Positions 1 through 64,000 of a stretch of DNA of 64,000 nucleotides are shown in pieces. The DNA is from Candidatus Rokuibacteriota bacterium (GTDB taxonomy: Bacteria; Methylomirabilota; Methylomirabilia; Rokubacteriales; CSP1-6). The stretch spans positions 1 to 64,000 of the forward strand of contig QHRU01000046.1 in the NCBI GenBank assembly GCA_003220225.1, in the 5' to 3' direction. Numbering within the stretch: position 1 is the first letter of the stretch; each line of letters opens with the position of its first letter. Below the pieces are notes generated by a model, which was given only the letters and a program-made list of their open reading frames with translations, was not told the origin of the DNA and searched no databases. A program made the position numbers and the translations under genes.

Positions 1-201
1 CTCACGCAGACAGAGTCCCTCGTCTGGTTCTGCGAGCGCTGCGACGCGCGGCTGCACGAGGTCACCATGCACGTCGGCGATATCGAGAAGGATCTGAAGA
101 CCGCGATCGAGCGCTTCGACGGGAGCGAGGAGCTGCGAACCTGCCGCCGGTGCGGCCACGTCCAGCCGGACAGGCCACCCGTCCCTCAGACGCCGCACTA
201 G
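1..201 (+). CDS. nbaC: 3-hydroxyanthranilate 3,4-dioxygenase, C-terminal end (partial)
   Basis: The frame is open from the first base to a TAG at 199-201 and gives the last 66 residues of a protein whose start lies outside the window. The segment contains a CxxC (FCERC) and a second CxxC (CRRCG) flanking a stretch with DIEK and an ERFDGSEELRTC block. This is the C-terminal rubredoxin-like metal site of bacterial 3-hydroxyanthranilate 3,4-dioxygenases, the cupin enzymes that open the ring of 3-hydroxyanthranilate in the kynurenine or 2-nitrobenzoate routes. The catalytic cupin half is not visible. The next gene starts 9 bases downstream with a ribosome binding site overlapping the stop, so the two were probably co-transcribed. 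Confidence 0.85.
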   Translation, partial: LTQTESLVWFCERCDARLHEVTMHVGDIEKDLKTAIERFDGSEELRTCRRCGHVQPDRPPVPQTPH

Positions 202-210
202 GAGGACGCG

Positions 211-905
211 ATGCCGAGCGCACTCTCGGGGAAGGCATTGACCGTGCTCGGCGCCGTCGACGCGGACACCATGGGCGTCACGCTGCCCCACGAGCACCTG
301 CTCATCGACTTCGCGGTGATGTTCAAGGAGCCGGCGGTGTGCGGGCCGGGCTCATCGGCGAGATCGGCAACACGTGGCCGTGGACGGAGAACGAGAAGAA
401 GGTCGTCCGGGCTGCGGTCGAGGCGCAGCGCCAGACGGGCGCGCCGCTGATGATTCACCCGGGGCGCGACCAGACAGCGCCCATGCAGATCGTCGAGCTG
501 ATTCGGAAACAGGGCGGCGACCTGCGCCGCACCGTCATGTGCCACATCGAGCGCACGATCGCCGACGAGCGGCACCTCTTCGACCTCGCGGCCACCGGCA
601 TCTGGCTCGAGTACGATCTCTTCGGCCTGGAGAATTCGTACTACCCCTACAATCCCGACTTCGACATGCCTAACGACGGCGGCCGCATGACCCAGATCCT
701 GACGCTCATCGCGCGCGGGCATCAGGATCAGGTCCTCATGTCGCACGACATCGCCTACAAGAGCTCGCTGACGAAGTACGGCGGCTACGGCTACCACCAT
801 CTGCTCGTGAACGTGGTGCCGCGCCTGCGGCGCAAGGGCGTGGACGACGCGGGGATGCGGCGCCTGCTCGTGGAGAATCCGGCGCGCGCGTTCGTGTTTG
901 TGTAG
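211..905 (+). pseudogene. phosphotriesterase-family metallohydrolase, broken by internal deletion
   Basis: An ATG at 211 follows AGGAGG and opens about 40 residues typical of a phosphotriesterase (PTE/Php) N terminus, including the TLPHEHLL metal-binding HxH motif. This frame then becomes meaningless. From about 333 the next frame carries family sequence from GVRAGLIGEIG through PLMIHPGRD and LMSHDI to a stop at 903-905. Intact family members are about 330-350 residues; the two pieces total about 230, and the roughly 100 residues that should lie between FKEP and GVRAG are missing. The joint near 330-340 therefore looks like a single deletion of about 300 bp that also shifted the frame. Real gene decay or an assembly collapse would both explain it. 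Its downstream neighbour is convergent. Confidence 0.75.
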
Positions 906-926
906 AGCCGTCGCGCTCCTTTCCCG

Positions 927-3368
927 TTATCCGCGCACGCGTGCCGACCGCGGATCGTACGGCGGCTCGAGCCGCGCGGTCGCCGGGAACCGTTCCATCG
1001 CGATCTCCAGCTCCCAGCCGCCCGCGCTCACGAACGCGGAGTCCACGCCATCCGGATGGGTGACATACCCCATGCCCACCGAGCGGCCGAGCGTGTGTCC
1101 GTAGGCGCCCGAGGTGATGCGTCCCACGAGGGCGCCGTCGCGGTAGATCGGCTCGTCGCCGAGCAGCAGCGGCTCCGGATCGTCGAGCGTGAACATGACG
1201 AGGCGGCGTCCCAGCGGCTTGTCGCGCTGGCGCAGCAGCGCCTCACGGCCCACGAACCCGTCCTTCTCGAGGGCGACGGCGAAGCCGAGCCCGGCTTCGA
1301 GCGGTGTGTCCTCCCCGCCGATGTCGTGGCCCCAGGAACGGTAGCCCTTCTCCATCCGCAGCGAGTCCATCGCGTGGTAACCGGCGTGGCGCAGCCCGAG
1401 GTCCTCGCCGGCGGCGACCACGGCCTCGTAGACCCCGAGCGCGAACTCCGCCGGCACGTACAGCTCCCAGCCCAGCTCCCCGACGTACGTGATGCGCGTG
1501 GCCCGCGCCATCGCGTGGCCCACCTCGATCGCGCGCGCGGTGCCGAACGGAAACGCCGCGTTCGAGAGGTCGGCGTCCGTCAGGCGCGAGAGCAGCTCAC
1601 GTGAGCGCGGGCCCATCACGCCGAGGACGGTGAAGGCCGACGTGACGTCGGTGAGCGTGACCCGCGCGGCGCCGATGCCGCGGCGGATCCAGTCCGCGTC
1701 GTGGGTGGCCGCGGCGGCGATCGTGACCACGAGATAGGCGTCGTCAGCGAGGCGCGTCACGGTCAGGTCGCACTCGATGCCGCCGCGCGCGTTGAGCATC
1801 TGCGTGTAGACGATGCGGCCGGGCGGCAGGTCGACGTCGTTGGCGCACAGCCGCTGCAGCACCGCGGTGGCGTCCGGTCCCTGCAGCCGGAACTTGGCGA
1901 GCGACGACTGGTCGAAGAGCCCGACGCCCTCGCGCACGGCGCGGTGCTCGGCGGCGGCGCACGGAAACCAGTTCTGGCGCCCGTACGTGTAGACGTAGCG
2001 GGGCTCGACGCCGGCGGTGGCGAACCAGTTCGCGCGCTCCCATCCCGCCACGACGCCGAAGACCGCGCCGCGGGCCGCGAGGCGATCGTGCAGCACCGAA
2101 CGGCGCACGCCGCGCGCGCTCGCCGGCTGGCGGAAGGGCCAGTGCATCGCGTAGAGGAGTCCGACGACCTCCGTGGTGCGCTCGTACAGGTAGCGGGCGT
2201 TGCCCTGGAAGGGCATGAAGCGGCGGATGTCGACGTCCCAGAGATCCATGCTCGGCTCGCCGCCGACGATCCATTCCGCCAGCGCCTTGCCCGCGCCAGC
2301 CGCGGAGGCGATGCCCACGGAGTTGAAGCCCGCTGCCACGAAGAAGTTCCGCAGCTCGGGCGCCTCGCCGAGCATGTAGCGGTTGTCGGGCGTGAAGCTC
2401 TCCGGCCCGTTCACGTGCCGCCGCACCGGCGCCGTCTCCAGCGCGGGGATGCGCACGATCGCCTGCTCCATGAGGACGCGGAAGTGCTCCCAGTCCTCGG
2501 GCAGCAGCGAGAACGCGAAGTCCTTGGGGAGCCCGTGCATCCCCCACGGCTTCGCCACCGACTCGAAGCCGCCCATGAGCAGGCCACCGACCTCTTCGCG
2601 CACGTAGATCCCGCCGTCGGTGTCGCGGAGCACGGGGAGCTCGCGCGTCACCCCGGCCATGGGCTCGGTGACGATGTAGAAATGCTCGGAGGCGTGCAGC
2701 GGCACGTTGACGCCCGCCATCCGGCCCAGCTCGCGTCCCCACATCCCCGCGCAGTTCACCACCGCGTCGCACGCGATATCACCGTGATCGGTGCTGACGC
2801 CCGTCGCCGCGCCGTTCTGCCGATGGATGCCGGTCACGGTCACGTTCTCGACGAGGGTGGCGCCGCCCTTGCGCGCGCCTTTCGCCAGGGCCAGCGTGGT
2901 GTCGATCGGATTCGTCCGCCCGTCCCGCGGGATCCACACGGCGCCGGCCAGGTCGTCGGTGCGCATCAGCGGCCAGAGGCGGCCGGCGTCGCCCGGAGAG
3001 ATCACCTCGACCTCGACGCCGAAGCACTTGGCCATCGACGCGCCACGCTTCAGCTCGATCAGCCGTTCCTTCGTCCGCGCGACGCTGATGCTGCCCGAGC
3101 GCCGGAATCCCGTGGCCTGTCCCGTCTCCGCTTCGAGCTGCTCGTAGAGCACGGCGCCGTAGCTCGCGAGGCGGGTGAGGTTGTGGCTGGAGCGGAGCTG
3201 GCCGACGAGGCCCGCCGCATGCCACGTGGTGCCGCAGGAGAGGTCGCGACGCTCGAGGAGCACGATGTCGCGCCACCCGAGCTTCGTCAGGTGATACGCG
3301 ACGCTGCATCCGACGATCCCGCCTCCGACGATGACGGCGCGCGCGTGCGACGGAATCGAGCCGGCCAT
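927..3368 (-). CDS. FAD-dependent dimethylglycine/sarcosine dehydrogenase-like protein with GcvT domain
   Basis: The 813-residue protein has two halves. The first, about residues 10-375, is a DAO-type FAD fold with GGGIVG at 15-20 and a TTWHAAG segment, the region where DMGDH/SARDH enzymes attach FAD covalently. The second, about 430-800, is an aminomethyltransferase (GcvT) fold that would bind tetrahydrofolate. Known relatives oxidatively demethylate dimethylglycine or sarcosine and pass the one-carbon unit to folate; the exact substrate cannot be read here. An upstream GTG at 3416 would add 16 residues. I chose ATG 3368 because TATGGT lies 6 nt before it, matching the leaderless pattern seen at other genes here, and because family similarity begins soon after. 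Confidence 0.85.
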   Translation of the reverse strand: MAGSIPSHARAVIVGGGIVGCSVAYHLTKLGWRDIVLLERRDLSCGTTWHAAGLVGQLRSSHNLTRLASYGAVLYEQLEAETGQATGFRRSGSISVARTKERLIELKRGASMAKCFGVEVEVISPGDAGRLWPLMRTDDLAGAVWIPRDGRTNPIDTTLALAKGARKGGATLVENVTVTGIHRQNGAATGVSTDHGDIACDAVVNCAGMWGRELGRMAGVNVPLHASEHFYIVTEPMAGVTRELPVLRDTDGGIYVREEVGGLLMGGFESVAKPWGMHGLPKDFAFSLLPEDWEHFRVLMEQAIVRIPALETAPVRRHVNGPESFTPDNRYMLGEAPELRNFFVAAGFNSVGIASAAGAGKALAEWIVGGEPSMDLWDVDIRRFMPFQGNARYLYERTTEVVGLLYAMHWPFRQPASARGVRRSVLHDRLAARGAVFGVVAGWERANWFATAGVEPRYVYTYGRQNWFPCAAAEHRAVREGVGLFDQSSLAKFRLQGPDATAVLQRLCANDVDLPPGRIVYTQMLNARGGIECDLTVTRLADDAYLVVTIAAAATHDADWIRRGIGAARVTLTDVTSAFTVLGVMGPRSRELLSRLTDADLSNAAFPFGTARAIEVGHAMARATRITYVGELGWELYVPAEFALGVYEAVVAAGEDLGLRHAGYHAMDSLRMEKGYRSWGHDIGGEDTPLEAGLGFAVALEKDGFVGREALLRQRDKPLGRRLVMFTLDDPEPLLLGDEPIYRDGALVGRITSGAYGHTLGRSVGMGYVTHPDGVDSAFVSAGGWELEIAMERFPATARLEPPYDPRSARVRG

Positions 3369-3374
3369 CGCCGG

Positions 3375-3380
3375 ACCATA
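3375..3380 (-). promoter_or_regulatory. -10-like TATGGT, leaderless start for the FAD/GcvT gene
   Basis: TATGGT on the minus strand is followed by 6 nt and then the ATG at 3368. No Shine-Dalgarno sequence is present. The same spacing recurs at many first genes in the window. Confidence 0.5.
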
Positions 3381-3504
3381 GCACACCGAAAATGAGTCCG
3401 GAGACCCGTACGGCACGCGGAATGGGCCGCGTGCGCGGCGGATCTCCGGACCTGACCAGTCGCGTCACAGAGACGCGACGGCTTGACGGTCTACACGCCG
3501 CTGA

Positions 3505-3681
3505 TCACGAGGGGGTAACGCCGGTGATGATGATGTCGTTCATCTTCATCACCAGGTACTCCTGCTGGCCACCCCCCGCCTTCCTTGCGGTTCCGCCGAC
3601 GACCTGCTTGGCCTGATCGGCCGCAAGGGACTTGATGGGGAGATCCTTGGCCTTCTTGCCCGCCTTGTTGTTCTTCGCCAT
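3505..3681 (-). CDS. 58-residue peptide: double-glycine leader joined to an Hcp-like fragment
   Basis: ATG 3681 sits behind an excellent AGGAGGGGGG ribosome binding site. The 58 residues begin with a lysine-rich stretch and LSADQAK-like leader text (SLAADQAKQVVGG) that resembles double-glycine leaders of bacteriocin or RiPP precursors. The residues directly after GG (RKAGG, QQEYLVMKMNDIIITGV) align with the internal strand of type VI secretion tube protein Hcp, where Pseudomonas Hcp1 has RKAGG and VEYLIITLKEVLVSSV. A full Hcp is about 160 residues, so both the N-terminal two thirds and the C-terminal end are missing. It may be a deleted remnant of a leader-bearing Hcp-like gene or a functional micro-protein. 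No other T6SS gene is near. Upstream, 3682-3969 holds no gene that I can support. Confidence 0.6.
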   Translation of the reverse strand: MAKNNKAGKKAKDLPIKSLAADQAKQVVGGTARKAGGGQQEYLVMKMNDIIITGVTPS

Positions 3682-3969
3682 CGCTCCCCCCTCCTGGTTT
3701 CGATCGTTCACGGCCTCGGGTCCGGTCCGCCGCCGAAGCACCTGCACCTGCGCCGATTTCTGCACGACCCCTGCCAGGGCGGTCGTGCCCCGATGTGGCC
3801 GGAATCCCGCGAGATCCGTGGGCGCCCCGCCCTCCGGCCGCGGGCGCCGCGTGGAGGGACGCCCGACGCCGCACGGCGATCCGCCCGAGGCGACGCGCCC
3901 CTGCCGCCGAGTGGGGGGGAGGCGGGCGAGGTAGGAGCGTTATGCGCTACCGGCGGACGACGGCGTCGC

Positions 3970-4143
3970 TCAGGCCGCCCGATCCCGGCGTCTGGCCTCG
4001 GGCTCGTTGCGGCCGATGTCACCGCGGACGTAGCGGTCGCGAAGCGACGACCAGAGCACCAGGCCGAGGCCGACGAGCACGCCCAGCACCACGAGTCCGC
4101 CGATCAGCATCATCGCGGCCATGTGGGGCATCATGGCCGCCAT
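3970..4143 (-). CDS. small single-span membrane protein
   Basis: A 57-residue frame starts at ATG 4143 with a Met-rich N terminus (MAAMMPHMAAMM). One hydrophobic helix follows at about residues 11-34, and then a charged tail (RDRYVRGD, RRRDRAA). The composition is typical of short inner-membrane proteins with a cytoplasmic basic tail. It lies 21 nt downstream of the DJ-1/PfpI gene on the same strand, so it is probably the last gene of that unit. I do not recognise a family. Its small size is the main reason for doubt. Confidence 0.5.
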   Translation of the reverse strand: MAAMMPHMAAMMLIGGLVVLGVLVGLGLVLWSSLRDRYVRGDIGRNEPEARRRDRAA

Positions 4144-4164
4144 GCTACACCCCGGGAGCGGTGC

Positions 4165-4785
4165 TCACACGCGGCGGGTGTTGTCGTCGGGGTAGCGGTA
4201 CTCCATGTTGCGCGCGGTGTTGCGCGCGACGGTCTCACCGTGCTCGCGGGCCACGACCCGCAGCGCCATGTCGATGCCGGCGGAGATCCCAGCGGAGGTC
4301 AGCACGTTGCCCTCCTCGACGACGTGCAGCTTGTCCTCTACCTTCACCGCGGGAAACAACTCGCGCATCAGGTCGAGCGCGCGCCAGTGCGTGGTCGCGC
4401 GGCGGCCGTCGAGCAGGCCGGCCTGGCCGAGCAGCAGCGAGCCGGTGCAGACGGACGTCAGCGTCTCGACCTGCTTCGCGCGCTCGCCGATCCAGCCCAC
4501 CAGCCGGGGGTTGGTTCGCTGGGCGCGCGTCCCCCACCCGCCGGGCACCACGAGAATGTCGAGCGGCGGACAGTCGTCCAGTGTGTGGTCGGGGATCACC
4601 TTCATGCCGCCCGTGGTGAGGACGGGCCCCGCCTTCTCGGCCACCAGCACCACCTCGAACGGTGACGGATCCTCGCGGCGTAGCTCCTCGTTCAGCCGCG
4701 TGACCGAGAAGACCTCGAACGGCCCGCAGAAGTCGAGCACCTCGGCGTCCGGGAACAACACGATACCGACTCGCTTGCGCTTCAT
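4165..4785 (-). CDS. DJ-1/PfpI-family (class I glutamine amidotransferase-like) protein
   Basis: The 206-residue protein has the DJ-1/PfpI fold. The nucleophile elbow SVCTGSLLLGQAGLL carries the reactive Cys, followed by ATTHW, a pattern shared with isonitrile hydratase and with the sensor domain of GlxA-type regulators. There is no C-terminal AraC helix-turn-helix, so this is the free-standing enzyme-like form. ATG 4785 is preferred over an in-frame ATG 13 codons upstream because AAGGGGG lies just before it and family similarity begins immediately (RVGIVLFPDAEVLDF). Isonitrile hydratase-like activity is possible but not demonstrable from sequence. Confidence 0.85.
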   Translation of the reverse strand: MKRKRVGIVLFPDAEVLDFCGPFEVFSVTRLNEELRREDPSPFEVVLVAEKAGPVLTTGGMKVIPDHTLDDCPPLDILVVPGGWGTRAQRTNPRLVGWIGERAKQVETLTSVCTGSLLLGQAGLLDGRRATTHWRALDLMRELFPAVKVEDKLHVVEEGNVLTSAGISAGIDMALRVVAREHGETVARNTARNMEYRYPDDNTRRV

Positions 4786-4867
4786 GGTCGCCCCCTTGTT
4801 ACCGCCTGACCCGGAGCTTCTCACTTCTCGAGCGGCGCGCCGAGCCTGCCCGCTCGACGCCCAGCGG

Positions 4868-7738
4868 TCACGGGCGCGCGAGCGCCTCCCACACGGCCTC
4901 GGCCGGATGCTTCGCGCGGCGTCCGGCGAGGTGCTCGATCTGCTGCCGGCAGGAGATGCCGGGCGCGACGACCGTCGTGTCGGCGGGGACGGCCTTCACG
5001 GCCGGCGCCAGGCGGCGGTTGCCCAGCGCGACGGAGATGTCGTAGTGCTCGCGCTCGAAGCCGAACGAGCCGGCCATGCCGCAGCAGCCGGAATCCACCT
5101 CGCTCACGTCGTAGCCCGCCCACGCGAGCGCCGCCACCGTCGGCGCCGTGCCCACCATCGCCTTCTGGTGGCAGTGGCCGTGCAGCAGCGCTTTGCGCCC
5201 GCGCGCGGGAAACGGCAGCGTCAGCCCGCGCTCGCGCTCGCGCAGCAGGAATTGCTCGAAGAGCAGGCTCTGCTCGCCCACGACGCGCGCGTCGTCGGTG
5301 CGCAGCAGGTCCACCCACTCGTCGCGCAGCGTGAGCAGGCACGAGGGCTCGAGGCCCACGATGGCGACGCCGCGCCGCGCGTAGGGGACCAGCCGCGCCA
5401 CGTTCCAGGTCGCGTGCTCGCGCGCCTCGTCGAGCATGCCCTTGGAGATCAGCGGCCGGCCGCAGCACTTGCGATCGACGAGCACGACGCGATAGCCGGC
5501 GGACTCCAGCACCTGGATGGCGGCCTGGCCGATCGAGGGGGTGTTGTACGTCACGAACGTGTCGTGGAAGAGCACGACCTCGCCGCGCGGCGCCGTCGCG
5601 GGCGGCGTGCGCCGGCGAAACCAGTCCTCGAAGGTCTCGAGCGCCAGCGCGGGCAGCGGCCGGCGACGATCGATCCCGACCGTCTTCTCGAGCAGCCAGC
5701 GCACCGGCGCCAGCGCGCTGATCGCGTTCGAGAGCCGCGGCGTACGGGCGCCCAGCGCGCTCCACCGCGCGACCCGGCCGAAGAGCCGGTTGCGCAGCGG
5801 CAGGCCGTTGGCCTGGTAGTAGTGGTACAGGAACTCGTACTTCAGCTTGGCCATGTCGACGTTGGCCGGGCACTCGGCCTTGCAGCCCTTGCACTCCAGG
5901 CAGAGATCCATCACCTCGTAGAGCCGCTTGCCGGTGAACTCGCTGGCGGGCAGCCGGCCCGAGAGGACGGCGCGCAGCGCGTTGGCGCGGCCCCGCGTGG
6001 AGTGCTCCTCGTCCTTCGTGGCCATGTAGGACGGGCACATCGTGCCCTCGAGCTTCTTGCGGCACACGCCGACGCCGTTGCACATCTCGACGGCGGCCGC
6101 GAAGCCGCCCTGCCCCGAGAAGTCGAGCAGCGTCTTGGGCTCCCAGGTCTTGTACGACACGCCGTACCGGAGGTTCTCGATGATCCCCGGCGAGTCCACG
6201 ATGTTGCCCGGGTTCATGCGGTTCTCCGGGTCGAACGCCTGCTTGAGGCGCCGGAACGCCTGCATGAGCGTGGGCCCGTACATCCGCTCGAGGAACGGGC
6301 TGCGCGCGCGGCCGTCCCCGTGTTCGCTCGAGATCGTCCCGCCGAACTCCAGCACGAGATCCGTGATCTCGTCGGCGATGGCCTTCACCTGCTCGAGGCC
6401 ACGCGGCGTCTTGAGATCGATGACGGGCCGGATGTGCAGGCAGCCGACCGAGCAGTGGCCGTAGTACGCGCCCGTCGTATCGTGCTTGGCGAAGACGTCG
6501 GCGAAGCGCGGCACGAAGTCCTTCAGGTGCCTGGGGTCGACGCACGTGTCCTCGACGAAGGCGATCGGCTTCTTGTCGCCCTTCATGCCGAGGAGCAGGC
6601 CGAGCCCGGCCTTGCGCAGCTTCCAGATCGACTGCTGCTCGGCGGGGTCGTGGGCGACGTGCGCGGCGTAGCCGAACCTCTCGCGCGCGCGCCGCGCCTC
6701 CAGCGCCTCGACTTTCGATCTCACCTCGGCGTCGGTCTCGCCCGCATACTCGACGATGAGGATGGCGCCGGGGTCGCCCTGCACGAAGGCCATGCGCGCG
6801 CGCTGCTCGATGTTGTCACGCGCGAGGTCCAGGATCAGCTTGTCGGTCAGCTCGACGGCGTAAGGGCCGGTTTCTAGAATCGACTGCGAGGACTCGAGGG
6901 CGTCCTGGATACTCGCGTAGTGGATGACGTCCAGCGCCGTCGTCTTCGGGCGCCTGACCAGTCGGACCTTCGCCTCCAGCACGGTGAGGAGCGTGCCCTC
7001 CGAGCCGACGAGCACGCGCGCCATGTTGAGCGGGCCGTCGCCCGCCTTGACGAGCTCGTTCAGGTTGTAGCCGGCGACGCGGCGCCAGTGCTTCGGATAG
7101 CGCTTGCGGATCTCCTCGGCGTACTCGGCGCGGATCGCCGCCAGCTCGCGGTAGATGCGCCCCTCGGCGCCGTCGCGCCGCGCCTTGGCCTCGAACTCCG
7201 CCGGGGTCACGGTGCCGAAACGCACGCGCGTGCCGTCGGCCAGCAGCGCGTCCAGCTCGAGGACGTGCTCGACGGTGAGACCGTAGGCGATCGAGTGCGA
7301 GCCGCCTGAATTATTGCCGATCATCCCACCGAGCGTCGCTCGGTTCGACGTCGACGTGTCCGGACCGAAGAGCAGTCCGATCGGCCTCACGTGTGCATTC
7401 AATTCGTCCTGCACGAGCCCGGGCTGTACGCGCGCCCACAACTCCTCGGCGTTGACCTCGACCACGCCGTTCATGTGCTGCGAGAAGTCGAGGACGAGCG
7501 CGCGGTTGACGGTCTGGCCCGTGAGCGAGGTGCCGCCGCCGCGGGGCAGCAGCGCCACCTGCTGCCGGCGCGCCACGTCGAACGCGGCGATCACGTCGTC
7601 GGGATCGCGGGGCGTGACGACGCCGAGCGGCTCCACCTGGTACATGGACGCGTCGGTTGAGTAGAGCAGCAGCGACGCGGGATCGAACCGCACGGAGCCG
7701 CGCACGACGCGGCGCAATTCGCGCTCGAGGTCGTTCAC
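4868..7738 (-). CDS. FAD-linked D-2-hydroxyacid dehydrogenase fused to Fe-S CCG-domain subunit (YdiJ-like)
   Basis: A 956-residue fusion protein. The N-terminal half is a GlcD-type FAD-binding domain of the VAO family with RGGGTSLTGQ at about 66-75. The C-terminal half is GlcF-like, with cysteine clusters near 552 (CNGVGVC) and 611 (CLECKGCKAECP) for [4Fe-4S] centres, then two CCG repeats near 756 and 883 plus HGHCHQK. The architecture and length match E. coli YdiJ and related D-lactate or D-2-hydroxyglutarate dehydrogenases that pass electrons to the quinone pool. GTG 7738 was chosen over far-upstream starts because the preceding in-frame text is low-complexity and TATAAT lies 6 nt before the GTG. 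Confidence 0.88.
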   Translation of the reverse strand: MNDLERELRRVVRGSVRFDPASLLLYSTDASMYQVEPLGVVTPRDPDDVIAAFDVARRQQVALLPRGGGTSLTGQTVNRALVLDFSQHMNGVVEVNAEELWARVQPGLVQDELNAHVRPIGLLFGPDTSTSNRATLGGMIGNNSGGSHSIAYGLTVEHVLELDALLADGTRVRFGTVTPAEFEAKARRDGAEGRIYRELAAIRAEYAEEIRKRYPKHWRRVAGYNLNELVKAGDGPLNMARVLVGSEGTLLTVLEAKVRLVRRPKTTALDVIHYASIQDALESSQSILETGPYAVELTDKLILDLARDNIEQRARMAFVQGDPGAILIVEYAGETDAEVRSKVEALEARRARERFGYAAHVAHDPAEQQSIWKLRKAGLGLLLGMKGDKKPIAFVEDTCVDPRHLKDFVPRFADVFAKHDTTGAYYGHCSVGCLHIRPVIDLKTPRGLEQVKAIADEITDLVLEFGGTISSEHGDGRARSPFLERMYGPTLMQAFRRLKQAFDPENRMNPGNIVDSPGIIENLRYGVSYKTWEPKTLLDFSGQGGFAAAVEMCNGVGVCRKKLEGTMCPSYMATKDEEHSTRGRANALRAVLSGRLPASEFTGKRLYEVMDLCLECKGCKAECPANVDMAKLKYEFLYHYYQANGLPLRNRLFGRVARWSALGARTPRLSNAISALAPVRWLLEKTVGIDRRRPLPALALETFEDWFRRRTPPATAPRGEVVLFHDTFVTYNTPSIGQAAIQVLESAGYRVVLVDRKCCGRPLISKGMLDEAREHATWNVARLVPYARRGVAIVGLEPSCLLTLRDEWVDLLRTDDARVVGEQSLLFEQFLLRERERGLTLPFPARGRKALLHGHCHQKAMVGTAPTVAALAWAGYDVSEVDSGCCGMAGSFGFEREHYDISVALGNRRLAPAVKAVPADTTVVAPGISCRQQIEHLAGRRAKHPAEAVWEALARP

Positions 7739-7744
7739 CGGGCC

Positions 7745-7750
7745 ATTATA
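7745..7750 (-). promoter_or_regulatory. TATAAT -10 box, leaderless start for the FAD/Fe-S dehydrogenase
   Basis: A perfect TATAAT on the minus strand is separated by 6 nt from GTG 7738. Transcription would begin at or next to the start codon. No Shine-Dalgarno sequence and no clear -35 box are seen. Confidence 0.6.
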
Positions 7751-7898
7751 CCCGTCGCCATCGCGGACCCGCGGCCGCGCGAAGGTCGTTGGCCCGCAGG
7801 TTGCCTGATCGCACCGGCATGACGGCGAAAAGAGCTGGGCGTGGACGCTGTGCAACGAGTGTCCGGCCGCCGACGCCCGCCGCGCGGCCGCCGGGGAG

Positions 7899-7904
7899 TA
7901 GAAT
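7899..7904 (+). promoter_or_regulatory. TAGAAT -10 box, leaderless start for the thioredoxin-like gene
   Basis: TAGAAT is followed by GGCCGC and then GTG 7911. The spacing is the same as in the divergent promoter about 150 bp away. Confidence 0.55.
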
Positions 7905-7910
7905 GGCCGC

Positions 7911-8402
7911 GTGCGCGTGGTTCTCCTCGTGCTCGCCGCGCTGCTCGCGCTGACGTCCACCAGCGCGGCCGCGCCGGCGGCGCCCGGATTCAAGGTGCGG
8001 CTCCTCGACGGACGCTCGCTCGACTCGCGCGACCTGATCGGTAAGAAGATCCTCGTGCTGCGCTTCCAGGCGTCGTACTGCAAGCCCTGCGCGAGGGAAT
8101 CGCCGGCGCTCGCGCGGCTGACCGAGCGCTACCGCGAGCGCGGCGTGGAGGTGCTCGCCATCCACGTGCAGGACGCGACCGTCGACGTCCGTCGATTCAT
8201 GCGCGCGAACAAGGTCAGCTACGCCGTCGCGCTCGATCCCAAGCTCACCATCGGCAACCGCTACGGCTTCAAGGGCACGCCGTACACGGTCGTGGTGGAC
8301 CGGCTGGGCGAGATCGTGGCGCGGCTGCACGGCGAGTCGGCCGTCACCCGCCTGCCGCGGGTGCTCGACGAAATCTTGAAACGGGAGCCGCCGCCCGCCT
8401 AA
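7911..8402 (+). CDS. secreted TlpA-like thiol-disulfide protein
   Basis: The 163-residue protein opens with a cleavable-looking signal peptide (about residues 1-22, ending AAA-APAAP) and continues as a thioredoxin fold of the AhpC/TSA-TlpA-ResA group. The redox motif is CKPC within FQASYCKPCARESPAL, and the cis-proline segment is GTPYTVVVDRLG. Such periplasmic proteins reduce or oxidise cysteines, for example of cytochrome c or copper proteins. It stands alone between a divergent dehydrogenase and a convergent metal transporter, so its partner is not evident. Confidence 0.85.
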   Translation: MRVVLLVLAALLALTSTSAAAPAAPGFKVRLLDGRSLDSRDLIGKKILVLRFQASYCKPCARESPALARLTERYRERGVEVLAIHVQDATVDVRRFMRANKVSYAVALDPKLTIGNRYGFKGTPYTVVVDRLGEIVARLHGESAVTRLPRVLDEILKREPPPA

Positions 8403-8407
8403 TTGAA

Positions 8408-8520
8408 TGGGGGGCCCCGATATGGCCCCCCAAACCCCCCAACGTTCGGAGCGCCCGGGGTGAACCCGGGCGCTCCTCTATCTCGCCGGCGAAGCCGTGG
8501 CACCCCTCGACACGCCGACA
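8408..8520. repeat. intergenic palindromic repeat, family 1 (copy A)
   Basis: The core is an inverted repeat with 9-bp arms TGGGGGGCC and GGCCCCCCA around CCGATAT (8408-8432). It is followed by a CCCCCC tract, a second hairpin (GAGCGCCCGGG / CCCGGGCGCTC) and the motif GGCGAAGCCGTGG. Related copies lie at 10752, 21386, 28945 and 60002 and, inverted, at 15374 and 42171. It fills the gap between two convergent genes. Confidence 0.8.
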
Positions 8521-8528
8521 CGCTCCCA

Positions 8529-9809
8529 TCAGAATGACGTCCAGAGGAAGGCGAGCATCGCGAGCGTCATCACGGCCGTCGCGCCCCATCCGAAGACGTT
8601 CAACCACACGCCGTTGACCTGCGTGCCCATGATCGCGCGGTTGTTGCCCACCAGCATCACGAGCAGCATCAACGGCGGCGCGAGCAGCCCGTTGATGATG
8701 GCCGAGAGAAACAGCATGCGAATGGCGCCGAGGCCGAGCGTGTTGAGCAGGACGCCCGCCACGATGGCGCCTCCCAGCACCAGGTAGAAGCGCCGGGCCT
8801 GGCTCGGCTTCAGGTCGAGACCGGCGCGCCACGCGAACAGCTCGGCGACCGCGTACGAGGCGGAGCCCGCGAGCACCGGAGTCGCCAGCAACCCGGTGCC
8901 GATCAGACCGACCGCGAACAGCAGATAGGCGCCGTCACCGGCCAGGGGCCGCAGCGCCTCGGCCGCCTGACGGCTCGTCTCGATGTCGTTCCGGCCCGCG
9001 CGGAAGAGCGTGGCGGCCGTGGCGAGAATGATGAAGTACATCACCACGTTCGAGAAGGCCATGCCGGTGAAGACGTCCTGGCGCGCGTCGCGCAGCTCGT
9101 GGTCGCTGGCGCCGCGGCGCTCGGCCACCGTGCGGCGTCCCTTGGCGCGCTCCTCCTCGACCTCCTGCGAGGCCTGCCAGAAGAACAGGTACGGCGAGAT
9201 CGTCGTGCCGAGGATGCCGACGAGCGTCGGCACGGCGCGGGCGTCCCAGGGCACGTGCGGGACGAGCGTGTCGCGAAGGGCCGCCGACCAGTTCGGCTGC
9301 GCGAGGACGGCGGACAGGATGTAAGCGAAGAGCACGGCGGTGAGCCACTTGAGCCAGGCGGCGAACCTGGCGTAGCTCGTGTACACGGTGGCCACGATCA
9401 CGCCGAGCCCGAACAGCGGCACCCAGAACTCCGACGGCACGCCCGTCAGCATCTCCGCGGCGTCCGCCATGCCGGCGAGATCGGCGGCGATATTGAAGAC
9501 GTTCGCCGCGAGCAGCAGCAGGCAGGCGCCGTACAGGAACCAGCGCGGATAGTGGCGGCGCGTGGCGCCGGCGAGCCCGCGGCCCGAGACGAGCCCGATG
9601 CGGGCGCACGTCAGCTGGATCGCGGCCATCAGCGGCAGGGTGACGACGGCCGTCCACAGCATCCCCGTCCCGAACGTCGCGCCCGCCACCGCGTAGGTCG
9701 TGACGCCGCTCGGGTCGTCGTCGGAGGCGCCGGTGACGAGACCCGGCCCGAGCGTCCGGAAGTAGCGGACGAGGGGGTTGTGACTATGCCGCTCGTCGGG
9801 CCCGCTCAT
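8529..9809 (-). CDS. Nramp-family divalent metal transporter, DPSG variant
   Basis: The 426-residue integral membrane protein has about 11 hydrophobic spans and the Nramp fold. The helix-1 motif reads DDDPSGVTTY (about 30-39) instead of the DPGN of classical Mn/Fe transporters. The helix-6 segment reads TTISPYLFFWQ (about 198-208), without the usual metal-coordinating Met. These changes are those described for Nramp-related Mg transporters (NRMT) and neighbouring clades, so the ion may be Mg or another hard metal rather than Mn or Fe. That is an inference from a few residues. The ATG overlaps the end of the ROK kinase gene by 26 bp, so the two are co-transcribed. Confidence 0.85.
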   Translation of the reverse strand: MSGPDERHSHNPLVRYFRTLGPGLVTGASDDDPSGVTTYAVAGATFGTGMLWTAVVTLPLMAAIQLTCARIGLVSGRGLAGATRRHYPRWFLYGACLLLLAANVFNIAADLAGMADAAEMLTGVPSEFWVPLFGLGVIVATVYTSYARFAAWLKWLTAVLFAYILSAVLAQPNWSAALRDTLVPHVPWDARAVPTLVGILGTTISPYLFFWQASQEVEEERAKGRRTVAERRGASDHELRDARQDVFTGMAFSNVVMYFIILATAATLFRAGRNDIETSRQAAEALRPLAGDGAYLLFAVGLIGTGLLATPVLAGSASYAVAELFAWRAGLDLKPSQARRFYLVLGGAIVAGVLLNTLGLGAIRMLFLSAIINGLLAPPLMLLVMLVGNNRAIMGTQVNGVWLNVFGWGATAVMTLAMLAFLWTSF

Positions 9810-10833
9810 AGAGCACGAGGGCGGCGGCTCCGCGCATGGTGAGCCGCTTGTCGCCCGGCACGATCGTGATCCGCGTCGCCGCCAGCGCGCGCGCGAACGC
9901 GTGCTCGGCCGCCGCGGCGAGGATCCGCTTCTCCAGCGCGGCGAGCGAGCCGGCCACGCCGCCGGTGACGACGACGACCTCGGGGTTGAGCCCGTTCACG
10001 ATCGTCGCGAGCATGGCGCCGAGCGCGCGGCATGCCTCGTCCACCACCGCCGCCGCGACGGGCTCGCCGTCCGTGGCCATCCGGAAAACGAGCTCGGCCG
10101 TGATCCGCTGCGCGTCGCCGCCGGCCGCCTGCAGCAGCGCCGCGCCCGCCTCGCGGGCGACGCGCGCGCGCGCCGCCTCGGTGATGCCCCGCCCGCTCGC
10201 GTAGACGGCGAGACAGCCGCGGCCGCCGCACCAGCAGGGCGGGCCGTCGAACTTCACGGGCGCGTGGCCGAACTCGCCGCCGAAGCCGGCGACGCCGCGC
10301 ACCAGGCGGCCGTCGAGGATCACACCCCCGCCGAACCCGGTGCCCGCCGCCAGCACCACGAGCGAGCGCGCGCCCCGCCCGGCGCCGAAGCGCCACTCGC
10401 CCAGCGCCAGCGCATTGACGTCGTTGTCGACGAAGGCGGGGATGCCGAAGCGCGCGGCGAGGCGCTGCGCCAGGGGCACGTCGACGAGATCGGGCGCGTG
10501 CGGCGCGGGGTCGCCGACGACGCCGGCCTCCGCGTCCACCGGGCCCGGCACGCCGACGCCGATGCCCGCGACCGTCAGCCCGCGCGCGGCGACCGCGGCA
10601 CGCACGCGCTCGACGAGCGCCTCGATCGCGGCCGGCGTGCCGACGGCCTTGGCGTCGCGCGTCGCCACCCGCTCGTCGAGCAGGACTTCGCCGTCGGGCG
10701 TGACCGCGCCGGCGGCGATCGTCGTCCCCCCTACGTCAAGGCCTATCAGGATGGGGGGCCCCGAAATGGCCCCCCATACCCCCCCGCGCTCGGGGCGCCC
10801 CGGGGAACCCGTGGCGCCCCTCGACATCCCCAC
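9784..10833 (-). CDS. ROK-family sugar kinase (glucokinase-like)
   Basis: The 349-residue protein has the ATP-binding DVGGTT motif (about 33-38), the catalytic DNDVNALALGE segment and the ROK zinc signature near 190-205 (GHAPVK then CWCGGRGCLAVYASG). It should phosphorylate glucose or a related hexose or N-acetylhexosamine. The gene begins inside repeat copy B: the first 27 or so residues (with SRGATGSPGRPERGGVWG) are encoded by the repeat, and true family sequence starts at ILIGLDVGG. GTG 10833 overlaps the stop of the ChbG-like gene as TAGTG; ATG 10827 is the alternative. No start is available inside the family-conserved part, so the repeat-derived extension is probably translated. Confidence 0.85.
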   Translation of the reverse strand: MGMSRGATGSPGRPERGGVWGAISGPPILIGLDVGGTTIAAGAVTPDGEVLLDERVATRDAKAVGTPAAIEALVERVRAAVAARGLTVAGIGVGVPGPVDAEAGVVGDPAPHAPDLVDVPLAQRLAARFGIPAFVDNDVNALALGEWRFGAGRGARSLVVLAAGTGFGGGVILDGRLVRGVAGFGGEFGHAPVKFDGPPCWCGGRGCLAVYASGRGITEAARARVAREAGAALLQAAGGDAQRITAELVFRMATDGEPVAAAVVDEACRALGAMLATIVNGLNPEVVVVTGGVAGSLAALEKRILAAAAEHAFARALAATRITIVPGDKRLTMRGAAALVLYERARRAA

Positions 10834-10835
10834 TA
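10752..10835. repeat. palindromic repeat, family 1 (copy B), forming a kinase N terminus
   Basis: It has the same core as copy A (arms TGGGGGGCC / GGCCCCCCA, loop CCGAAAT, 10752-10777), followed by GCTCGGGGCGCCCCGGGGAA and GTGGCGCCCCTCGACA. The element spans the 5' end of the ROK kinase gene and supplies its start codon. Confidence 0.8.
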
Positions 10836-11576
10836 GATCTCCGCGAAACTACACAGCGTGATCCCGAGTGCCGCGACGGCGGTGCGGGCCGAGGGCGTGC
10901 CGAGACCGATCATCTCCGTCTCGCGCTGGCGCCCATAGCGGCTGTACGCGAGGTCCGCGTCGAACCAGCCGGGATGCGTCATGAATTCCGAGAGGCCCTC
11001 GGGCAGCGCGCGCAGATTGGCGAGCGTGGTGGCCGGCGACCAGTAGGCGCCCGGCCCCGACTCGCCGAAGAAGTGATCCGGCGTGCGGAGCCCAGCCGAG
11101 CGCGCGCGGCCGCGCGCGGCGGCGTCCTGGCTGCGCACCGGCACGCCCAGCCCGCGCGCGACGTCCAGCACGACCTCGCGCACCGGCGGATGCAGGCCGA
11201 CGTGATGGTGCGTGTCCAGGTGCGTGGGCGCGCGGCGAAAGACCCGGCGGAACTTCGCGACCTGCGCCTCGATCTCGGCCCGCACGTCGCCGGCGCGGGC
11301 CCGCGCCGCCGCATGGCGCGCGTCGCGCACGAAGCGGCCGCCGCCGGCCACGAGCGACTTCCCTCGCGTCAGCGGCGAGCCGAGCGTGAGGTTGACGTGG
11401 AGCCCGACCCCGAGCCCGCTGTCGAGGAGGCGGGCCACGAGGCCCCGCTCGAGGTCGGCGGTCACGAGCACCGTCGTGCTCGTGACGATGCCGTGGCGAT
11501 GCGCGGCCAGGATGCCCTCGCTCACGCCGCGCGTGAGGCCCCAGTCGTCGGCGTTGACGATGAGGCGGCGGCTCAC
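10833..11576 (-). CDS. ChbG/YdjC/HpnK-family carbohydrate deacetylase
   Basis: The 247-residue protein shows the YdjC family metal-site signatures: NADDWG near residues 8-13, GLHVNLT and HLDTHHHVGLHP near 117-128. ChbG removes an acetyl group from chitooligosaccharides and HpnK acts in hopanoid biosynthesis; either role is possible. Next to a ROK kinase, a sugar-related role is more likely. The GTG start at 11576 overlaps the stop of the upstream methyltransferase (GTGA). Neighbours on both sides overlap by 1-4 bases, which indicates translational coupling. Confidence 0.8.
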   Translation of the reverse strand: MSRRLIVNADDWGLTRGVSEGILAAHRHGIVTSTTVLVTADLERGLVARLLDSGLGVGLHVNLTLGSPLTRGKSLVAGGGRFVRDARHAAARARAGDVRAEIEAQVAKFRRVFRRAPTHLDTHHHVGLHPPVREVVLDVARGLGVPVRSQDAAARGRARSAGLRTPDHFFGESGPGAYWSPATTLANLRALPEGLSEFMTHPGWFDADLAYSRYGRQRETEMIGLGTPSARTAVAALGITLCSFAEI

Positions 11577-12262
11577 CGCGCGCGTCCCTCGATCATCAGG
11601 CGCTCGACGGTCGCCGGCCGCCCGGGCGGCAGCGCCGCCTCGCGGTCCATCGCGCGCAGGTGCGCGATGCGCTCGTGGCCGATCCGCGGGAACGACTGCG
11701 TCTCGCGCGCGAGCACCGAGGGCACGAGCCCGGCCGCCTCCACCTTCGCCAGGGCGGTCTTGATGCCGAGGAAGTCGAAGATCGTGAACACGAGCCGGCC
11801 GCGCGGCGCCAGGTGCGCGGGCGCGCCCGCGATGATGCGGTCGAGCAGCGCCCAGCCGTCGGAGCCGCCGTTGTCGGCCGCCGCCTGCGCGTCCTCGCGG
11901 TCGGCGCCCGGCGGCGTCGGCATCTGCGGCGGGTTGCTGCACACGAGGTCGAAGCGCTCGCCCGCCACCGGCGCGTAGCAGTCGCCCAGCCGCGCGTCGA
12001 CCTCGACGCCGTTCAGCGCGGCGTTCACGCGCACGGCCGTCACCGCCGCCGGCACGACGTCGGTGGCGACGACGGCCGCGCCCGCCCTGGCCGCGAGCAC
12101 GGCGGCCAGGCCGAGACCGGCGCCGATCTCGAGCACGCGCTCGCCCGCGCGGACGCTCAGGTGATGGCAGAAGAACCTCGAGCCGGCTTTCGGCGGCTGC
12201 ACGATGTCGGGGACGCGGAAGAGGCAGTCGCGCCAGGCGTAGAAGAGGACGCCGTCGTCCAC
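11573..12262 (-). CDS. SAM-dependent methyltransferase (HemK/RsmC-like fold)
   Basis: The 229-residue protein has the class I methyltransferase motif I (VLEIGAGLG, about 43-51), an acidic motif II (VVATDVVPAAV) and SNPPQMPTP near 106. The NPP-type motif is characteristic of enzymes that methylate an exocyclic or side-chain amide nitrogen on a base or glutamine. The substrate is unknown. GTG 12262 overlaps the preceding stop as TAGTG. It may modify a translation component, but nothing here proves that. Confidence 0.75.
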   Translation of the reverse strand: MDDGVLFYAWRDCLFRVPDIVQPPKAGSRFFCHHLSVRAGERVLEIGAGLGLAAVLAARAGAAVVATDVVPAAVTAVRVNAALNGVEVDARLGDCYAPVAGERFDLVCSNPPQMPTPPGADREDAQAAADNGGSDGWALLDRIIAGAPAHLAPRGRLVFTIFDFLGIKTALAKVEAAGLVPSVLARETQSFPRIGHERIAHLRAMDREAALPPGRPATVERLMIEGRAR

Positions 12263-12573
12263 TACGTGCCTTGCACGCGCCGGAAGTAGAGGCGGATCGC
12301 CTCCTTCAGCTGCGCGCGCGCGCCGGCCGAGGACTGTGCGTCCTCCAGCTGGTCGATCTCGATCTGGAGCGGCACGCCCTCGCGCTTGACGCCGTCCAGC
12401 TCGGCGGTCAGCGCGCAGCGCTCGTCGGACTCGGTGAACACGAGCTTCGCGCGCTTGAAGCTGGCCTCCTCGCGCGCGAGCTGCTCGACGGTCTCGACGA
12501 TCACGCGCTTGAACGCCTCCTGCTCGCCGGCCGGCACCGTCGAGAAGGCGGCGGTCAGGTTCACCTCACTCAT
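12262..12573 (-). CDS. conserved-looking hypothetical protein, 103 residues
   Basis: A compact, charged, soluble protein with predicted helical ends and a central beta-rich part (AKLVFTESDERCALTAEL). It has no signal peptide or membrane span. I do not recognise the family. The ATG overlaps the last codons of the UGA-containing AhpD-like gene by 8 bp, and its stop overlaps the methyltransferase start. It therefore sits in a translationally coupled chain, and the arrangement suggests a role together with its redox neighbour. Confidence 0.65.
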   Translation of the reverse strand: MSEVNLTAAFSTVPAGEQEAFKRVIVETVEQLAREEASFKRAKLVFTESDERCALTAELDGVKREGVPLQIEIDQLEDAQSSAGARAQLKEAIRLYFRRVQGT

Positions 12574-12808
12574 TCCAGACCTTGAGGATGTCCGCGTGGG
12601 TCTTCGCCGCGTTGGCGCGGATGGCGAAGGAGATCGCCTCGCGCAGCTCGTCCTCGGTCGCGCCGCTCTGCCTGGCGCCCGCCAGGTCGCGCTTCGCTCA
12701 GTGGGTGTTGCCGGCGGCGAGGTTGGCGGCGAGATAACAGAGGTAGGCGGTTTTGGGATCGAGCACGCCCTTCTTGAACTTCCACGACGCGATCACCCGC
12801 TCTTCCAT
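12566..12808 (-). CDS. probable selenoprotein: AhpD/CMD-like 80-residue protein with in-frame UGA (Sec37)
   Basis: ATG 12808 follows a strong GGGAGGTG. The frame runs 36 codons, meets TGA at 12698-12700, and continues as unmistakable family sequence to a second TGA at 12566. Before the UGA it reads LDPKTAYLCYLAANLAAG-NTH; after it, AKRDLAGARQSGATEDELRE. In AhpD/carboxymuconolactone-decarboxylase relatives the ungapped equivalent is LAAG-CxxC followed by xxxHLxxAxxxGAT, so the UGA sits exactly on the second, catalytic Cys and the first Cys is Asn. A perfect hairpin begins 11 nt after the UGA. The final stop overlaps the next gene's ATG, so full readthrough preserves coupling. Expected role: thiol/selenol redox, such as peroxide reduction. 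A nonsense mutation is the alternative. Confidence 0.7.
12671..12686 (-). promoter_or_regulatory. candidate bacterial SECIS hairpin for the AhpD-like gene
   Basis: The RNA stem CCUGGC / GCCAGG (6 perfect pairs) closes a GGGC loop. The loop begins 17 nt after the UGA, and its first two bases are G. This fits the published description of bacterial SECIS elements (apical loop 16-37 nt after UGA, G in the first two loop positions). Confidence 0.6.
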
Positions 12809-12837
12809 GACGCACCTCCCACGGTTTTCCGCCCGAC

Positions 12838-12885
12838 CGTCGAGCCGCAGTGCGAGCCGCAGGCCGTTCGACGGCCGAGGCGAGC
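12838..12885 (-). repeat. degenerate copy of palindromic repeat family 2
   Basis: Read on the minus strand it has GTTTC, CTCGCCTCGG, CGTCG and GCGGCTCGCxCTGCGG in the same order as the element at 61654-61742. It lies in the 125-bp gap upstream of the AhpD-like gene. Confidence 0.4.
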
Positions 12886-12933
12886 GGTGAAACGACCGAC
12901 GGCAGCCCTGCGAAGGCGCTCCGACGGCAAATA

Positions 12934-14586
12934 TTAGTGTCCGGCGGCCCAGGCCATACCGAACTGCTCGAGGCCGGCCTCGAGCCCCTTGGGCGTGACG
13001 CGGATGGCGATGGGCCGCGCGAAGTTGAGCGTCGAGTACGACTCCTCTTTCGGCACCACGGTGTGGCCGCGCTTGGCCAGCCCCGCCAGCGCCGCCTCGC
13101 CCACGCGCGTGGAGACGAGCACGTCGCCGCCCTCCGTGTGCAGCCGTGGCGCCTCGACCGCCTGCTGCAGCGAGCCGCGCCCGTCCACGAAGTTGGCGAT
13201 GACCTGAGGTATCGCCGAGACGATCGCGCGGCCGCCCGGCGCGCCGATGGTGAGGTACGGCTTGCCGCCTTTGAAGCCGAGCGTCGGCACCATGTTGACG
13301 AGCCCGCGCTTGCCGCCGGCGATGGAGTTCGCCTTGCCGGGCTCCGGATCGAACCAGATCATCCCGTTGTTGAGCAGGATGCCCGTCCCCTTCACCACCA
13401 CGCGCGACCCCCAGAGCGAGACCGCGGTGTTGGTGAGCGAGACCATGTTGCGCTGCCGGTCGATGGCGCCGACGTGGGTCGTGCAGTCGAGCGTGCGGCC
13501 GCCGCGCGGCCGGCGGGCGCCGCTGCGCCCGGTGCGGATCTCGTGCGCGGCCGCGCGCGCGTGCTCGCGCGAGACGAGCCGTTCCCAGGGCGCCTTCACG
13601 ACGGCGGCGTCTCCGAGGTGCTCGAAGCGGTCGCGGAATGCGCGCTTGATGGCGCAGGCGCGCAGGTGCAGACCCTCCACGCTCGTCCAGCCAACCTTCG
13701 CCGAGGGGAACTCGGCGAGGATGTTCAGCGTCTCGAGCGCGGTCACACCGCCCGTTGCTCCAGGTGAGAACGCCAGGTCCAGGCCGCGATAGCGGCCGGT
13801 CACCGGCAGCGCCACCCGGACCTCGTAGGCGGCCAGGTCGCGCTGCGTGATCAGCCCCCCGCCGCGCACCATCTCCTGCTCGATCGCCTGGGCGATCGCG
13901 CCCCGGTAGAACGCGTCGGGCCCCTCTTTCGCGATGAGGGCCAGGCTCTCGGCCAGATCGGGGTAGCGCACGAGGTCGCCGGGTTGCATCGACGGTGGCC
14001 GATGGATCGAGCGGCCGTGGCGCAGGTAGGCGCGCGCCGTCTCCGGAAACGCCGCGAGCTCTTCGAGGTGCTGCGCGTGCTTGAGCGCCAGATACCAGTC
14101 GGGCACGAGCCCTGACCGCGCGATCTCGATGGCCGGCGCCATCACGTCGGCGAGCGTCATCGTCCCGTAGCGCTCCACCGCCAGCGCGAGCCCCGCCACC
14201 GAGCCGGGCACGGCCACCGAGCGATGCCCGTAGACGTTGGCCTGACCCTCGACGTTCGGCCACGGGAAGAGCGCCTCCGAGACCCCGCCGATGGTCTTGT
14301 ACATCATGGCCTGCGCGCGGAGCGGCGCCATGCCGTTGAAGTCGAGGGCGACCGTCTCGCCGCGCTTCGCGAGGTGCACGAGCATCGTGCCGGCGCCGGC
14401 GATCGTCGACATGAACGGCTCGACCACCGTCATCGCGAACGCGGTGGCCACGGCCGCGTCGACGGCGTTGCCGCCGCGCGCGAGGATGCGCGCGCCGACT
14501 TCGGCGCCGCGCGGGTGCTCGGCGACGACCATCCCGCGGGAGGCCAGCGAGGTGCGCTTGGTGACGCTCAGCGTGGATCGGATCAT
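12934..14586 (-). CDS. ggt: gamma-glutamyltransferase family protein
   Basis: The 550-residue protein starts with GMVVAEHPRGAEVGARILARGG-type sequence typical of the large subunit. The autocatalytic cleavage site and nucleophile is the first Thr of TTHVGAID, near residue 366, where E. coli GGT has TTHYSVVD. Glycine-rich substrate-pocket motifs follow (NNGMIWFDP, GAPGGRAI). No signal peptide is evident, so this is the GGT-like cytoplasmic type used for glutathione or gamma-glutamyl compound turnover, or a cephalosporin-acylase-like hydrolase. ATG 14586 overlaps the lipoprotein stop (ATGA), indicating co-translation. Confidence 0.85.
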   Translation of the reverse strand: MIRSTLSVTKRTSLASRGMVVAEHPRGAEVGARILARGGNAVDAAVATAFAMTVVEPFMSTIAGAGTMLVHLAKRGETVALDFNGMAPLRAQAMMYKTIGGVSEALFPWPNVEGQANVYGHRSVAVPGSVAGLALAVERYGTMTLADVMAPAIEIARSGLVPDWYLALKHAQHLEELAAFPETARAYLRHGRSIHRPPSMQPGDLVRYPDLAESLALIAKEGPDAFYRGAIAQAIEQEMVRGGGLITQRDLAAYEVRVALPVTGRYRGLDLAFSPGATGGVTALETLNILAEFPSAKVGWTSVEGLHLRACAIKRAFRDRFEHLGDAAVVKAPWERLVSREHARAAAHEIRTGRSGARRPRGGRTLDCTTHVGAIDRQRNMVSLTNTAVSLWGSRVVVKGTGILLNNGMIWFDPEPGKANSIAGGKRGLVNMVPTLGFKGGKPYLTIGAPGGRAIVSAIPQVIANFVDGRGSLQQAVEAPRLHTEGGDVLVSTRVGEAALAGLAKRGHTVVPKEESYSTLNFARPIAIRVTPKGLEAGLEQFGMAWAAGH

Positions 14587-15083
14587 TGTTGGAGGAATAC
14601 CCCTTCGAGGTACTGCGTGATGTCCACGAGCTTGCCCTTGTCGAAATAGAAGATCCAGCCGTGCGGATAGCCCCACGCCTCGTCGGCCCGGCCGCGGATC
14701 GCCGGCCAGTGGCGCCGGGCCCAGTTCGCCATCTGCTGCGCGTCGTCGGAGGTCGTGAAGGGTGGGCCGAGCAACACCTCGACCTGCCCCTTCTCCATAC
14801 CCGCCGTGACCTGATGCAGGTTGCGGAAGGCCTGCACGGTGAGCGGATTCGACGCCGCCTCCTCGTGCTCGCGCAGGTACTTCGAGATCCGCGCCTCGAG
14901 ATCGTCGTTGAAGTGCCGCTTCTCCTCGAACGTCGGCTGGCGCCCGTTGGCGGTGATGAGCTGGGTCGTCCAGAACAAATCGGCGGTCGGGCCCTGCGAG
15001 GTGCGCTGGTCGACCGTTTGCGTGGCGATGGAGCACCCGGCCAGCAGGACGGCAGCGAGCACGGCAGACGCGGCGCGTCTCAC
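14583..15083 (-). CDS. lipoprotein with SmpA/BamE-like C-terminal domain
   Basis: The 166-residue precursor has a basic N terminus, a hydrophobic core and the lipobox LLAGC at about 13-17, so it should be lipid-anchored. The C-terminal part (VTAGMEKGQVEVLLGPPF and AWGYPHGWIFYFDKGKL) resembles the BamE/SmpA/OmlA fold, in which a turn after GxxxxxVxxxLGxP binds partners in the envelope. GTG 15083 is the start, with TATGCT 6 nt upstream and no Shine-Dalgarno sequence. It is coupled to the GGT gene by a 4-bp overlap. Confidence 0.75.
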   Translation of the reverse strand: MRRAASAVLAAVLLAGCSIATQTVDQRTSQGPTADLFWTTQLITANGRQPTFEEKRHFNDDLEARISKYLREHEEAASNPLTVQAFRNLHQVTAGMEKGQVEVLLGPPFTTSDDAQQMANWARRHWPAIRGRADEAWGYPHGWIFYFDKGKLVDITQYLEGVFLQQ

Positions 15084-15089
15084 GCGGCC

Positions 15090-15095
15090 AGCATA
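15090..15095 (-). promoter_or_regulatory. -10-like TATGCT, leaderless start for the lipoprotein gene
   Basis: TATGCT is followed by GGCCGC and GTG 15083. The 6-nt spacer has the same sequence as the one before GTG 7911. Confidence 0.55.
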
Positions 15096-15174
15096 ACAGA
15101 CGGCTCATCGAGGACCGCCACGGCTTTGAAGGGAGCCACCCGAGCGTGGCCCCATCGAAGCGCGCGGCGACAGA

Positions 15175-15203
15175 GAAGCGGCCCGGCTATGCCGGGCCGC
15201 TTC
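15175..15203. repeat. perfect 13-bp stem hairpin
   Basis: The arms GAAGCGGCCCGGC and GCCGGGCCGCTTC are exact complements around a TAT loop. There is no T tract, so it is not a typical intrinsic terminator. It abuts the tandem repeat that follows. Confidence 0.75.
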
Positions 15204-15399
15204 GAACGTTGGGGGGGTTGGGGGCCATCGAGTCACGCGTGATCGAGGCGCGTCACGGCTGCGCCGGGACGTGCCGAGCGTTGGGGGGTTGGGGGCCAGG
15301 TCGGGGCCCATCGAGTCACGCGTGATCGAGGCGCGTCACGGCTGCGCCGGGACGTGCCGAGCGTTGGGGGGTTTGGGGGGCCATGTCGGGGCCCCCCAT
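15204..15399. repeat. palindromic repeat family 1, inverted, with an 83-bp tandem duplication (copy C)
   Basis: Two nearly identical 83-bp units begin at 15226 and 15309 (each starts CATCGAGTCACGCGTGATCG), followed by the core palindrome at 15374-15399 (TGGGGGGCC / GGCCCCCCA, loop ATGTCGG). Together with the hairpin at 15175 this fills the 319-bp gap between the helicase stop and the lipoprotein start. No gene is seen in it. Confidence 0.8.
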
Positions 15400-15402
15400 T
15401 TA

Positions 15403-17994
15403 CTAGATCAGCGCGCTCTCGAGGACGATGCCGCGGTCCACCACGCGCGCGGCCTGGCCGAGCAGCCGCGCCGTCTCGAGCGGAACCTCGGGGCCCTCGG
15501 CGAGCTGGCGCAGCAGGTCGATCAGCCGGCGCATCGCGCGCACGAGGTCGCCCTCGTGGCCGCCGAACGACTCGGCGACGATGCCCGACCAGTCGTCGTC
15601 GCCGGACGCCCAGCGGAAGACCGACGGCATGAAGCCGGGCTGCACGCTCACGGGAACGCCGAGGTGCCGCGCGCGCTGGGCCTGCCACACGGCGTCGGCG
15701 GCGGCGACGAGGCGGTCGAGGCGGTGCTTGAGCTTGGGCCGCTTCTTGAGGAACGCGCGCGCGATCGCCGGCTCGCCCGAGCGCGACTCCTCGAGCAGCG
15801 CCGCGCAGAGCGCGGCGGCCTCGGCCAGCGTGAGGTCGTCGAAGAGCCCGCGCGTCACCGTCTCGGCGAGGAGCAGCTCGTTGTCGTGGCGGAGGCTCGC
15901 GATGAGCCGGCCCTTGGGCTCCAGCCGGCCGTCGCGCACGGCGCCGAACTGCTCGAGCACCTCGACCACGCGCAGGAACTCCTGCCAGTAGGCGTCACGG
16001 AACGCGTCGAGGGCGGCGCGGCGCTGGGCCAGGCGCTCCTGCAGCCGCTCGAGGTCGCGCGCCGCGTGCTCGCAGCGCGTGGTCGCGCCCCACGGGCAGC
16101 GGTGACACTCGATGGCGGCTACCGCCGCCTCCGGCCCCTGCTCGCGCTCGCGCGCGATGAGGTCCGGCACCGACAGGCGCGCGAGCTGCTCCGAGAGGTG
16201 GCGCAGCCCGCGGGGCTCGCCGCGCCGCAGGTCGCGCGGCACGTGCAGTGGCGGCGTGGCCCAGAAGACCTTCTTGAGGAGCCCACTCTTCAGGCGGATC
16301 ACCGCGCCGTGAGGCAGGAGCGCGTCGAACAGCGTGCGATGGCCGCGGATCGCGTGCACGCCCAGAATCATCGCGAGGCTCGGCGCGCCCTTGCGCCGCA
16401 CGAGCGCGAGCCGCCCCGGCTCGGCCTCCGCCGGGGCGCGCTCGCCGCGGCGACCGCCCTTGCCCGTTGCCTGCCGGCGCGCCTCCACCTCCTGGCGCGC
16501 CCGCCGGTAGCGGCCGATGCGTCCGAAATCGCCGCACGGCGCCTCGTACACCTTCGCGCGCTCGAGCGCGTCTTCCAGCGCTCGAACTTCCGCTTCCATC
16601 TCTCGAATCTTCTTTAGATTTTGATACTGGCCGAATGACGACTCGATCCGCCTCCTCAGCAATTCGGGCGGGGCGCCGGTGCCGAGCAGCAGCGCCACGG
16701 AGCCGTAGCCGAGCTTGAACTGGCTCTCGATGGGCTCGGGCGCGCCGTCCACCACGCGCAGCAGGTCCTCGAGCCCGTCGCGCGCGTCGAGCGCGATCAC
16801 GCACTGGCCTTCCGGGTCGATGCCGCGCCGTCCCGCGCGGCCCGCCATCTGGGTCAGCTCGTTGTGCGTGAGCGAGCGGAAGCCGCGGTCGGTGCGCTTG
16901 GTCACGCCCTGCAAGACGACGGCGCGCGCCGGCATGTGGATGCCGAGCGACATCGTCTCGGTCGCGAACACGACGCGGCAGAGCCCGCGCTCGAAGAGGG
17001 TCTCGATCAGGCGCTTGAGGCCGGGGAGGATGCCCGCGTGATGCGTGGCCACCCCGATGCGCAGCCCCTGGAAGACGGCCTGGCTCAGCGCCGACTCGCC
17101 GATCGACGGGTTCTCGGCCACCGCCTCGCCGATGATCGTGTCCACCTCGCGGCGCTGCTCGCGCGTGATCAGCGGGCGCCCGTCGGCCAGCACGTCCTGC
17201 ATGGCGCGCTCACAGCCGGCGCGGCTGAAGATGAAGTAGATGGCGGGCAGCCAGCCGCGCGCGTCGAGCGCCTCGATGAGCACGGTGGGATCGACGACGC
17301 GGCGCGTGTACCAGCGCCCGCGGTCGTCCTGGCCGCGCGACTCGTCGCCGACGACGCGCGCGCGGCCCGTGCGGACCTCCGCGATGTCGTGGATGTCACC
17401 CGCGAGGTCGGCCACCGAGTAGTGCAGCGGTACCGGGCGGTCGGGATGGAAGATCGGCACGATCGGCCGGTGCACGAGCGAGATCCAGTCGGCGATCTCT
17501 TTGACGTTGGCGACGGTGGCCGAGAGCCCGACCAGCAGCACGTTCTTCGGCGCGCCGACGATGATCTCCTCCCACACCGTGCCGCGTCCCTCGTCGCCCA
17601 TGTAGTGGCATTCGTCGAGCACGATGTAGCCCAGGTCGTCGAGGCCGCTGCCGAACAGCGCGTTGCGGAGGATCTCGGTCGTCATCACCAGCACGCGCGC
17701 CTGAGCGTTGACCTTCACGTCACCGGTGAGGATGCCGACGGTGTCGGCGCCGTACGCGCGCGTGAAGTCGTTGAACTTCTGGTTGGAGAGCGCCTTGAGC
17801 GGCGTCGTGTACGCGATGCGGTTGCCGGTCTCGAGCGCGCACTGGATCGCGTACTCCGCGATGAGCGTCTTGCCGCTGCCCGTCGGCGCCGAGACGATCA
17901 CCGATTGATCCGCGTCGATGGCGCGGATGGCTTCGACCTGGAAGTCATCGAGGGCGAAGGAGAACTTCGCCCGAAACCGCTCGAAACGCTCCAC
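15403..17994 (-). CDS. Ski2-like DEAD/DEAH RNA helicase with DSHCT-type C terminus
   Basis: The 863-residue protein carries all core superfamily-2 motifs: APTGSGKT (about 36-43), TTPLKALSNQK, DECHYM near 125, SATVAN, HHAGILPGLK and QMAGRAGRRG. A long helical C-terminal region resembling the Mtr4/Ski2 DSHCT domain follows, plus a cysteine group (CHRCPWGATTRCEH) that may bind a metal. Bacterial members are thought to unwind structured RNA in decay or ribosome maturation. GTG codons at 18003, 18000 and 17994 are all possible starts; I favour 17994 because TACCGT lies 7 nt before it. It is divergent from the YCII-domain gene. Confidence 0.85.
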   Translation of the reverse strand: MERFERFRAKFSFALDDFQVEAIRAIDADQSVIVSAPTGSGKTLIAEYAIQCALETGNRIAYTTPLKALSNQKFNDFTRAYGADTVGILTGDVKVNAQARVLVMTTEILRNALFGSGLDDLGYIVLDECHYMGDEGRGTVWEEIIVGAPKNVLLVGLSATVANVKEIADWISLVHRPIVPIFHPDRPVPLHYSVADLAGDIHDIAEVRTGRARVVGDESRGQDDRGRWYTRRVVDPTVLIEALDARGWLPAIYFIFSRAGCERAMQDVLADGRPLITREQRREVDTIIGEAVAENPSIGESALSQAVFQGLRIGVATHHAGILPGLKRLIETLFERGLCRVVFATETMSLGIHMPARAVVLQGVTKRTDRGFRSLTHNELTQMAGRAGRRGIDPEGQCVIALDARDGLEDLLRVVDGAPEPIESQFKLGYGSVALLLGTGAPPELLRRRIESSFGQYQNLKKIREMEAEVRALEDALERAKVYEAPCGDFGRIGRYRRARQEVEARRQATGKGGRRGERAPAEAEPGRLALVRRKGAPSLAMILGVHAIRGHRTLFDALLPHGAVIRLKSGLLKKVFWATPPLHVPRDLRRGEPRGLRHLSEQLARLSVPDLIAREREQGPEAAVAAIECHRCPWGATTRCEHAARDLERLQERLAQRRAALDAFRDAYWQEFLRVVEVLEQFGAVRDGRLEPKGRLIASLRHDNELLLAETVTRGLFDDLTLAEAAALCAALLEESRSGEPAIARAFLKKRPKLKHRLDRLVAAADAVWQAQRARHLGVPVSVQPGFMPSVFRWASGDDDWSGIVAESFGGHEGDLVRAMRRLIDLLRQLAEGPEVPLETARLLGQAARVVDRGIVLESALI

Positions 17995-18001
17995 TTCCAC
18001 C

Positions 18002-18023
18002 ACGGTATCACGGGTGGTAGGCT
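18002..18023. promoter_or_regulatory. divergent -10 boxes for the helicase and YCII genes
   Basis: TACCGT (18002-18007, minus) lies 7 nt before GTG 17994. TAGGCT (18018-18023, plus) lies 7 nt before GTG 18031. Both would give leaderless transcripts, and only about 36 bp separate the two start codons. Confidence 0.4.
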
Positions 18024-18030
18024 CACCCGC

Positions 18031-18567
18031 GTGATCGTCTTCCACATGGCCATCACCACCGCCGAGGACTACGTGGCCAAGCGCGAGCCCCACCGGCGCG
18101 CCCACCTCGAGCGGCTGCACGGCTTGCGGGCCGCCGGCATCCTGATCGGCGGCGGTCCCGCGCCCGACGGCCGGCGCGTCGACATCTTCTATCGCCTGCA
18201 GCAGCCGGCGCAGGTCACGCCCGCGGTGGAGGAGGATCCGTACTTCCTCGCCGGAGCCTGGACGGGCTACACGCCCTCCTCGTTCACGCACTTCGTGGAG
18301 CCGTGGGAGCAGGTGCCGCTCGTGCTCGACGGCTCGCGGGTCGCCACCATCGTCGAGGGGCCGGCCGCCGACGAGGACATGGCGCAGTTCGCGCTGATCG
18401 AGGCGCGCGGCGCGGGCCGCCTCGCCTTCGGCGGCCTCTTCGAGGGCGCGCGCACGCTGGCCGTGCTGAAGACGCCGCGCGCCGACGAGGCGCTGGCCTG
18501 GCTCGGCGACACGGGCTTCTGGAAGAGGGACGCCCTCGCCGCGCGGCCCTGGCTCCACGTCCTCTGA
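18031..18567 (+). CDS. YCII-related domain protein
   Basis: The 178-residue protein resembles the YciI/YCII ferredoxin-like fold: an early RxxHxxxL helix (REPHRRAHLERLHG), GILIGGGPAPDG, and a second half that looks like a repeat of the same fold (GTRVATIVEGPAADEDMAQF-like text, then GGLFEGARTLAVL). YCII proteins often bind or dehydrochlorinate small molecules, and their function is rarely known. It lies 27 bp upstream of the solute-binding protein gene on the same strand and could be the first gene of that operon. Confidence 0.7.
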   Translation: MIVFHMAITTAEDYVAKREPHRRAHLERLHGLRAAGILIGGGPAPDGRRVDIFYRLQQPAQVTPAVEEDPYFLAGAWTGYTPSSFTHFVEPWEQVPLVLDGSRVATIVEGPAADEDMAQFALIEARGAGRLAFGGLFEGARTLAVLKTPRADEALAWLGDTGFWKRDALAARPWLHVL

Positions 18568-18594
18568 TCCGATGACTCCCGCCCGGAGGCACGT

Positions 18595-19622
18595 ATGAGA
18601 CGACTCCCGCTCGCCGCGCTCGCCCTGCTCGCCGTGGCGGCCGCGACGTGGCTGCCGCAGCCCGTCGTCGACGCGCAGTCGAAGACGCTCGTCGTCACCG
18701 GCTACGGCGGCCGCTGGTCGGAGGTCATGAAGAAGGCGCTCGTCGAGCCGTTCGAGAAGAAGTACGACGCGCGCGTCGAGATCGTCACCGGCATCACGAC
18801 CGAGTGGGTGGCCAAGCTCATGGCGGCCGGCCCCGACAACCCGCCCTTCGACGTCGTGATGGGCAACGAGCCCCCGTTCCCGATCCCGCGCGAGCGCGGC
18901 TTCTTCGAGAAGCGCAATCCGACGGCGGCGCCGAACATCAAGAACGTCTACGACAAGGCGCTGATCGGCGACACCAGCCTCGCGATCTTCTGGGCGCGCA
19001 TCGGGCTCGCGTACCGGACCGATATGGGACTGAAGCGCCCGACGTCGTGGAAGGACTTCTGGGATCCCTCGTACGACGCCAAGCGCGGCATCTACGTCAT
19101 CGGCAACACGCTGGGCATCAACTTCCTGTTCATGGCCGACAAGATCTATGGCAAGGACTACTTCGACGTCGACGCCGGCATCGCGGCGATCAAGAAGCTG
19201 AACGCCAAGATGGTGGACTTCACGGGCACGATTGAAAAGCATCTGCAGTCGAAGGAGGTCTCGATCGCCGTGCTGCACGACGGCTCGACCTACGACCTGG
19301 CGAAGCGTGACATTCCGGTGGACTGGGTGGCGCCGAAAGAGGGCGTGCCGATCCTCGACCAGGTCATCCAGGTCACGCGCGGCAGCAAGAACAAGGACCT
19401 CGCGTGGAAGCTGATCGACATGTACCTGTCGCCCGAAGTCCAGACGGCGTTCGCGACCGAGCTGTTCTTCAGCCCGACGAACAAGACCGTGAAGCTGCCG
19501 CCCGACGTCGCCAAGAAGCTCATCACGGGCCCCGCCGACGTCGACAAGCTCGTGCTCTTCGACTGGAACCAGGTGGCCAAGCAGCGCCCGCAGTGGACCG
19601 AGCGCTGGAACAAGGAGCTTCG

Positions 19623-19626
<4 letters not shown>
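18595..19626 (+). CDS. ABC transporter substrate-binding protein (PotD/spermidine-putrescine-like family)
   Basis: The 343-residue protein has a signal peptide of about 27 residues (RRLPLAALALLAVAA, cleavage near DAQS). It then has the fold of periplasmic binding proteins of the polyamine/thiamine/iron group (VTGYGGRWSEVMKKALVEPF, NPPFDVVMGNEPP, GIYVIGNTLGINFLF). GGAGG precedes the ATG. It delivers its ligand to the permeases and ATPase encoded downstream. The neighbouring AroM, DUF917 and hydantoinase genes suggest a hydantoin, amide or nitrogen heterocycle as ligand, but that is inference. Confidence 0.85.
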
Positions 19627-20677
<1,051 letters not shown>

Positions 20678-20681
<4 letters not shown>

Positions 20682-21361
20682 GCGGCAAGACGCGGATCGG
20701 CATGGTCACGGTCGGCCAGGCTCCGCGCGCCGATATCGTGCCCGACATGGCCGCGCTCCTGCCCGACGTCGACATCCTCGAGGCGGGCGCCCTCGACGGC
20801 CTCGACCGCGCGGCCATCGCGCGGCTGGCGCCGGAGGGCGACGACGAGATCCTCGTGACGCGACTGGCCGACGCGTCGTCGGTCTTCGTCGGCAAGTCGC
20901 ACGTGCTGCCGCGCGTGAAGGCGCGCATCGCCGCCCTCGAGGATGCGGGCGTCGCGCTGACCGTCCTGCTCTGCACCGGCACCTTTCCAAGCATCCCCGC
21001 GCGGCGGCCGCTGCTCGAGCCCCAGCAAGTCCTGCTCGGCGTGCTGCGGGGACTCTCGCATCCCGGCCGGCTCGGCGTGCTGACGCCGTCCGAGCGTCAC
21101 GTGCCGCAGACGACGGCGCGCTGGCAGGCCGACGGCTTCGACGCCGCCGTCGTGCCGCTCTCGCCGTACGAGGAGCACGACCCCGCCGCCGTCGCCCGGG
21201 CCGCGGCCGCGCTGCGCGAGGCCGGGGCCGGCGTCGTCGTGATGGACTGCATCGGCTTCCGCGACGTCACCCGGCGCGACCTGGCGGCGCGGCTCGGCGT
21301 CCCGGTGCTCGTGGCCAACCTGCTCGTGGCACGGCTGGCGGCGGAGCTGCTCGCGCTGTGA
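20678..21361 (+). CDS. AroM-family protein
   Basis: The 227-residue protein resembles the AroM family (RIGMVTVGQAPRADIVPDM at 5-23, LLCTGTFP and VVMDCIGF), which shares the Asp/Glu/hydantoin racemase-like fold with two cysteines in equivalent positions (LCTG and DCIG). Its activity in E. coli is unknown, but the fold and the hydantoinase neighbours point to racemisation or binding of a cyclic amide or amino-acid derivative. It overlaps the ATPase gene by 4 bp. Confidence 0.8.
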
Positions 21362-21385
21362 TGCCCGCTCCCCTGTCAGTCAGTG

Positions 21386-21500
21386 TGGGGGGCCCCGATA
21401 TGGCCCCCCAGTCTCTTCAAGCGAAGGGGGCTACGCCCCCCTCGGACTCCCCCGGCCAACGCTCGGACGCGCCCCGGCGAAGCCGTGGCGCGCCTCGGGG
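21386..21500. repeat. palindromic repeat family 1 with extra hairpin (copy D)
   Basis: The core is at 21386-21410 (TGGGGGGCC / GGCCCCCCA, loop CCGATAT). It is followed by a second palindrome, CGAAGGGGGC tac GCCCCCCTCGG, and the GGCGAAGCCGTGGCGCGCC end. It is nearly identical to copy E at 28945. It sits inside the ABC operon between the AroM and permease genes and is open in the permease frame. Confidence 0.85.
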
Positions 21501-21505
21501 TTGAA

Positions 21506-22351
21506 ATGCGCGCCCGCGCGCGGCTGCTCCTGCTGCTGCCGTTCACCGCGCTGCTCGGCGTGTTCTTCGCGGCGCCCCTGCTCCTGATGGTCGCCATCAG
21601 CGTGTCGCGCCAGTCCTTCGGCGAGCTGCAGTGGACGTTCACCCTGCACCACTACGCGCGGTTCTTCTCGGACGCCTACTACATCGGCGTGCTCTGGGAC
21701 ACGCTCGTGCTCGGCGCGATCGTCACGGTGGCCTCGCTGCTGCTCGGCTACCCGCTGGCCTATCACCTCGCGCGGACGCGCTCGCGCTGGAAACCGTTCC
21801 TGCTCGTGGCCGTGCTCTCGCCGCTGCTGGTGGGGATCGTGATCCGCTGCTACGGCTGGATGATCCTGCTCGCCGACCGCGGGCTGATCAACGCCACCCT
21901 CGTCGAGCGCGGCTGGCTCGCGAAGCCGCTGCCCCTCATGTACAACCGCTTCGGCGTGGCCGTGGCCCTCGTCCACGTCTTCCTGCCCTTCATGGTGCTG
22001 TCGCTCACCGGCGTGCTCAAGCGGATCGACCCGCACGCGCTGGAGGCGGCCATGACGCTCGGCGCCTCGCCGCGGCGGGCGTTCCTGGAGGTCACGCTGC
22101 CGCTCTCGCTGCCGGGCATCCTGGCGGGCTCGCTGCTCGTGTTCTCGCTGGCGATCTCGTCGTTCGTGGTGCCGGTCCTGCTGGGCGGCTTCAAGGTCCA
22201 GGTGCTGCCGATGATCGTGTACGAGCAGGTGCTGTCGGTCTTCGACTGGCCGTTCGGCGCCGCCAACGCCTTCGTGCTGCTCGTGATCTCGATCGCCCTC
22301 ATCGCCGTGTACATCCGCGTGACCGAGCGCGCGCTGCGGGGCATCGTGTGA
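21506..22351 (+). CDS. ABC transporter permease (PotB-like)
   Basis: The 281-residue membrane protein has about six spans and the EAA-type loop EAAMTLGASPRRAFLEVTLPLSLPG that contacts the ATPase, as in polyamine-type importers. The same frame is open 41 codons further upstream, but that stretch is entirely encoded by repeat copy D. I therefore chose ATG 21506, which opens with a basic residue cluster and the first span. It is coupled to the next permease through a GTGA overlap. Confidence 0.86.
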   Translation: MRARARLLLLLPFTALLGVFFAAPLLLMVAISVSRQSFGELQWTFTLHHYARFFSDAYYIGVLWDTLVLGAIVTVASLLLGYPLAYHLARTRSRWKPFLLVAVLSPLLVGIVIRCYGWMILLADRGLINATLVERGWLAKPLPLMYNRFGVAVALVHVFLPFMVLSLTGVLKRIDPHALEAAMTLGASPRRAFLEVTLPLSLPGILAGSLLVFSLAISSFVVPVLLGGFKVQVLPMIVYEQVLSVFDWPFGAANAFVLLVISIALIAVYIRVTERALRGIV

Positions 22352-23121
22352 TCCTGCGCGCGGCCGTGGGCGCCGTCTACGTGTTCCTGCTGGTCCCGAT
22401 GGTCGTGGTCGTGGTGGCCGCCTTCAACAGCGGCACCTTCTTCACGTTCCCGCCCCAGGGCTTCTCGCTGCGCTGGTTCGCCAACTTCTTCGCGCGGCGG
22501 GAGTTCATGCAGGCGCTGCGGCTGTCCACCGAGCTGGCCCTGTGGACGGCCGTGCTGTCCACGCTGGCGGGCACGCTGGCGGCCATCGCGCTCGTGCGCG
22601 GGCGCTTCCGCGGCCGCGACGCGGTGAACGCCTTCGTGACCTCGCCGCTGCTGCTGCCGCAGATCCTGACCGGCGTCGCGCTCCTGCAGTTCTTCACGCT
22701 GGTGCGGCTGCACCAGACGTACTGGGCGCTCCTGATCGGCCACGTGGTGGTGACGACCCCGTACGTGGTGCGCACGGTCACGGCCACGCTGACCCACTTC
22801 GACCTGGCGCTGGAGGAGGCGGCCCAGAGCCTCGGCGCGCATCCCGTCCGCGCGTTCCTGGAGGTCACGCTGGGCGTCATCAAGCCGGGCGTGGTGGCCG
22901 GGGCGATCTTCGCGTTCGCCATCTCCTTCGACAACTTCACGCTCTCGCTCTTCCTCACCTCCTCCCGGCTCACGCCGCTGCCGATCGAGCTGTTCGCCTA
23001 CCTCAAGTACTCGTTCGATCCCACCGCCGCCGCCGTCTCCGCGGTCGCCATCGGCGTGGCGCTGGTGGTCGTGCTCGGCATCGCGCGCGTCCTGGGCCTC
23101 GAGGAGTTCACCGGCTTCTGA
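22348..23121 (+). CDS. ABC transporter permease (PotC-like)
   Basis: The 257-residue protein has about six hydrophobic spans and the EAA motif EEAAQSLGAHPVRAFLEVTLG near residues 155-175. It pairs with the preceding permease to form the heterodimeric channel. GTG 22348 overlaps the upstream stop by 4 bp, and its own stop overlaps the next gene as TGATG. Confidence 0.86.
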   Translation: MILRAAVGAVYVFLLVPMVVVVVAAFNSGTFFTFPPQGFSLRWFANFFARREFMQALRLSTELALWTAVLSTLAGTLAAIALVRGRFRGRDAVNAFVTSPLLLPQILTGVALLQFFTLVRLHQTYWALLIGHVVVTTPYVVRTVTATLTHFDLALEEAAQSLGAHPVRAFLEVTLGVIKPGVVAGAIFAFAISFDNFTLSLFLTSSRLTPLPIELFAYLKYSFDPTAAAVSAVAIGVALVVVLGIARVLGLEEFTGF

Positions 23122-24194
23122 TGCGTCCCGTGTCCCTGGCCGAGATCGAGTCGCTCGCCATCGGCGCCTGGATCCTGGGCACCGGAGGCGGCGGCAGCCC
23201 CTACCTGGCGCTGCTGAACATGCGCCGGCTCTACCGCGCGGGGACGGTCGTGCAGCTGATGGACCCGATGGACCTCGCCGACGACGCCCTCGTGGCCATC
23301 GTCTCCAACATGGGCGCGCCGCTCGTCGGCCAGGAGCGGCTCACCGACCCGCGCACGATCGAGCGCGCGGTGCGGATGATGGAGGAGTATCTCGGCCGGC
23401 GCTTCACCGCCGTGATGTCGCTCGAGATCGGCGGCGGCAACTCCATCCAGCCGTTCATGGCCGCCGCCCTGCTCGGTCTGCCCGTGGTGGACGGCGACTG
23501 CATGGGGCGCGCGTTTCCCGAGGCGCAGATGACCTCGTTCGCCATTCACGACCTGCCGATGTACCCGCTCACGCTCGCCGACGTGCGCGACAACGCCGTC
23601 ATCGTCGCGCGCGCGGAGTCGTGGAAGTGGATGGAGCGGCTGTCGCGCACGGCGTGCGTCGCCGTCGGCTCGATCGCGGCCACGTGCAAGGCGCCGCGGA
23701 CGGGCAAGGAAGTGAAGGAGTGCGGCATCCTCTCTACGACCACCAAGGCGATGCGCCTGGGCCAGGCCGTGCAGGCCGCGCGCCGCGCGCACCGCGACCC
23801 CGTGCAGGCGGTGATCGACATCGAGCGCGGCCTGCGCCTGTTTACCGGCAAGGTGCAGGACGTCGCGCGCCGGGCCACCGAGGGGTTCCTGCGCGGCACC
23901 GCCACCCTGGAGGGCCTCGATGCGGACCGCGGTCACGCGTTCCGGCTCGCGTTCCAGAACGAGTTCGCCGTCGGCTGGCTCGACGGCCAGGTGCGCGTGA
24001 CGACGCCGGATCTCATCTGCGTGCTCGACACGGTCTCCGGCGACGCCGTGGGCACCGAGACGCTGCGCTACGGCCAGCGCGTGACGGTGGTTGCCCTGCC
24101 CGCGGCGCCGATCTTACTGACGCCGAAGGGCCTGGAGCACGTCGGGCCGCGCGCGTTCGGCTACGACCTGGATTTCACGTCGGTGTTCCGATGA
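23121..24194 (+). CDS. DUF917 / S-methyl thiohydantoin desulfurase-like protein
   Basis: The 357-residue protein matches the DUF917 family (start IESLAIGAWILGTGGGGSPY, then EIGGGNS and GDCMGRAFPE). One family member has been described as an S-methyl-thiohydantoin desulfurase, and DUF917 proteins are commonly encoded beside hydantoinase/oxoprolinase subunits, as here. The substrate is probably a hydantoin-like ring compound imported by this operon. TGATG and ATGA overlaps connect it on both sides. Confidence 0.82.
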   Translation: MRPVSLAEIESLAIGAWILGTGGGGSPYLALLNMRRLYRAGTVVQLMDPMDLADDALVAIVSNMGAPLVGQERLTDPRTIERAVRMMEEYLGRRFTAVMSLEIGGGNSIQPFMAAALLGLPVVDGDCMGRAFPEAQMTSFAIHDLPMYPLTLADVRDNAVIVARAESWKWMERLSRTACVAVGSIAATCKAPRTGKEVKECGILSTTTKAMRLGQAVQAARRAHRDPVQAVIDIERGLRLFTGKVQDVARRATEGFLRGTATLEGLDADRGHAFRLAFQNEFAVGWLDGQVRVTTPDLICVLDTVSGDAVGTETLRYGQRVTVVALPAAPILLTPKGLEHVGPRAFGYDLDFTSVFR

Positions 24195-25732
24195 AGCGCG
24201 TGGGCATCGACGTCGGGGGGACCAACACCGACGCCGTCCTGCTCGACGGCGAGCGCGTGGTGGCCGCCGTCAAGACGCCCACCACCGCCGATGTCACGAG
24301 CGGGATCACCCGCGCGCTGGCCGATCTGCTCGCGGCGGCGCCCACGGCGGCCCGCGTCGATGCCGTCATGATCGGCACCACGCATTTCACCAACGCCGTC
24401 GTCCAGCGCCGCGGCCTCACGCGCATCGCCGCCGTGCGGATCGGGCTGCCCGCGAGCGCATCGCTGCCGCCCTTCGTCGACTGGCCCGACGATCTCGCCG
24501 AGCTCGTCCGCGGCGAGGTGGTCATGCTCGAGGGCGGCCACGAGTACGACGGCCGGCCGATCGTGCCGTTCGACGCCGCGGGCATGCGGGCGGCGGCGCG
24601 ACGCTTCCGCGAGGCCGGCGTCACCTCGGTGGCCGTCGCCTCGGTGTTCTCGCCGCTCGACCCGTCCTGCGAGGAGCAGGCGGCGGCGATCCTCGCCGAG
24701 GAGTGCCCCGACACCGCGGTCACGCTCTCGCACCGCCTGGGCCGCATCGGGCTCCTCGAGCGCGAGAACGTCACCCTGCTCAACGCGTGCCTGCTGGACC
24801 TCGCCCGGAAGACCGCGCGCGCCTTCATCGACGCGCTGCGCGCCAGCGGCATCGTCGCGCCGCTCTACCTCACGCAGAACGACGGTACCGTGATGCTGGC
24901 GGAGGTCGCCGAGCAGTATCCCGTCTACTCGTTCGCCTCCGGGCCGACCAACAGCATGCGCGGCGCCGCGTTTCTCTCACGGCTCGCCGACGCGCTCGTG
25001 GTGGACGTCGGCGGCACCACCACCGACGTCGGCGCGCTCCGCCACGGCTTTCCCCGCGAGGCGAACAACGTCGTCGAGGTCGGCGGTGTCCGCACGCTCT
25101 TCCGGATGCCGGATCTGCTGTCGCTCGGGCTCGGCGGCGGCAGCCTCGTGACGCTCGATCCCCTGTCGATCGGCCCCCTCAGCGTCGGCTACCGGCTGAC
25201 GACGGAGAGCCGTGTCTTCGGCGGGACCACGCTCACCGCCACCGACGTCGGCGTCGCGGCGGGCTTGCTGGACCTCGGCGACCGTCACCGCGTGGCCGAC
25301 CTGCCGGGGCCGCTCGTCCGTCGCGCCGTCCAGCGCATCGGCGCGATCGTCGAGGAGGCGGTGGACCGCGTGAAGACCGAGGCCGGCGACGTGCCGCTGG
25401 TCGTCGTGGGCGGCGGCGCGTTCCTCGTGCCCGAACGGCTGGCGGGGGTGTCCTCGGTCGTCGGCGTCGAGCACCAGGCCGTGGCCAACGCCGTCGGCGC
25501 CGCCATCGCCCAGGTGAGCGGCGAGGTGGACCAGATCTTCCAGGCGCTGCCGCGCGAGGAGGCGATCGCGCGCGCGAGCCGGATCGCCGCGGACCGAGCC
25601 GTCACCGCGGGCGCGGCGCGCGACACGCTGCGCACGGTCGAGGTCGAGGACCTCCCGCTCGCCTACCTGCCGGGCAACTCGCTGCGCGTGCGCGTCCGCG
25701 TGGTCGGCGAGATCGCCGCTGGAGGGCCTTGA
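24191..25732 (+). CDS. hyuA: hydantoinase A / 5-oxoprolinase-type ATPase subunit
   Basis: The 513-residue protein has an actin/hexokinase-like ATP-binding start (RVGIDVGGTNTDAVLLDG), a second phosphate motif (VVDVGGTTTDVGAL) near 280, and LGLGGGSLV. It corresponds to the Hydant_A_N plus Hydantoinase_A part of the family without the HyuB half, and no HyuB gene follows. Relatives hydrolyse cyclic amides (hydantoins, 5-oxoproline) at the cost of ATP. It is the last gene of a seven-gene coupled operon that starts with the binding protein at 18595. Confidence 0.83.
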   Translation: MKRVGIDVGGTNTDAVLLDGERVVAAVKTPTTADVTSGITRALADLLAAAPTAARVDAVMIGTTHFTNAVVQRRGLTRIAAVRIGLPASASLPPFVDWPDDLAELVRGEVVMLEGGHEYDGRPIVPFDAAGMRAAARRFREAGVTSVAVASVFSPLDPSCEEQAAAILAEECPDTAVTLSHRLGRIGLLERENVTLLNACLLDLARKTARAFIDALRASGIVAPLYLTQNDGTVMLAEVAEQYPVYSFASGPTNSMRGAAFLSRLADALVVDVGGTTTDVGALRHGFPREANNVVEVGGVRTLFRMPDLLSLGLGGGSLVTLDPLSIGPLSVGYRLTTESRVFGGTTLTATDVGVAAGLLDLGDRHRVADLPGPLVRRAVQRIGAIVEEAVDRVKTEAGDVPLVVVGGGAFLVPERLAGVSSVVGVEHQAVANAVGAAIAQVSGEVDQIFQALPREEAIARASRIAADRAVTAGAARDTLRTVEVEDLPLAYLPGNSLRVRVRVVGEIAAGGP

Positions 25733-25763
25733 CGCGCGCGCGGGTCGGGCGTACTCAGACCGC

Positions 25764-26066
25764 GTGGCCCTCCGAATCATCGTGCTCGTCGTCGCGCTCG
25801 TCTCCCCCGCCCTCACGACCCTGGCGCACATCGATCCCCCCGATCCGACGTGGATCGGCGGCTACTGGGACGACGACGATTTCGACGCCGCCGTCGATTC
25901 GATCTTGCACACCTGCGCCGTCGAGCCCGGGTCACCGGCCGACGTCGGCCCGCCGCGGGCGCTCGTTGCGCGGCTCGGCACGCTCGAAGTCAACGCGATC
26001 CCGCCGCCGGTCGCGACGACCGACGCCCCGCGCGCGCCGCCCACTGCCCTCCTGACCGAAGCGTAA
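25764..26066 (+). CDS. small secreted protein, unknown
   Basis: A 100-residue frame starts at GTG 25764. A signal peptide (about 1-22, ALRIIVLVVALVSPALTTLA) is followed by HIDPPDPTWIGGYWDDDDFD, a single Cys and a Pro/Ala-rich tail. No family is recognised. TACTCA 6 nt before the GTG is a weak -10 candidate. The acidic DDDD patch might bind a cation, but this is speculation. Confidence 0.55.
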   Translation: MALRIIVLVVALVSPALTTLAHIDPPDPTWIGGYWDDDDFDAAVDSILHTCAVEPGSPADVGPPRALVARLGTLEVNAIPPPVATTDAPRAPPTALLTEA

Positions 26067-26171
26067 CCGCGGCCCCACCGGGAGTGATGCCGCGCGCGCG
26101 GTCCACGCGTGCGCGCGGACGGCTGCGCTCGTCCCCTGCGCGTCCGGTTCCGCATGAGAAGGAGGTCTGCG

Positions 26172-27023
26172 ATGCGGCGAATGATCCGCACCATGCTCGC
26201 CCTCGTGCTCACGACGTGTCTGCCGGCCCGCAGCGACGCCCAGCCGGCGACCACCGCGCAGGAATCGCCCGTGACGCCGGCGCCGCGCTGGGAGGTCTCG
26301 CTGGAGGGCCGCGTCGGCTTTCCGACGGGATACATCAGGGTCAGCGAGACGGTGACGCATGGCACGCGCCTGCGCCTCAGCGACCTGGGCCTCGACGTGT
26401 CGGAGGCCGTCGAGGCGGGCGTCGCGTTCTGGCTCACGCCCCGCGATGCCGTGCGGGCGACCTACCTCTATTACGTCCTGCGCGGCAGCACCACCCTCGA
26501 CCGCGCAATCCTGTACGACGGCCGCGAATACAGCCCCGGCCACGTGGACACCAACGCCGATTTCTGGCGCGCGAGCCTCGCGTACGATCGCGTGCTCGCG
26601 TCCGTGCTCGACCACGGGCGCTTGATCGGCAGCGCCGGTCTCACCTACGTCCACTTCAACCCGGGCCTCACACAGCACGGCAAGACCAAGGCCGAAGACT
26701 TCTATCTTCAAGAAATGCCCGTGCCGATCGTGGGCCTCCGGTTCGACTACCCGGTGACGCAACGGCTGGGCCTCCGGGCGTCGGTGGCCGGCGGCCTCCT
26801 CCCGAAGGTGGACAGCCTCCGCACGGAAGGCGGGACGGTCTCTACGTGGCAGAGCCACGCCGACGCCGGGCTCGCGGTGACCTACGCCCTCACGCCGAGG
26901 CTCGGCGTCGAGGCCGGATACCAGTACACCTACTTTCATCAGCACGAGAAGAGCCACGAGGACAACAACGTCTTCGAGCTGATCGACCACGGGCTCCGGG
27001 CGCGGCTGACGCTCCGCTTCTGA
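26172..27023 (+). CDS. outer-membrane beta-barrel protein
   Basis: The 283-residue precursor begins at ATG 26172 directly behind AAGGAGGT. A signal peptide (about 1-25, cleavage near SDAQP) is followed by alternating amphipathic strands with many Tyr and aromatic girdle residues. It ends in RARLTLRF, with the terminal Phe typical of BAM-inserted barrels. Size and strand pattern suggest a barrel of about 8-12 strands of unknown function. An upstream in-frame ATG at 26109 would add 21 arginine-rich residues and was rejected. Confidence 0.72.
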   Translation: MRRMIRTMLALVLTTCLPARSDAQPATTAQESPVTPAPRWEVSLEGRVGFPTGYIRVSETVTHGTRLRLSDLGLDVSEAVEAGVAFWLTPRDAVRATYLYYVLRGSTTLDRAILYDGREYSPGHVDTNADFWRASLAYDRVLASVLDHGRLIGSAGLTYVHFNPGLTQHGKTKAEDFYLQEMPVPIVGLRFDYPVTQRLGLRASVAGGLLPKVDSLRTEGGTVSTWQSHADAGLAVTYALTPRLGVEAGYQYTYFHQHEKSHEDNNVFELIDHGLRARLTLRF

Positions 27024-27029
27024 GGCGCG

Positions 27030-28115
27030 CTACGGCGTCGGCGGCAGCAGCACCGTGAAGCACGCCCCCTGGCCGACGCCGGGGCTGCTCGCCTCCACGC
27101 GACCGCCGTGCAGCTCGACGAGCTGACGGACGATCGCGAGCCCGAGTCCCAGGCCGGAGCCCACGGCGCGGCCGTCGCCCTGCCGGTAGGGCTCGAAGAC
27201 ATATGGGAGCAGCTCGGGCCCGATGCCATGGCCCTCGTCGCGCACGACGATGCGCGCGCCGGCGCCGACGGCATCGACGCTCACGTGAACGCTCGTCCCG
27301 CAGTCGCTGTGCTTGATCGCGTTGCCGAGCAGGTTCGAGACGACCTGCTGCAGCCGCACGGCGTCGCCGCGCACGGGCGGACACGCTGAGACCACCTCGG
27401 TGACCACCTCGATGCCGCGCGCGCTGGCCGTCATCGCCACCGCGTCCACGGCGGCGTTGATGACGATACGCAGGTCGATCGTGTCGAGGTGCAGGGACAG
27501 ACGTCCCCGTCCGAGCCGGGAGAGATCGACGAGATCGGCGATCAGGCGCGCCTGCAGCATGGCGTTCCGGCGGATCGCCTCGAGCGCGCGGGCGGCCAGC
27601 GCGGGACCGAGGCGGGCGTCGCTCATCGCGGCGCTCCAGCTGACGATCGCCGTCAGGGGCGTCCGTAGCTCGTGCGCCACCATGGTGATGAAGTCGTCCT
27701 TCGCGCGGTTGGCCGCTTCCGCCTCCGCGCGGGCCGCCTGCTCGCGCTCGAGGAGCACGACGCGCTGGGCCGCCGAGCGTCGGCGCGCGTGGTCCAGCGC
27801 GCTGACGAAGAGCGCGACGGACACGAACACCACCAGGCGGGCGACGACTTCCTCGTTGATCGTGAGCATCAGCCGCGTCGACGACATTTCGGCGTCGAGC
27901 GCCACCGCCGCCAGCGCGGTCGCCAGCAGCCCGCAGCCGAGGCCGCCGTACCAGGCGCTCACCATCACCGCTGCCACGAACAGCGGCGAGTCGGCCGCGT
28001 GGGTCAGCGGCCGGAGCAGCGCGCTGGCGGCGCTCGCCGTGAGCACCACGACGATGGTGACGGCCGCGCGTGGTGGCCACGCGGTCGCGCCGAGCGCCCT
28101 CAGACGAGCGGCCAT
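27030..28115 (-). CDS. membrane sensor histidine kinase with KdpD-like (DUF4118) N terminus
   Basis: The 361-residue kinase starts with three to four membrane spans resembling the DUF4118 sensor of KdpD (LFVAAVMVSAWYGGLGCGLLAT). A coiled-coil linker (about 115-140) leads to the HisKA box VAHELRTPLTAI with the phospho-His near 145, then the ATPase motifs NLLGNAIKHS, DEGHGI and GLGLAIV. No response regulator is adjacent, so the partner is elsewhere. The ATG overlaps the small membrane gene upstream by 16 bp. Confidence 0.85.
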   Translation of the reverse strand: MAARLRALGATAWPPRAAVTIVVVLTASAASALLRPLTHAADSPLFVAAVMVSAWYGGLGCGLLATALAAVALDAEMSSTRLMLTINEEVVARLVVFVSVALFVSALDHARRRSAAQRVVLLEREQAARAEAEAANRAKDDFITMVAHELRTPLTAIVSWSAAMSDARLGPALAARALEAIRRNAMLQARLIADLVDLSRLGRGRLSLHLDTIDLRIVINAAVDAVAMTASARGIEVVTEVVSACPPVRGDAVRLQQVVSNLLGNAIKHSDCGTSVHVSVDAVGAGARIVVRDEGHGIGPELLPYVFEPYRQGDGRAVGSGLGLGLAIVRQLVELHGGRVEASSPGVGQGACFTVLLPPTP

Positions 28116-28306
28116 AGCCGGTGACGCTGCAGCGCCCCGATCACCCACGCGGTCGACGCGCTCGCCACGGCCCAGCTCAGGAGCGCGGCGAGGACGCCGG
28201 CCAAAGGCCCATGCAGCCGACGAAACAGCAACAGGAAGCATGGCCAGGCGATGAATGCGACGGCGACGAGGACGACGACGCGATTCGCGAGGTCCCCCAT
28301 CGCCAT
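28100..28306 (-). CDS. small two-span membrane protein upstream of the histidine kinase
   Basis: The 68-residue protein has two hydrophobic helices (about 8-30 and 36-58) joined by a short basic loop (FRRLHG). ATG 28306 overlaps the stop of the zinc-ribbon gene as TGATG, and the gene ends inside the kinase start. The three genes are thus translationally coupled and likely form one signalling unit. No family is recognised. Confidence 0.6.
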   Translation of the reverse strand: MAMGDLANRVVVLVAVAFIAWPCFLLLFRRLHGPLAGVLAALLSWAVASASTAWVIGALQRHRLWPLV

Positions 28307-28554
28307 CACGCCCGCAGCACTCGGGCGCTGCCGCAGTCCGCGTGGCCGAGCCCCTTGCGATCGACGAACAAGCCGACGTCCTGGATCCCGCGCACAGGGA
28401 TGCCGCAGGCGACGCACCGTCGTCCGCTCCTGTCCCACGCGGCGTAACAGGCCGCGCACACGCAGGCACCGGTCGCGTCCTGCGCGCGCCGGGCTTCGCG
28501 GCGTGGAACGCGTCCGCCACAGCACACACAGGTGACCTTCCCGAAATGGAACAT
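28306..28554 (-). CDS. small cysteine-rich zinc-ribbon protein
   Basis: The 82-residue protein has four paired cysteine sites (CVCC, CVCAAC, CVAC, then DCG), consistent with two zinc ribbons. GAGGAGG precedes ATG 28554. It has no signal peptide, so it is probably cytoplasmic. It leads a three-gene chain with a two-span membrane protein and a histidine kinase. A sensory or adaptor function for the kinase is an inference from position only. Confidence 0.68.
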   Translation of the reverse strand: MFHFGKVTCVCCGGRVPRREARRAQDATGACVCAACYAAWDRSGRRCVACGIPVRGIQDVGLFVDRKGLGHADCGSARVLRA

Positions 28555-28602
28555 CGCAAATCCTCCTCGGGTCGTCCACGCCGCCGCGAGAGCGTCGGCG
28601 GG

Positions 28603-28619
28603 ACGACGACGTTCGTCGT
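28603..28619. other. short hairpin between minus-strand genes
   Basis: The arms ACGACGA and TCGTCGT flank a 3-nt loop. It lies about 45 bp downstream of the stop of the 28662-28934 gene and could end its transcript, but there is no T tract. Confidence 0.35.
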
Positions 28620-28661
28620 TGTGCGCGATGCGTGAAAACGACGCAGCGAGCCGGAGGAGGA

Positions 28662-28934
28662 CTAGACGCGGGGCGGGACGAACGGCGGCTGCAGGGCGAT
28701 CGAGATCGCCGCGGGCGGCGTGACCGCGGCCAGCGCTCCCATGAGCGGGAGGCCGACGGCCGCGGCAGTCGTCGGCGCGATCGCCGAGGGGATCCTCACG
28801 GCCGTGCGCGGGGCGCTCTGAGAATGCTTGCTCCAGGGATGGGGCACGAGGATGTCCCCCGCCGCGAAGGCCAGAGAGGCGGTCAACGGCAGGACGACAA
28901 CCAGCGCAAGGACGAGCAGTCGCGCGAGACTCAT
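28662..28934 (-). CDS. small secreted protein, unknown
   Basis: A 90-residue frame has a clear signal peptide (about 1-24, ARLLVLALVVVLPLTASLAFA) followed by a mature part rich in Pro, Ala and Ile (PHPWSKHSQSAPRTAV). ATG 28934 directly follows repeat copy E. No good Shine-Dalgarno sequence is visible and no family is recognised, so it is supported mainly by the signal peptide. Confidence 0.45.
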   Translation of the reverse strand: MSLARLLVLALVVVLPLTASLAFAAGDILVPHPWSKHSQSAPRTAVRIPSAIAPTTAAAVGLPLMGALAAVTPPAAISIALQPPFVPPRV

Positions 28935-28944
28935 CGATCGTCGT

Positions 28945-29060
28945 GGAGGGCCCCGATATGGCCCCCCAGCCTCTTCAAGCGAAGGGGGCTACGCCCCCCT
29001 CGGACTCCCCCGGCCATCGCTCGGACGCGCCCCGGCGCAGCCGTGGCGCGCCTCGGGCTT
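28945..29060. repeat. palindromic repeat family 1 with extra hairpin (copy E)
   Basis: Almost identical over about 115 bp to copy D (21386-21500), including the CTCTTCAAGCGAAGGGGGCT segment and the GCAGCCGTGGCGCGCC end. This recent similarity across 7.5 kb indicates a family that still spreads or recombines. Confidence 0.85.
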
Positions 29061-29094
29061 GACACAGGATGTCTCATCGAACCTGCACCGTATC

Positions 29095-29532
29095 CTACCA
29101 GACGAGCAGCGCGACGAACCCGGCGAAGACCGCGAGGCTGACGACGGTGCGGACGCCGTGCAGGCGGCCCCAGCGGCGGAGCAGCGTCGTCGCCTCCGAT
29201 GACGCCGCGTCGAGCCTCGGGTCGAGCAGCCGCGTGTTGGTCGGCACGATCACCACCAGCGTGAACGGCACGAGCGCCCCGAGCGCCAGCCCGCCGACGA
29301 GCCAGGCCGCGCAGCCGCCCGTCGCCCAGCGCGCGATCCCCGCCGCCCCACCGAGCACGCCGAGCGGCGCCTGCAGCGCGGCGCCGCGGCGATAGCTGGG
29401 ACGGAACTCGTCGACGGCGGCACGCGGGCCGAGACCGACCCGCGCGGGATGCTCGACGAGGCTGACGTAGAGTGCCGCACCGGCGAACAGGCCCGCGCTG
29501 AGCGTCGCGAGCCACTCGAGCGCCGTCGCCAC
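29095..29532 (-). CDS. DUF1772-type four-span membrane protein
   Basis: The 145-residue protein has four hydrophobic segments and the pattern of the DUF1772 / anthrone-oxygenase-like family (AGLFAGAALYVSLVEHPAR, then VPTNTRLLDP). The family function is poorly known. GTG 29532 lies 8 nt after the stop of the DUF993 gene, so both belong to one transcript. Repeat copy E lies just beyond its 3' end. Confidence 0.7.
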   Translation of the reverse strand: MATALEWLATLSAGLFAGAALYVSLVEHPARVGLGPRAAVDEFRPSYRRGAALQAPLGVLGGAAGIARWATGGCAAWLVGGLALGALVPFTLVVIVPTNTRLLDPRLDAASSEATTLLRRWGRLHGVRTVVSLAVFAGFVALLVW

Positions 29533-29540
29533 GCGCGCGG

Positions 29541-30707
29541 CTAGACGACGCCGGCGACGGCCAGCACGCGGCGCATCCGCTCGGCGGCCTGCTCCGGGTC
29601 GCGGAGCAGCGCGGCCCGGTCCATCAGCACGAACTGCTCGGCGAGGTGTGGGATCGAGCGCGCGCTCTCCAGGCCGCCGACCATCCGGAAGTGCGACTGG
29701 TGGCCGTTGAGGTACGCGGCGAAGACGACGCCCGTCTTGTAGAAGCGCGTGGGCGCGCCGAAGACGTGGCGCGAGAGCGGCAGCGTGGGCGCCAGCACGC
29801 GCTGAAATTCCGCGCGATCCCCGCCATCGAGCGCGTGCAGCGCGGCGGAGGCGGCCGGCGCGATGACGTCGAAGATCCCGAGCAGCGCGTCGCTGTAGCC
29901 GTCCGCGTCGCCGCCGATCGTCGTCGGGTAGTCGAAGTCGTCGCCGGTGTACATCCGCACCGACTCCGGGAAGCGCCGGCGCATGGCGATCTCGCGCTTC
30001 TGATCCAGCAGCGAGATCTTCACGCCGTCGATCTTCGCGGTGTAGTCGTTGACGATGGCGAGCAGGGTCTCCGTCGCCCGGTCCAGATCGTGCGAGCCCC
30101 AGTACCCGGCGAGCGCGGGATCGAACATGTCGCCGAGCCAGTGGATGATGACCGGCTCCTTCACCTGCCCGAGGATGCGGCCGTACACCTTGAGGTAGTC
30201 GTCGGGGCCCTTCGCGCACGCGGCGAGCGCGCGGCTGGCCATGAGGATGATCCGGCCGCCGACGGACTCGATGAAGCCGCACGACTCCTCGTAGGCCGCC
30301 TCGACGTCGGCGATGGTGACGCGGGGCCCGGGCTGCACGTCGTCGGTGCCCGCGCCGGAGGCCATGACCGCCCCGGGCATCGTTTTCGCCTCGGCCACCG
30401 AGCGCTTGATCAGCTCTTTGGCCGACGACCACGGGAAACCCATCCCGCGCTGCGAGGTGTCCATCGCCTCCGCCACCGCGAGGCCCAGCGACCACACGTG
30501 GCGCCGGAAGGCCAGCGTGGCCTCCCAGTCGAGCGCGACGTCGAGCGTCGGATCGATTCTCGCGAGCGGATCGGCGACGACGTGGACGGCGGCCATGCCG
30601 ACGCGGCTCCTGATCGGACCGGGCGCGCCCGTGATCGGCGTCTGGCCGGTCATCGTGTAACGCGCGAGCGTTCCGTCGGCGCGCGGGAGCGTCAGCGTCG
30701 ATGGCAC
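29541..30707 (-). CDS. DUF993 / dihydrodipicolinate synthase-like TIM-barrel protein
   Basis: The 388-residue protein resembles DUF993, a branch of the DHDPS/NAL aldolase superfamily (EAMDTSQRGMGFPWSSAKELI, PVIIHWLGDMFDPALAGYWG, DGVKISLLDQKREI). The lysine in DGVKIS corresponds to the Schiff-base lysine in this fold. The substrate is unknown; related proteins occur in catabolic operons. GTG 30707 is preceded by TACACT with a 6-nt spacer. It is divergent from a GNAT gene. Confidence 0.78.
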   Translation of the reverse strand: MPSTLTLPRADGTLARYTMTGQTPITGAPGPIRSRVGMAAVHVVADPLARIDPTLDVALDWEATLAFRRHVWSLGLAVAEAMDTSQRGMGFPWSSAKELIKRSVAEAKTMPGAVMASGAGTDDVQPGPRVTIADVEAAYEESCGFIESVGGRIILMASRALAACAKGPDDYLKVYGRILGQVKEPVIIHWLGDMFDPALAGYWGSHDLDRATETLLAIVNDYTAKIDGVKISLLDQKREIAMRRRFPESVRMYTGDDFDYPTTIGGDADGYSDALLGIFDVIAPAASAALHALDGGDRAEFQRVLAPTLPLSRHVFGAPTRFYKTGVVFAAYLNGHQSHFRMVGGLESARSIPHLAEQFVLMDRAALLRDPEQAAERMRRVLAVAGVV

Positions 30708-30713
30708 GGCGAC

Positions 30714-30743
30714 AGTGTAGCACCGCGCGCGCCGCGCTAAACT
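30714..30743. promoter_or_regulatory. divergent -10 boxes for the DUF993 and GNAT genes
   Basis: TACACT (30714-30719, minus) lies 6 nt before GTG 30707. TAAACT (30738-30743, plus) lies 7 nt before ATG 30751. Neither start has a Shine-Dalgarno sequence, so both look leaderless. Confidence 0.55.
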
Positions 30744-30750
30744 CTGCGCC

Positions 30751-31191
30751 ATGAGCGCCGAGGGTCGTCGCGAGCCGCGGGTTGCCGTCACCGATGCGCC
30801 CGACGCTCGCGTCGAGGCGGCCATCGGCGAGGGACTCCGGCGCTTCAACGCCCAGCAGTCGGGCATCGACGACAGCCGGCCGCTGGCCGTCGTCGTCTCG
30901 GATCCCGACACGAACGAGGTGCTCGGCGGCATCACCGGCCGTACGTCGCTCGGCCTGTTGTTCATCGACCTGGTCTTCCTTCCCGACGAGCTGCGCGGCG
31001 ACGGGCTCGGCAGCCGCATCTTGAAGCTGGCGGAAGACGAGGGACGGCGCCGCGGCTGCCGCGCGGCGATGCTCTACACCATCAGCTTCCAGGCGCCGGG
31101 GTTCTACGCGCGCCATGGCTGGCGCGTCTTCGGAGAGATCGCGTGCGACCCCCCGGGCACGAGCCGGATCTTCATGACGAAGAGTCTGTGA
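30751..31191 (+). CDS. GNAT-family N-acetyltransferase
   Basis: The 146-residue protein shows the GNAT core: LFIDLVFLPDELRGDGLGSRILKLAEDEG, with an acetyl-CoA motif of the R/QxxGxG/A type (RGDGLG), and YTISFQAPGFYARHGWRVFGEI as motif B. Acceptor specificity is unknown. It ends 40 nt before the TrpB2-like gene, which has its own ribosome binding site. Confidence 0.82.
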   Translation: MSAEGRREPRVAVTDAPDARVEAAIGEGLRRFNAQQSGIDDSRPLAVVVSDPDTNEVLGGITGRTSLGLLFIDLVFLPDELRGDGLGSRILKLAEDEGRRRGCRAAMLYTISFQAPGFYARHGWRVFGEIACDPPGTSRIFMTKSL

Positions 31192-31230
31192 TAACGTAGC
31201 CCGCCTCAGCGACCCACCAAGGAGGCCGGT

Positions 31231-32616
31231 ATGGCAGCCAGGGCGACCGACAAGAACCGGACCAAGTTCCTCCTGGACGAGAAGGACATCCCGACCAAGT
31301 GGTACAACATCCAGGCCGACTTCAAGTCGCCCGCGCCGCCCGTGCTGCACCCGGGCACCGGCCAGCCGATCGGGCCTGCCGATCTCGCGCCGCTGTTCCC
31401 GATGGAGCTGATCAAGCAGGAGGTCAGCCGGGCGCGCTGGATCGAGATCCCCGACGAGGTGCGCGACATCCTCAAGCTGTGGCGGCCGTCGCCGCTCTTC
31501 CGCGCGCGCCGGCTCGAGAAAGTGCTCGGCACGCCCGCGCGCATCTACTACAAGTACGAGGGCGTGAGTCCCGCGGGCAGCCACAAGCCCAACACGGCGG
31601 TCGCGCAGGCCTACTACAACAAGAAGGAAAAGGTCACGCGGCTGTCGACGGAGACGGGCGCCGGCCAGTGGGGCTCGGCCCTGGCGCTGGCGTCGCAGCT
31701 CTTCGGGCTGCAATGCAAGGTCTACATGGTGAAGGTGTCGTACCAGCAGAAGCCGTATCGCCGGATCATGATGGAGACCTGGGGCGCCCAGGTCGTGGCG
31801 AGCCCCAGCCCGGATACCCAGGCGGGCAAGAAGATCCTCGGGCAGGATCCGAACTCGCCGGGCTCGCTCGGCATCGCGATCAGCGAGGCCGTGGAAGACG
31901 CCGCCACCCGCGACGACACCAAGTACTCGCTCGGCAGCGTGCTCAACCACGTGCTGATGCACCAGACCATCATCGGGCAGGAGGCGAAGAAGCAGCTCGA
32001 GAAGGCCGACGACGAGGCGGACGTCGTCATCGGCTGCGCCGGCGGCGGCTCCAACTTCGCCGGGCTGTCGTTCCCCTTCGCCGCCGACAAGCTCACGGGC
32101 AAGCGCAAGACGACGCGCATCATCGCCGTGGAGCCGACCGCCTGCCCGAGCCTCACCAAGGGCAAGTACACCTACGACTTCGGCGACACCGTCGGGATGA
32201 CGCCGCTGGTGAAGATGCACACGCTCGGCCACGGCTTCGTGCCGGCGCCGCTGCACGCCGGCGGCCTGCGCTACCACGGCATGGCGCCGCTCGTCTGCAA
32301 GCTCTACGACGAGGGGGTGATCGAGGCGATCGCGGTGCCGCAGATCGCGACCTTCCAGGCCGCCATGCAGTTCGCGCGCAGCGAGGGCATCATCCCCGCG
32401 CCGGAGTCGGCTCACGCGATCCGGGTGGTCATCGATGAAGCACTGCGCTGCAAGAAGGAAGGCAAGCGCCAGGCGATCCTGTTCAACCTCTCCGGCCACG
32501 GTCACTTCGATCTCGGCGCCTACGAGGCCTTCCTGGCCGGCAAGCTCGAGGACTACGAGTACCCGGCGGCGAAGATCGAGGAGGCGCTGCGCGGCGTGCC
32601 GCAGGTGAAGGCGTGA
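31231..32616 (+). CDS. trpB: TrpB2-type PLP enzyme (tryptophan synthase beta-like)
   Basis: The 461-residue protein is a long-form (TrpB2) beta-like enzyme: [13 protein letters not shown], the PLP lysine in [11 protein letters not shown] near residue 120, [13 protein letters not shown], the phosphate-binding [11 protein letters not shown] and the C-terminal NLSGHGHFD. TrpB2 proteins can condense indole and serine, but when not next to trpA they may act as salvage enzymes or serine/threonine deaminase-like proteins. It is preceded by AAGGAGG. Its stop overlaps the start of a binding-protein gene (GTGA), an unusual coupling to an ABC importer. Confidence 0.87.
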
Positions 32617-33605
32617 GCCTGATGCGCCGACGCGAGTTTCTGAAAGCCGGCGCCGCGCTGCTCGCCGCGCCGGCGGTGGCGCGCGCGCAGGCCACCAGGG
32701 GCAAGGTCCGCTTCGCCTACCTCCAGCTCGGCTGGGCGGGGCCCGAGATCATCCACAAGGAGGATCTGCTCGGCAAGCACGGCTGGCAGGCGGAATACTC
32801 CGTCGTCCCCGGCTCGCCGGTGCCGCTGCTGAACCAGCTGACCAGCAAGAACGTGGACGCGATCGACATGTCGTTCGCGCTCGCCGCCAAGGCGTTCGAG
32901 GACGGCGCGCCGGTGAAGGTGACGGGCGTGGCCACCGCGGTGCTGGGCGCCATCGTCGCGCGCAAGGACGCGGGGCTCACGAGGGTCGAGGACCTCAAGG
33001 GCAGGAAGGTCGCGGCCGTCGTCGGCACGTCGACCTTCTTCGACATCCGGGCGTTGACGCTCAAGGGTTACGGGCTCGATCTCCAGAAGGAAACGCAGCT
33101 CGTGACCGCCACCGCGCCGCCCGACATGGCGACGTTGTTGGCCAAGAAAGACGTCGACGCGATCATCGCCTGGCAGCCGATCAGCGACTCGGTGGTGCTC
33201 GCGGGCCAGGGCGTCTATCTCGCCAAGCAGATCGACCTCTGGCGCAAGGCGACGGGCCGGGCCTCCGGCTTCCCCGTCCACGTCTGCTATCTCGTGCACA
33301 GCGACTTCATCGCGACGAACGCGTCGTTCCCGAGCGACCTCAACGCAGCGCAGAAGGACGCGGTCGACGTCTGGTACAACAAGCCGGCGCGCGCCAAAGA
33401 CATCATGGCCGAGGTCACCAAGCTGCCCAAGGACGTGATCGAGGTCGCCTACAAGGAAACCGTGCGGATGCTCTCCGGGCTTCCCGATGAGCAGGTCGAG
33501 ACGCTCATCGCGCAGCTGAAGATCAACAAGGAGTTCGGCTTCCTGAAGTCCGACATCTGGGAGCAGCCGGACCGGGTACGGAAGGAGTTCTTTCACCGCG
33601 CGTGA
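32613..33605 (+). CDS. ABC transporter substrate-binding protein (SsuA/TauA/NrtA-like), Tat signal
   Basis: The 330-residue protein begins with a twin-arginine-like signal ([17 protein letters not shown]) after a GTG that overlaps the TrpB2 stop; ATG 32622 is a second possible start. The mature part has the NMT1/SsuA fold ([50 protein letters not shown]). Relatives bind sulfonates, nitrate or pyrimidine precursors. Coupling to TrpB2 suggests an aromatic or amino-acid-like ligand, which remains inference. Confidence 0.84.
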
Positions 33606-34360
33606 GCGCGCGTCACTGGGCCACCCGGCTGCACCTGCCGACTTTGGGCGTCGCCGCCGTCATCGTCGCCGGCTGGGTCCTGCTCTCGTGGCGCTACGGC
33701 GCCTACGTCCTGCCCTCGCCGCTGGCCGTCGCGCGCGGCTTCGCCGAGATCGTCGCCAGCGGCGAGATCTGGCGGCACACCGTCGCCTCGCTCGGCCGCA
33801 TCCTCGTCGGCTTCGGCGGCGCGGTGGTGGTCGCGCTCCTGACCGGCCTCGCGGCGTTTCTCTCGCGGACGGCGCGCGGCGTGATCCACGACTTCCTGTC
33901 GGTCCTCAACTCGACGTCGGTCTTCGTCTGGATCGTCATCTCGATCATCTGGTTCGGGCTCTCCAACTGGGCGCCCATCTTCACCACGTTCATGATCACC
34001 CTGCCCGTGGTGGCGTCGAACATCGTCGAGGGCGTGGCGAACGTGGACCGCCGGCTGCTCGAGATGGGCGACGTCTACCGGCTGTCCGGCCGGCAGAAGT
34101 TCACGGCCATCGTGGTGCCGTCCACGCTGCCCTATCTGGTAGTGGGCATGAAGGTCGGCTTCGGCCTGGCCCTGAAGGTGTCGGTGGTCGCCGAGATCTT
34201 CGGCGTCACCTCCGGTATCGGCTACGTGATGAACTACTCGCGCGAGATCCTCGCCACCCAGATGGTCTTCGTGTGGGCGCTCGTCATGATCCTCGTCATG
34301 ACCGCCACCGACAGGCTCGTCTTCGACGCGGTCTCGCGGCGGCTCGACCGATGGCGGTGA
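33602..34360 (+). CDS. ABC transporter permease (SsuC/TauC-like)
   Basis: The 252-residue membrane protein has about six spans and the BPD-transporter signature around DVYRLSGRQKFTAIVVPSTLP, which contacts the ATPase. GTG 33602 overlaps the preceding stop by 4 bp. It forms the channel for the adjacent binding protein, probably as a homodimer because only one permease gene is present. Confidence 0.85.
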   Translation: MSARHWATRLHLPTLGVAAVIVAGWVLLSWRYGAYVLPSPLAVARGFAEIVASGEIWRHTVASLGRILVGFGGAVVVALLTGLAAFLSRTARGVIHDFLSVLNSTSVFVWIVISIIWFGLSNWAPIFTTFMITLPVVASNIVEGVANVDRRLLEMGDVYRLSGRQKFTAIVVPSTLPYLVVGMKVGFGLALKVSVVAEIFGVTSGIGYVMNYSREILATQMVFVWALVMILVMTATDRLVFDAVSRRLDRWR

Positions 34361-35106
34361 CGCTCGAGGTCGCCGAGGTCGGCAAGGACTTCCTGATCCC
34401 GGTCATCGACTCCGTGTCGTTCGGCGTCGAGGCCGGCGAGTTCGTCTGCCTGCTCGGCCCCAACGGCTGCGGCAAGACCACGCTCCTGCGCATCGTCGGC
34501 GGGCTCGAGCCGCCCACGCGCGGGCGCGTGCTGCTCGGCGGCGAGCCCGTCTCGGGCAGCGGCCGGCACACGAAGAAAGTCGGCGTCGTCTTCCAGGAGG
34601 ACCGGCTGCTGCCGTGGATGACCCTGCGCGAGAACGTCGAGCTGGTGCTCGAGCCGCTCGGCCTCGGTGCCGAGGCGCGCCGGCAGGCGGCCGATCGCCA
34701 CCTGCGGCTGGCCGGCCTGGCCGGCTTCGAGGCTTATCATCCCGCGCGCGTGTCGGGTGGCATGCGCCAGCGCGCGGCCATCGCGCGCGCGCTCGCCATC
34801 GAGCCCGATCTGCTGCTGATGGACGAGCCGTTCGGCGCGCTCGACGCCCAGAACCGGCGCATCATGCAGCAGGAGGTGCGGCGCATCTGGCGGGAGACCG
34901 GCCGCACGATCCTGTTCGTCACCCACGCCATCGACGAGGCGGTGGCGATCGGCACCACGCTGATCATGCTCTCCGCGCGCCCGGCGCGGATCCGCGAGAT
35001 GGTTCGCAACGACGGCCACCTCGAGCGCGGCAAGCTGATCGACGACCTCAACACGATGATCATGGAAGAGGTCGAGCGCCAGCAGGGCGTGGTCGGACCA
35101 GCCTGA
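34351..35106 (+). CDS. ABC transporter ATP-binding protein (SsuB/TauB-like)
   Basis: The 251-residue ATPase has Walker A GPNGCGKT (about 35-42), Q-loop VFQEDRLLPW, signature VSGGMRQRAAIARAL, Walker B LLMDEPFGALD and the switch VTHAIDEA. The TLRENVEL and ARPARI segments are typical of the nitrate/sulfonate family. ATG 34351 lies 10 bp inside the end of the permease gene. It ends the four-gene TrpB2-ABC operon. Confidence 0.87.
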   Translation: MAVTLEVAEVGKDFLIPVIDSVSFGVEAGEFVCLLGPNGCGKTTLLRIVGGLEPPTRGRVLLGGEPVSGSGRHTKKVGVVFQEDRLLPWMTLRENVELVLEPLGLGAEARRQAADRHLRLAGLAGFEAYHPARVSGGMRQRAAIARALAIEPDLLLMDEPFGALDAQNRRIMQQEVRRIWRETGRTILFVTHAIDEAVAIGTTLIMLSARPARIREMVRNDGHLERGKLIDDLNTMIMEEVERQQGVVGPA

Positions 35107-35178
35107 GATCTTTACGGAATTTTTATCGAACCCCCGCGCGTCACACGTGCGTCCCAATCACTGATGGGAGGTGACGTG

Positions 35179-35295
35179 ATGACCAAGCGCATCGTGTTCG
35201 CACTTCTGCTCGCTTTCGCGGCACTGAGCGCCACGACCCCGGTCTGGGCCGACACCGAGTCGGGCAGCGGGATCGTCGGCACGCAGTCCCCCTAA
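35179..35295 (+). CDS. 38-residue secreted micro-peptide
   Basis: ATG 35179 (or GTG 35176) follows GGGAGGTGA. The frame encodes a textbook signal peptide (TKRIVFALLLAFAALSATT, cleavage after VWA) and a 14-residue mature tail beginning DTESGSG. It ends with TAA. A perfect 11-bp hairpin lies 14 nt downstream. The strong ribosome binding site, signal peptide and downstream hairpin support a real gene despite its length. No family is recognised. Confidence 0.55.
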   Translation: MTKRIVFALLLAFAALSATTPVWADTESGSGIVGTQSP

Positions 35296-35309
35296 CGCAG
35301 ACGGACCAC

Positions 35310-35336
35310 GGCGGGCGGGAAAATCTCCCGCCCGCC
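35310..35336 (+). terminator. terminator-like hairpin after the 38-residue peptide gene
   Basis: The arms GGCGGGCGGGA and TCCCGCCCGCC are exact complements around AAATC. No T tract follows, so termination is uncertain. Position, 14 nt after a stop codon, supports a 3'-end role. Confidence 0.5.
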
Positions 35337-35384
35337 GCGCGTTCGACCTGACACGCGTCTAATTTCGAAAGGAAGGATGTCACA

Positions 35385-35528
35385 ATGTTGCTCGCGGAAT
35401 TCATCGCCGGCGCCGTGCTGCTGACGGTTGGTGCCCTGGGCGCTCTCGATTCGCGTCCGGCACGCGGAATGCTGTACGCGGTCGCCCGCTGGCGACGGCG
35501 GCGCCGGCACGCGCAGCGGAGTCGCTAG
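35385..35528 (+). CDS. 47-residue membrane micro-protein with arginine-rich tail
   Basis: ATG 35385 follows GGAAGG. One hydrophobic helix (about 1-20, LLAEFIAGAVLLTVGALGAL) is followed by an extremely basic tail (WRRRRRHAQRSR). Such short single-span proteins often associate with larger membrane complexes or with nucleic acids at the membrane. Its stop lies one base from the stop of the convergent OsmC gene. No family is recognised. Confidence 0.5.
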   Translation: MLLAEFIAGAVLLTVGALGALDSRPARGMLYAVARWRRRRRHAQRSR

Positions 35529-35529
35529 C

Positions 35530-35952
35530 TCACGCCAGCCGCGTGCGGATCTTGATCTCCGACGTGAGCGTCCGGTGCACCGGACACATGTCGGCGATCT
35601 GAGCGAGCCGCCCGCGCTGCTCCTCGGTCAACCGACCGGACAGCACGAGCTCGCGCTCGATCTGGTCGAGCTTGCCCTCCTTGGTCTCGCAGTCGGCGCA
35701 GTCCGCGGCGTGGATCCGGGAGTGCGTGAGGCGCACGGTGACGCCGTCGAGCGGCCAGCCCTTCTTTCGCGCATACAGCGCGAGCGTCATGGACGTTCAG
35801 GCGCCGAGGGCGATCAGCAGATAGTCGTAGGGCGACGGGCCGGCGTCGGCGCCGCCGTCGGCGACGGGCTCGTCTGAGACCGCCCGATGCGGGCCGACGA
35901 GCACCTCCTGGGCGAGTCCCGAAGCGCCGCCGTGAACGGTGACTGTGGCCAT
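35530..35952 (-). CDS. osmC: probable selenoprotein: OsmC/Ohr-family peroxidase with in-frame UGA (Sec52)
   Basis: ATG 35952 follows GAGGAGGAG and opens MATVTVHGG. The frame runs through GPSPYDYLLIALGA to TGA at 35797-35799, then continues TSMTLALYARKKGWPL and CPVHRTLTSEIKIRTRLA to a stop at 35530. In OsmC proteins this text is GACTSMT, so the UGA lies exactly on the peroxidatic cysteine. The resolving Cys (CPVHRT) is retained. A perfect hairpin begins 13 nt after the UGA. The 140-residue readthrough product has normal OsmC length and no other defect. OsmC enzymes reduce organic hydroperoxides; selenium at this site would raise reactivity. Cut at the UGA the gene would look like two fragments. 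A single Cys-to-stop mutation is the alternative. Confidence 0.78.
35767..35783 (-). promoter_or_regulatory. candidate bacterial SECIS hairpin for the OsmC gene
   Basis: The RNA stem UCGCGC / GCGCGA (6 perfect pairs) closes a UGUAU loop that begins 19 nt after the UGA, with G as its second base. Distance and loop composition fit bacterial SECIS rules. The hairpin is in coding sequence, as required. Confidence 0.62.
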
Positions 35953-35977
35953 CGTCTCCTCCTCGTCTCGGGCAGGC

Positions 35978-37066
35978 TCATCCGCCGAGGATCCGGTCCC
36001 AGCGGCCGTACTCGCGCGCGGCCTCCATGAACCACTTCACGCAGTCGGGGTTGGCGCGCGGCGGCAGCTCGCACGAGGTCGAGAGCACGAAGCGCGAGCG
36101 CGTGCCGGCGGTGTCGATGCAGCGCCGCACCTCGGCCTCGATCTGGGCCTTGGTGGCGCGCTCGAAGATCGTGACGTCCACGTTGCCGATGGCCACGACG
36201 TTCTTCTGGTTGCCGAGCGTGATGAGGCGGTCGAGCTGATCGACGTAGAGCTTCGGGTCGGACTGCTGGTCGAGGTCGATGGTGATGGCGACGAACCCGA
36301 CGTCCACCAGGTCTTCGTGGATCTGATGCGTGGTGCCGCAGATGTGCACGGTGGTGCCGACCTTCTTGGCCTTGAAGTAGTCCACCAGCTCCTTGTGGTA
36401 GGGCTTGATGAACTCCCGGTACGTGTCGGGGCCGACGAGCGAGCACGAGGCCGTCGGATCGGAGTACGAGAGCCCGATCTTCGTCGTGAGCACCGCGTCG
36501 CCCATCCGCCTGGCGAACTCCGTCGCGAAGCGCATGAGATCGTGGACGAACTCCGGGTCCTCCAGCGTGTCCAGGCACATCAGCTCGGGGTTGCGCATAA
36601 GCATCGCGATCGTCCACGGCCCCACCAGGACGGCGCCCAGCGCGCTCGGGAACTTCTGCGCGGACAGCGCCTCGCACTGCTCGAGGAACGCGGGCAGCCG
36701 CCCCTGCCGGAACGGGTCCGGCACCTCGAGCCGCGCCAGCTTGCCCTTGTCGTCCTGGAGCACGTGCTGGTCGATCGAGGGCACGACGTAATCGGAGTAC
36801 TTCACGTGGCAGCCGACGGCTTCGGCTTCTTTGGCCAGATCGTTGAACGCGATCATGATGTCCGGCTGATATCGCTCGTAGTAGTTGATCATCGCCTTCA
36901 CGGCCTTCTTCGGATTCGTGCAGTACTCCTCGATCGAGAGGCCGTCCAGGCAGCCGGCGAACGAGCCGGCGATCGGGTAGGCGGGCACGCGATCGGCGTG
37001 CTGCCCCTTGTACGCGGCCACCACGCGCTCGCGCGGCGTGACTTCACGGGGCTGGTCCATGGCCAT
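35978..37066 (-). CDS. uroporphyrinogen decarboxylase (URO-D)/MtbA-like methyltransferase
   Basis: The 362-residue protein has the URO-D barrel with the zinc-binding pattern of MtaA/MtbA/MtsA-type cobamide methyltransferases: HICGTTHQI in the middle and STSCELPPRANPD near the C terminus (His, Cys, Cys). Such enzymes transfer methyl groups between a corrinoid protein and a thiol or demethylate substrates, rather than making haem. ATG 37066 overlaps the stop of the upstream LLM gene as TGATG. The OsmC selenoprotein gene starts 25 bp downstream and shares the transcript. Confidence 0.82.
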   Translation of the reverse strand: MAMDQPREVTPRERVVAAYKGQHADRVPAYPIAGSFAGCLDGLSIEEYCTNPKKAVKAMINYYERYQPDIMIAFNDLAKEAEAVGCHVKYSDYVVPSIDQHVLQDDKGKLARLEVPDPFRQGRLPAFLEQCEALSAQKFPSALGAVLVGPWTIAMLMRNPELMCLDTLEDPEFVHDLMRFATEFARRMGDAVLTTKIGLSYSDPTASCSLVGPDTYREFIKPYHKELVDYFKAKKVGTTVHICGTTHQIHEDLVDVGFVAITIDLDQQSDPKLYVDQLDRLITLGNQKNVVAIGNVDVTIFERATKAQIEAEVRRCIDTAGTRSRFVLSTSCELPPRANPDCVKWFMEAAREYGRWDRILGG

Positions 37067-38067
37067 CACCTCGACTCTAGCATCGGCACGAAGGCTTCCA
37101 GCGAGCGGCGCGTCTCCTCCGCCGTGAGATTGGGGCGGAACATCAGCCCGGGCATGGCGGCGCCGGCCTCGTACCAGCGCGCCAGGCGGCGTCGCGCCTC
37201 GGCCGGCGTGCCGTAGACGATCAGCTCGTCGAGCAACACCTCGGCCTCCGGCGGCACCGCGCCCGCGAGCTTCGGCGCGTTGGCGGCGAGCACCGCGTGC
37301 ACTTCCTTGTCGAACCCGAAGCGGATCAGCGTGTCGCGGTAGAACGTCCCCATCGACGTCAGGTAGAACGACACGAGCCACGCGGCGCCCGCGCGCGCCT
37401 TGGCGGCGTCGTCGTCGACCGAGGCGGGGATCATCGGATAGACGGCGGGCGCCGGGCGGTTCGTGCGCGCGGCGCCCTCACGCAGGCGCTCCAGCCCCTG
37501 CCCGAGCACGCGCACGGGATAGAGGAACGGCATCCAGCCGTCGGCGACCTCACCGGCCAGCCGCACGGAGGCGTCGCCGATGGCCGCGAGGCAGATCGGC
37601 ACCTCCGCCGGCGGGACGTTCAGGCGCAGCGCGCGCGCCTCCTTCGCGACGGCGAGCGGGACACGCTCGCCGCGCAGCAGCGCCCGCACCTGGCTCACGA
37701 CCTGGCGCATCCGGGCGAGCGGCGCGCCGAAGGGCACGTCGTGCAGGCCCTCGACCAGCTGCGGCGTGCTGGCGCCCAGCCCGAGGATGAATCGCCCGGC
37801 GGAGAGCGAGGCGAGCGTGGCCGCGCCCATGGCGAGGGTGGCCGCGCTGCGATTCCACACGCCGAGGATGGCCGAGCCGACCCGGATGCGCTCGGTCTTC
37901 ACCGCCGCCTCCGCGAGGACGATCGTGACGTCGTACGCCCACGTCTCCGGCAGCAGCAGCGCGTCGTAGCCCAGGCGCTCGCCGAGCGTGGCGAGCGTCA
38001 GGAACTGCTCGCGGCGGTTCTCCAGCGGCATCACCGAGACGGCGAGCGGTCGCGCCACGGCCGCCAT
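37066..38067 (-). CDS. LLM-class (F420-dependent-type) oxidoreductase
   Basis: The 333-residue TIM-barrel protein belongs to the luciferase-like monooxygenase family (LGERLGYDALLLPETWAYD, RIRVGSAILGVWNRS, GRFILGLGASTPQLVEG). These enzymes use FMNH2 or reduced F420 on varied substrates. Residues alone do not settle which cofactor, though F420 use is common in this subgroup. The ATG lies 6 nt after the stop of another LLM gene, so the two form a pair within one operon. Confidence 0.83.
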   Translation of the reverse strand: MAAVARPLAVSVMPLENRREQFLTLATLGERLGYDALLLPETWAYDVTIVLAEAAVKTERIRVGSAILGVWNRSAATLAMGAATLASLSAGRFILGLGASTPQLVEGLHDVPFGAPLARMRQVVSQVRALLRGERVPLAVAKEARALRLNVPPAEVPICLAAIGDASVRLAGEVADGWMPFLYPVRVLGQGLERLREGAARTNRPAPAVYPMIPASVDDDAAKARAGAAWLVSFYLTSMGTFYRDTLIRFGFDKEVHAVLAANAPKLAGAVPPEAEVLLDELIVYGTPAEARRRLARWYEAGAAMPGLMFRPNLTAEETRRSLEAFVPMLESR

Positions 38068-38073
38068 GCTACG

Positions 38074-38967
38074 TCACCCGACGAGCGCCGGGCGGATCTT
38101 CCTCGCGACGAGGTCGAGCAGCTCCATCATCCGCTTGGGATCCTCGCGCCGGAACACGACGGCGGTGTGGCTCACGCCCAGACGCGCGTATTCCCCGAGC
38201 CGGTCCACGACGGCCTGCGCGCCGTCGGCGAGGGCCTTCTCGCTCAGCTCGAAGCGCATCGAGATCTCGATCGTCTTCCACGCGCGGCCGGCCGCGTCGG
38301 CCAGCGCGCGCAGCTCGGCGAGCGAGGCGCGCAGCTCGTCGGGGGTCTTCGACATCGCGTGCCAGCCGTCGCCGAGCGCGACCACGCGGCGCAGGGCCGC
38401 CGTCGTGTTGCCGCCGACCCAGATCGGCGGGTGCGGCTTCTGCACCGGCTTGGGCTCGAAGCCGACGTCGCCAACGCGATAGAACTCGCCCTCGAAGCGG
38501 GACTCGCGCTCGGTCCACAGCGTCTTGAACACGGCAAGCGCCTCGTCGGCGGCGCGCCCGCGCCTGGCGAAGTCGACGCCCAGGATCTCCAGCTCCTGCC
38601 GCCACCAGCCCACGCCCACGCCGCAGATGAGCCGGCCGCCCGAGAGCACGTCGATCGTCGCCAGCATCTTGGCCATGGCGACCGGATGCCGGTGCCCGAG
38701 GATGAACACCGAGCAGCCGATCCGCGCGCGGGTGGTCGCCACGGCCAGCGCGCTCAGCATCGCCACCGGCTCGAGGTAGGGCACGTCCGGCGGGACGGGA
38801 AAGCTGCGACCGCCGGGATAGCCGGCCGTCGCGCGCGGGATCACGACGTGATCGCTGACCCAGAGCGAGACGAAGTCGCGCGCCTCGGCTTCGCGCGCGA
38901 ACGTCAGCAGCGCCTCGCGCGTGACGTCGGGGGCGACGGTGGTGGGAACGTGGACGCCGATCTGCAT
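38074..38967 (-). CDS. LLM-class (F420-dependent-type) oxidoreductase
   Basis: The 297-residue protein is a second luciferase-like monooxygenase (FVSLWVSDHVVIP, VMLSALAVATTRARIG-like text, GRLICGVGVGWWRQELEILG, PPIWVGGNTTAALRR), of the F420-dependent subgroup with a TIGR03619-like layout. GGAGGTG precedes ATG 38967, chosen over an upstream in-frame ATG in non-conserved sequence. It leads the minus-strand operon LLM-LLM-UroD-OsmC(Sec). Confidence 0.84.
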   Translation of the reverse strand: MQIGVHVPTTVAPDVTREALLTFAREAEARDFVSLWVSDHVVIPRATAGYPGGRSFPVPPDVPYLEPVAMLSALAVATTRARIGCSVFILGHRHPVAMAKMLATIDVLSGGRLICGVGVGWWRQELEILGVDFARRGRAADEALAVFKTLWTERESRFEGEFYRVGDVGFEPKPVQKPHPPIWVGGNTTAALRRVVALGDGWHAMSKTPDELRASLAELRALADAAGRAWKTIEISMRFELSEKALADGAQAVVDRLGEYARLGVSHTAVVFRREDPKRMMELLDLVARKIRPALVG

Positions 38968-39023
38968 GAGACACCTCCGGGGCCCGGACGTTAGCAGAGG
39001 CCGGAGGGCCCGGCAACGTGCGG

Positions 39024-39029
39024 TAGAAT
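39024..39029 (+). promoter_or_regulatory. TAGAAT -10 box for the nitrilase-fold gene
   Basis: TAGAAT lies 30 nt before ATG 39060. A strong AGAGGAGGGG lies between them, so this transcript has a short leader and a ribosome binding site, unlike the leaderless genes. Confidence 0.5.
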
Positions 39030-39059
39030 CCCCGCGCACATTCCAGAGGAGGGGCGCGC

Positions 39060-40124
39060 ATGATCAAGCCCTACACCGCCGTGGGCCTCATCCCGACCGT
39101 TCGCGGGATCCGGCGCCGCAAGGACATCAAGCTCAACCTCGACCACCTCAAGCACCTCGTGAAGGCCGCCTCCTGGCTGTCGAGCCTGGATCTTCCGGTG
39201 AGGTTGATCGCATTCCCGGAGGGAGCCCTCCAGGCCTTCAATGACGAAGTTCTCGATCTGGATCACGCAACCTTCGCGAGAGAGTGCGCCATCGATATTC
39301 CGGGCGAGGAGACGGACGAGCTGGGCAAGATCGCGAAGGAGTACGACGCCTTCGTCATGGCCCAGGCGAAGGCGAAGCACCCCGATCTCAAGGATCGCTT
39401 CTTCAACGTCGGGTTCATCGTCAATCCGCGCGGGAAAGTCATCCTCAAGCACTACAAAGTCTCCCCGCTCTTCCCGGTGGAACATTCGGTGTGTCCTCAT
39501 GACGTCTATGACTGGTGGGTCGCAAAATACGGCCGCACCCTCGATGCCTTCTGGCCGGTCGCCGACACCGAGATCGGCCGCCTCGGCATCATGATGGCCA
39601 ACGAGGGCAGCTATCCCGAGAACGCGCGCGCGCTGGCCATGAATGGCGCCGAGGTCGTCTACCGCGCGTCGTACCCGCACCCCGCTACGGGCAACGAGAT
39701 TTTCGAGATCCAGAGCCGGGCGCGCGCGCTCGACAACAACATGTACATCGTCGCGCCCAACATGGGGACGTACTACCTGTTCCCCGAGGAGACCACGCCC
39801 ATCGACACCTTCGGCGGGCGCTCGTTCATCATCGACTACAAGGGCCGGATCGTCGGCAAGCAGGACTACGGCGCGGGCTCGACCTACGTCGGCGGCGTCA
39901 TCGACATCGAGGCGCTCCGCGACCATCGGGCGCGCGCGCAGTGGGACAACTGGATGAAGGACCTCCGGACCGAGCTCTACCAGATCGTCTACGACAAGCC
40001 GATCTACCCGAAGAACCTCTACCTCAAGCGCGCGCCCATGAAGCACGCGGAATACCGCAACGTGATCCGTCGCCAGATCAAGCTCATGCACGACCGCGAC
40101 ATCTGGGCCAAGCCCGGCCGGTGA
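39060..40124 (+). CDS. nitrilase-superfamily protein lacking the catalytic cysteine
   Basis: The 354-residue protein has the nitrilase/amidase fold. The catalytic Glu is present in FPEGA (residue 54) and the Lys in ILKHYKVSP (about 132). The third triad position, normally Cys in a segment like IICDDGNYPE, reads IMMANEGSYPE here, with Ala180 where Cys should be. Everything around it is conserved, so this is substitution rather than misalignment. Without the nucleophile, normal nitrile or amide hydrolysis is not expected. It may be a binding or scaffold protein, or use another chemistry. An enolase-superfamily gene follows. Confidence 0.8.
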   Translation: MIKPYTAVGLIPTVRGIRRRKDIKLNLDHLKHLVKAASWLSSLDLPVRLIAFPEGALQAFNDEVLDLDHATFARECAIDIPGEETDELGKIAKEYDAFVMAQAKAKHPDLKDRFFNVGFIVNPRGKVILKHYKVSPLFPVEHSVCPHDVYDWWVAKYGRTLDAFWPVADTEIGRLGIMMANEGSYPENARALAMNGAEVVYRASYPHPATGNEIFEIQSRARALDNNMYIVAPNMGTYYLFPEETTPIDTFGGRSFIIDYKGRIVGKQDYGAGSTYVGGVIDIEALRDHRARAQWDNWMKDLRTELYQIVYDKPIYPKNLYLKRAPMKHAEYRNVIRRQIKLMHDRDIWAKPGR

Positions 40125-40164
40125 GGCGCCTGCGCTGAGCGCGCCGCTCCTCCGCGTCCGCGAG

Positions 40165-41550
40165 GTGATCCTGCGCGAGCGCGACGTGCGCCTGCGCCTG
40201 CCCTTCCGCTTCGGCGCCGTCACGCTGACCGAGGCGACCGAGGCCTACGCGCGCGTGCGTGTCACGCTCGAGGACGGGCGCAGCGCGTGGGGCCAGGCCG
40301 CCGAGATGCTGGCGCCGAAGTGGTTCGACAAGGACCCCGCGCTCTCGAACGCCGACAACGCCGAGCAGCTGCGCAGCGCCCTGCGCCTGGCGAAAGCGCT
40401 CTACCTCGAGGGCCGCATCGCCCACACCGCCTTCGGGCTCTTCGCCGAAAGCCACCACTTCCAGATCGCCGAGGGCGCGCGCCGCGGTCTCAACCCCCTC
40501 GTCGCGGGCTTCGGCCCGGCCCTGCTCGACCGCGCGGTGCTCGACGCTCTCGCCTCGCTGCACGGCATGTCGCTCGCCGAAGCCATCCGCGCGAACCTCC
40601 CCGGCATCGATCCCGCGCACTTCCTGCCCGAGTTCGCGGCCTTCGACGTGACCGCCTTCCTCGCGCGCCTGCGCCCGGCCGAGCGGCTGCACATCCGTCA
40701 CACCGTCGGCCTCGTGGATCCCATCACGGCCGCCGATCGGCGGGAGCGCGTGGGCGACGGGCTGCCGGAGACGCTCGAGGAGGTCGTCGCGGCCTACGGC
40801 CACGCCTACTTCAAGCTGAAGGTCGCGGGCGACCCCGTCGCCGACGTGGCGCGGCTCGGCGCGATCGCCGCCGTGCTCGACCGCCTCGCCGAGCCCTACC
40901 ACGTCACCCTCGACGGCAACGAGCAGTACGAGAGCGTCGCGGCGACGCTCGAGCTGTGGAATCGGATGGAGCGGACGCCGGCGCTGCGCCGGCTCGTGAA
41001 CGCGGTCCTCTTCATCGAGCAGCCGATCGCGCGCAAGGTCGCGCTCATCCACGACGTGAGCGCGCTGGCGGCGAAGCGGCCCGTCATCATCGACGAGTCC
41101 GACGGGGACCTCGACGCCTTCCCCGAGGCACGCAACGCCGGCTACCGCGGCGTGTCGAGCAAGACGTGCAAGGGCCTCTACAAGTCGATCCTCAACCGGG
41201 CGCGCTGCGAGCTGTGGAACGCGGCGGCCGGCCGCGCCGAGCTCTTCATGTCGGGCGAGGACCTCACGCAGCAGGCCGGGATCGCGCTTCAACACGATCT
41301 CGCGCTCGTGTCTCTCCTCGGCCTCACCCACGTCGAGAAGAACGGACACCACTACGTCAACGGCATGGCCGGGCGCCCGGCCGCCGAGCAGCGACGCTTC
41401 CTCGAGGCGCATCCGGACCTCTACGCACCGGGCGATCCGGTGCGGCTGCGCATCGAGCGCGGCCAGGTCACGATCCGCTCGCTCGCGTGCGCCGGGTTCG
41501 CGACGGCGGCAGAGCCCGACTGGGAGTCCATGCGCGAGATGGCGTCATAG
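40165..41550 (+). CDS. enolase-superfamily (mandelate racemase/muconate lactonizing-like) protein
   Basis: The 461-residue protein has an N-terminal capping domain (RLRLPFRFGAVTLTEATEAYARV) and a TIM barrel with superfamily elements: AYFKLKVAG (Lys pair), VTLDGNEQY (Asp ligand), VLFIEQPI (Glu ligand), VIIDESDGD (third ligand region) and YRGVSSKTCKGLYKS. It should abstract the alpha proton of a carboxylate using Mg. The subgroup cannot be assigned. GTG 40165 is the only plausible start; it lies 40 nt after the nitrilase-fold gene, with which it is probably co-transcribed. Confidence 0.78.
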   Translation: MILRERDVRLRLPFRFGAVTLTEATEAYARVRVTLEDGRSAWGQAAEMLAPKWFDKDPALSNADNAEQLRSALRLAKALYLEGRIAHTAFGLFAESHHFQIAEGARRGLNPLVAGFGPALLDRAVLDALASLHGMSLAEAIRANLPGIDPAHFLPEFAAFDVTAFLARLRPAERLHIRHTVGLVDPITAADRRERVGDGLPETLEEVVAAYGHAYFKLKVAGDPVADVARLGAIAAVLDRLAEPYHVTLDGNEQYESVAATLELWNRMERTPALRRLVNAVLFIEQPIARKVALIHDVSALAAKRPVIIDESDGDLDAFPEARNAGYRGVSSKTCKGLYKSILNRARCELWNAAAGRAELFMSGEDLTQQAGIALQHDLALVSLLGLTHVEKNGHHYVNGMAGRPAAEQRRFLEAHPDLYAPGDPVRLRIERGQVTIRSLACAGFATAAEPDWESMREMAS

Positions 41551-41569
41551 ACCGCGGCGTCCCGTCGGC

Positions 41570-42151
41570 GTGATCCCGCTCTGGCTCACGATCGCCTACA
41601 CGCTGATGGTGGCGACCATCGTCCCCGTGTACCTCGCGCACTACGGACTGGCCAACTTCCTCTGGTTCTCCGACATCGCGCTGATCGTCACCGGAATCGC
41701 CCTGTGGGAAGAGAGTCGGCTACTGGCGAGTATGATGGCCGTCGGCGTGCTGCTCCCCGAGGTGCTCTGGAACCTCAGCTTCTTTGCCCGGCTCCTCGCG
41801 GGCGTGCGCGTCTCCGCCCTCGCCGACTACATGTTCGACGGTAAGATTCCGCTCTGGATCCGGGGCCTCTCGCTGTTCCACATTCCCCTGCCGGCCGTCC
41901 TCCTCTGGATGCTCTACACGCTCGGCTACGACCCGCGCGCGCTGCCGGCGCAGACGGCACTGGCGTGGGTGATCCTGCCGCTGACGTACGCCGTGACCGA
42001 TCCCCGAGAGAACATCAACTGGGTGTTCGGGCCCGGCGCGCGGCCGCAGCGGCGATTGCATCCGCGGGTCTATCTCGCCCTGGTCCTCGTCCTCTTCCCC
42101 CTGATCGTCTACGTGCCCACGCACGTCCTGCTCCTCTTGATATTCGATTGA
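41570..42151 (+). CDS. integral membrane protein, unknown
   Basis: The 193-residue protein has six hydrophobic segments with few charges (WLTIAYTLMVATIVPVYLAH, YGLANFLWFSDIALIVTG, IPLPAVLLWMLYTLGYDP). It resembles uncharacterised membrane proteins annotated only as hypothetical. GTG 41570 lies 19 nt after the enolase-superfamily gene. No catalytic motif is evident. Confidence 0.7.
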   Translation: MIPLWLTIAYTLMVATIVPVYLAHYGLANFLWFSDIALIVTGIALWEESRLLASMMAVGVLLPEVLWNLSFFARLLAGVRVSALADYMFDGKIPLWIRGLSLFHIPLPAVLLWMLYTLGYDPRALPAQTALAWVILPLTYAVTDPRENINWVFGPGARPQRRLHPRVYLALVLVLFPLIVYVPTHVLLLLIFD

Positions 42152-42170
42152 TCGACGCGCGCGACAGCTT

Positions 42171-42278
42171 GGTGGGGGGCCATTTCGGGGCCGCTCGCGC
42201 GTGATCGAGGAGCGCCACGGGTTTCCCGGGGCGCTCCGAGCGTTGGGGGGTGTGGGGGGCCATTTCGGGGCCCCCCAC
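42171..42278. repeat. palindromic repeat family 1, inverted and duplicated (copy F)
   Basis: Two cores (TGGGGGGCC at 42174 and again at 42253, each followed by ATTTCGGGGCC) flank GCGTGATCGAGGAGCGCCAC and a GTTTCCCGGGGCGCTCCGAGCG segment. It follows the stop of the membrane protein gene. It is the first part of the 333-bp gap up to 42484; the rest holds the promoter and leader described below. Confidence 0.8.
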
Positions 42279-42374
42279 GTTCAACGGGCAACGTGCCCGA
42301 CGGCGTCGGGCGCGGCGCCGTCGGGCACCGATGCGCATCGCTCGTAAGTCCGCGGTTTCCCGATACCGCGCGTC

Positions 42375-42390
42375 TGGCACGTCCGCTGCT
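42375..42390 (+). promoter_or_regulatory. candidate sigma54 promoter
   Basis: TGGCACGTCCGCTGCT matches the consensus TGGCACG-N4-TTGCW with one mismatch. The invariant GG (42376-42377) and GC (42388-42389) are exactly 10 nt apart, as sigma54 requires. The predicted transcription start is near 42401. Confidence 0.55.
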
Positions 42391-42400
42391 ATCTCCGTTG

Positions 42401-42484
42401 GCCCAAGGTGATGTCCCCGCTGGGGGGGACGGTCGCTCAAACCGACCGGCAGGTGCGAAGGCAGCACCGGATAGGGCACAGGCC
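42401..42484 (+). ncRNA. structured 5' leader or small RNA, unidentified
   Basis: Three consecutive hairpins are visible: GUCCCC / GGGGAC (42413-42430), GGUCG / CGACC with loop CUCAAAC (42431-42447) and GGUGC / GCACC with loop GAAGGCA (42452-42468). An ATG follows at 42485. The CAGGUGCGAAGGCAGCA part recalls SRP RNA domain IV but is one base short in the conserved loop, and the outer stem is not evident. A ligand-sensing leader is the other reading. I cannot assign a family. Confidence 0.4.
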
Positions 42485-42667
42485 ATGGACATGGACACCT
42501 GGTACGAGCTCAGGCTCCGAGAGATGTCCGACCTGAACGCGGCGGCAAACGAGCTGCTGCGTGAAGCGAACGAGGTCCTAAGGTCGCCCGACGACGCGGA
42601 GGAGGAAGAGGAGCAACGCCGCGGCGCCGACGACGACCCAGACCGATCCTCTCGGGAAGCGCAGTAA
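42485..42667 (+). CDS. possible 60-residue acidic protein
   Basis: ATG 42485 begins MDMDTWYELRLREMSDL and continues as a charged helical segment with a run of glutamates. It follows the sigma54-like promoter and the three-hairpin leader. The last 90 bp are antisense to a well-supported small membrane gene, and no good Shine-Dalgarno sequence is seen, so the coding status is uncertain. The first 35 residues look like a genuine amphipathic helix. Confidence 0.35.
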   Translation: MDMDTWYELRLREMSDLNAAANELLREANEVLRSPDDAEEEEEQRRGADDDPDRSSREAQ

Positions 42668-42748
42668 TTCGACGAGCGCGATCGCGAAGCCGGCGGCGAT
42701 GACGACGCCGCCGGCCGCGAGCGTCGACCACCGAGCCGACCGCTTCAT
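42578..42748 (-). CDS. small two-span membrane protein
   Basis: The 56-residue protein has two hydrophobic helices (about 9-28 and 34-52, WSTLAAGGVVIAAGFAIALV and SVWVVVGAAALLLFLL) and basic ends. ATG 42748 overlaps the stop of the GT9 gene as ATGA, which supports translation. It ends the minus-strand series that starts at 45663. No family is recognised. Confidence 0.58.
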   Translation of the reverse strand: MKRSARWSTLAAGGVVIAAGFAIALVELLRFPRGSVWVVVGAAALLLFLLRVVGRP

Positions 42749-43689
42749 CCGAGTATCGCGTCCAGCGCGCCCCGCACCTCGCTGACATCCCCCGCCTCGG
42801 CACGCTCGAGGGACACCGTCAGCACGCGCGCCGCGTGCGCCCACGGCCGCCACCCGAGGTTGGCCGCCGCGAAGAGCAGCAGCGCCGGCGCGCCGACGGC
42901 CGCCGCCAGATGACTCACTCCCGAATCGTTGCCCACGTACGCCGCGCACCTCGCCAGGACACCCGCGAGCGCGGGCAGGGACGGCTCACGCAGCCGGCGC
43001 GCCGACGGCACGAGCCGCAGCAGGCGCGCCGCCGGCTCGGCGTCGGCGGGGCCCTCGTGCACCATGATCTCGACGTCGCGTCGCGCGGCGAGCGGCGCCA
43101 GCGCCTCCGCGAACGCCGCCGCCGGCCAGCGCTTGGCGGCCGAGCCCGCGCCCGGATGCACGACGACGACGCGTCGCGCGCCGTCCGAGCCGGCGCCGGC
43201 GAGCGTCGCGCGGCCTTCGGCGACGAGGGTATCGCTCACGCGCGCGACGTCGCGCCGCTCGCGCGCGTCGCCGGTCGTCGCCAGCAGATGCCGCCACACG
43301 TCACGCCCCGGCGCGCCGGGGGTGTCCGAGGGGGGCGTCAGCCCCCCTCGGTCAACTGACGCCGCGACGATCGCCCCGGGGCTGATCGCCGCCAGCCGCC
43401 GCGCGAAGTCGGGATCGCGCGCGCCGAACCAGCAGACGACGCGCTCCACCGCCGGCAGCCGCGCGCCGCGCTCGCCGGCGAACAGCGCATCCAGGCGCAG
43501 CGACTCGAAGTCACAGCCGTCGTCGGTCTCGTCGAGCGCGACCAGCAGCGAGGCGATCCGGGGCTGGGCGGCGAGCGTCAGCCGCGCGCCGGCGGCTCTC
43601 AGCGCGCGGAGGGCGGGAATCGCGAGCAGCACGTCGCCGAGCGCACCGGGATGGATGGCGAGCGTCGCGCTCGCCACGGCGCGACTCAC
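42745..43689 (-). CDS. glycosyltransferase family 9 (heptosyltransferase-like) protein
   Basis: The 314-residue protein has GT9 features: the N-terminal IHPGALGDVLLAIPALRALR, HPGAGSAAKRWP in the nucleotide-sugar domain, and the C-terminal GNDSGVSHLAAAVGAPALLLF. It should add a heptose or similar sugar to an LPS-type core. Between the two domains, about residues 113-121, lies an in-frame palindromic repeat that encodes DRGGLTPPSDTPG-type residues not expected in the family. GTG 43689 overlaps the stop of the phosphatase gene (GTGA). Confidence 0.82.
   Translation of the reverse strand: MSRAVASATLAIHPGALGDVLLAIPALRALRAAGARLTLAAQPRIASLLVALDETDDGCDFESLRLDALFAGERGARLPAVERVVCWFGARDPDFARRLAAISPGAIVAASVDRGGLTPPSDTPGAPGRDVWRHLLATTGDARERRDVARVSDTLVAEGRATLAGAGSDGARRVVVVHPGAGSAAKRWPAAAFAEALAPLAARRDVEIMVHEGPADAEPAARLLRLVPSARRLREPSLPALAGVLARCAAYVGNDSGVSHLAAAVGAPALLLFAAANLGWRPWAHAARVLTVSLERAEAGDVSEVRGALDAILG
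43326..43351. repeat. palindromic repeat inserted in frame inside the GT9 gene
   Basis: CCGAGGGGGGC and GCCCCCCTCGG are perfect 11-bp arms around GTCA. The same palindrome, with a TAC loop and one mismatch, is the second hairpin of copies D and E. It keeps the reading frame and contributes roughly ten residues between the two glycosyltransferase domains. Confidence 0.75.
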
Positions 43690-44471
43690 CGCCCGGCGAG
43701 CAGCGCGAGCGCGGCCTCGTGCAGGCGGCCGTTGCTGGCCAGCGCGTTGCCGGAGTAGATCGTCGGCTGGCCGGCGAAATCGGTGAAGCGCCCGCCCGCC
43801 TCCTCGACGACGATCTTGCACGGCGCGAGGTCCCACGGCTTGACGTCGACCTCGACGTACATCTCCGCCTTGCCCTCGGTGACGAGCGCGTAGCCGAGGT
43901 AGTCGCCGAAGCCGCGCTGGCGCTCGGTGGCATCGACCAGCCGCACGATGCCGTCCCACACGCCGGCCTTGCGATAGAGGCGCAGCCCCGCGTGCAGGAA
44001 CGTCGCCGACCACATGTCGCCGATGCTCGAGACGCTGACGCGCCGGCCGTTCAGCCGCGCGCCGCCCCCCTTGCGCGCGGCGTACAGCTCGCCCGTCACG
44101 GGATTGAGGATCACGCCGGCGACGATCTCACCGTGCGCCTCGAGCGCGAGCAGCGTCGCCCACACCGGGATCCGGCGCACGAAGTTCTTGGTGCCGTCGA
44201 TCGGATCGATGATCCAGCGGATGTCCGTGGCGCCCTTGGCGCCGAACTCCTCGCCGAGGAAGCCCCAGTCGGGAAACGCGCGGCCGAGCGTGGCCACGAT
44301 CGCCTCCTCGGCCTCGCGGTCCGCCTGGGTCACCGGCGTGTCGTCGGGCTTGATGGTCACCTCGAAGCCGGTCGTGTAGTACTTCATCGCCAGGGCGCCG
44401 GCCGCGCGCGCGGCCTCGGTGGCGGCCGCGAGCGCGCGCTCGAGCGTCGCCGGGTCGAGCGCCGTCGTCAT
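43686..44471 (-). CDS. inositol monophosphatase-family phosphatase (HisN/SuhB-like)
   Basis: The 261-residue protein has the complete metal-phosphatase motif set: GEEFG (about 80), WIIDPIDGTKNFVRRIP (about 95) and WDLAPCKIVVEEAGG near the C terminus. Family members hydrolyse inositol-1-phosphate, histidinol phosphate or PAP. The closest pattern is the HisN-type histidinol-phosphatase, but the neighbours do not include his genes. ATG 44471 overlaps the CMD gene stop by 4 bp. Confidence 0.86.
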   Translation of the reverse strand: MTTALDPATLERALAAATEAARAAGALAMKYYTTGFEVTIKPDDTPVTQADREAEEAIVATLGRAFPDWGFLGEEFGAKGATDIRWIIDPIDGTKNFVRRIPVWATLLALEAHGEIVAGVILNPVTGELYAARKGGGARLNGRRVSVSSIGDMWSATFLHAGLRLYRKAGVWDGIVRLVDATERQRGFGDYLGYALVTEGKAEMYVEVDVKPWDLAPCKIVVEEAGGRFTDFAGQPTIYSGNALASNGRLHEAALALLAGR

Positions 44472-44878
44472 CGGGCGGCGCTCTCCTCGGCCGGAAACGG
44501 CTCGCCGCGCTCCCCGAGCACCTTCGCGTAGACGTCGAGCGCCTCGACCACGACGGGCATGCCGCCGTAGGTCACCTGCTGGAAGATGACCTCGGCCACC
44601 TCCTGCCGCGTGGCGCCGACGTTGAGCGCGGCGTGGATGTGCGCGCGCAGCTCGTTGTGGCGATCGAGCACGGTGAGCGAGGCCACCGCGCACAGCTCGC
44701 GCTGCTTCTGCGAGATCACCTCGCGGCTGTAGAGGGCGCCCGCGAAGAACATGGAGAGCTGGCGGGCGAGGTCCTTGTCGAACTTCTTCCACTGCTCGTA
44801 GCCGGCGCCGCCCTTGAGCGTGTGGAAGAGCTTGCGCGCGGTGTCGCGGGTCTTCTGCTTGAGCTCCGTCTCGTTCAT
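44468..44878 (-). CDS. carboxymuconolactone decarboxylase (CMD)-family protein
   Basis: The 136-residue protein has the CMD fold (LFAGALYSREVISQKQRELCAVASLTVLDRHNEL, then HIHAALNVGATRQEVAEVIFQ). The AhpD-type CxxC is absent, so it resembles gamma-carboxymuconolactone decarboxylase rather than a peroxidase. It lies between an alpha/beta hydrolase and a phosphatase with 4-bp overlaps on each side. With the hydrolase it recalls the PcaC-PcaD pair of aromatic degradation, though no other pca gene is present. Confidence 0.84.
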   Translation of the reverse strand: MNETELKQKTRDTARKLFHTLKGGAGYEQWKKFDKDLARQLSMFFAGALYSREVISQKQRELCAVASLTVLDRHNELRAHIHAALNVGATRQEVAEVIFQQVTYGGMPVVVEALDVYAKVLGERGEPFPAEESAAR

Positions 44879-45663
44879 CGTCCGGCTCCTCGCCTCAGAC
44901 GGGGGGGCCCCAGCCCCACGACGTCTTGCGGCTCGCCCTGCGTAGGAATCTTCTCGAGAATCTTGACCAGGTCGTCGAGCGCCGACAGCACGGGCGAGTG
45001 GGCGCAGTCGATGTCGACCGGCGTGACGCCCAGCCGCGCCGCGTACTGGGCCGCGCGCGCCGGCGCCACCGCCGCGTCCCGCTGGCAGCGCACGTAGGTG
45101 CACGGCACGTCCATCGCGTAGAAGCGCTGCATGCTGACGCGCTCCGTCCAGGGTCGGATCGGCTGCGGCGTCATCCGCGTCAGCGAATCCACCACCCGCG
45201 CGTCGCCGGGCGGCAGGTCGCCGATCCAGCGCGCCCACTCCATCGTCGCCGGGTACTGCACGGCGCCGCCGCCCGCGCGGGCGAGGCCTTCCAGCAGCGG
45301 ACGGGCGGGCTGCGGGATCTGCGTGCCGAGCAGGCTCTCGCCGTCGCGCAGCACCACGGCGGCGAGGAAGACGAGGTGCGCCACGCGCGCCGGCACCAGC
45401 TCCGCGACCTTGGGGATGACCACGCCGCCCATGCTGTGGCCGACCACGATGCCGCGCGCGATGCCGGCCTGGATCATCGCGTCGGCCACCGCCCGCGCGT
45501 ACGTCTCGACGGACGCGCGTCCGCGCTCGTGCGCGCGCCGCCCGTGGCCCGGGAGATCCATGGCCACCACGTGGTGGCCGTTCGTCTCCAGCCGGCGTGC
45601 CAGCGGCTCCCACGCCCACGCGCCGTGGCTCATGCCGTGCACCAGGACGAATTCCCGACCCAT
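44875..45663 (-). CDS. alpha/beta hydrolase
   Basis: The 262-residue protein has the nucleophile elbow GHSMGG (about 92-97), an oxyanion HGMSHGAWAW motif at 9-18 and a late catalytic His in DCAHSPVLSALDDLV. It is close to the plant-type esterase / PcaD-like group of small cytoplasmic hydrolases. The last 18 or so residues (GEPQDVVGLGPPRLRRGAGR region) are encoded by a copy of repeat family 2, so the native C terminus has been replaced or extended. GAGGAGG precedes ATG 45663. Confidence 0.84.
   Translation of the reverse strand: MGREFVLVHGMSHGAWAWEPLARRLETNGHHVVAMDLPGHGRRAHERGRASVETYARAVADAMIQAGIARGIVVGHSMGGVVIPKVAELVPARVAHLVFLAAVVLRDGESLLGTQIPQPARPLLEGLARAGGGAVQYPATMEWARWIGDLPPGDARVVDSLTRMTPQPIRPWTERVSMQRFYAMDVPCTYVRCQRDAAVAPARAAQYAARLGVTPVDIDCAHSPVLSALDDLVKILEKIPTQGEPQDVVGLGPPRLRRGAGR
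44886..44945 (-). repeat. palindromic repeat family 2, overlapping the hydrolase C terminus
   Basis: On the minus strand it shares GGCGAGCCG, GACGTCG, GGGGCTGGGGCCCC and GAGGCGAG, in order and with the same spacing, with 61654-61742. It contains the self-complementary GGGGCTGGGGCCCC segment. It covers the last codons of the hydrolase gene. Confidence 0.7.
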
Positions 45664-45704
45664 GCGTCGCCTCCTCGCGCGGGCGACATCATCGCACGCC
45701 GTGG

Positions 45705-45710
45705 TACGCT
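45705..45710 (+). promoter_or_regulatory. -10-like TACGCT for the phosphohexomutase gene
   Basis: TACGCT lies 15 nt before ATG 45726, with AAAAGGA between, giving a very short leader. Confidence 0.4.
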
Positions 45711-45725
45711 CGGCGAAAAGGACCC

Positions 45726-47096
45726 ATGCTCAATCCGCACATCTTCCGCGCCTATGACGTCCGCGGGCGCGTCGGCTCCGACATCAATCCCGAGGTCTTC
45801 CGCCTCGTCGGCCGCGCGTACGGCACGCTGATCCGCAACAACGGCGGGCGCACGATCGCGGTAGGCCAGGACAACCGCGAGTCGTCCACCGGCCTCAAGG
45901 CCGGCTTCGTCGAGGGCGCGCGCGCGGCCGGCATCGACGTGGTGGACATCGGCACCGTCACCACGCCCATGCTGTATTTCGCCACCGCGCACTGGAAGCT
46001 CGACGGCGGCGCCAACATCACCGGCAGCCACAATCCCGTCGAGTACAACGGCGTGAAGATGGTGCATCCCGGCGCCGCGCCGCTCACCGAGGAGGAGATC
46101 CAGGGGCTGCGCGAGACGATCGAGCGCGGCGCCTTCGCCAGCGGCGCCGGCGGGCTCACCACGAGGAGCCCGCGCGACGACTACTTCGAGACCATCGCCA
46201 GGATCGTGCGGCTCGAGCGCCCGCGCAAGGTCGTGGCCGACGCGGGCAACGGCATCGCGGGCGTGTACGGGCCGCCGCTGCTGCGCCGACTCGGCTGCGA
46301 GGTGATCGAGCTGCACTGCGAGTCGGACGGCCGCTTCCCGAATCACCTGCCCGACCCCGAGGACCCCGAGAACGTCGTCGACCTCCAGCAGAAGGTCGTG
46401 GAGGCCGGCGCGGACCTCGGGCTGGCGTGGGACGGCGACGCCGACCGCGTCGGCGTGATCGACGAGCGCGGGCGCCGCCACGAAGCGGACCTGGTCCTCG
46501 TCCTGCTCGCGCGCGATCTGCTGACGCGCCATCCCGGCGCCAAGATCGTCTTCGACGTGAAGTCCTCGCAGGTGCTCGTGGACGACATCCGCAAGCACGG
46601 CGGCGTGCCCGTCATGTGGAAGACCGGCCACTCGCACCTCAAGCGCAAGATGCGCGAGGAGGGGATCCTGCTCGGCGGCGAAGTGAGCGGTCACATGTTC
46701 TTCGCCGAGGGCTACTACGGCGTCGACGACGGAATCCTCGCCGCGTGCAAGGTGGCGGAGATCGCCGCGCGCCACCGGGGTCCCGTGTCGACGCTCTTCG
46801 ACTCCGTGCCGCACCTGTACGCCACCCCCGAGCTGAAGGCGCCCTGCCCCGACGGCGAGAAGTTCAAGGTGATCGAGGAGCTCGCCCGCGACCTCAAGGC
46901 GCGCTACGAGACCATCGACATCGACGGCGCGCGCGTGCTCTTTCCCGGCGGCGGCTGGGGCCTCGTGCGCGCGTCCAACACCAACCCGTACCTGACGCTG
47001 CGCTTCGAGGCCAAGACCGAGCGCGAGATCGAGGACATGAAGCGCGTCATCTACGACGCGCTCCGCCGCTACCCGTTCGTCACGCTGCCGTCGTAG
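45726..47096 (+). CDS. phosphomannomutase/phosphoglucomutase
   Basis: The 456-residue alpha-D-phosphohexomutase starts with IFRAYDVRGRVGSDINPE, carries the phosphoserine loop ITGSHNPVEYNG near 97-108, the Mg loop DGDADRVGV near 236, the sugar-binding GGEVSGHMFF near 315 and the phosphate loop RASNTNPYLTLRFE at the end. It interconverts hexose 1- and 6-phosphates for nucleotide-sugar and envelope synthesis, matching the GT9 gene close by on the other strand. Its TAG stop overlaps the next GTG. Confidence 0.9.
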   Translation: MLNPHIFRAYDVRGRVGSDINPEVFRLVGRAYGTLIRNNGGRTIAVGQDNRESSTGLKAGFVEGARAAGIDVVDIGTVTTPMLYFATAHWKLDGGANITGSHNPVEYNGVKMVHPGAAPLTEEEIQGLRETIERGAFASGAGGLTTRSPRDDYFETIARIVRLERPRKVVADAGNGIAGVYGPPLLRRLGCEVIELHCESDGRFPNHLPDPEDPENVVDLQQKVVEAGADLGLAWDGDADRVGVIDERGRRHEADLVLVLLARDLLTRHPGAKIVFDVKSSQVLVDDIRKHGGVPVMWKTGHSHLKRKMREEGILLGGEVSGHMFFAEGYYGVDDGILAACKVAEIAARHRGPVSTLFDSVPHLYATPELKAPCPDGEKFKVIEELARDLKARYETIDIDGARVLFPGGGWGLVRASNTNPYLTLRFEAKTEREIEDMKRVIYDALRRYPFVTLPS

Positions 47097-47738
47097 TGCT
47101 CGCGGCCGTGCTGTTCGACCTGGATGGAACGCTGGTGAACACGCTCGCGGTCTGCTATCTGGCGTTCCGGCGCGCGCTGCAGCGCGCGGGCGCCACACCG
47201 CTCAGCGACGCCGAGATCCACGCCCTGTTCGGCCCCAGCGAAGACGGGATGATGCGGCGCGTGCTGCCCGAGACCTGGCAGAGCGCCCTCCCCGGATACT
47301 TCGAGGAGTACGAGCGGCTGCTGCCGACGTGTCCGACCGTCATTCCGGAGCTCGGCGCGGCCCTCGCCCTGCTCCGCGAGCGCCGGATCCCGACGGGCCT
47401 CGTGACCGGGAAATCGCACGTCACGGCCGCGATGTCGTTGCGTCACTTCGGGCTCGACGATGCGTTCGACGCGGTCGAGCCGGGGTCCCCCGAGGGCGTG
47501 GTCAAGGCGCCGGCCATCCGGCGGCTGCTCGAGCGCTGGCGTCTGAGGCCGGAAGACGCCGTCTACGTCGGCGACGGCGCGTCCGACATGCGCGCAGCCC
47601 ACGAGGCCGGCGTGATCGCGGCGGGCGCGGCCTGGGCTTACGGCGCGCGCGTCGCGGAGCTGCAGGAGGCTCAGGCCGACCTGATCTTCACCGACGCGGC
47701 GGAGTTCCTCGCGTGGCTCGACGGCAAGACGCGGCGGG

Positions 47739-47752
<14 letters not shown>
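47096..47752 (+). CDS. HAD-superfamily phosphatase (Gph/PpaX-like)
   Basis: The 218-residue protein has motif I LFDLDGTLVNT, the cap with FGPSEDGMMRR, motif II GLVTGKS, motif III Lys in VVKAPAIRRLL and motif IV VGDGASDMRAAHEAG. It fits phosphoglycolate- or pyrophosphate-type phosphatases. GTG 47096 overlaps the mutase stop (TAGTG). It ends 14 bp inside the convergent ABC exporter gene. Confidence 0.85.
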
Positions 47753-51295
<3,543 letters not shown>

Positions 51296-51305
<10 letters not shown>

Positions 51306-51997
51306 GCGAGCAACCGCTTGACGGCGTCCAGCACGGTGGGCGCGCACGGACAGTCGCGCGCGCCCCAGCACCTGCCGGGATCGAGGAGCACGCCCGTCAT
51401 ACCGACGCGGCGAGCGCCGAGGACGTCGATGGAGTAGAGATCGCCGACGTACGCCGCCTCGCCCGCGGTCACGCCGGCCCGCGCGAGCGCGCGCTCGAAG
51501 ATCGCCGGCTGCGGCTTCTCGACGCCTTCCTCCTGGGAGTCGAGCGCGAAGTCGACGAGCGGCAGGAGATCGAGCCGCTCGAGGATGCGCCGGATCATGC
51601 CGTTGGAGTTCGAGATCACGCCCGTGCGCAGCCCGGAATCCCGCGCCAGCGTCAGCGCGGGCACGGCCTCCGGCTCGGGCGCCGTCCAGAGGCCGAGCGG
51701 CTGGTTGTAGCCGCGGCGCCACTCGTCCATGGCGCCCACGAGCTCCGCGTCGGTGATGCCGATGCCCTCGAGCACGTACGCGAGGTAGCGGCTGTGCGTC
51801 GTGCGCGTCTCGGTGGACGCGAGCTCGCCCGTCGCGAACACGTCGGCGTCCAGCCGCACGCGCGCCCGCCACTCCGCGCGCATGAGGTCGTCGGGCGTCG
51901 TCGACACGCCCCGCGCGGCGAGCGCCGCGGCGATGGCCGCGTAGTCGATGCGGACCAGCGTGTTGCCGGCGTCGAAGAAGATCGCGCGGAGACTCAC
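51296..51997 (-). CDS. HAD-superfamily hydrolase
   Basis: The 233-residue protein shows IFFDAGNTLVRIDY (motif I with AGNT instead of DGT), GVISNSNGMIRRIL (motif II), EKPQPAIFERAL (motif III) and YVGDLYSIDVLGARRVGM (motif IV). It is a haloacid-dehalogenase-type phosphatase of unknown substrate. GTG 51997 overlaps the CopC stop (GTGA), and its end overlaps the ABC exporter start by 10 bp. Confidence 0.82.
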
Positions 51998-52356
51998 GGG
52001 ATGACGCGGAAGGAGAACTCCCCCTCCGTGAGGTGACTGTCCACCGACAGCACGCGCCACACCACGCGGTACGGCCCGGGCGGGAGCGCGGGTACCGACA
52101 CGCGGAGCAGCGCGCGGTTCGCCGGATCGACCGCGTCGTCGCCGAGATCCCTCCGATGGCCGGCGGCGTCGAGGACCTGCACACGGCTGTACGCCGGCTC
52201 GAGCGCGCCCGTGAACCAGAGCCGCACCTGCGCGGGCAGCGGCTTCACGCTGGCGCCGGCGCGCGGCTCCGTCCGTTCGAGGACGCCGTGGGGGGCGGCG
52301 GACGCCGGACCGATGGTGAGCGCGAGCACGACGGCGCAGAGGCAACGCTGGATCAC
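51994..52356 (-). CDS. copC: CopC-domain copper-binding protein
   Basis: The 120-residue precursor has a signal peptide (about 1-20, ending PASA-APHG) and the CopC fold: PHGVLERTEPRAGASVKPLP with the N-terminal His that ligates Cu(II), RLWFTGALEPAYSRVQVLDA, and VWRVLSVDSHLTEGEFSFRV. It carries copper in the periplasm for the CopD-type partner encoded upstream. A TTG at 52362 would add two residues; GTG 52356 is preferred because TAGAGT lies 6 nt before it. Confidence 0.85.
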   Translation of the reverse strand: MIQRCLCAVVLALTIGPASAAPHGVLERTEPRAGASVKPLPAQVRLWFTGALEPAYSRVQVLDAAGHRRDLGDDAVDPANRALLRVSVPALPPGPYRVVWRVLSVDSHLTEGEFSFRVIP

Positions 52357-52362
52357 GGACAA

Positions 52363-52368
52363 ACTCTA
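52363..52368 (-). promoter_or_regulatory. -10-like TAGAGT, leaderless start for the second CopC gene
   Basis: TAGAGT is followed by TTGTCC and GTG 52356. It may give the CopC-HAD-ABC part its own promoter inside the copper operon. Confidence 0.5.
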
Positions 52369-52373
52369 CTCCA

Positions 52374-53750
52374 TTACGGGCGATGCCGATGCACCCCGCC
52401 TTGCGTTTCGAGATAGGCGACGAGGTCCAGCAGGTCGGCGACGCTCAATACGTCGCGATAGTCGGGCATCGTCGAGCGTCCGTCCGGCCCCGTGTAGCCG
52501 GGGCCCTCGATGATGACGGCGTTGGGATCGAGGATCGATTCCGCGATGTAGCTCCGCGGATGGTGTCCGCCGATGCCGGTGAGCTCGGGCCCGGCGCCGG
52601 ACGGCGGCGGATAGGACTCACCACGGAGCCGGTGACAGCGGAAGCACTCGAGCCGCACGAACACATCTCGCCCCCGCCGCGGATTGCCAGAGGGCAGCCG
52701 AAACACCCAGCCGCGCGGCACGCCGCCCGCCTCGTGGAGCTGCTCCATCGTCGCGCGGATCGGATCGCGCCCGCCGTTCACGTCGGCGACGTGAGCGACG
52801 TGCCCCGCGTGGCGTGCCGGCGTCGTCTCGCCGAGCACCGCCGTGAGGCCGAGCACGGCCGCGCCGAGCGCGGCTTCGCAGGCCACCACGGTCACGAGCC
52901 GCGACGGGGACACGCGCGCCGGACCGAAGAGCGCAAGCCGGCAACGCCGGACGCCGCGCGCGACGAGACCGCGCGCGGGCAGGCCCGTGAGACGCGGGAG
53001 GAGCGCGTAGCGATTGGTCCCGCCGAGCAGCACGAGCACGACGACGAGCGCCAGCTTCGCGAGCAGGACCCGACCGTACGGGGTGTCGCGAAGCGCCGCC
53101 ACGTCCGGCAGCTGCACCCACGCGTTGTAGACGCCCGTCAGGACGACCGCCGCCAGCGACCAGCCGGCGAGCCGCGAGAACCTCGCGCAGATATGCGTGA
53201 CCGATGAAGGCGCCAGCGCCGACCCCGGACCGAACGCCACGAGCGCGAGCGCGACGACGCCGCCGATCCAGAGCGACGCCGCGAGCACATGGATCCAGTC
53301 CAGCAGGACGCTCGGCGTGACATCGCCCCAGTCGGCGGCGTGGCCGCTCAGCGCGGTCGTGAGCGCAATGGCGCCGGCCAGCGCCAGCGCGACGACCCGC
53401 GCGCGACGCGTCCCGATCGTTGCGGTCGAGAGCGACGCAACGAGAGCGAGACTGCGAGCGCTCCAGATCGTGCCGAAGTGCGTGCGCGACAGCACGAGCG
53501 GCACCGCTCGCACGGACTGCGCGAGGTCGCCGCCGGCCAGCGTTCGCGCCCGCAGCACGAGGTCCGCCACGGACGTCAGCGCCAGCATGCAGAGGCACAC
53601 GACGGTCCAGCCACGGAGGCGACGACGCACCGGGGAGGGAGCGACGTCGTCCGCGCGCAGCACCAAGACCTCGATCGCGAGACCGCCGACGAGGCCGGCG
53701 AGCGCGCCGAGCGCGATCCACCGCACGAGCATCGCGACGGCCGGCGTCAC
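52374..53750 (-). CDS. copD: CopD-family membrane protein fused to cytochrome c domain
   Basis: The 458-residue protein has eight or so spans in the CopD/PcoD pattern (about 1-300, including LDWIHVLAASLWIGGVVAL and the Tyr-Gly loop). A cytochrome c domain follows (about 320-455) with haem motif CFRCH near 368 and an axial Met candidate in RSTMPDYRDVL. It probably handles copper at the inner membrane while accepting or donating electrons. The haem domain is a paralogue of the one in 56574-57446. GTG 53750 overlaps the upstream CopC stop. Confidence 0.85.
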   Translation of the reverse strand: MTPAVAMLVRWIALGALAGLVGGLAIEVLVLRADDVAPSPVRRRLRGWTVVCLCMLALTSVADLVLRARTLAGGDLAQSVRAVPLVLSRTHFGTIWSARSLALVASLSTATIGTRRARVVALALAGAIALTTALSGHAADWGDVTPSVLLDWIHVLAASLWIGGVVALALVAFGPGSALAPSSVTHICARFSRLAGWSLAAVVLTGVYNAWVQLPDVAALRDTPYGRVLLAKLALVVVLVLLGGTNRYALLPRLTGLPARGLVARGVRRCRLALFGPARVSPSRLVTVVACEAALGAAVLGLTAVLGETTPARHAGHVAHVADVNGGRDPIRATMEQLHEAGGVPRGWVFRLPSGNPRRGRDVFVRLECFRCHRLRGESYPPPSGAGPELTGIGGHHPRSYIAESILDPNAVIIEGPGYTGPDGRSTMPDYRDVLSVADLLDLVAYLETQGGVHRHRP

Positions 53751-54136
53751 TTGATCCGGAACGGGAAGTCTCCCTCCGTCCGATGGCCGTCGCGGGCGAC
53801 GACGCTCCAGTAGACACGGTAGCGCCCGGACGGCAGCGGCGGGACCCTCACTTGAAGCACCCGGTTGTCGCCCGGATCGACGCCGCCATCACCCTGGTCC
53901 ACGCGTCGCTTGTCCGCGTTCTCCACGCGGATGGTGCTGAACACGGGCTCGATCTGCCCGTCGAACCAGATCCGGATGGCCGCGGGCGGTGCATCCACCG
54001 TGGATCCGACACGCGGCTCCGAGTGATCAGGAAAGGCGTGCGCCCACGCCGCGCCGACCGCGAGGGCCAGCGCGGCGCCGGCGAGCACACCTATCGCGGC
54101 TGCGTGGGACCGAGCACGCCGTGAAACGGTGTCCAC
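53747..54136 (-). CDS. copC: CopC-domain copper-binding protein
   Basis: The 129-residue precursor has basic residues (RRAR), a hydrophobic signal (AAAIGVLAGAALALAVGAAW, cleavage near WAHA) and the CopC domain starting HAFPDHSEPRVGSTVDAPP, with RIWFDGQIEPVFSTIRV and VYWSVVARDGHRTEGDFPF. The N-terminal His after cleavage is a copper ligand in the family. GTG 54136 overlaps 46 bp of the upstream gene; it is preferred because it keeps the basic n-region. Confidence 0.82.
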   Translation of the reverse strand: MDTVSRRARSHAAAIGVLAGAALALAVGAAWAHAFPDHSEPRVGSTVDAPPAAIRIWFDGQIEPVFSTIRVENADKRRVDQGDGGVDPGDNRVLQVRVPPLPSGRYRVYWSVVARDGHRTEGDFPFRIK

Positions 54137-55080
54137 GAGAAGATCTGCGGCGCGATGTCGTCGAGATAGAAGTGGATCTGGCCGATCACGCCGACGTTCT
54201 TGCCGCTGCGCTCGTTGACGGGAATCACGGCCTCGAGGCCGAGCTGAAGATACCGGCCGAACCAGATGATGCCGGGATTGACCGTCCCCGTCGTACGGCC
54301 GGCATTTTTCGGATCGTCGAGCGGCGTCTGCATGACGAACTCCACGATCGGGATCATGCGGTTGAGCGGCGCGGGCAGGCCGACGTCGCGCACATAGGAC
54401 TGGAGATATTGGAGATTGTACTGGACCGTGAAGCCCCACTTCGCGGCACTCGCGTTGACCTCACGCTCGACCTCGACGTTGCCGTCCTCGTCGAGATTGA
54501 AGTGCTTGGTCGCGTGCCGCGTGGGGATCGACACGCCGAACGTGCCCGTCACCGCCACCGGCTTCACGAGGTCGAGCGCGTCGGGCAGGTCGCCGAAGCC
54601 CTTGCCGAAGAAGAGCGCGGGCGTGATCGTGTCGAACCCCTCGGCGCCGACCTTGCTATAGCCCGTGCCGCCGACGTCCCAGGAGATGCCGGTGGACAGC
54701 AACATCTCGTGCGGGTCACTTCTGAAGAAGACGTACTTCAGCGCGACCTCGAGATTGTCGAAGCCGGTCACCGTCTTGCTGTGATCGGGGTCGAGCAGCC
54801 GCCAGTCGCCGCCGAGGCTGAAGCCGAGATTGGGACTGAGCCGTTTCGAGAACTCACCCGAGATGTCGGTCGCGCGCGTCGGCGGCTGGTCGCCCTCGCC
54901 ACGCAGCTTGATGCTGGACACCGTCGGCAGCGACAGCTCGTCGGCGACGAAGGGATCGTCGATGCCGAGGGTCGCGGGGAAGAACCGCTTGCCGGCCATT
55001 CCATGGGCCCCGGCCGTGCCGGCCATCGCCGCGAGGGCCGCGATCAGTGACACCACGAACGTGACATGCTTTGAACGCAT
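54091..55080 (-). CDS. secreted/outer-membrane beta-rich protein, unknown
   Basis: The 329-residue precursor has a signal peptide (about 1-25, VSLIAALAAMAGTAGA) and a long beta-rich mature part with aromatic-glycine strands (LGFSLGGDWRLLD, VALKYVFFRSDPHEMLLS, GIIWFGRYLQLGLEAVIPV). AGGAGG precedes the ATG. The features suggest an outer-membrane barrel or porin-like protein. Its place at the head of the copper operon suggests metal uptake or extrusion, which is only inference. Confidence 0.7.
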   Translation of the reverse strand: MRSKHVTFVVSLIAALAAMAGTAGAHGMAGKRFFPATLGIDDPFVADELSLPTVSSIKLRGEGDQPPTRATDISGEFSKRLSPNLGFSLGGDWRLLDPDHSKTVTGFDNLEVALKYVFFRSDPHEMLLSTGISWDVGGTGYSKVGAEGFDTITPALFFGKGFGDLPDALDLVKPVAVTGTFGVSIPTRHATKHFNLDEDGNVEVEREVNASAAKWGFTVQYNLQYLQSYVRDVGLPAPLNRMIPIVEFVMQTPLDDPKNAGRTTGTVNPGIIWFGRYLQLGLEAVIPVNERSGKNVGVIGQIHFYLDDIAPQIFSWTPFHGVLGPTQPR

Positions 55081-55125
55081 GGGCGTCCTCCTGGATGCGA
55101 GAGTCGTTCTGAGCTGCGCGAACGC

Positions 55126-55626
55126 TCAGGCGGCGGAGGACGGAGGCGCGCGTCCGCGATCGGGACGCGAGGAGCGGACGTCGGCGCGAAGCGCGGCAAC
55201 GTCGGCGTAGGCGTCGCGCACCAGCGTCGGCGCGACGGCAACGATGACACCATCGCTCAGGACGGCGGGCGCGTGCGTGGTGCCGGACGCGAGCACGCAG
55301 GTGGCGGCCGCGCCGGGATCGTTGAGGTGGTGCACGGAATGGACCGCGGCGTCGACGCCGACGACGGCCGAGAGCAGCGCGAGCGCCAGAGCCAGGCGCC
55401 GCCGCGAGCCGCAGACGGCCAGCGCGACCACGGCCGCCACGAGCGCTGGCACGGTCGCCGACGCGGGAACGGCGGCGCGAAGATCCACGGCAGGCAGGAC
55501 GATTGGCGTGGCGACGGGAGCCGTGGCGATCTCGGGTCCGGCCGCGCCCGTGTGCGCCCCAGCCGCGCCCGCAGACAGCAGGAGCGCGGCCGCGGCCACC
55601 AACGAGGCGAGGAGCGGGCGCACCAT
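55126..55626 (-). CDS. membrane/secreted protein at the head of the copper operon, unknown
   Basis: The 166-residue protein has a signal peptide (about 1-24, LLASLVAAAALLLSAGAAGA), two further hydrophobic segments (about 60-110) and HSVHHLNDPGAAATCV, a His- and Cys-bearing segment that could ligate copper. ATG 55626 is preceded by TACAGT with a 7-nt spacer. A large palindrome lies just upstream of that box. No family is recognised. Confidence 0.6.
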   Translation of the reverse strand: MVRPLLASLVAAAALLLSAGAAGAHTGAAGPEIATAPVATPIVLPAVDLRAAVPASATVPALVAAVVALAVCGSRRRLALALALLSAVVGVDAAVHSVHHLNDPGAAATCVLASGTTHAPAVLSDGVIVAVAPTLVRDAYADVAALRADVRSSRPDRGRAPPSSAA

Positions 55627-55633
55627 GGCCGAC

Positions 55634-55676
55634 ACTGTACCGCGGGAACCGGCGGGTTGTCTCTCCGGTTCCGCGG
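55634..55676 (-). promoter_or_regulatory. promoter with palindromic operator upstream of the copper operon
   Basis: The -10-like TACAGT (55634-55639) is immediately followed upstream by an inverted repeat: CCGCGGGAACCGG (55640-55652) and CCGGTTCCGCGG (55665-55676), complementary apart from one extra G. Its position between -10 and beyond -35 is where a metal-responsive regulator would bind. Confidence 0.45.
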
Positions 55677-55758
55677 CGATCAGAATCGCCAGGCCAGCCC
55701 GGCCGCCACGCCGGCAGCGCGGTGAAGCCCGCTTGCGATTACCATGCGCGCGAGGTAA

Positions 55759-55764
55759 TACCAT
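55759..55764 (+). promoter_or_regulatory. -10-like TACCAT, leaderless start for the TonB-like gene
   Basis: TACCAT is followed by ACGACC and GTG 55771, the usual 6-nt spacing here. Confidence 0.5.
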
Positions 55765-55770
55765 ACGACC

Positions 55771-56550
55771 GTGTTGACCGGAATCGTGTTCCGCGCGGCC
55801 GCCCTGGCGGCCTCGGCCCTGCTGCACGTCCTCGTGTACGGCGCGCTGAGCCTGGCCCCTGCGTGGACACCCCGGCCGCGGACGGGTCTCATCGTCACCG
55901 ACCTCATCGTGAGTCAGCCCGCGGCACCGGCCATCGCGACTCCGCGGCTCGTCACACCGCCCCGTCCGCTCGCCAGGCCGCAGCCATCGACGAGTCGAGC
56001 CGAGCGCGCGCGATCTGATAGCGCGGCGAAGATCGAACCGTCAATCGAGCGCGAAGCCTCCGAGCCGCCGGCACAAGCCGAGCCGACGATCGTCGTAGCC
56101 GATGAGACCCCCCCCGGCGCGATCGCAGCGCCATCTGCTGCGTCGACGCCATCGGTGCCAGACGAAACGCTCGTCGGCGGGAACGCGCCGGTGACCGCGT
56201 CCTCGCGACAGGATCCGGGACCGGCGGTGGCGGCGCTGCCGCCCGGCCCCGCGGCCGGGACGCCCGGCGCTCTCACGCGCATGGCGATTCCACGCGGCGG
56301 CTACCAGATCACGCCCTCGTATCCGGCGACGGCGCGACGGCTCGGCATCGAGGGCACGGCACTGCTCACGGTGTTCGTCGACGCCGCGGGACGCGTCGGT
56401 GAGGTCGTCGTGAAGCAATCGGCCGGGCATCCCGATCTCGACCGAGCGGCGGCCGACGCCGTGCGCCGCTGGCGATTCGAGCCCGCGCGCCGCGGCGCCG
56501 AGGCCGTCGCGATCTGGGTGGAGCTGCCGGTCGAGTTCCGTCTGCGCTGA
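55771..56550 (+). CDS. TonB-family energy transducer
   Basis: The 259-residue protein has one N-terminal span (about 8-28), a long Pro/Ala/Glu-rich periplasmic spacer (about 35-170) and a C-terminal TonB domain: ITPSYPATARRLGIEGTALLTVFVDAAGRVGEVVVKQSAG-type sequence, then LDRAAADAVRRWRFEPARR. TonB couples the proton gradient to outer-membrane receptors. ExbB and ExbD genes are not adjacent. Beside the copper/cytochrome genes it may energise a metal receptor. Confidence 0.8.
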   Translation: MLTGIVFRAAALAASALLHVLVYGALSLAPAWTPRPRTGLIVTDLIVSQPAAPAIATPRLVTPPRPLARPQPSTSRAERARSDSAAKIEPSIEREASEPPAQAEPTIVVADETPPGAIAAPSAASTPSVPDETLVGGNAPVTASSRQDPGPAVAALPPGPAAGTPGALTRMAIPRGGYQITPSYPATARRLGIEGTALLTVFVDAAGRVGEVVVKQSAGHPDLDRAAADAVRRWRFEPARRGAEAVAIWVELPVEFRLR

Positions 56551-56560
56551 GCGCCGGGTT

Positions 56561-56566
56561 TATCAT
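56561..56566 (+). promoter_or_regulatory. -10-like TATCAT deciding the start of the cytochrome/P19 gene
   Basis: TATCAT lies 7 nt before GTG 56574 but only 1 nt before the alternative GTG 56568. The usual spacing therefore favours 56574. Confidence 0.5.
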
Positions 56567-56573
56567 CGTGTCC

Positions 56574-57446
56574 GTGGCTCGCCTCGTTGCCGCGCTCGCC
56601 ATCGTCCTGGGTCTCGGCGGTCTCGCGCTCGCTCAGACGCCGACGCCGATCACCGCGACGAAGCCGATCACCATGGAGGAGCTCCACCGCGCCGGCGGCG
56701 TGCCGCGCGGCTGGAAGTTCACGCTGCCGCCGGGCGATGCCAAGACCGGCCGCGCACTCTTCGCCAAGCTCGAGTGCAACAAGTGCCACGAGGTGAAGCC
56801 CGACTTCCCGAGGACCGGCGGCGCCGGTGACGTCGGCCCCGCGCTGACGGGCATGGGGGCTCACCACCCCGCCGAGTACTTCGCGCAATCGATCGTCGAT
56901 CCCAATGCCGTCATCCTCGCCGGCCCCGGCTTCGTCGGGCCGGACGGGCGCTCGATCATGCCCGACTACCGCGACAGCCTCACCTTCGCCGAGCTGGTCG
57001 ATCTCGTCGCGTACATCAAGAGCCTCGACGGCGGCGACCGCGATCACCATCATCACGAGGTCAGCGCGCCGCAGGAGCAGACGGCGGGGCCGTACAGGGT
57101 GCGCGTGGAGTACACCGAGCCTGGCGCCGCCGGCGGTCACGCGCACGGCGCGGCGCCTACGAAGCCCACCGGCCACCTGATGGTCTTCGTCGCCGACGCG
57201 ACGACCGGCGAGCCCGTGCCCTACCTGCCCGTCACCGCGATGATCCGAGCGGAAGAACGCGCGGCGCGCACGGTGCGCCTGCGGCCGATGATCGGCGGCT
57301 CCGGCTTCCATTACGGCGCCGACGTCACGCTGCCCGACGACACGACGAAGATCACGCTGACCCTCGGCGCGGCGGCGGTCAAGACCGTGGGCGCCGCGGC
57401 GGGACGCTTCGCCAGGCCGATCACGCTGAGCTTCGACTGGGAGTGA
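56574..57446 (+). CDS. secreted cytochrome c fused to a P19/Tp34-like metal-binding domain
   Basis: The 290-residue precursor has a signal peptide (about 1-20), a cytochrome c domain with haem motif CNKCH near 69-73 and axial Met candidate in RSIMPDYRDSL, a His-rich linker (DHHHHEV) and a C-terminal domain (about 155-288). That domain's PYLPVTAMIRAEE and RPMIGGSGFHYGADVTLP motifs resemble periplasmic P19/Tp34 iron- and copper-binding proteins. Haem plus metal-site fusion suggests metal oxidation or reduction during uptake. Residues before and around the haem are closely similar to the CopD-cytochrome fusion at 52374-53750. Confidence 0.8.
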   Translation: MARLVAALAIVLGLGGLALAQTPTPITATKPITMEELHRAGGVPRGWKFTLPPGDAKTGRALFAKLECNKCHEVKPDFPRTGGAGDVGPALTGMGAHHPAEYFAQSIVDPNAVILAGPGFVGPDGRSIMPDYRDSLTFAELVDLVAYIKSLDGGDRDHHHHEVSAPQEQTAGPYRVRVEYTEPGAAGGHAHGAAPTKPTGHLMVFVADATTGEPVPYLPVTAMIRAEERAARTVRLRPMIGGSGFHYGADVTLPDDTTKITLTLGAAAVKTVGAAAGRFARPITLSFDWE

Positions 57447-59401
57447 CTGAGCTCGGTCTCCTCGCGCGGTTCGTCCACCTGAGCGCGTCCATCCTGATCG
57501 TCGGCAGCGCGGCGCTCGTCCTCCTCGCCGGCCGCTCTGATCGCCCGACGGCCCTGGCCTGGGAGTCGCGCGTCGTCGCGCTCACGCGCGCGCTGATCTG
57601 GCTGGCGCTCGGCGCCGGCCTGGCCGTCCTCGCTCACCAGACAGCGATACTCGAGTCGAGCGTGGTGGCGGCCCTCGAGCCGCGAGCGCTGGCGCGCGTG
57701 GCGCTCGAGACGCGGTTCGGCCACGTGTGGCTCGTGCGCCAGGGACTGCTGCTCCTCCTCGGGGTCTTCGTGAGCCTGCGCCTGGACGTGCGACGGGCCG
57801 TCGACTGGCGCGCGGCGCGCGGCGAGACGGCGATCCTGGGCGCGCTGGCCCTCGCGGCCCTCGGCGCGGCCGGTCACTCGGCCGCCGTCGAGCCGTCGGC
57901 GGCGGCGGCGATCGCAGCGGACGTCGGCCACCTGCTCGCCGCCGGCGTCTGGGCCGGCGCCCTGCCGGCGCTGGTCCTCCTGCTGCGCGCGGCCAGCCGG
58001 GAGGCCGGCGCCGACGCGCGGCCGTACGCGGTGCTCACCGCGCGGCGCTTCTCGCGCGCGGCGCTGATCTTGATGACGGCGCTCCTCGCGACCGGCATCC
58101 TGATCACCGCGGTGCAGGTCGGCTCGGTCGGCGCGCTCCTCGGCACGCGCTACGGGCGGCTGCTCGTGCTCAAGCTCGCGCTCGTCCTCGCGGCGCTCGC
58201 CGCGGCCGCGCTCGGGCGCCGGCGCCTGCTGCCCGCCCTCGGCGGCGAGGCCACGACGGTCGGGCGCCCGGCCATGCGGCGTCTGGCCGGCTCCGTGGCC
58301 GTCGAGGCCGCGTGCGTGCTCGCGATCCTCGGCGTCGTGACCGCGCTCGGCGTCTCGCCGCCGGCGCGCCACGAGCAGCCCGACTGGCCGCTGTCGTTCC
58401 GCCTGGCCGTCGGCGCGCTGGGCGACACGCCCGACGCCTGGCCCTTCGTGCTGGTCGGCAGCCAGATCGCCGTGCTGGGCGTGGTGGTCGCGCTCTGCTC
58501 GCCCGCGCTGCGCGCCGCGCGGTGGCCGCTGCTCGCGGGCGGCGGCGTGCTGATGCTCGCGGGCCTCGTGATGGCGCTGCCGCCATTCGCGACCGACGCC
58601 TATCCGACGACCTATCAGCGTCCGGCCGTGCCCTACCAGGCGGCCTCGGTTGCCGCCGGCGCCGCGCTCTACGCGCGCGACTGCGCGGCGTGCCACGGGC
58701 CCGTGGGCGCCGGCGACGGGCCCGCGGCGCGCGCGTTCTCGCCGGCGCCGCCCGATCTGCGCGCCCATCACGCGGCGCTGCACACGGCGGGTGATCTCTA
58801 CTGGTGGATCACGCACGGGCGCCGCGCGATGCCGGCCTTCGGCCACCTCGAGCCCGAGCAGCGCTGGAGCCTGGTGAACTACCTGCGCGCGCTCGGCGCC
58901 GCGGACGCCGCGCGCCGGCTCGGCGCCGTCGTCGAGCCCGAGCGCCCGCGGCTCGTCGCGCCGGACTTCGCGTTCGCGGTCGGACCCACGCCGCCGCGCG
59001 CGCTGCGCGATTATCGCGGCGCGCGCGTCGTCCTGGTGGTCCTCTACACGCTGCCGGGCTCGCGGCAGCGGCTCGCGGAGCTGGCCGCGCGCTACGATCT
59101 GCTCGTGCCCCTCGGCGTCGAGGTCATCGCCGTGCCGACGGACGCCTCCCCCGACGCCATCAAGCGCCTCGGCCGCGAGCCGCGCATCTTCTTCCCGGTC
59201 GTGACCGACGGCGCCGCCGAGATCGTCACGACCTATTCCCTCTTCGCGGCGGGGCCGCACGCCGAGTTCCTGGTGGACCGGCAGGGCTATCTGCGCGCGC
59301 TCGAGGCGGCGCCGCAGGGAACCGAGCGGCTGCTGCAGAACGTCCAGGCGCTGAACGAGGAGAAGGTGGTCGTCGCGCCGCCCGCCGAGCACGTGCACTG
59401 A
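57443..59401 (+). CDS. CopD-like membrane protein fused to cytochrome c and a thioredoxin-fold domain
   Basis: The 652-residue protein has three parts: a CopD-type membrane region with about ten spans (1-395), a cytochrome c domain with CAACH near 414 and Met ligand candidate in RRAMPAFGHL, and a C-terminal thioredoxin/SCO-like fold (about 505-640; GARVVLVVLYTLPGSRQRL) without a CxxC. Copper transfer, haem and a redox fold in one chain suit assembly of a copper centre, for instance of an oxidase. GTG 57443 overlaps the preceding stop (GTGA). Confidence 0.8.
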   Translation: MTELGLLARFVHLSASILIVGSAALVLLAGRSDRPTALAWESRVVALTRALIWLALGAGLAVLAHQTAILESSVVAALEPRALARVALETRFGHVWLVRQGLLLLLGVFVSLRLDVRRAVDWRAARGETAILGALALAALGAAGHSAAVEPSAAAAIAADVGHLLAAGVWAGALPALVLLLRAASREAGADARPYAVLTARRFSRAALILMTALLATGILITAVQVGSVGALLGTRYGRLLVLKLALVLAALAAAALGRRRLLPALGGEATTVGRPAMRRLAGSVAVEAACVLAILGVVTALGVSPPARHEQPDWPLSFRLAVGALGDTPDAWPFVLVGSQIAVLGVVVALCSPALRAARWPLLAGGGVLMLAGLVMALPPFATDAYPTTYQRPAVPYQAASVAAGAALYARDCAACHGPVGAGDGPAARAFSPAPPDLRAHHAALHTAGDLYWWITHGRRAMPAFGHLEPEQRWSLVNYLRALGAADAARRLGAVVEPERPRLVAPDFAFAVGPTPPRALRDYRGARVVLVVLYTLPGSRQRLAELAARYDLLVPLGVEVIAVPTDASPDAIKRLGREPRIFFPVVTDGAAEIVTTYSLFAAGPHAEFLVDRQGYLRALEAAPQGTERLLQNVQALNEEKVVVAPPAEHVH

Positions 59402-59766
59402 TGGCCGTCTGGAAGGTCGTCGTGCTGCTCGATCTCGCGCTCGCCCTGGGCGTCGGCGGCGGCTACCTCTGGTGGGGCCGGCAGGTCGAGCGGCTGGGCC
59501 GCGAGCTCGTCGAGGCGCGCGCGGCCGCCGCCGGGCCCCGCGAGTACCGCGCCGAGGGCGTGGTCCGGGCCGTGCTGCCCGAGGTCGGCGTCATCGTGAT
59601 CACGCACGAGGAGATCTCCGGCTACATGCCGGCGATGACGATGGGCTTTCGCGCGGTCTCGCCGAAGCTCTACGAGGCCGTGCAGGTCGGCGACGCGGTA
59701 CGATTCAGCCTGGGAGGCACGCCTCCCAATCTGGCCATCACGACCATCGAAAAGCTCGGACGCTGA
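59401..59766 (+). CDS. membrane-anchored CusF-like copper-binding protein
   Basis: The 121-residue protein has an N-terminal span or uncleaved signal (about 5-25), a short coiled-coil and a CusF-type domain: VVRAVLPEVGVIVITHEEISGYMPAMTMGFRA, where the HEEI and MPAMTM residues match the Cu(I)-binding His/Met pattern, then VGDAVRFSL and ITTIEKLG. It should chaperone copper in the periplasm. ATG 59401 overlaps the previous stop as TGATG. Confidence 0.82.
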   Translation: MAVWKVVVLLDLALALGVGGGYLWWGRQVERLGRELVEARAAAAGPREYRAEGVVRAVLPEVGVIVITHEEISGYMPAMTMGFRAVSPKLYEAVQVGDAVRFSLGGTPPNLAITTIEKLGR

Positions 59767-59779
59767 GGAGGGCCCGCGT

Positions 59780-59977
59780 GTGAAGGTGGCCGTGGCGCTG
59801 GCGACGCTGCTGCTGGGCGCTGATCCGGCCTGGGCCGATCACGGCGGGCCGCTGCGCACGGCCGGCTGGAGCCCGCTCACCGCGGCGCTCGTGTTCGGTG
59901 GGCTCGCGCTGCTCGCCGGCATGCTCGTGGTCGTGATCGTCGCGCTGCTGAGCCGCCGCGACCGCCCCTCGTCCTGA
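59780..59977 (+). CDS. small membrane protein ending the copper cluster
   Basis: A 65-residue protein has a signal-like first helix (VAVALATLLLGADPAWA), a short DHGGPLR loop and a second span (ALVFGGLALLAGMLVVVIVALL) with a basic tail. GTG 59780 follows AGGAGGG. It is 13 nt after the CusF-like gene and thus in the same operon. No family is recognised. Confidence 0.62.
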   Translation: MKVAVALATLLLGADPAWADHGGPLRTAGWSPLTAALVFGGLALLAGMLVVVIVALLSRRDRPSS

Positions 59978-60001
59978 CGACGTCGTCCGCGCCTAGTGAC
60001 A

Positions 60002-60125
60002 TGGGGGGCCCCGAAATGGCCCCCCATACCCCCCACACGCTCGTCGCGCCCCGGCGAAGCCGTGGCGCGCCTCGACCTCCAACGCTCGGGGCGCCCCGGC
60101 GAAGCCGTGGCACCCCTCGATACTC
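60002..60125. repeat. palindromic repeat family 1 (copy G)
   Basis: The core TGGGGGGCC / GGCCCCCCA with loop CCGAAAT is at 60002-60027. Two consecutive GCGCCCCGGCGAAGCCGTGGC units follow, at about 60048 and 60090. It separates the convergent copper cluster and LysR gene. Confidence 0.8.
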
Positions 60126-60139
60126 CAACAGGCTCCTGA

Positions 60140-61078
60140 CTAGCGGGCGGCCTTCCGCGTGCGCCGACGCGGCGCGGGCGGCGCGTCGGCCTCCTCCCCC
60201 ACCGCGGCGCGCAGCGTCTTGAGCAGCGCGAGCGCCTCGTGGCTCAGCGGGCGCTGGCGCGGGTGGATGACGTCGAGGCTCCGGCTGAGCGGCTCGGCAT
60301 CGCTGAGCTCGAGGCTCAGCAGCCGGCGGCGGCGGATCTCGTTGACCACCGCGAGGTGCGGCAGGAAGGCGAGGCCCATACCGCGCTCGACCATCCGCTT
60401 GGCCGTCTCGATGGTCTCGACCTCCAGGACGACGTTGGGCACGAGCCCGGCGCGCCGGAAAAGCCCGTGGGTCAGCGTCCAGTCGCTCGAGCCGCGGTCG
60501 AAGAAGATCAGCGGCTGTGCCGCCACGTCCTCCAGCCGGACCCGCCGGCTCTGCGCGACGTGCGAGTCGGGCCGGGCGACCAGCACCAGCGGGTCGTCGC
60601 GCAGGCTGAGCGTCTCGACCTCGGGATGCTGCAGCGAGCGCGCGAGACCGATCTCGGCCTGGCCGCCCAGGACCATCTCCAGCACCTCCTTGGAGTGGCC
60701 GGAGCGCACCGTGATCATGACCTTGGGGTGAGCGGCCTGGAAGCGCTTGAGCACGTCGGGCAGGACGTACGTGCAGATCGAGAGCGCGGCGGCGAGCTGG
60801 AGGGCGCCGCCGCTGGCCGGGCGCAGGTCGTGGACGGCCTGGCGGGCCAGGGCCACGGCGTGCAGGAGCTGCTCGGCGTGGGGGCGGAAGGCCCGGCCGG
60901 CCGCCGACAGCCCGAGGCCGGTCGGGCTGCGAATGAAGAGGGGGACGCCGAGGGACTGCTCGAGGGCCCGGATGCGGGCGCTGATGGCCGGCTGGGTCAC
61001 CCGGAGGGCGTCGGCGGCCCGCCGGAAGCCGCCGAAGGTGCCCACCGCGAGGAAGGCCTCGACCTGCCCGATCTCCAC
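60140..61078 (-). CDS. LysR-family transcriptional regulator
   Basis: The 312-residue protein has the LysR winged helix (VEAFLAVGTFGGFRRAADALRVTQPAISARIRALEQSLGVPLF pattern, about 5-50) and a periplasmic-binding-like effector domain. It ends in a basic tail (RRRTRKAAR). GTG 61078 follows GAGGTG. Two inverted repeats lie in the divergent region. The likely target is its own promoter or the Cys-rich/lyase genes to its right; the inducer is unknown. Confidence 0.87.
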   Translation of the reverse strand: MEIGQVEAFLAVGTFGGFRRAADALRVTQPAISARIRALEQSLGVPLFIRSPTGLGLSAAGRAFRPHAEQLLHAVALARQAVHDLRPASGGALQLAAALSICTYVLPDVLKRFQAAHPKVMITVRSGHSKEVLEMVLGGQAEIGLARSLQHPEVETLSLRDDPLVLVARPDSHVAQSRRVRLEDVAAQPLIFFDRGSSDWTLTHGLFRRAGLVPNVVLEVETIETAKRMVERGMGLAFLPHLAVVNEIRRRRLLSLELSDAEPLSRSLDVIHPRQRPLSHEALALLKTLRAAVGEEADAPPAPRRRTRKAAR

Positions 61079-61121
61079 CCATTCACCTCGCTTATGGCGT
61101 CACCCGCCCCGATACGGTCTG

Positions 61122-61178
61122 ATTATACCCACCTGTGAAAGATCTTTCCGATCGAGAAATTTTATAGGCCCGATAAAA
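61122..61178. promoter_or_regulatory. divergent control region with LysR-type boxes
   Basis: TATAAT on the minus strand (61122-61127) serves the regulator gene. Upstream of it are two AT-rich inverted repeats in otherwise GC-rich DNA: TTTC-N7-GAAA (61145-61159) and TTTTAT-N7-ATAAAA (61160-61178). The second fits the T-N11-A LysR box. Confidence 0.6.
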
Positions 61179-61265
61179 ACAATGAGTTTGCCGGAGCGCG
61201 CGGGCCCCGGCACAGTAAGGGCAAGAACCTCACGCTGATGCTCACGGACGCCGACGGAGGCGACG

Positions 61266-61457
61266 ATGGACGGTCGATGCGGTTGCGGACACGAGGTGCC
61301 GGGCGAGCTCCAGCTGTTCGGCTGCTTCGATTGCGGGACGACGTGCTGCCGAGCCTGCGCCATTCACCTGGAATCGGCGACCTACTGCCGCGCCTGCGCG
61401 GGGTCGCTGCTGGACACGGCGGCCGTGCACGCGGCCGAGCCGTTCGAGCTCCACTGA
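61266..61457 (+). CDS. small cysteine-rich (zinc-ribbon-like) protein
   Basis: A 63-residue protein with eight Cys arranged as CGC, CFDC, CCRAC and CRAC, behind CGGAGG and ATG 61266. The CGTTCCRACAIHLESATYCRAC stretch matches the next gene's CGTTVCASCSLEFDATTYCRWC, so the two are tandem paralogues. It probably folds around one or two zinc ions. No function is recognised. It is divergent from the LysR gene, whose boxes lie directly upstream. Confidence 0.65.
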   Translation: MDGRCGCGHEVPGELQLFGCFDCGTTCCRACAIHLESATYCRACAGSLLDTAAVHAAEPFELH

Positions 61458-61486
61458 GACTCGCGCGACGCGAGGGAGGGACGACG

Positions 61487-61648
61487 ATGACCACGGCCTG
61501 TCACTGCGGAATGACGCCCGAGCAGGATCGCCGCACTCCTTGCGCGGAGTGCGGGACCACGGTCTGCGCCTCCTGCTCGCTCGAGTTCGACGCCACCACC
61601 TACTGCCGCTGGTGCGCCAGCACGACGGCGCTCCAGCGCTCGGCCTGA
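61487..61648 (+). CDS. small cysteine-rich (zinc-ribbon-like) protein, paralogue
   Basis: A 53-residue protein at ATG 61487 behind GGGAGGG, with seven Cys (CHC, CAEC, CASC, CRWC). It aligns with the preceding gene over the central CGTT-xCxxC-x9-YCRxC block. Tandem duplication, clean ribosome binding sites and conserved Cys spacing support real genes. Their role with the LysR regulator and the lyase gene is unknown. Confidence 0.63.
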   Translation: MTTACHCGMTPEQDRRTPCAECGTTVCASCSLEFDATTYCRWCASTTALQRSA

Positions 61649-61653
61649 CGGCC

Positions 61654-61742
61654 GCCGTCCGAGGCGAGCGAAACCCGCAGGGCGAGCCGTAGGACGTCGC
61701 GGGGCTGGGGCCCCGCCGTCCGAGGCGAGCGAAACCCAAGGA
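61654..61742 (+). repeat. palindromic repeat family 2
   Basis: GCCGTCCGAGGCGAGCGAAA occurs twice (from about 61653 and 61719), flanking GGCGAGCCGTAGGACGTCGC and GGGGCTGGGGCCCC. Related copies lie at 44886-44945 and, degenerate, at 12838-12885. Confidence 0.72.
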
Positions 61743-61752
61743 GACCCACGCG

Positions 61753-62727
61753 ATGATCGAGAGCAAAGGGAAGGCATTCCGCCGGCTGCTGAAGGACGAG
61801 CCCTACGTGTTCACGGGCGGCGTGTACTCGCCGCTGGACGCGCAGATCGCCGAGAAGGTGGGCATCAAGGCGATCTACCTCAGCGGGTATTCGGTCGCCA
61901 TGGCCAACGGGTGGCCGGACATGGGGTTCCTGACCCAGACCGAGGTCGCACGCATCGCCTCGATGGTGGCGGGCGCCGTCGACGTCCCGGTCATCGCCGA
62001 CGCCGACGACGGCTACGGCAACGCGCTCTCGACCCTGCGCACGGTCCAGGAAATGATCAAGACCGGCGTGGCCGGCATCCACCTCGAGGACCAGCGCTTC
62101 CCGAAGCGCTGCGGCCACATCGCCGGCAAGGTGTGCGTGAGCCGCGAGGAGGCGCTGGGCAAATACCGCGCCGCCGTCGACGTGCGCAACCGTCTCGACC
62201 CCGACTTCTTCATCATCGCGCGCACCGACGCCTACGGCGCGGTGGGCGGCAGCCTGGAGGAGGCGATCGCGCGCGGCCGCCTGTACGCCGACGCCGGCGT
62301 GGACTCCGTGTGGGCCGAGCTGTCGAACGCCTCGCGCGAGCCGGCCATCGAGTTCGCGCAGGCCATGCGCAAGACGCACCCGGACCTTCCGCTCTCGTTC
62401 AACTACTCCTCGTCCTTCAAGTGGTCGAGCGACAGCAACCCGCTCACCTTCAAGGAGCTGGGCGAGCTCGGCTACAAGTTCATCTTCATCACGCTCTTCG
62501 CCGCCCACGCGGGCATGTATGCGACGTGGAACGCGCTGGAGGAGCTGGCCAAGGACCAGGAGCAGGCGCAGTGGCGGCTGGAGAAGGCGAAGGCCGGCCA
62601 TCCCACGGAGAGCCATCACGTCATGGCGCGCGTGGCCCACTTCCAGGAGCTGGAAAAGCAGTACATCCCCGGCACCGAGGAGCGCATCAAGGGCAGCCAC
62701 GGGTTCGACGACAAGCGCATGCACTAG
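61753..62727 (+). CDS. isocitrate lyase/PEP mutase-superfamily protein (methylisocitrate-lyase-like)
   Basis: The 324-residue protein has the superfamily barrel with ADADDGYGNALST (Mg-binding Asp pair), HLEDQRFPKRCGHIAGK with the catalytic Cys loop KRCGH near 118-122, and IIARTDAYGAVGG. The KRCGH loop and length favour a 2-methylisocitrate-lyase-like or related C-C lyase rather than full-length isocitrate lyase (over 400 residues). No prpC or prpD is next to it, so the substrate stays open. The ATG follows AAGGAGA. Confidence 0.85.
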   Translation: MIESKGKAFRRLLKDEPYVFTGGVYSPLDAQIAEKVGIKAIYLSGYSVAMANGWPDMGFLTQTEVARIASMVAGAVDVPVIADADDGYGNALSTLRTVQEMIKTGVAGIHLEDQRFPKRCGHIAGKVCVSREEALGKYRAAVDVRNRLDPDFFIIARTDAYGAVGGSLEEAIARGRLYADAGVDSVWAELSNASREPAIEFAQAMRKTHPDLPLSFNYSSSFKWSSDSNPLTFKELGELGYKFIFITLFAAHAGMYATWNALEELAKDQEQAQWRLEKAKAGHPTESHHVMARVAHFQELEKQYIPGTEERIKGSHGFDDKRMH

Positions 62728-62759
62728 AGCTTCGCTTCGGAGGGGGCCTGAGCTTCGCA

Positions 62760-62860
62760 TCGGAGGGGGCCTCGACGGTCCCCTCCGATGCCTCCCCCCA
62801 GGATTTCTTTCGGAGGGGGCCCCGACGGCCCCCTCCGACGCCTCCCCCCAGGATTGCGCC
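62760..62860. repeat. 50-bp tandem palindromic repeat, family 3
   Basis: Two 50-bp units start at 62760 and 62810. Each contains TCGGAGGGGGCC / GGCCCCCTCCGA arms with a 5-7 nt loop and ends GCCTCCCCCCAGGATT. Partial units precede at about 62736. A GCCGGC / GCCGGC hairpin follows at 62858. Confidence 0.8.
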
Positions 62861-62903
62861 GGCAAAGCCGGCGCTCGAACGCGGCCCGCTCCCTCGCCTC
62901 GCG

Positions 62904-62909
62904 TACAAT
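62904..62909 (+). promoter_or_regulatory. -10-like TACAAT for the PhzF gene
   Basis: TACAAT lies 9 nt before GTG 62919, with no Shine-Dalgarno sequence, so the transcript is leaderless or nearly so. Confidence 0.5.
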
Positions 62910-62918
62910 GTCGCCGCT

Positions 62919-63761
62919 GTGGAGTTCCGGTATGTGATCTGCGACGTCTTCACCGATCGGCCGCTGGCGGGAAATCAGCTCGCCGTGTTCACGGACGCGC
63001 GGCTCGTGCCCGAGCATCTGCTGCAGCCGATCGCGCGCGAGATGAATTTCTCGGAGACCGTCTTCGTGTACCCGGCGCTCAAGGGCGGACACGCGAGGAT
63101 TCGAATCTTCACGCCGTTCAACGAGCTGCCATTCGCCGGCCATCCGGTGCTGGGCAGCGCCTTCGTGCTGGCGGCGCCGCTGCAGCTGCCGACCGTCGTG
63201 CTGGAGACGGGCCTCGGCCTCGTGCCGGTCGTGCTCGAGCGCGACGGGCCGCGGATCACCTTCGGTCGCATGAGCCAGCCGCTGCCCACGGTGAGCGCCG
63301 AGCCCGCCGCGGCGGCGATCGTGGCCGCGCTCGGCGGCGTGAAGCCCGTGCTGCCGGTCGAGCGCTACGTCAACGGCCCCACCCACGTGCTGGTCACCGT
63401 CGGCTCGACCGACGAGGTCGCGAAGCTGGCGCCCGACCTCGCCGCGCTCGCGCGGGCGACGCCGGCCGGCGTGTCGTGCTTCGCGGGCAGCGGCCGGAGC
63501 TACAAGACGCGCATGTTCGCGCCGGGCCACGGCATCGCCGAGGATCCCGCGACGGGCTCGGCGGCGGGCCCCCTCGCCTGCCACCTGGTGCGTCACGGCC
63601 TGCTCCAGCCGGGCCAGGAGATCCAGATCACGCAGGGCGTGGAGATGGGGCGCCCGAGCACGCTCTTCGCCCGCGCGGGCGGCACGCGCGAGCGCATCGA
63701 GAGCGTGGAGGTCGGCGGCTCCGCGGTGACGGTGGCGCGCGGCGAATTCCGTCTACAATGA
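62919..63761 (+). CDS. PhzF-family isomerase
   Basis: The 280-residue protein shows PhzF hallmarks: [14 protein letters not shown], the catalytic Glu in [29 protein letters not shown] and the second-domain [17 protein letters not shown]. Known members isomerise dihydroxyanthranilate-type compounds or act as epimerases/racemases; no phenazine genes are adjacent. GTG 62919 is chosen by the -10 spacing and by similarity beginning at once. An SDR gene follows 22 nt downstream. Confidence 0.86.
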
Positions 63762-63783
63762 CCGGCGCCAGGGAGGACCATCG

Positions 63784-64000
63784 ATGAAGCTCAAGGATCG
63801 TGTGGCGCTCGTCACGGGCGGCGGCTCGGGCATCGGCCGCGCCATCTGCGAGCGCTTCGCCGACGAGGGCGCGCGCGTGGTCGTCAACGACGTCCGCCAG
63901 GAAGCCGCCGAGGCCACGGCCAAGGCGCTCGGCGCCGGCGCGCGCGCGATCGCGGCCGACGTCGCCGACAGCCAGGCCGTCCGCGCGATGTTCGCCGTCA
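63784..64000 (+). CDS. short-chain dehydrogenase/reductase, N-terminal part (truncated by window end)
   Basis: The visible 72 residues start [20 protein letters not shown] with the classical NAD(P)-binding TGxxxGIG motif and continue to VNDVRQEAA, where Asp after the second strand favours NAD over NADP. GGGAGG precedes the ATG. It is probably a FabG-like SDR; the catalytic SYK residues lie beyond the window. Confidence 0.85.

Follow-up and report, generated by a model that had tools for sequence, protein, structure and literature searches.

How is a UGA codon read when it falls inside an 80-codon frame, and what would the resulting protein do? The question arises in a Candidatus Rokuibacteriota genome (GCA_003220225.1), a 6.0-Mb environmental assembly of 167 contigs that is closest, among named genomes, to Candidatus Rokubacteria/Rokuibacteriota assemblies; the window, as the whole analyzed stretch is called here, comprises positions 1–64,000 of contig QHRU01000046.1. 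The gene occupies 12566..12808 on the minus strand, with codons 1–80 at 12808..12569 and a TGA stop at 12568..12566, and a further TGA stands in frame at codon 37 (12700..12698, minus strand). A Shine-Dalgarno sequence, GGGAGGT (12820..12814, minus strand), lies 5 nt upstream of the ATG, and GGAGG-like sites precede the start codon in most orthologues. The original prediction had described this frame, its strong ribosome binding site, and the TGA at codon 37; all were recovered, and the minus strand, which it had not given, is added here. Translated with TGA as selenocysteine (Sec, U), the frame reads MEERVIASWKFKKGVLDPKTAYLCYLAANLAAGNTHUAKRDLAGARQSGATEDELREAISFAIRANAAKTHADILKVWNE, and we refer to the product by its motif as the NTHU protein.

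The usual gene order at these loci is gamma-glutamyltransferase, selenoprotein, 103-aa protein, and HemK2-like methyltransferase. The gamma-glutamyltransferase of the window (12934..14586, minus strand; PF01019, 398 bits) is the upstream neighbor, as it is at about two thirds of orthologous loci, and it is a neighbor only, with no part in Sec decoding. Downstream, the 103-aa gene (12262..12573, minus strand) begins with an ATG at 12573..12571 that produces an 8-nt overlap with the selenoprotein frame; its product matches no family in Pfam or NCBIfam. Two genes downstream of the selenoprotein gene lies a HemK2/MTQ2-like methyltransferase (11573..12262, minus strand), assigned through TIGR00537 (99.6 bits, cut-off 87) and synteny, and this operon order is kept in most relatives. 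The 103-aa gene occurs in 52 of the 57 family genomes, and at the loci read a HemK2-like methyltransferase is always near it. The overlap between the selenoprotein stop and the next ATG had been put forward as a sign of operon coupling that only the readthrough product preserves. The overlap itself stands; however, it is found in most relatives rather than all, and the 103-aa gene also exists without the selenoprotein gene, so operon coupling is supporting evidence and not proof. An Rfam search of the window returned no matching family, and a PHROGs search returned no match. Elsewhere in the window (44531-44770, minus strand), a further CMD-family match free of TGA lies inside a 406-codon open frame.

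The NTHU protein matches the Pfam CMD family (PF02627) at 38.5 bits, above the gathering cut-off of 23. An AlphaFold2 model is all-helical (pLDDT 91), with U37 as the third residue of helix 35–47 and Cys24 in helix 18–31. The leading Foldseek matches in the PDB are all CMD/AhpD proteins, at a probability of 1.00 and a best E-value of 0.028, which is weak and comes from a short protein. The predicted fold is thus that of the CMD/AhpD core. Alignments to a paralogue (AGCTSU) and to solved CMD/AhpD structures match N34 to the first Cys of the CxxC motif and U37 to the second, in agreement with the ungapped placement originally proposed. The unusual NxxU reading also withstood comparison, as the motif is NTHU in 37 of 38 orthologous sequences and TTHU in the other, and not the catalogued CxxU. 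As in AhpD of M. tuberculosis and PA0269, the motif sits in a helix-turn-helix and a His precedes the second chalcogen position (His132 in AhpD, His36 here). The AhpD relay consists of Glu118, Cys130, His132, Cys133, and His137 (PMC3141380); in the NTHU protein, the places of Glu118, Cys130, and His137 are taken by variable residue 22, Asn34, and Asp41, and that of Cys133 by Sec37. Since three of the five catalytic positions differ, all three of them required in AhpD, AhpD-type peroxidase chemistry should not be assumed. The earlier description as AhpD-like is therefore kept for the fold and the Sec position, but most of the AhpD catalytic residues are missing and an AhpD-type peroxidase function is not assured.

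A genome search across the family to which this genome belongs recovered orthologues in 40 of 57 genomes and in 22 of 24 genera. Codon 37 is TGA in every one of the 41 loci that cover it, in 40 genomes, and none of the 41 carries a Cys codon there. In a codon-by-codon reading of 38 of these sequences, TGA-37, His36, and Cys24 are each invariant (38/38), and Asn34 is replaced once, by Thr. Protein identity across the TGA is 78–96%, while synonymous sites vary. The corresponding position in AhpD-like relatives is Sec or Cys, so the comparison of homologues that the original prediction had called for turned up no non-redox residue. On this comparative basis, UGA-37 is almost certainly read as Sec. 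The NTHU gene was found in no plasmid and in none of 38 other genomes of the phylum, where the matches were limited to the CTSU-type paralogue and weaker relatives. A search of 84,980 species genomes, of a kind that finds close relatives only, gave 18 close matches, all from Rokubacteria/Methylomirabilota. The selenoprotein subfamily, as predicted from these sequences, is lineage-restricted.

The genome encodes machinery for Sec decoding. A tRNA-Sec with anticodon TCA and SelB (372 bits) lie less than 5 kb apart on contig C5, and SelD is present (335 bits) with one in-frame TGA of its own. No SelA was identified: a single frame adjacent to SelB was tried, without a match. The genome contains 19 CMD-family matches, nine of them flagged with one TGA (some of these were checked), which suggests a large AhpD/CMD selenoproteome. 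Seven further flagged matches lie at C97:66686, C51:73357, C128:44260, C1:17455, C96:12730, C162:5274, and C57:12298. Those on C97 (NCFDU) and C51 (ACHYU) have hairpins 19–20 nt past the UGA, and the match at C128:44260 was not confirmed. A second small CMD selenoprotein (G000:C108:32484-32681; locus L083, 604-900, minus strand) has a CTSU motif and a near-perfect SECIS with the stem GCUUCGC/GCGAAGC. This CTSU paralogue is widespread in the class and scores 50.9 bits against NCBIfam model NF041047, for which the cut-off is 110. Locus L090 (G003:C330:6891-7079) carries two TGAs in a ULPU (UxxU) motif and a CTSU-type hairpin.

Downstream of UGA-37 lies a candidate bacterial SECIS hairpin (12671..12686, minus strand), with a 6-bp stem CCUGGC/GCCAGG and a GGGC loop (12680..12677) that starts 17 nt past the UGA, exactly as first described. 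GGGC is the loop of this genome and a minority form; most relatives have AGGU, which uses the codons GCA and GGU, otherwise uncommon here. When the 37 nt following the UGA are folded, the minimum-energy structure contains the stem in all 38 orthologues. The published bacterial SECIS model gives an apical loop of 3–9 nt on an upper stem of 4–16 bp, a G in the first two loop positions, a UGA-to-loop distance of 16–37 nt, and a minimum free energy of −7.5 kcal/mol or lower (PMC13188914). Here the loop has 4 nt and the stem 6 bp; the loop is AGGU, AGGC, GGGC, or GGGG in 38/38 sequences; the distance is 17 nt; and the energies over 40 nt are −22.0 kcal/mol for the gene in the window and −14.9 kcal/mol for orthologue L028. 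The SECIS prediction suggested at the outset thus agrees with the published model. The spacing of 17 nt is shared by the NTHU, CTSU, and ULPU genes and compares with 17–18 nt in E. coli fdhF, the sequence of which was confirmed against E. coli genomes.

Taken alone, the folding energy of this one sequence lies within chance (z = −0.92 over 61 nt, GC-rich). What goes beyond chance is the comparison: the hairpins in 38/38 sequences, the frozen stem codons, and the compensated pairs in the paralogue. Stem codons 41, 42, 45, and 46 show zero changes in 38 sequences, even synonymous ones, compared with a mean of 5.7 changes per codon for conserved codons elsewhere in the gene, as counted on a gene tree built leaving out codons 38–50. 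Arg46 is AGG in 38/38 sequences, whereas the other conserved Arg codons of the gene (40, 56, and 64) are always CGN; AGG accounts for 25 of 223 Arg codons in neighboring genes. The CTSU paralogue keeps the register of the hairpin with the stem GCUUCGC/GCGAAGC, in which two base pairs are replaced on both sides and still paired, and the ULPU paralogue shares that stem in the same columns. Compensated cells number 16, whereas shuffles give 5.5 and sliding the partner leaves none; these pairs represent a single subfamily-level contrast rather than many independent events. By this comparison, the putative SECIS is under selection at the RNA level.

These data bear directly on other ways to read UGA-37. 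As an ordinary stop it would end a 36-residue peptide, and the downstream similarity would belong to a decayed or separate gene. UGA is indeed a normal stop in this genome, and it terminates the selenoprotein gene itself in about nine of the 38 sequences. However, purifying selection acts strongly on residues 38–78, in the same frame, across the 38 sequences, no new start is conserved past the UGA, the truncated product would be without half of the CMD core, and the hairpin codons are frozen. We consider an ordinary stop very improbable, and the codon-change counts, with zero changes in the stem codons, refute it in practice. An even smaller probability attaches to a sequencing or assembly error in which TGC, TGT, or TGG was misread as TGA, a failure that the original prediction had itself named as fatal. 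An environmental assembly in 167 contigs leaves some room for such errors, but the same TGA recurs at 41/41 loci in independent assemblies of 22 genera, and its presence there excludes this explanation. Genome-wide reassignment of UGA to another amino acid, e.g., Trp or Gly, would account for the several genes of this genome that read through TGA. The presence of tRNA-Sec (TCA), SelB, and SelD argues against it, as does the fact that the internal TGAs occupy Cys/Sec positions in redox families, with hairpins following at 17–20 nt. UGA still terminates genes, the selenoprotein gene included; as a common stop it refutes reassignment, the probability of which we regard as negligible.

The best overall explanation, which we hold with high confidence, is an 80-residue CMD/AhpD selenoprotein with SECIS/SelB decoding and a probable single-selenol role. 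In this mechanism, termination at UGA-37 would be prevented by the downstream hairpin, which would recruit SelB with Sec-tRNA(UCA) to the codon. After Sec insertion, translation would run on to the natural stop that overlaps the start of the next gene. Functional Sec insertion had been anticipated in the original prediction, and TGA conservation, the fit to the SECIS model, and the Sec machinery of the genome all support it at the sequence level.

Presence of the gene is only weakly associated with tRNA-Sec among the 57 genomes, in which no tight correlation was found: 35 of the 40 gene-bearing genomes yielded a tRNA-Sec, versus 11 of 17 without the gene. The five remaining gene-bearing genomes probably gave no tRNA-Sec match because of incomplete assemblies and strict filters. 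The region preceding the 103-aa gene was inspected in eight genomes that do not have the selenoprotein gene (L104–L111; genus g6, part of g7, and G034), and most of these genomes have tRNA-Sec. The gamma-glutamyltransferase directly abuts the 103-aa gene at seven of the eight; at the eighth (L111) the gene is absent and no gamma-glutamyltransferase neighbor was identified. No Cys version was found at this locus in any of the eight relatives. As the gene is missing cleanly between its neighbors, it behaves as an optional cassette in an otherwise stable gene order, lost whole and not converted to Cys.

Among known systems, the GSU3128 family (NF041047), listed as a "Distant AhpD homolog" with CxxU (PMC13188914), is likewise a small stand-alone CMD/AhpD core of ~80 aa with Sec at the second motif position. 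Its model is the best-aligned single-domain model in NCBIfam (residues 2–77 of 81 on model positions 4–78 of 84), although the scores of 42.8 bits for the NTHU protein and 40.2 bits for orthologue L028 fall below the curated cut-off of 110. The NTHU protein differs from GSU3128 by Asn in place of the first Cys and by an extra invariant Cys24. The CTSU paralogue of the same genomes is 43–48% identical to the NTHU protein, with a UGA at the equivalent codon and a hairpin in the same register, but it has a canonical CxxU, a Val at the place of Cys24, and a different stem sequence; its range extends to further families of the class, while NTHU was found in just one. The AhpD domains of ArsM_AhpD_UU (NF041537) and MduS (NF045649) are a related module with Sec (41–45 bits locally), but they are C-terminal parts of methyltransferase fusions with CxxU, in contrast to the stand-alone NTHU protein. 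Thermus thermophilus TTHA0727 (PDB 2cwq) is the best sequence-profile match in the PDB (E 5e-6) and ranks first by fold. Like the NTHU protein, TTHA0727 has no Cys at the first motif position (Ser70) but retains a chalcogen residue at the second, though as Cys rather than Sec and in a longer protein; it has been judged not to be a peroxidase (PMC3141380). The Sesn-A domain of Sestrin2 is an AhpD-like fold that also works with a single chalcogen residue (PMC4674687), but of the two motif Cys it has only the first, the reverse of the NTHU protein with its Sec.

With regard to function, a single-selenol oxidoreductase is the probable assignment. The selenol would sit at the N-terminus of the third helix, where the AhpD CxxC has its second, helix-bound Cys, with invariant His36 just before it at the place of M. 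tuberculosis His132 and with Asn34 replacing the first Cys. Sec would, we infer, be oxidized by a peroxide or disulfide substrate and then resolved by an external thiol or by Cys24. Peroxidase activity specifically is plausible but, on balance, doubtful. That the invariant Cys24, in the same subunit or a neighboring one, acts as the resolver is a tentative proposal, somewhat less probable again. Within one subunit, a Cys24–Sec37 bond appears unlikely because residue 22 holds the AhpD Glu place facing the site and residue 24 lies ~200 degrees round the helix; a partner subunit or an external thiol would be favored.

Sec might instead be present for a purpose other than peroxide or disulfide chemistry: the single selenol could bind a soft metal or an electrophile, or its role could be structural or regulatory. 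Metal binding is known from many selenoproteins of other families, and the NTHU protein has Asn for the first motif Cys and does not conserve the Glu/His relay positions of AhpD. Sec usually has a redox function, however, and here it stands beside an invariant His36 with an invariant Cys24 in the same protein. The closest solved sequence, TTHA0727, with Ser for the first Cys, is taken to be without peroxidase activity (PMC3141380), which would fit a non-redox role. Against this, the single-Cys AhpD-like domain of Sestrin2 is an active alkylhydroperoxidase, with the Cys being the first of the motif (PMC4674687). We regard a non-redox role as unlikely, and a single-selenol oxidoreductase remains the preferred assignment.

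Reports of AhpD-like and CMD-like selenoproteins go back to 2005 (PMC1088965), and the original prediction had noted that AhpD-like ones are described. In the 119-family selenoprotein table of a 2026 catalogue, all AhpD/CMD entries are CxxU and the NxxU motif is absent (PMC13188914). A 2026 groundwater study, as cited in that catalogue, reports a Methylomirabilota assembly with 63 selenoprotein genes, and the NTHU family may already be listed in this selenoproteome. No NCBIfam model (June 2026) scores over its cut-off on the NTHU protein, so standard annotation is expected to truncate it at residue 36. Judged by its sequence conservation, this is a genuine, lineage-restricted AhpD-like selenoprotein variant with NxxU, new relative to the catalogue and family library checked.

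The host lineage, the Rokubacteria, consists of uncultured soil and groundwater bacteria. In it, Sec is kept absolutely without the usual Cys partner, and genomes that do not have the gene show clean absence with no Cys form. One possible picture, which we advance tentatively, is an AhpD-fold enzyme without a neighboring Cys that would work through one selenol, with the resolver either moved 13 residues upstream to Cys24, in the same or a neighboring subunit, or supplied by a dedicated partner, and that is retained with Sec or lost, never converted to Cys. With the same hairpin built from different stems in two paralogues, the locus is an unusually clean comparative case of a SECIS, and the NxxU motif offers a concrete test case for the role of Sec when an adjacent Se–S bond is impossible.

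Follow-up and report, generated by a model that had tools for sequence, protein, structure and literature searches.

The gene at 35530-35952 and its surroundings

The window analysed here is a stretch of 64,000 nucleotides from a draft metagenome-assembled genome (MAG) of Candidatus Rokubacteria/Methylomirabilota that is 97% complete. On its minus strand, at 35530-35952, lies an OsmC-family gene for a protein of 140 amino acids. The ATG start codon (35952-35950) is preceded at a distance of 5 nt by the Shine-Dalgarno-like sequence AGGAGG (35958-35963, minus strand), and the frame terminates with a TGA at 35532-35530. Within the frame a further UGA (35797-35799, minus strand) occupies codon 52, the position of the first conserved Cys of OsmC, in the context LIALGA-U-TSMTLALYA. 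When this single UGA is translated as a residue, the protein reads MATVTVHGG...YDYLLIALGA-U-TSMTLALYARKKG...MCPVHRTLTSEIKIRTRLA and matches the Pfam OsmC model (PF02566) with 65 bits against a cut-off of 27.5. The second conserved Cys, Cys123 in the motif CPVHRT (35584-35586, minus strand), is invariant in 105 of 105 relatives, while a C-x-x-C made of Cys85 and Cys88 in DCADC (35689-35700, minus strand) is present in all 74 relatives with Cys at site 52 and in 23 of the 31 with UGA. An AlphaFold model computed from 72 aligned relatives reached a pLDDT of 93.6, and a fold search of the PDB returned OsmC/Ohr proteins as the nearest solved structures. The original prediction had given the frame coordinates, the position of the UGA, the motif around it and the second Cys in CPVHRT, all of which were recovered when the sequence was read again. 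It had left out the strand, which is the minus strand. On the plus strand, 35530-35952 shows no OsmC motifs, and the TGA that lies in frame there is a different one.

The gene sits within a block (31231-39039) that also contains, on the plus strand, a PALP-family (TrpB-like) gene followed by the NMT1-like substrate-binding protein, the permease and the ATPase of an ABC transporter, and, on the minus strand at 35978-39039, a gene of the URO-D family together with a tandem pair of genes for luciferase-like monooxygenases. The URO-D, luciferase-like monooxygenase and ABC transporter genes are common to both congeners. Among more distant relatives, the flanking regions showed none of these neighbours except for one weak match to the ABC ATPase, and thus the neighbourhood indicates no functional partner. 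Models of defence systems gave no match. A codon-usage scan of the window for other read-through candidates yielded top hits that resemble gene junctions or low-complexity frames, and a candidate on the minus strand at 23548 has a translation that looks non-coding.

Conservation of codon 52

Among 105 non-duplicate aligned relatives, codon 52 is TGA in 31 and TGC or TGT in 74, with no other codon at this position. The UGA forms come from many separate assemblies, belonging to Rokubacteria and their class and also to Gemmatimonadetes, Acidobacteria and Planctomycetota MAGs. For three of the Gemmatimonadetes MAGs, the record names suggest the same soil series as many of the Rokubacteria MAGs, so that misbinned contigs are possible there. 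Cys at the site is found chiefly in Proteobacteria, Actinomycetota, Verrucomicrobia and Acidobacteria. The coding sequence appears to be under constraint both before and after the UGA. Here dN/dS is below 1 upstream and downstream in each of eight pairwise comparisons, with values of 0.11-0.20 upstream and 0.23-0.24 downstream against the two congeners, and substitutions on either side are concentrated in third codon positions.

The hairpin 3' of the UGA

A perfect 6-bp hairpin with a UGUAU loop, beginning 13 nt after the UGA, had been described for this gene and is present as such. It has the form of the upper stem-loop of a bacterial SECIS, UCGCGC-(UGUAU)-GCGCGA (35767-35783, minus strand); its apical loop lies 19 nt downstream of the UGA and has a G at the second position. 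The bSECIS consensus comprises a stem of 4-16 bp, a loop of 3-9 nt with a G in its first two positions, a UGA-to-loop distance of 16-37 nt and a minimum free energy of at most -7.5 (PMC13188914). The window element falls within these ranges, with 6 bp, UGUAU and 19 nt, and its folding energy is -10.9 kcal/mol for the local structure and -15.0 when 42-43 nt are folded. Taken alone, this hairpin is weaker evidence and not decisive, as single-sequence folding gives z = -1.64 against shuffles; 7% of synonymous recodings retain at least 6 pairs. An Rfam scan of the window at gathering thresholds gave no match, and thus no curated SECIS family helps in its identification.

The comparison among relatives is more informative. 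A stem of 6-7 bp with a UGUAU, UGUAC or UGUA loop at 19 nt past the UGA is found in every one of the 29 distinct UGA sequences, while in the Cys relatives the stem is mostly broken; mean local folding energies are -11.5 and -4.2 kcal/mol, respectively. At least 6 pairs in either of two registers are formed by 29/29 UGA sequences as against 6/71 Cys sequences (Fisher p = 1e-19, relatedness ignored), and, while such counts are inflated by relatedness, the contrast with Cys forms and the slid controls agree in direction. Covariation in the main register, evaluated on 28 UGA sequences, scored 0.388, whereas shuffles gave 0.130 and none of 500 came as high; sliding the partner strand as a control gave no more than 0.115. 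Both sides were changed in 22 cells as compared to 4.7 in shuffles. Three stem pairs vary on both sides, two of them among CG, UA and GC and the third between CG and UA.

Selenocysteine machinery and decoding of the UGA

The host assembly encodes the full apparatus for selenocysteine (Sec). A tRNA-Sec scores 69.7 bits, above its cut-off, with anticodon TCA according to ARAGORN. It lies within 5 kb of selB (372 bits) and selA (585 bits) on one contig (C5), and selD (335 bits) is itself a selenoprotein gene with the motif CAGUASK (L019, G000:C159:12780-13730). Nearly every genome with a UGA-containing relative has selA, the two without a match being G091 (76% complete) and G045 (95%). The same holds for five of five UGA genomes of Gemmatimonadetes, Acidobacteria and Planctomycetota, whose selA matches (536-546 bits) are below those of Rokubacteria. 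Since most of the phylum has selA anyway, this co-occurrence is a sign of consistency and not a strong test.

All in all, the decoding of UGA 52 as Sec in an OsmC protein is strongly supported by these sequence comparisons and appears almost certain. The original prediction, an OsmC-family selenoprotein with Sec at the position of the peroxidatic Cys, had named as evidence against it a genome devoid of selB or selC and sense codons other than Cys at the site; selA, selB, selC and selD are all in the genome, site 52 is Cys or UGA only, and each computational test that it had suggested came out in its favour. SelB and tRNA-Sec would thus decode the codon under the direction of the hairpin just 3' of it. 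A true stop, or a sequencing or assembly error that leaves a pseudogene or two fragments, could be imagined where a family of ordinary Cys type shows a single UGA, the more so as the window belongs to a draft MAG. This is, however, contradicted by the 31 relatives, drawn from many assemblies, that have UGA at this very codon, and it does not fit with dN/dS values that stay below 1 upstream and downstream in each of the eight comparisons (0.11-0.24 for those with the two congeners), with a hairpin kept through compensatory changes or with full Sec machinery in the genome, all of which make it very improbable. UGA recoding occurs in some lineages, and a changed code or near-cognate read-through could in principle place Trp or Cys at codon 52. 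Yet UGA serves as the ordinary terminator of this gene and of some of its neighbours, as in the ABC ATPase with its stop at 35104-35106, site 52 exchanges with Cys only, and a SECIS-like hairpin is accompanied by dedicated tRNA-Sec, SelA, SelB and SelD, so that Trp or Cys at this codon is hardly credible either.

Relation to known OsmC families

An OsmC-like selenoprotein with the motif UxxT was described from the Sargasso Sea (PMC1088965) and is listed in a 2026 catalogue of prokaryotic selenoproteins, which comprises 119 families and subfamilies and where OsmC appears once, as UxxT (PMC13188914). The NCBIfam model OsmC_like_Se (NF041052) probably describes this same group, judging from the motif, as in Rokubacteria the proteins of this family have AFU[L][M/L]TQV, which corresponds to UxxT. 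The window protein shares with the NF041052/UxxT family the OsmC family assignment, Sec at the first conserved Cys and a bacterial SECIS that closely follows the UGA. It differs in the motif, which is GAUTSMT and hence UxxxT, with UTSMT in place of ULMT, and in the model score of 54.6 bits, below the cut-off of 95. The two groups form separate clades, each with Cys proteins beside it, in a tree built from 151 proteins, whose deep forks are uncertain owing to the small number of columns and some long branches. As drawn, the Cys group of Proteobacteria falls within the Sec lineages of the window clade, but the well-supported branches force at most one change. The catalogue counts a different Sec motif as a distinct subfamily (PMC13188914), and by this rule the window protein, with its differing UTSMT motif, is an unlisted subfamily. 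Thus, the window branch of OsmC is outside the existing model and catalogue entry, while the recoding itself is of a known kind. Among the papers searched, there was no report of OsmC selenoproteins beyond the UxxT family, nor any of Sec in Rokubacteria. A Methylomirabilota study with 63 selenoproteins, cited in the catalogue (PMC13188914, ref. 66), may already include some of these genes.

Similarity to proteins with Cys at the site is also evident. Among solved sequences, the OsmC part of chain A of PDB entry 9wo1 (E 1e-33) comes closest; this chain has 400 amino acids and bears the name 'osmotically inducible protein C'. On the plasmid CP079746, a gene annotated as 'alpha/beta fold hydrolase' encodes a protein with 60% identity to that of the window. 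Both display the motifs GAC/UTxMT, DCxDCE and CPVH(K/R)T as the window protein does, but these fusion proteins have Cys instead of Sec and an extra N-terminal domain, presumably an alpha/beta hydrolase in view of the annotation, whereas the window gene is standalone. PDB entry 1ml8, the E. coli YhfA protein, ranks eighth in the fold search; it has the OsmC fold, retains the two Cys and lacks the canonical Glu as the window protein does, and differs in having Cys where the latter has Sec and in the low identity of 19%. The lipoyl-dependent peroxidases of the Ohr/OsmC type share the fold and both redox positions. They differ in that the Glu of the NPEE motif, as present in the host genome's own canonical OsmC (contig C40), aligns with Tyr42 of the window protein. 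The N-terminal part, in whose first strands the catalytic Arg would lie, was left unaligned in this comparison. Because of Tyr42 the window protein is placed near the YhfA-like class.

Other OsmC genes with in-frame UGA

A search of the host genome with the Pfam OsmC model found five genes, four of which have an in-frame TGA: the window gene (contig C28) and one gene each on contigs C148, C126 and C108. In three of the four the UGA is at the first Cys, and in the C108 gene it is at the second. The C148 gene (G000:C148:23611-24045; L159, L198) is a member of the NF041052 family, with 159 bits and the motif AFULMT. The C126 gene (G000:C126:912-1352; L199, L225) has the UGA at the first Cys in VAG-U-MFGT and a Pfam OsmC score of 26.8 bits, just below the cut-off, that rises to 35.4 bits with a longer query. 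All 25 loci of its type have UGA at the first site, and 24 of them have a GCGCCC-UGGYA-GGGCGY hairpin. The C108 gene (G000:C108:244098-244523; L197, L200) has the UGA at the second, resolving Cys (QR-U-PLYRT) and retains the first in SSCGVTL. All 25 loci of this type, with the host locus among them, have UGA at the second site and retain the first Cys, and they share a hairpin CGGTCGC...GCGACCG that starts 13 nt after the UGA. Every C108 relative above 50% identity carries TGA, and thus there is no close Cys form for comparison. For both the C108 and the C126 genes, the case for Sec draws on conservation, hairpin and position, and these genes may be regarded as putative selenoprotein genes.

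Further types are found outside the host genome. Four loci of a Rokubacteria OsmC clade (L155-L158) have UGA at the first Cys in GAU[T/K]LS together with a GTTCGGC...GCCGAAC hairpin. Two OsmC-like genes of same-class genomes (L168, L169) have it in ATUMTTT or ATUMTTTM, and two further OsmC-like loci (L142, L143), with the motif AGULTGNM, are divergent from a neighbouring NF041052 selenoprotein gene and match the C126 query. When five types other than NF041052 were tested, none passed the NF041052 cut-off and all five were above that of Pfam OsmC.

Function and mechanism

YhfA-type proteins keep both Cys, lack the catalytic Arg and Glu, and have no assigned activity (PMC8945050, PMC4069020). 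Given this, together with the invariant Cys123, a site 52 that is always Sec or Cys and the missing Glu, the window protein is likely to be a selenol-based redox enzyme. We picture it as a standalone, YhfA-like protein with the OsmC fold, in which, as the most likely mechanism, the selenolate of Sec52 would attack an oxidant, either an organic hydroperoxide or an activated disulfide or other electrophile. Cys123 would then resolve the product as a selenenyl-sulfide, to be reduced by a donor of the lipoyl or thioredoxin type.

The chances that this activity would be hydroperoxide reduction in particular appear evenly balanced. The original prediction had named the protein a selenoperoxidase, of which the first half, Sec at the first Cys, is supported by site, hairpin and machinery, while the peroxidase half had been an extrapolation and the canonical catalytic Glu is absent. 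A Sec-containing OsmC-fold protein could also act as a disulfide or electrophile reductase or as a YhfA-type thiol-switch protein, a prospect with a little less than an even chance that opposes the peroxide step only and leaves Sec decoding untouched. It agrees with the missing Glu, with a YhfA class that is devoid of Arg and Glu (PMC8945050) and with a nearest solved sequence that lies within the 400-residue 9wo1 chain and not in a classical Ohr. On the other hand, both redox positions are invariant, and Sec at site 52 suits peroxide reduction.

Implications for OsmC biology in Rokubacteria

Genes of this kind are likely to be truncated by automatic annotation. What appears most interesting is that the use of Sec is clustered across OsmC paralogues, with the second-Cys position included. 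The co-existence in a single genome of three OsmC genes with UGA at the first Cys and another with UGA at the second makes it possible to test the attack by selenium against the resolution by selenium. In parallel, the window clade contains UGA as well as Cys members in large numbers, at 50-70% identity, and is thus a good natural series for establishing what Sec adds to the OsmC active site. It seems somewhat more probable than not that much of the OsmC superfamily has moved to selenium in Rokubacteria, along at least five Sec clades that mostly use the first Cys and in one widespread clade, that of the C108 gene, the second, and that these would make up an OsmC-based selenium redox system so far catalogued as a single family.

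Follow-up and report, generated by a model that had tools for sequence, protein, structure and literature searches.

A 39-bp palindromic repeat inserted in frame in a GT9 glycosyltransferase gene, and its relatives in other enzyme genes, in a Rokubacteria genome

Rickettsia palindromic elements (RPEs) are described, in passages of three papers (PMC3767692, PMC2229807, PMC10969869), as palindromes of about 100-150 bp that lie in frame in Rickettsia genes and have similar counterparts in Wolbachia; the same passages report that inserts of this type are solvent-exposed. Two other classes of small repeat are close to them. REP sequences are described in PMC3733652 as palindromic repeats of 20-40 bp. 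Small MITEs with reading frames (ERIC/RU-1, YPAL/RU-2 and the 107-bp form of Correia) are treated in PMC2229807 as non-autonomous elements that are fused in frame to genes. The MITEs tabulated there are about 100-200 bp long; terminal inverted repeats are present in most of them and target duplications in several.

The repeat described here, from a GC-rich Rokubacteria host rather than a member of the Rickettsiales, works like an RPE. It is a palindromic stem-loop found both between genes and in frame within unrelated conserved genes, and homologues of these genes have empty sites. The likeness is one of features, and by length or taxon the repeat is not an RPE: it measures 39 bp instead of about 100-150 bp, and it is read in several frames and in both orientations. 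The parallel with the Rickettsia elements drawn in a preliminary description of this locus therefore stands as a functional analogy, not as membership of that family. In-frame palindromic DNA in protein-coding genes is familiar above all from Rickettsia and Wolbachia and now appears in another, distant phylum; filled sites there have empty counterparts in near relatives, which suggests that small intracellular genomes are no prerequisite for the phenomenon. A search of the open-access literature found no report of such an element in Rokubacteria.

The source genome (G000), that of a soil bacterium, is a 6.03-Mb draft in 167 contigs, 97% complete, and the window, that is, the whole stretch of 64,000 nucleotides that was analysed, is part of its contig 28. 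The minus strand of the window encodes, at 42745..43683, a heptosyltransferase-like GT9 glycosyltransferase (PF01075, E 3.8e-20), the nearest named relatives of which are proteins of Candidatus Rokuibacteriota MAGs. Foldseek best matches for its structural model are the GT9 protein 3tov and heptosyltransferase II, 1psw (E 1.3e-13). Judging from the frame, translation probably starts from a GTG at about 43677. Pairwise dN/dS against the congener G008 is about 0.37 for the GT9 gene, and 0.14 and 0.09 for segments of two further host genes, FdhA and PurL, respectively; with values this low, the host genes look functional and under purifying selection.

A perfect 11-bp palindrome with a 4-nt loop (CCGAGGGGGGC-GTCA-GCCCCCCTCGG) lies within this gene at 43326..43351, exactly where the preliminary description had placed it and in frame, as it had stated. 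The palindrome occurs only once in the window and in 0 of 100 dinucleotide shuffles, and its hairpin has a fold z-score of -4.15. It had been taken for the inserted unit itself; it is indeed the core of the insert, but the unit is larger, a 39-bp element (element B) at 43316..43354 on the plus strand, which the minus-strand GT9 frame reads as the 13 residues DRGGLTPPSDTPG, numbers 111-123. A covariance model of the element matches the site at 43316-43358 with 54 bits (E 2.7e-8 genome-wide).

The 13 residues are absent from 25 of 25 aligned GT9 homologues (an alignment that keeps L103, whose frame breaks downstream), so the counter-case foreseen at the outset, in which all homologues share them, fails. 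Both sequenced congeners, G008 (79% identical) and G009 (71%), lack the insert at the protein and the DNA level. On the coding strand of G009, GTCAGT directly abuts CGCGCC, whereas the source genome has 39 bases (TGACC...CCCGG) in between; relative to G009 this is an exact 39-bp insertion, in which no flank is repeated and no target duplication is visible. One genome only carries the insert, which very probably is a genuine 39-bp palindromic repeat inserted in frame and specific to this lineage. An ordinary indel, in which slippage lengthened a Gly/Pro-rich linker of a GC-rich gene and produced a chance resemblance to the repeats, would suit the GC-rich insert and the variable length of this loop in other homologues, for example L067. 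It is barely credible, however, in view of the full-length match to a dispersed family at the E-value given above and the recurrence of the same sequence in unrelated genes and in composite repeats.

The description of the insert as a loop between the two domains of the enzyme holds approximately: residues 111-123 follow the final strand of the N-terminal domain and precede the C-terminal Pfam match, whose first residue is 165. An AlphaFold model built with 33 sequences has a mean pLDDT of 93.4, while the mean falls to 58 in block 111-120 and 68 in block 121-130, and residues 116-119 are below 50. Residues 111-123 are thus predicted to be the sole poorly ordered stretch, a low-confidence loop in an otherwise confident protein model, which agrees with the loop proposed earlier.

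The consensus of the element is CCGGGGGAGTCCGAGGGGGGCGTAGCCCCCCTCGCTTGA; it starts with CCGGGGGAG and finishes with CTTGA. Four of its six reading frames contain no stop, a fifth has one at its last codon and the sixth has one in the middle. A covariance model trained on 24 copies gave 45 matches at E<0.01 and 65 at E<=1 in the 6.0-Mb genome, and a pattern scan of both strands gave 34 matches against 0 for the reversed control. Four further sites fall outside the 45: C95:27272 (E 0.02) and C97:77014 (E 0.01), which were at first taken as copies, a copy at the C-terminal end of a TldD-like gene (C42:71140, E 0.18) and the second copy in a gamma-glutamyltransferase gene (C98:52447, E 0.13).

Composites hold 33 of the 45 copies, the other 12 being solo. 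The composite layout is module A, element B and a module C that bears the hairpin TGGGGGGCCATNTCGGGGCCCCCCA; the count of 33 consists of 28 of the top 30 matches and five recognised by eye, and module C was recognised by eye only in two of the top-30 rows; in row L267 the pattern match fell on the neighbouring copy in the same gene. Composites that lack B have 8 nt between A and C, and most of those that include it have 47 nt (17 and 56 nt, respectively, with longer anchoring), a difference of 39; single rows with 44, 46 and 50 nt are also present. The 39-bp length recurs here in composites, where a reading frame would presumably matter little.

Two A-B-C composites occur on the minus strand of the window, at 21385..21504 (covariance-model match 21414-21455) and at 28943..29062 (match 28972-29013), and are 96% identical. 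Taken as the intergenic copies D and E of the preliminary description, which had assigned to them the same hairpin as in GT9, they prove related but not identical: the loop of their copies is GTA, one base of an arm is mismatched (CCCCCTTCG), and each copy forms part of a composite of three hairpins. A composite of A and C without the 39-bp element, that is, the empty form, adjoins the GT9 gene at 42178..42280 on the plus strand. A second, BIME-like repeat family, built of the two hairpin modules A and C (the latter with TGGGGGGCCATNTCGGGGCCCCCCA) and mostly without the 39-bp element, lies in the window at 8397-8489, 10719-10833, 15144-15400, 42178-42280 and 59969-60129.

The stability of the GT9 hairpin, together with composites that could serve as 3' structures, is what would be expected of a regulatory RNA structure (a terminator, attenuator or processing site) retained by selection. 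Such a role is nevertheless improbable, because copies occur in either orientation and at unrelated positions in genes, a terminator scan of 42600-43800 was empty and the window has no Rfam match at the gathering threshold. A promoter scan of 42600-43800 likewise returned nothing.

Six of the 12 solo copies lie in frame inside genes, two form the 3' ends of genes and four are in no recognised gene (C108:74783, C144:1201, C62:35474 and C159:29668). The six interior copies, all in frame and stop-free, reside in the genes for GT9, formate dehydrogenase (twice), PurL, gamma-glutamyltransferase and a hydantoinase-type protein. The proposal that the repeats spread into coding sequence is borne out by these additional in-frame copies in the same genome and by those in the formate dehydrogenases of six other genomes. 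Hairpins that the ribosome skips are known from the byp elements of mitochondria, and a short hairpin insert in conserved genes might be thought to behave in the same way, so that the 13 residues are never made. Translational bypass, however, would not need all six interior copies to be in frame and free of stops, and it is most improbable here.

The formate dehydrogenase with two copies is of the FdhA type (TIGR01591, 712 bits, cut-off 666), and the PurL host gene scores 999 bits with NF002290. The gamma-glutamyltransferase matches PF01019 and reaches 342.6 bits with TIGR00066, under the cut-off of 357.85; the hydantoinase-type gene matches PF01968. Empty sites in GT9, PurL and FdhA were judged against close relatives, and those in the gamma-glutamyltransferase and hydantoinase-type genes against distant solved structures. 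PurL has 16 residues between NET and AILP versus 3 in G008, a genome in which the site is empty and the piece of the gene that was searched is 96% identical; the flanks have diverged from those of G008, and no target duplication was seen. The net insert amounts to 13 residues in GT9, PurL and FdhA site 3 (source genome and G006, each with 16 residues against 3) and to 12 residues at FdhA site 1, where the 39-bp rule is not exact.

Shorter sequences occupy the PurL insertion loop in G027 (L294) and G005 (L313) and could have arisen from the element by decay. The gamma-glutamyltransferase gene (L284, G000:C98:50400-54500) has two tandem in-frame copies (contig 52402-52477) directly upstream of the start of the small subunit, which is the precursor cut site in solved homologues. 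At the 3' ends of genes, a cupin gene (L161, G000:C48:67500-72500) takes its final codons and its TAA from the element (contig 69893-69934), which overlaps the next start codon (TAAATG), and the stop codon of a 2Fe-2S subunit gene is a TAG in the element loop. A sub-variant with a collapsed loop (GGGGGGTCTCCCCC; L281, G000:C93:25800-29900, contig 27827-27867; L207 site 2; L285) is common to the hydantoinase-type gene, the formate dehydrogenase insert of G008 and one further copy.

Beyond the source genome, the hairpin pattern with <=2 mismatches occurs in 22 of 57 family genomes, and the reversed control matched G032 only. FdhA was aligned for 20 genomes (L206-L225) out of 48 with a match. At E<0.01 the covariance model recognises two FdhA inserts in the source genome, one each in G006, G008, G012, G014 and G016, and two in G019; the insert of G006 was in the training set of the model, and those of G008, G012, G014, G016 and G019 were outside it. 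Inserts seen by eye only are those of G004 at site 1, G002 and G012 at site 2, and G014 at site 3. The congener G008 is without the site-3 insert, which the source genome and G006 have. Draft assemblies such as this one are liable to mis-joining at repeats; an assembly artefact has very little to commend it, however, given diverged in-frame copies not only in several genes but also in a number of independent genomes, with open frames kept and purifying selection.

Across the family, the FdhA insertion hot spots are three loops, of which sites 1 and 3 hold both orientations. The presence of both orientations implies at least two events at each of these two sites, and recurrent insertion into these loops of one enzyme amounts to a natural experiment on proteins that gain segments. 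G027 and G029 have FdhA loop inserts without a palindromic look. Eighty loci fetched via GT9 (0.5 Mb; 24 from Rokubacteria/Methylomirabilota and 56 from others) gave 0 covariance-model matches at E<=0.1, which, given the observed copy density, is weak evidence either way. An exact-pattern scan of viral contigs gave 0 matches, and hence no phage carrier at such sensitivity.

REP elements of enterobacteria and pseudomonads are mobilised by RAYT (Y1 HUH) transposases. GTAG and CGTC tags are a feature of REP/RAYT systems, and Y1 elements insert without target duplication. The present element resembles REP, BIME and REPIN sequences in being a small single-hairpin repeat of 39 bp with many copies (45 at E<0.01), mostly in composites with other hairpins, and its insertion in GT9 without target duplication also fits mobilisation by a RAYT. 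It differs in its repeated insertion into coding sequence, in a consensus 5' end that has neither a GTAG nor a CGTC tag, and in the lack of a RAYT where copies are plentiful: the draft assemblies of the source genome and of the copy-rich G006, G007 and G008 contain 0 proteins with Y1_Tnp (PF01797), and just 11 of the 57 family genomes have one. Mobilisation as a REP element by a RAYT is thus unlikely, and the REP identity was rejected on the missing RAYT and tag. Like the small MITEs, the element is apparently non-autonomous and fused in frame to genes, but it is shorter and lacks terminal inverted repeats (the ends, CCGGGG.. and ..CTTGA, are unpaired and the hairpin is internal) as well as a target duplication at GT9 relative to G009; a MITE identity was rejected on the latter two grounds.

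The GT9 insert is very probably a copy of a non-autonomous 39-bp palindromic mobile element that entered the gene after the split from the two sequenced congeners. Several properties may explain why such an element persists in genes: its 39 bp would add 13 whole codons, most of its frames would be read through without a stop, and in exposed loops an extra Gly/Pro-rich segment would be harmless. Insertions elsewhere would be purged. The element would then be selfish DNA without known function that leaves new loop peptides behind. The most likely route of movement, offered as a guess, is strand transfer from a single-stranded hairpin with the machinery supplied in trans, and the element offers a way to find the machinery that moves such tiny repeats.

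A wider reading, also tentative, is that Rokubacteria host a frame-neutral kind of mobile DNA. A fixed 39-bp (13-codon) element with mostly open frames might colonise genes at low cost, moved by machinery other than a RAYT or a transposase that makes duplications, while selection would keep its length a multiple of three. Conserved enzymes might thereby have acquired new peptide loops repeatedly, as in formate dehydrogenase (at three loops), PurL and gamma-glutamyltransferase.

Another GC-rich type of repeat is present at 62757-62838 of the window, where two perfect hairpins with 12-bp arms adjoin each other. Akin to these are hairpins of the form CTCGGAGGGGGG..CCCCCCTTCCGA elsewhere in the genome, some of which lie directly after a stop codon.
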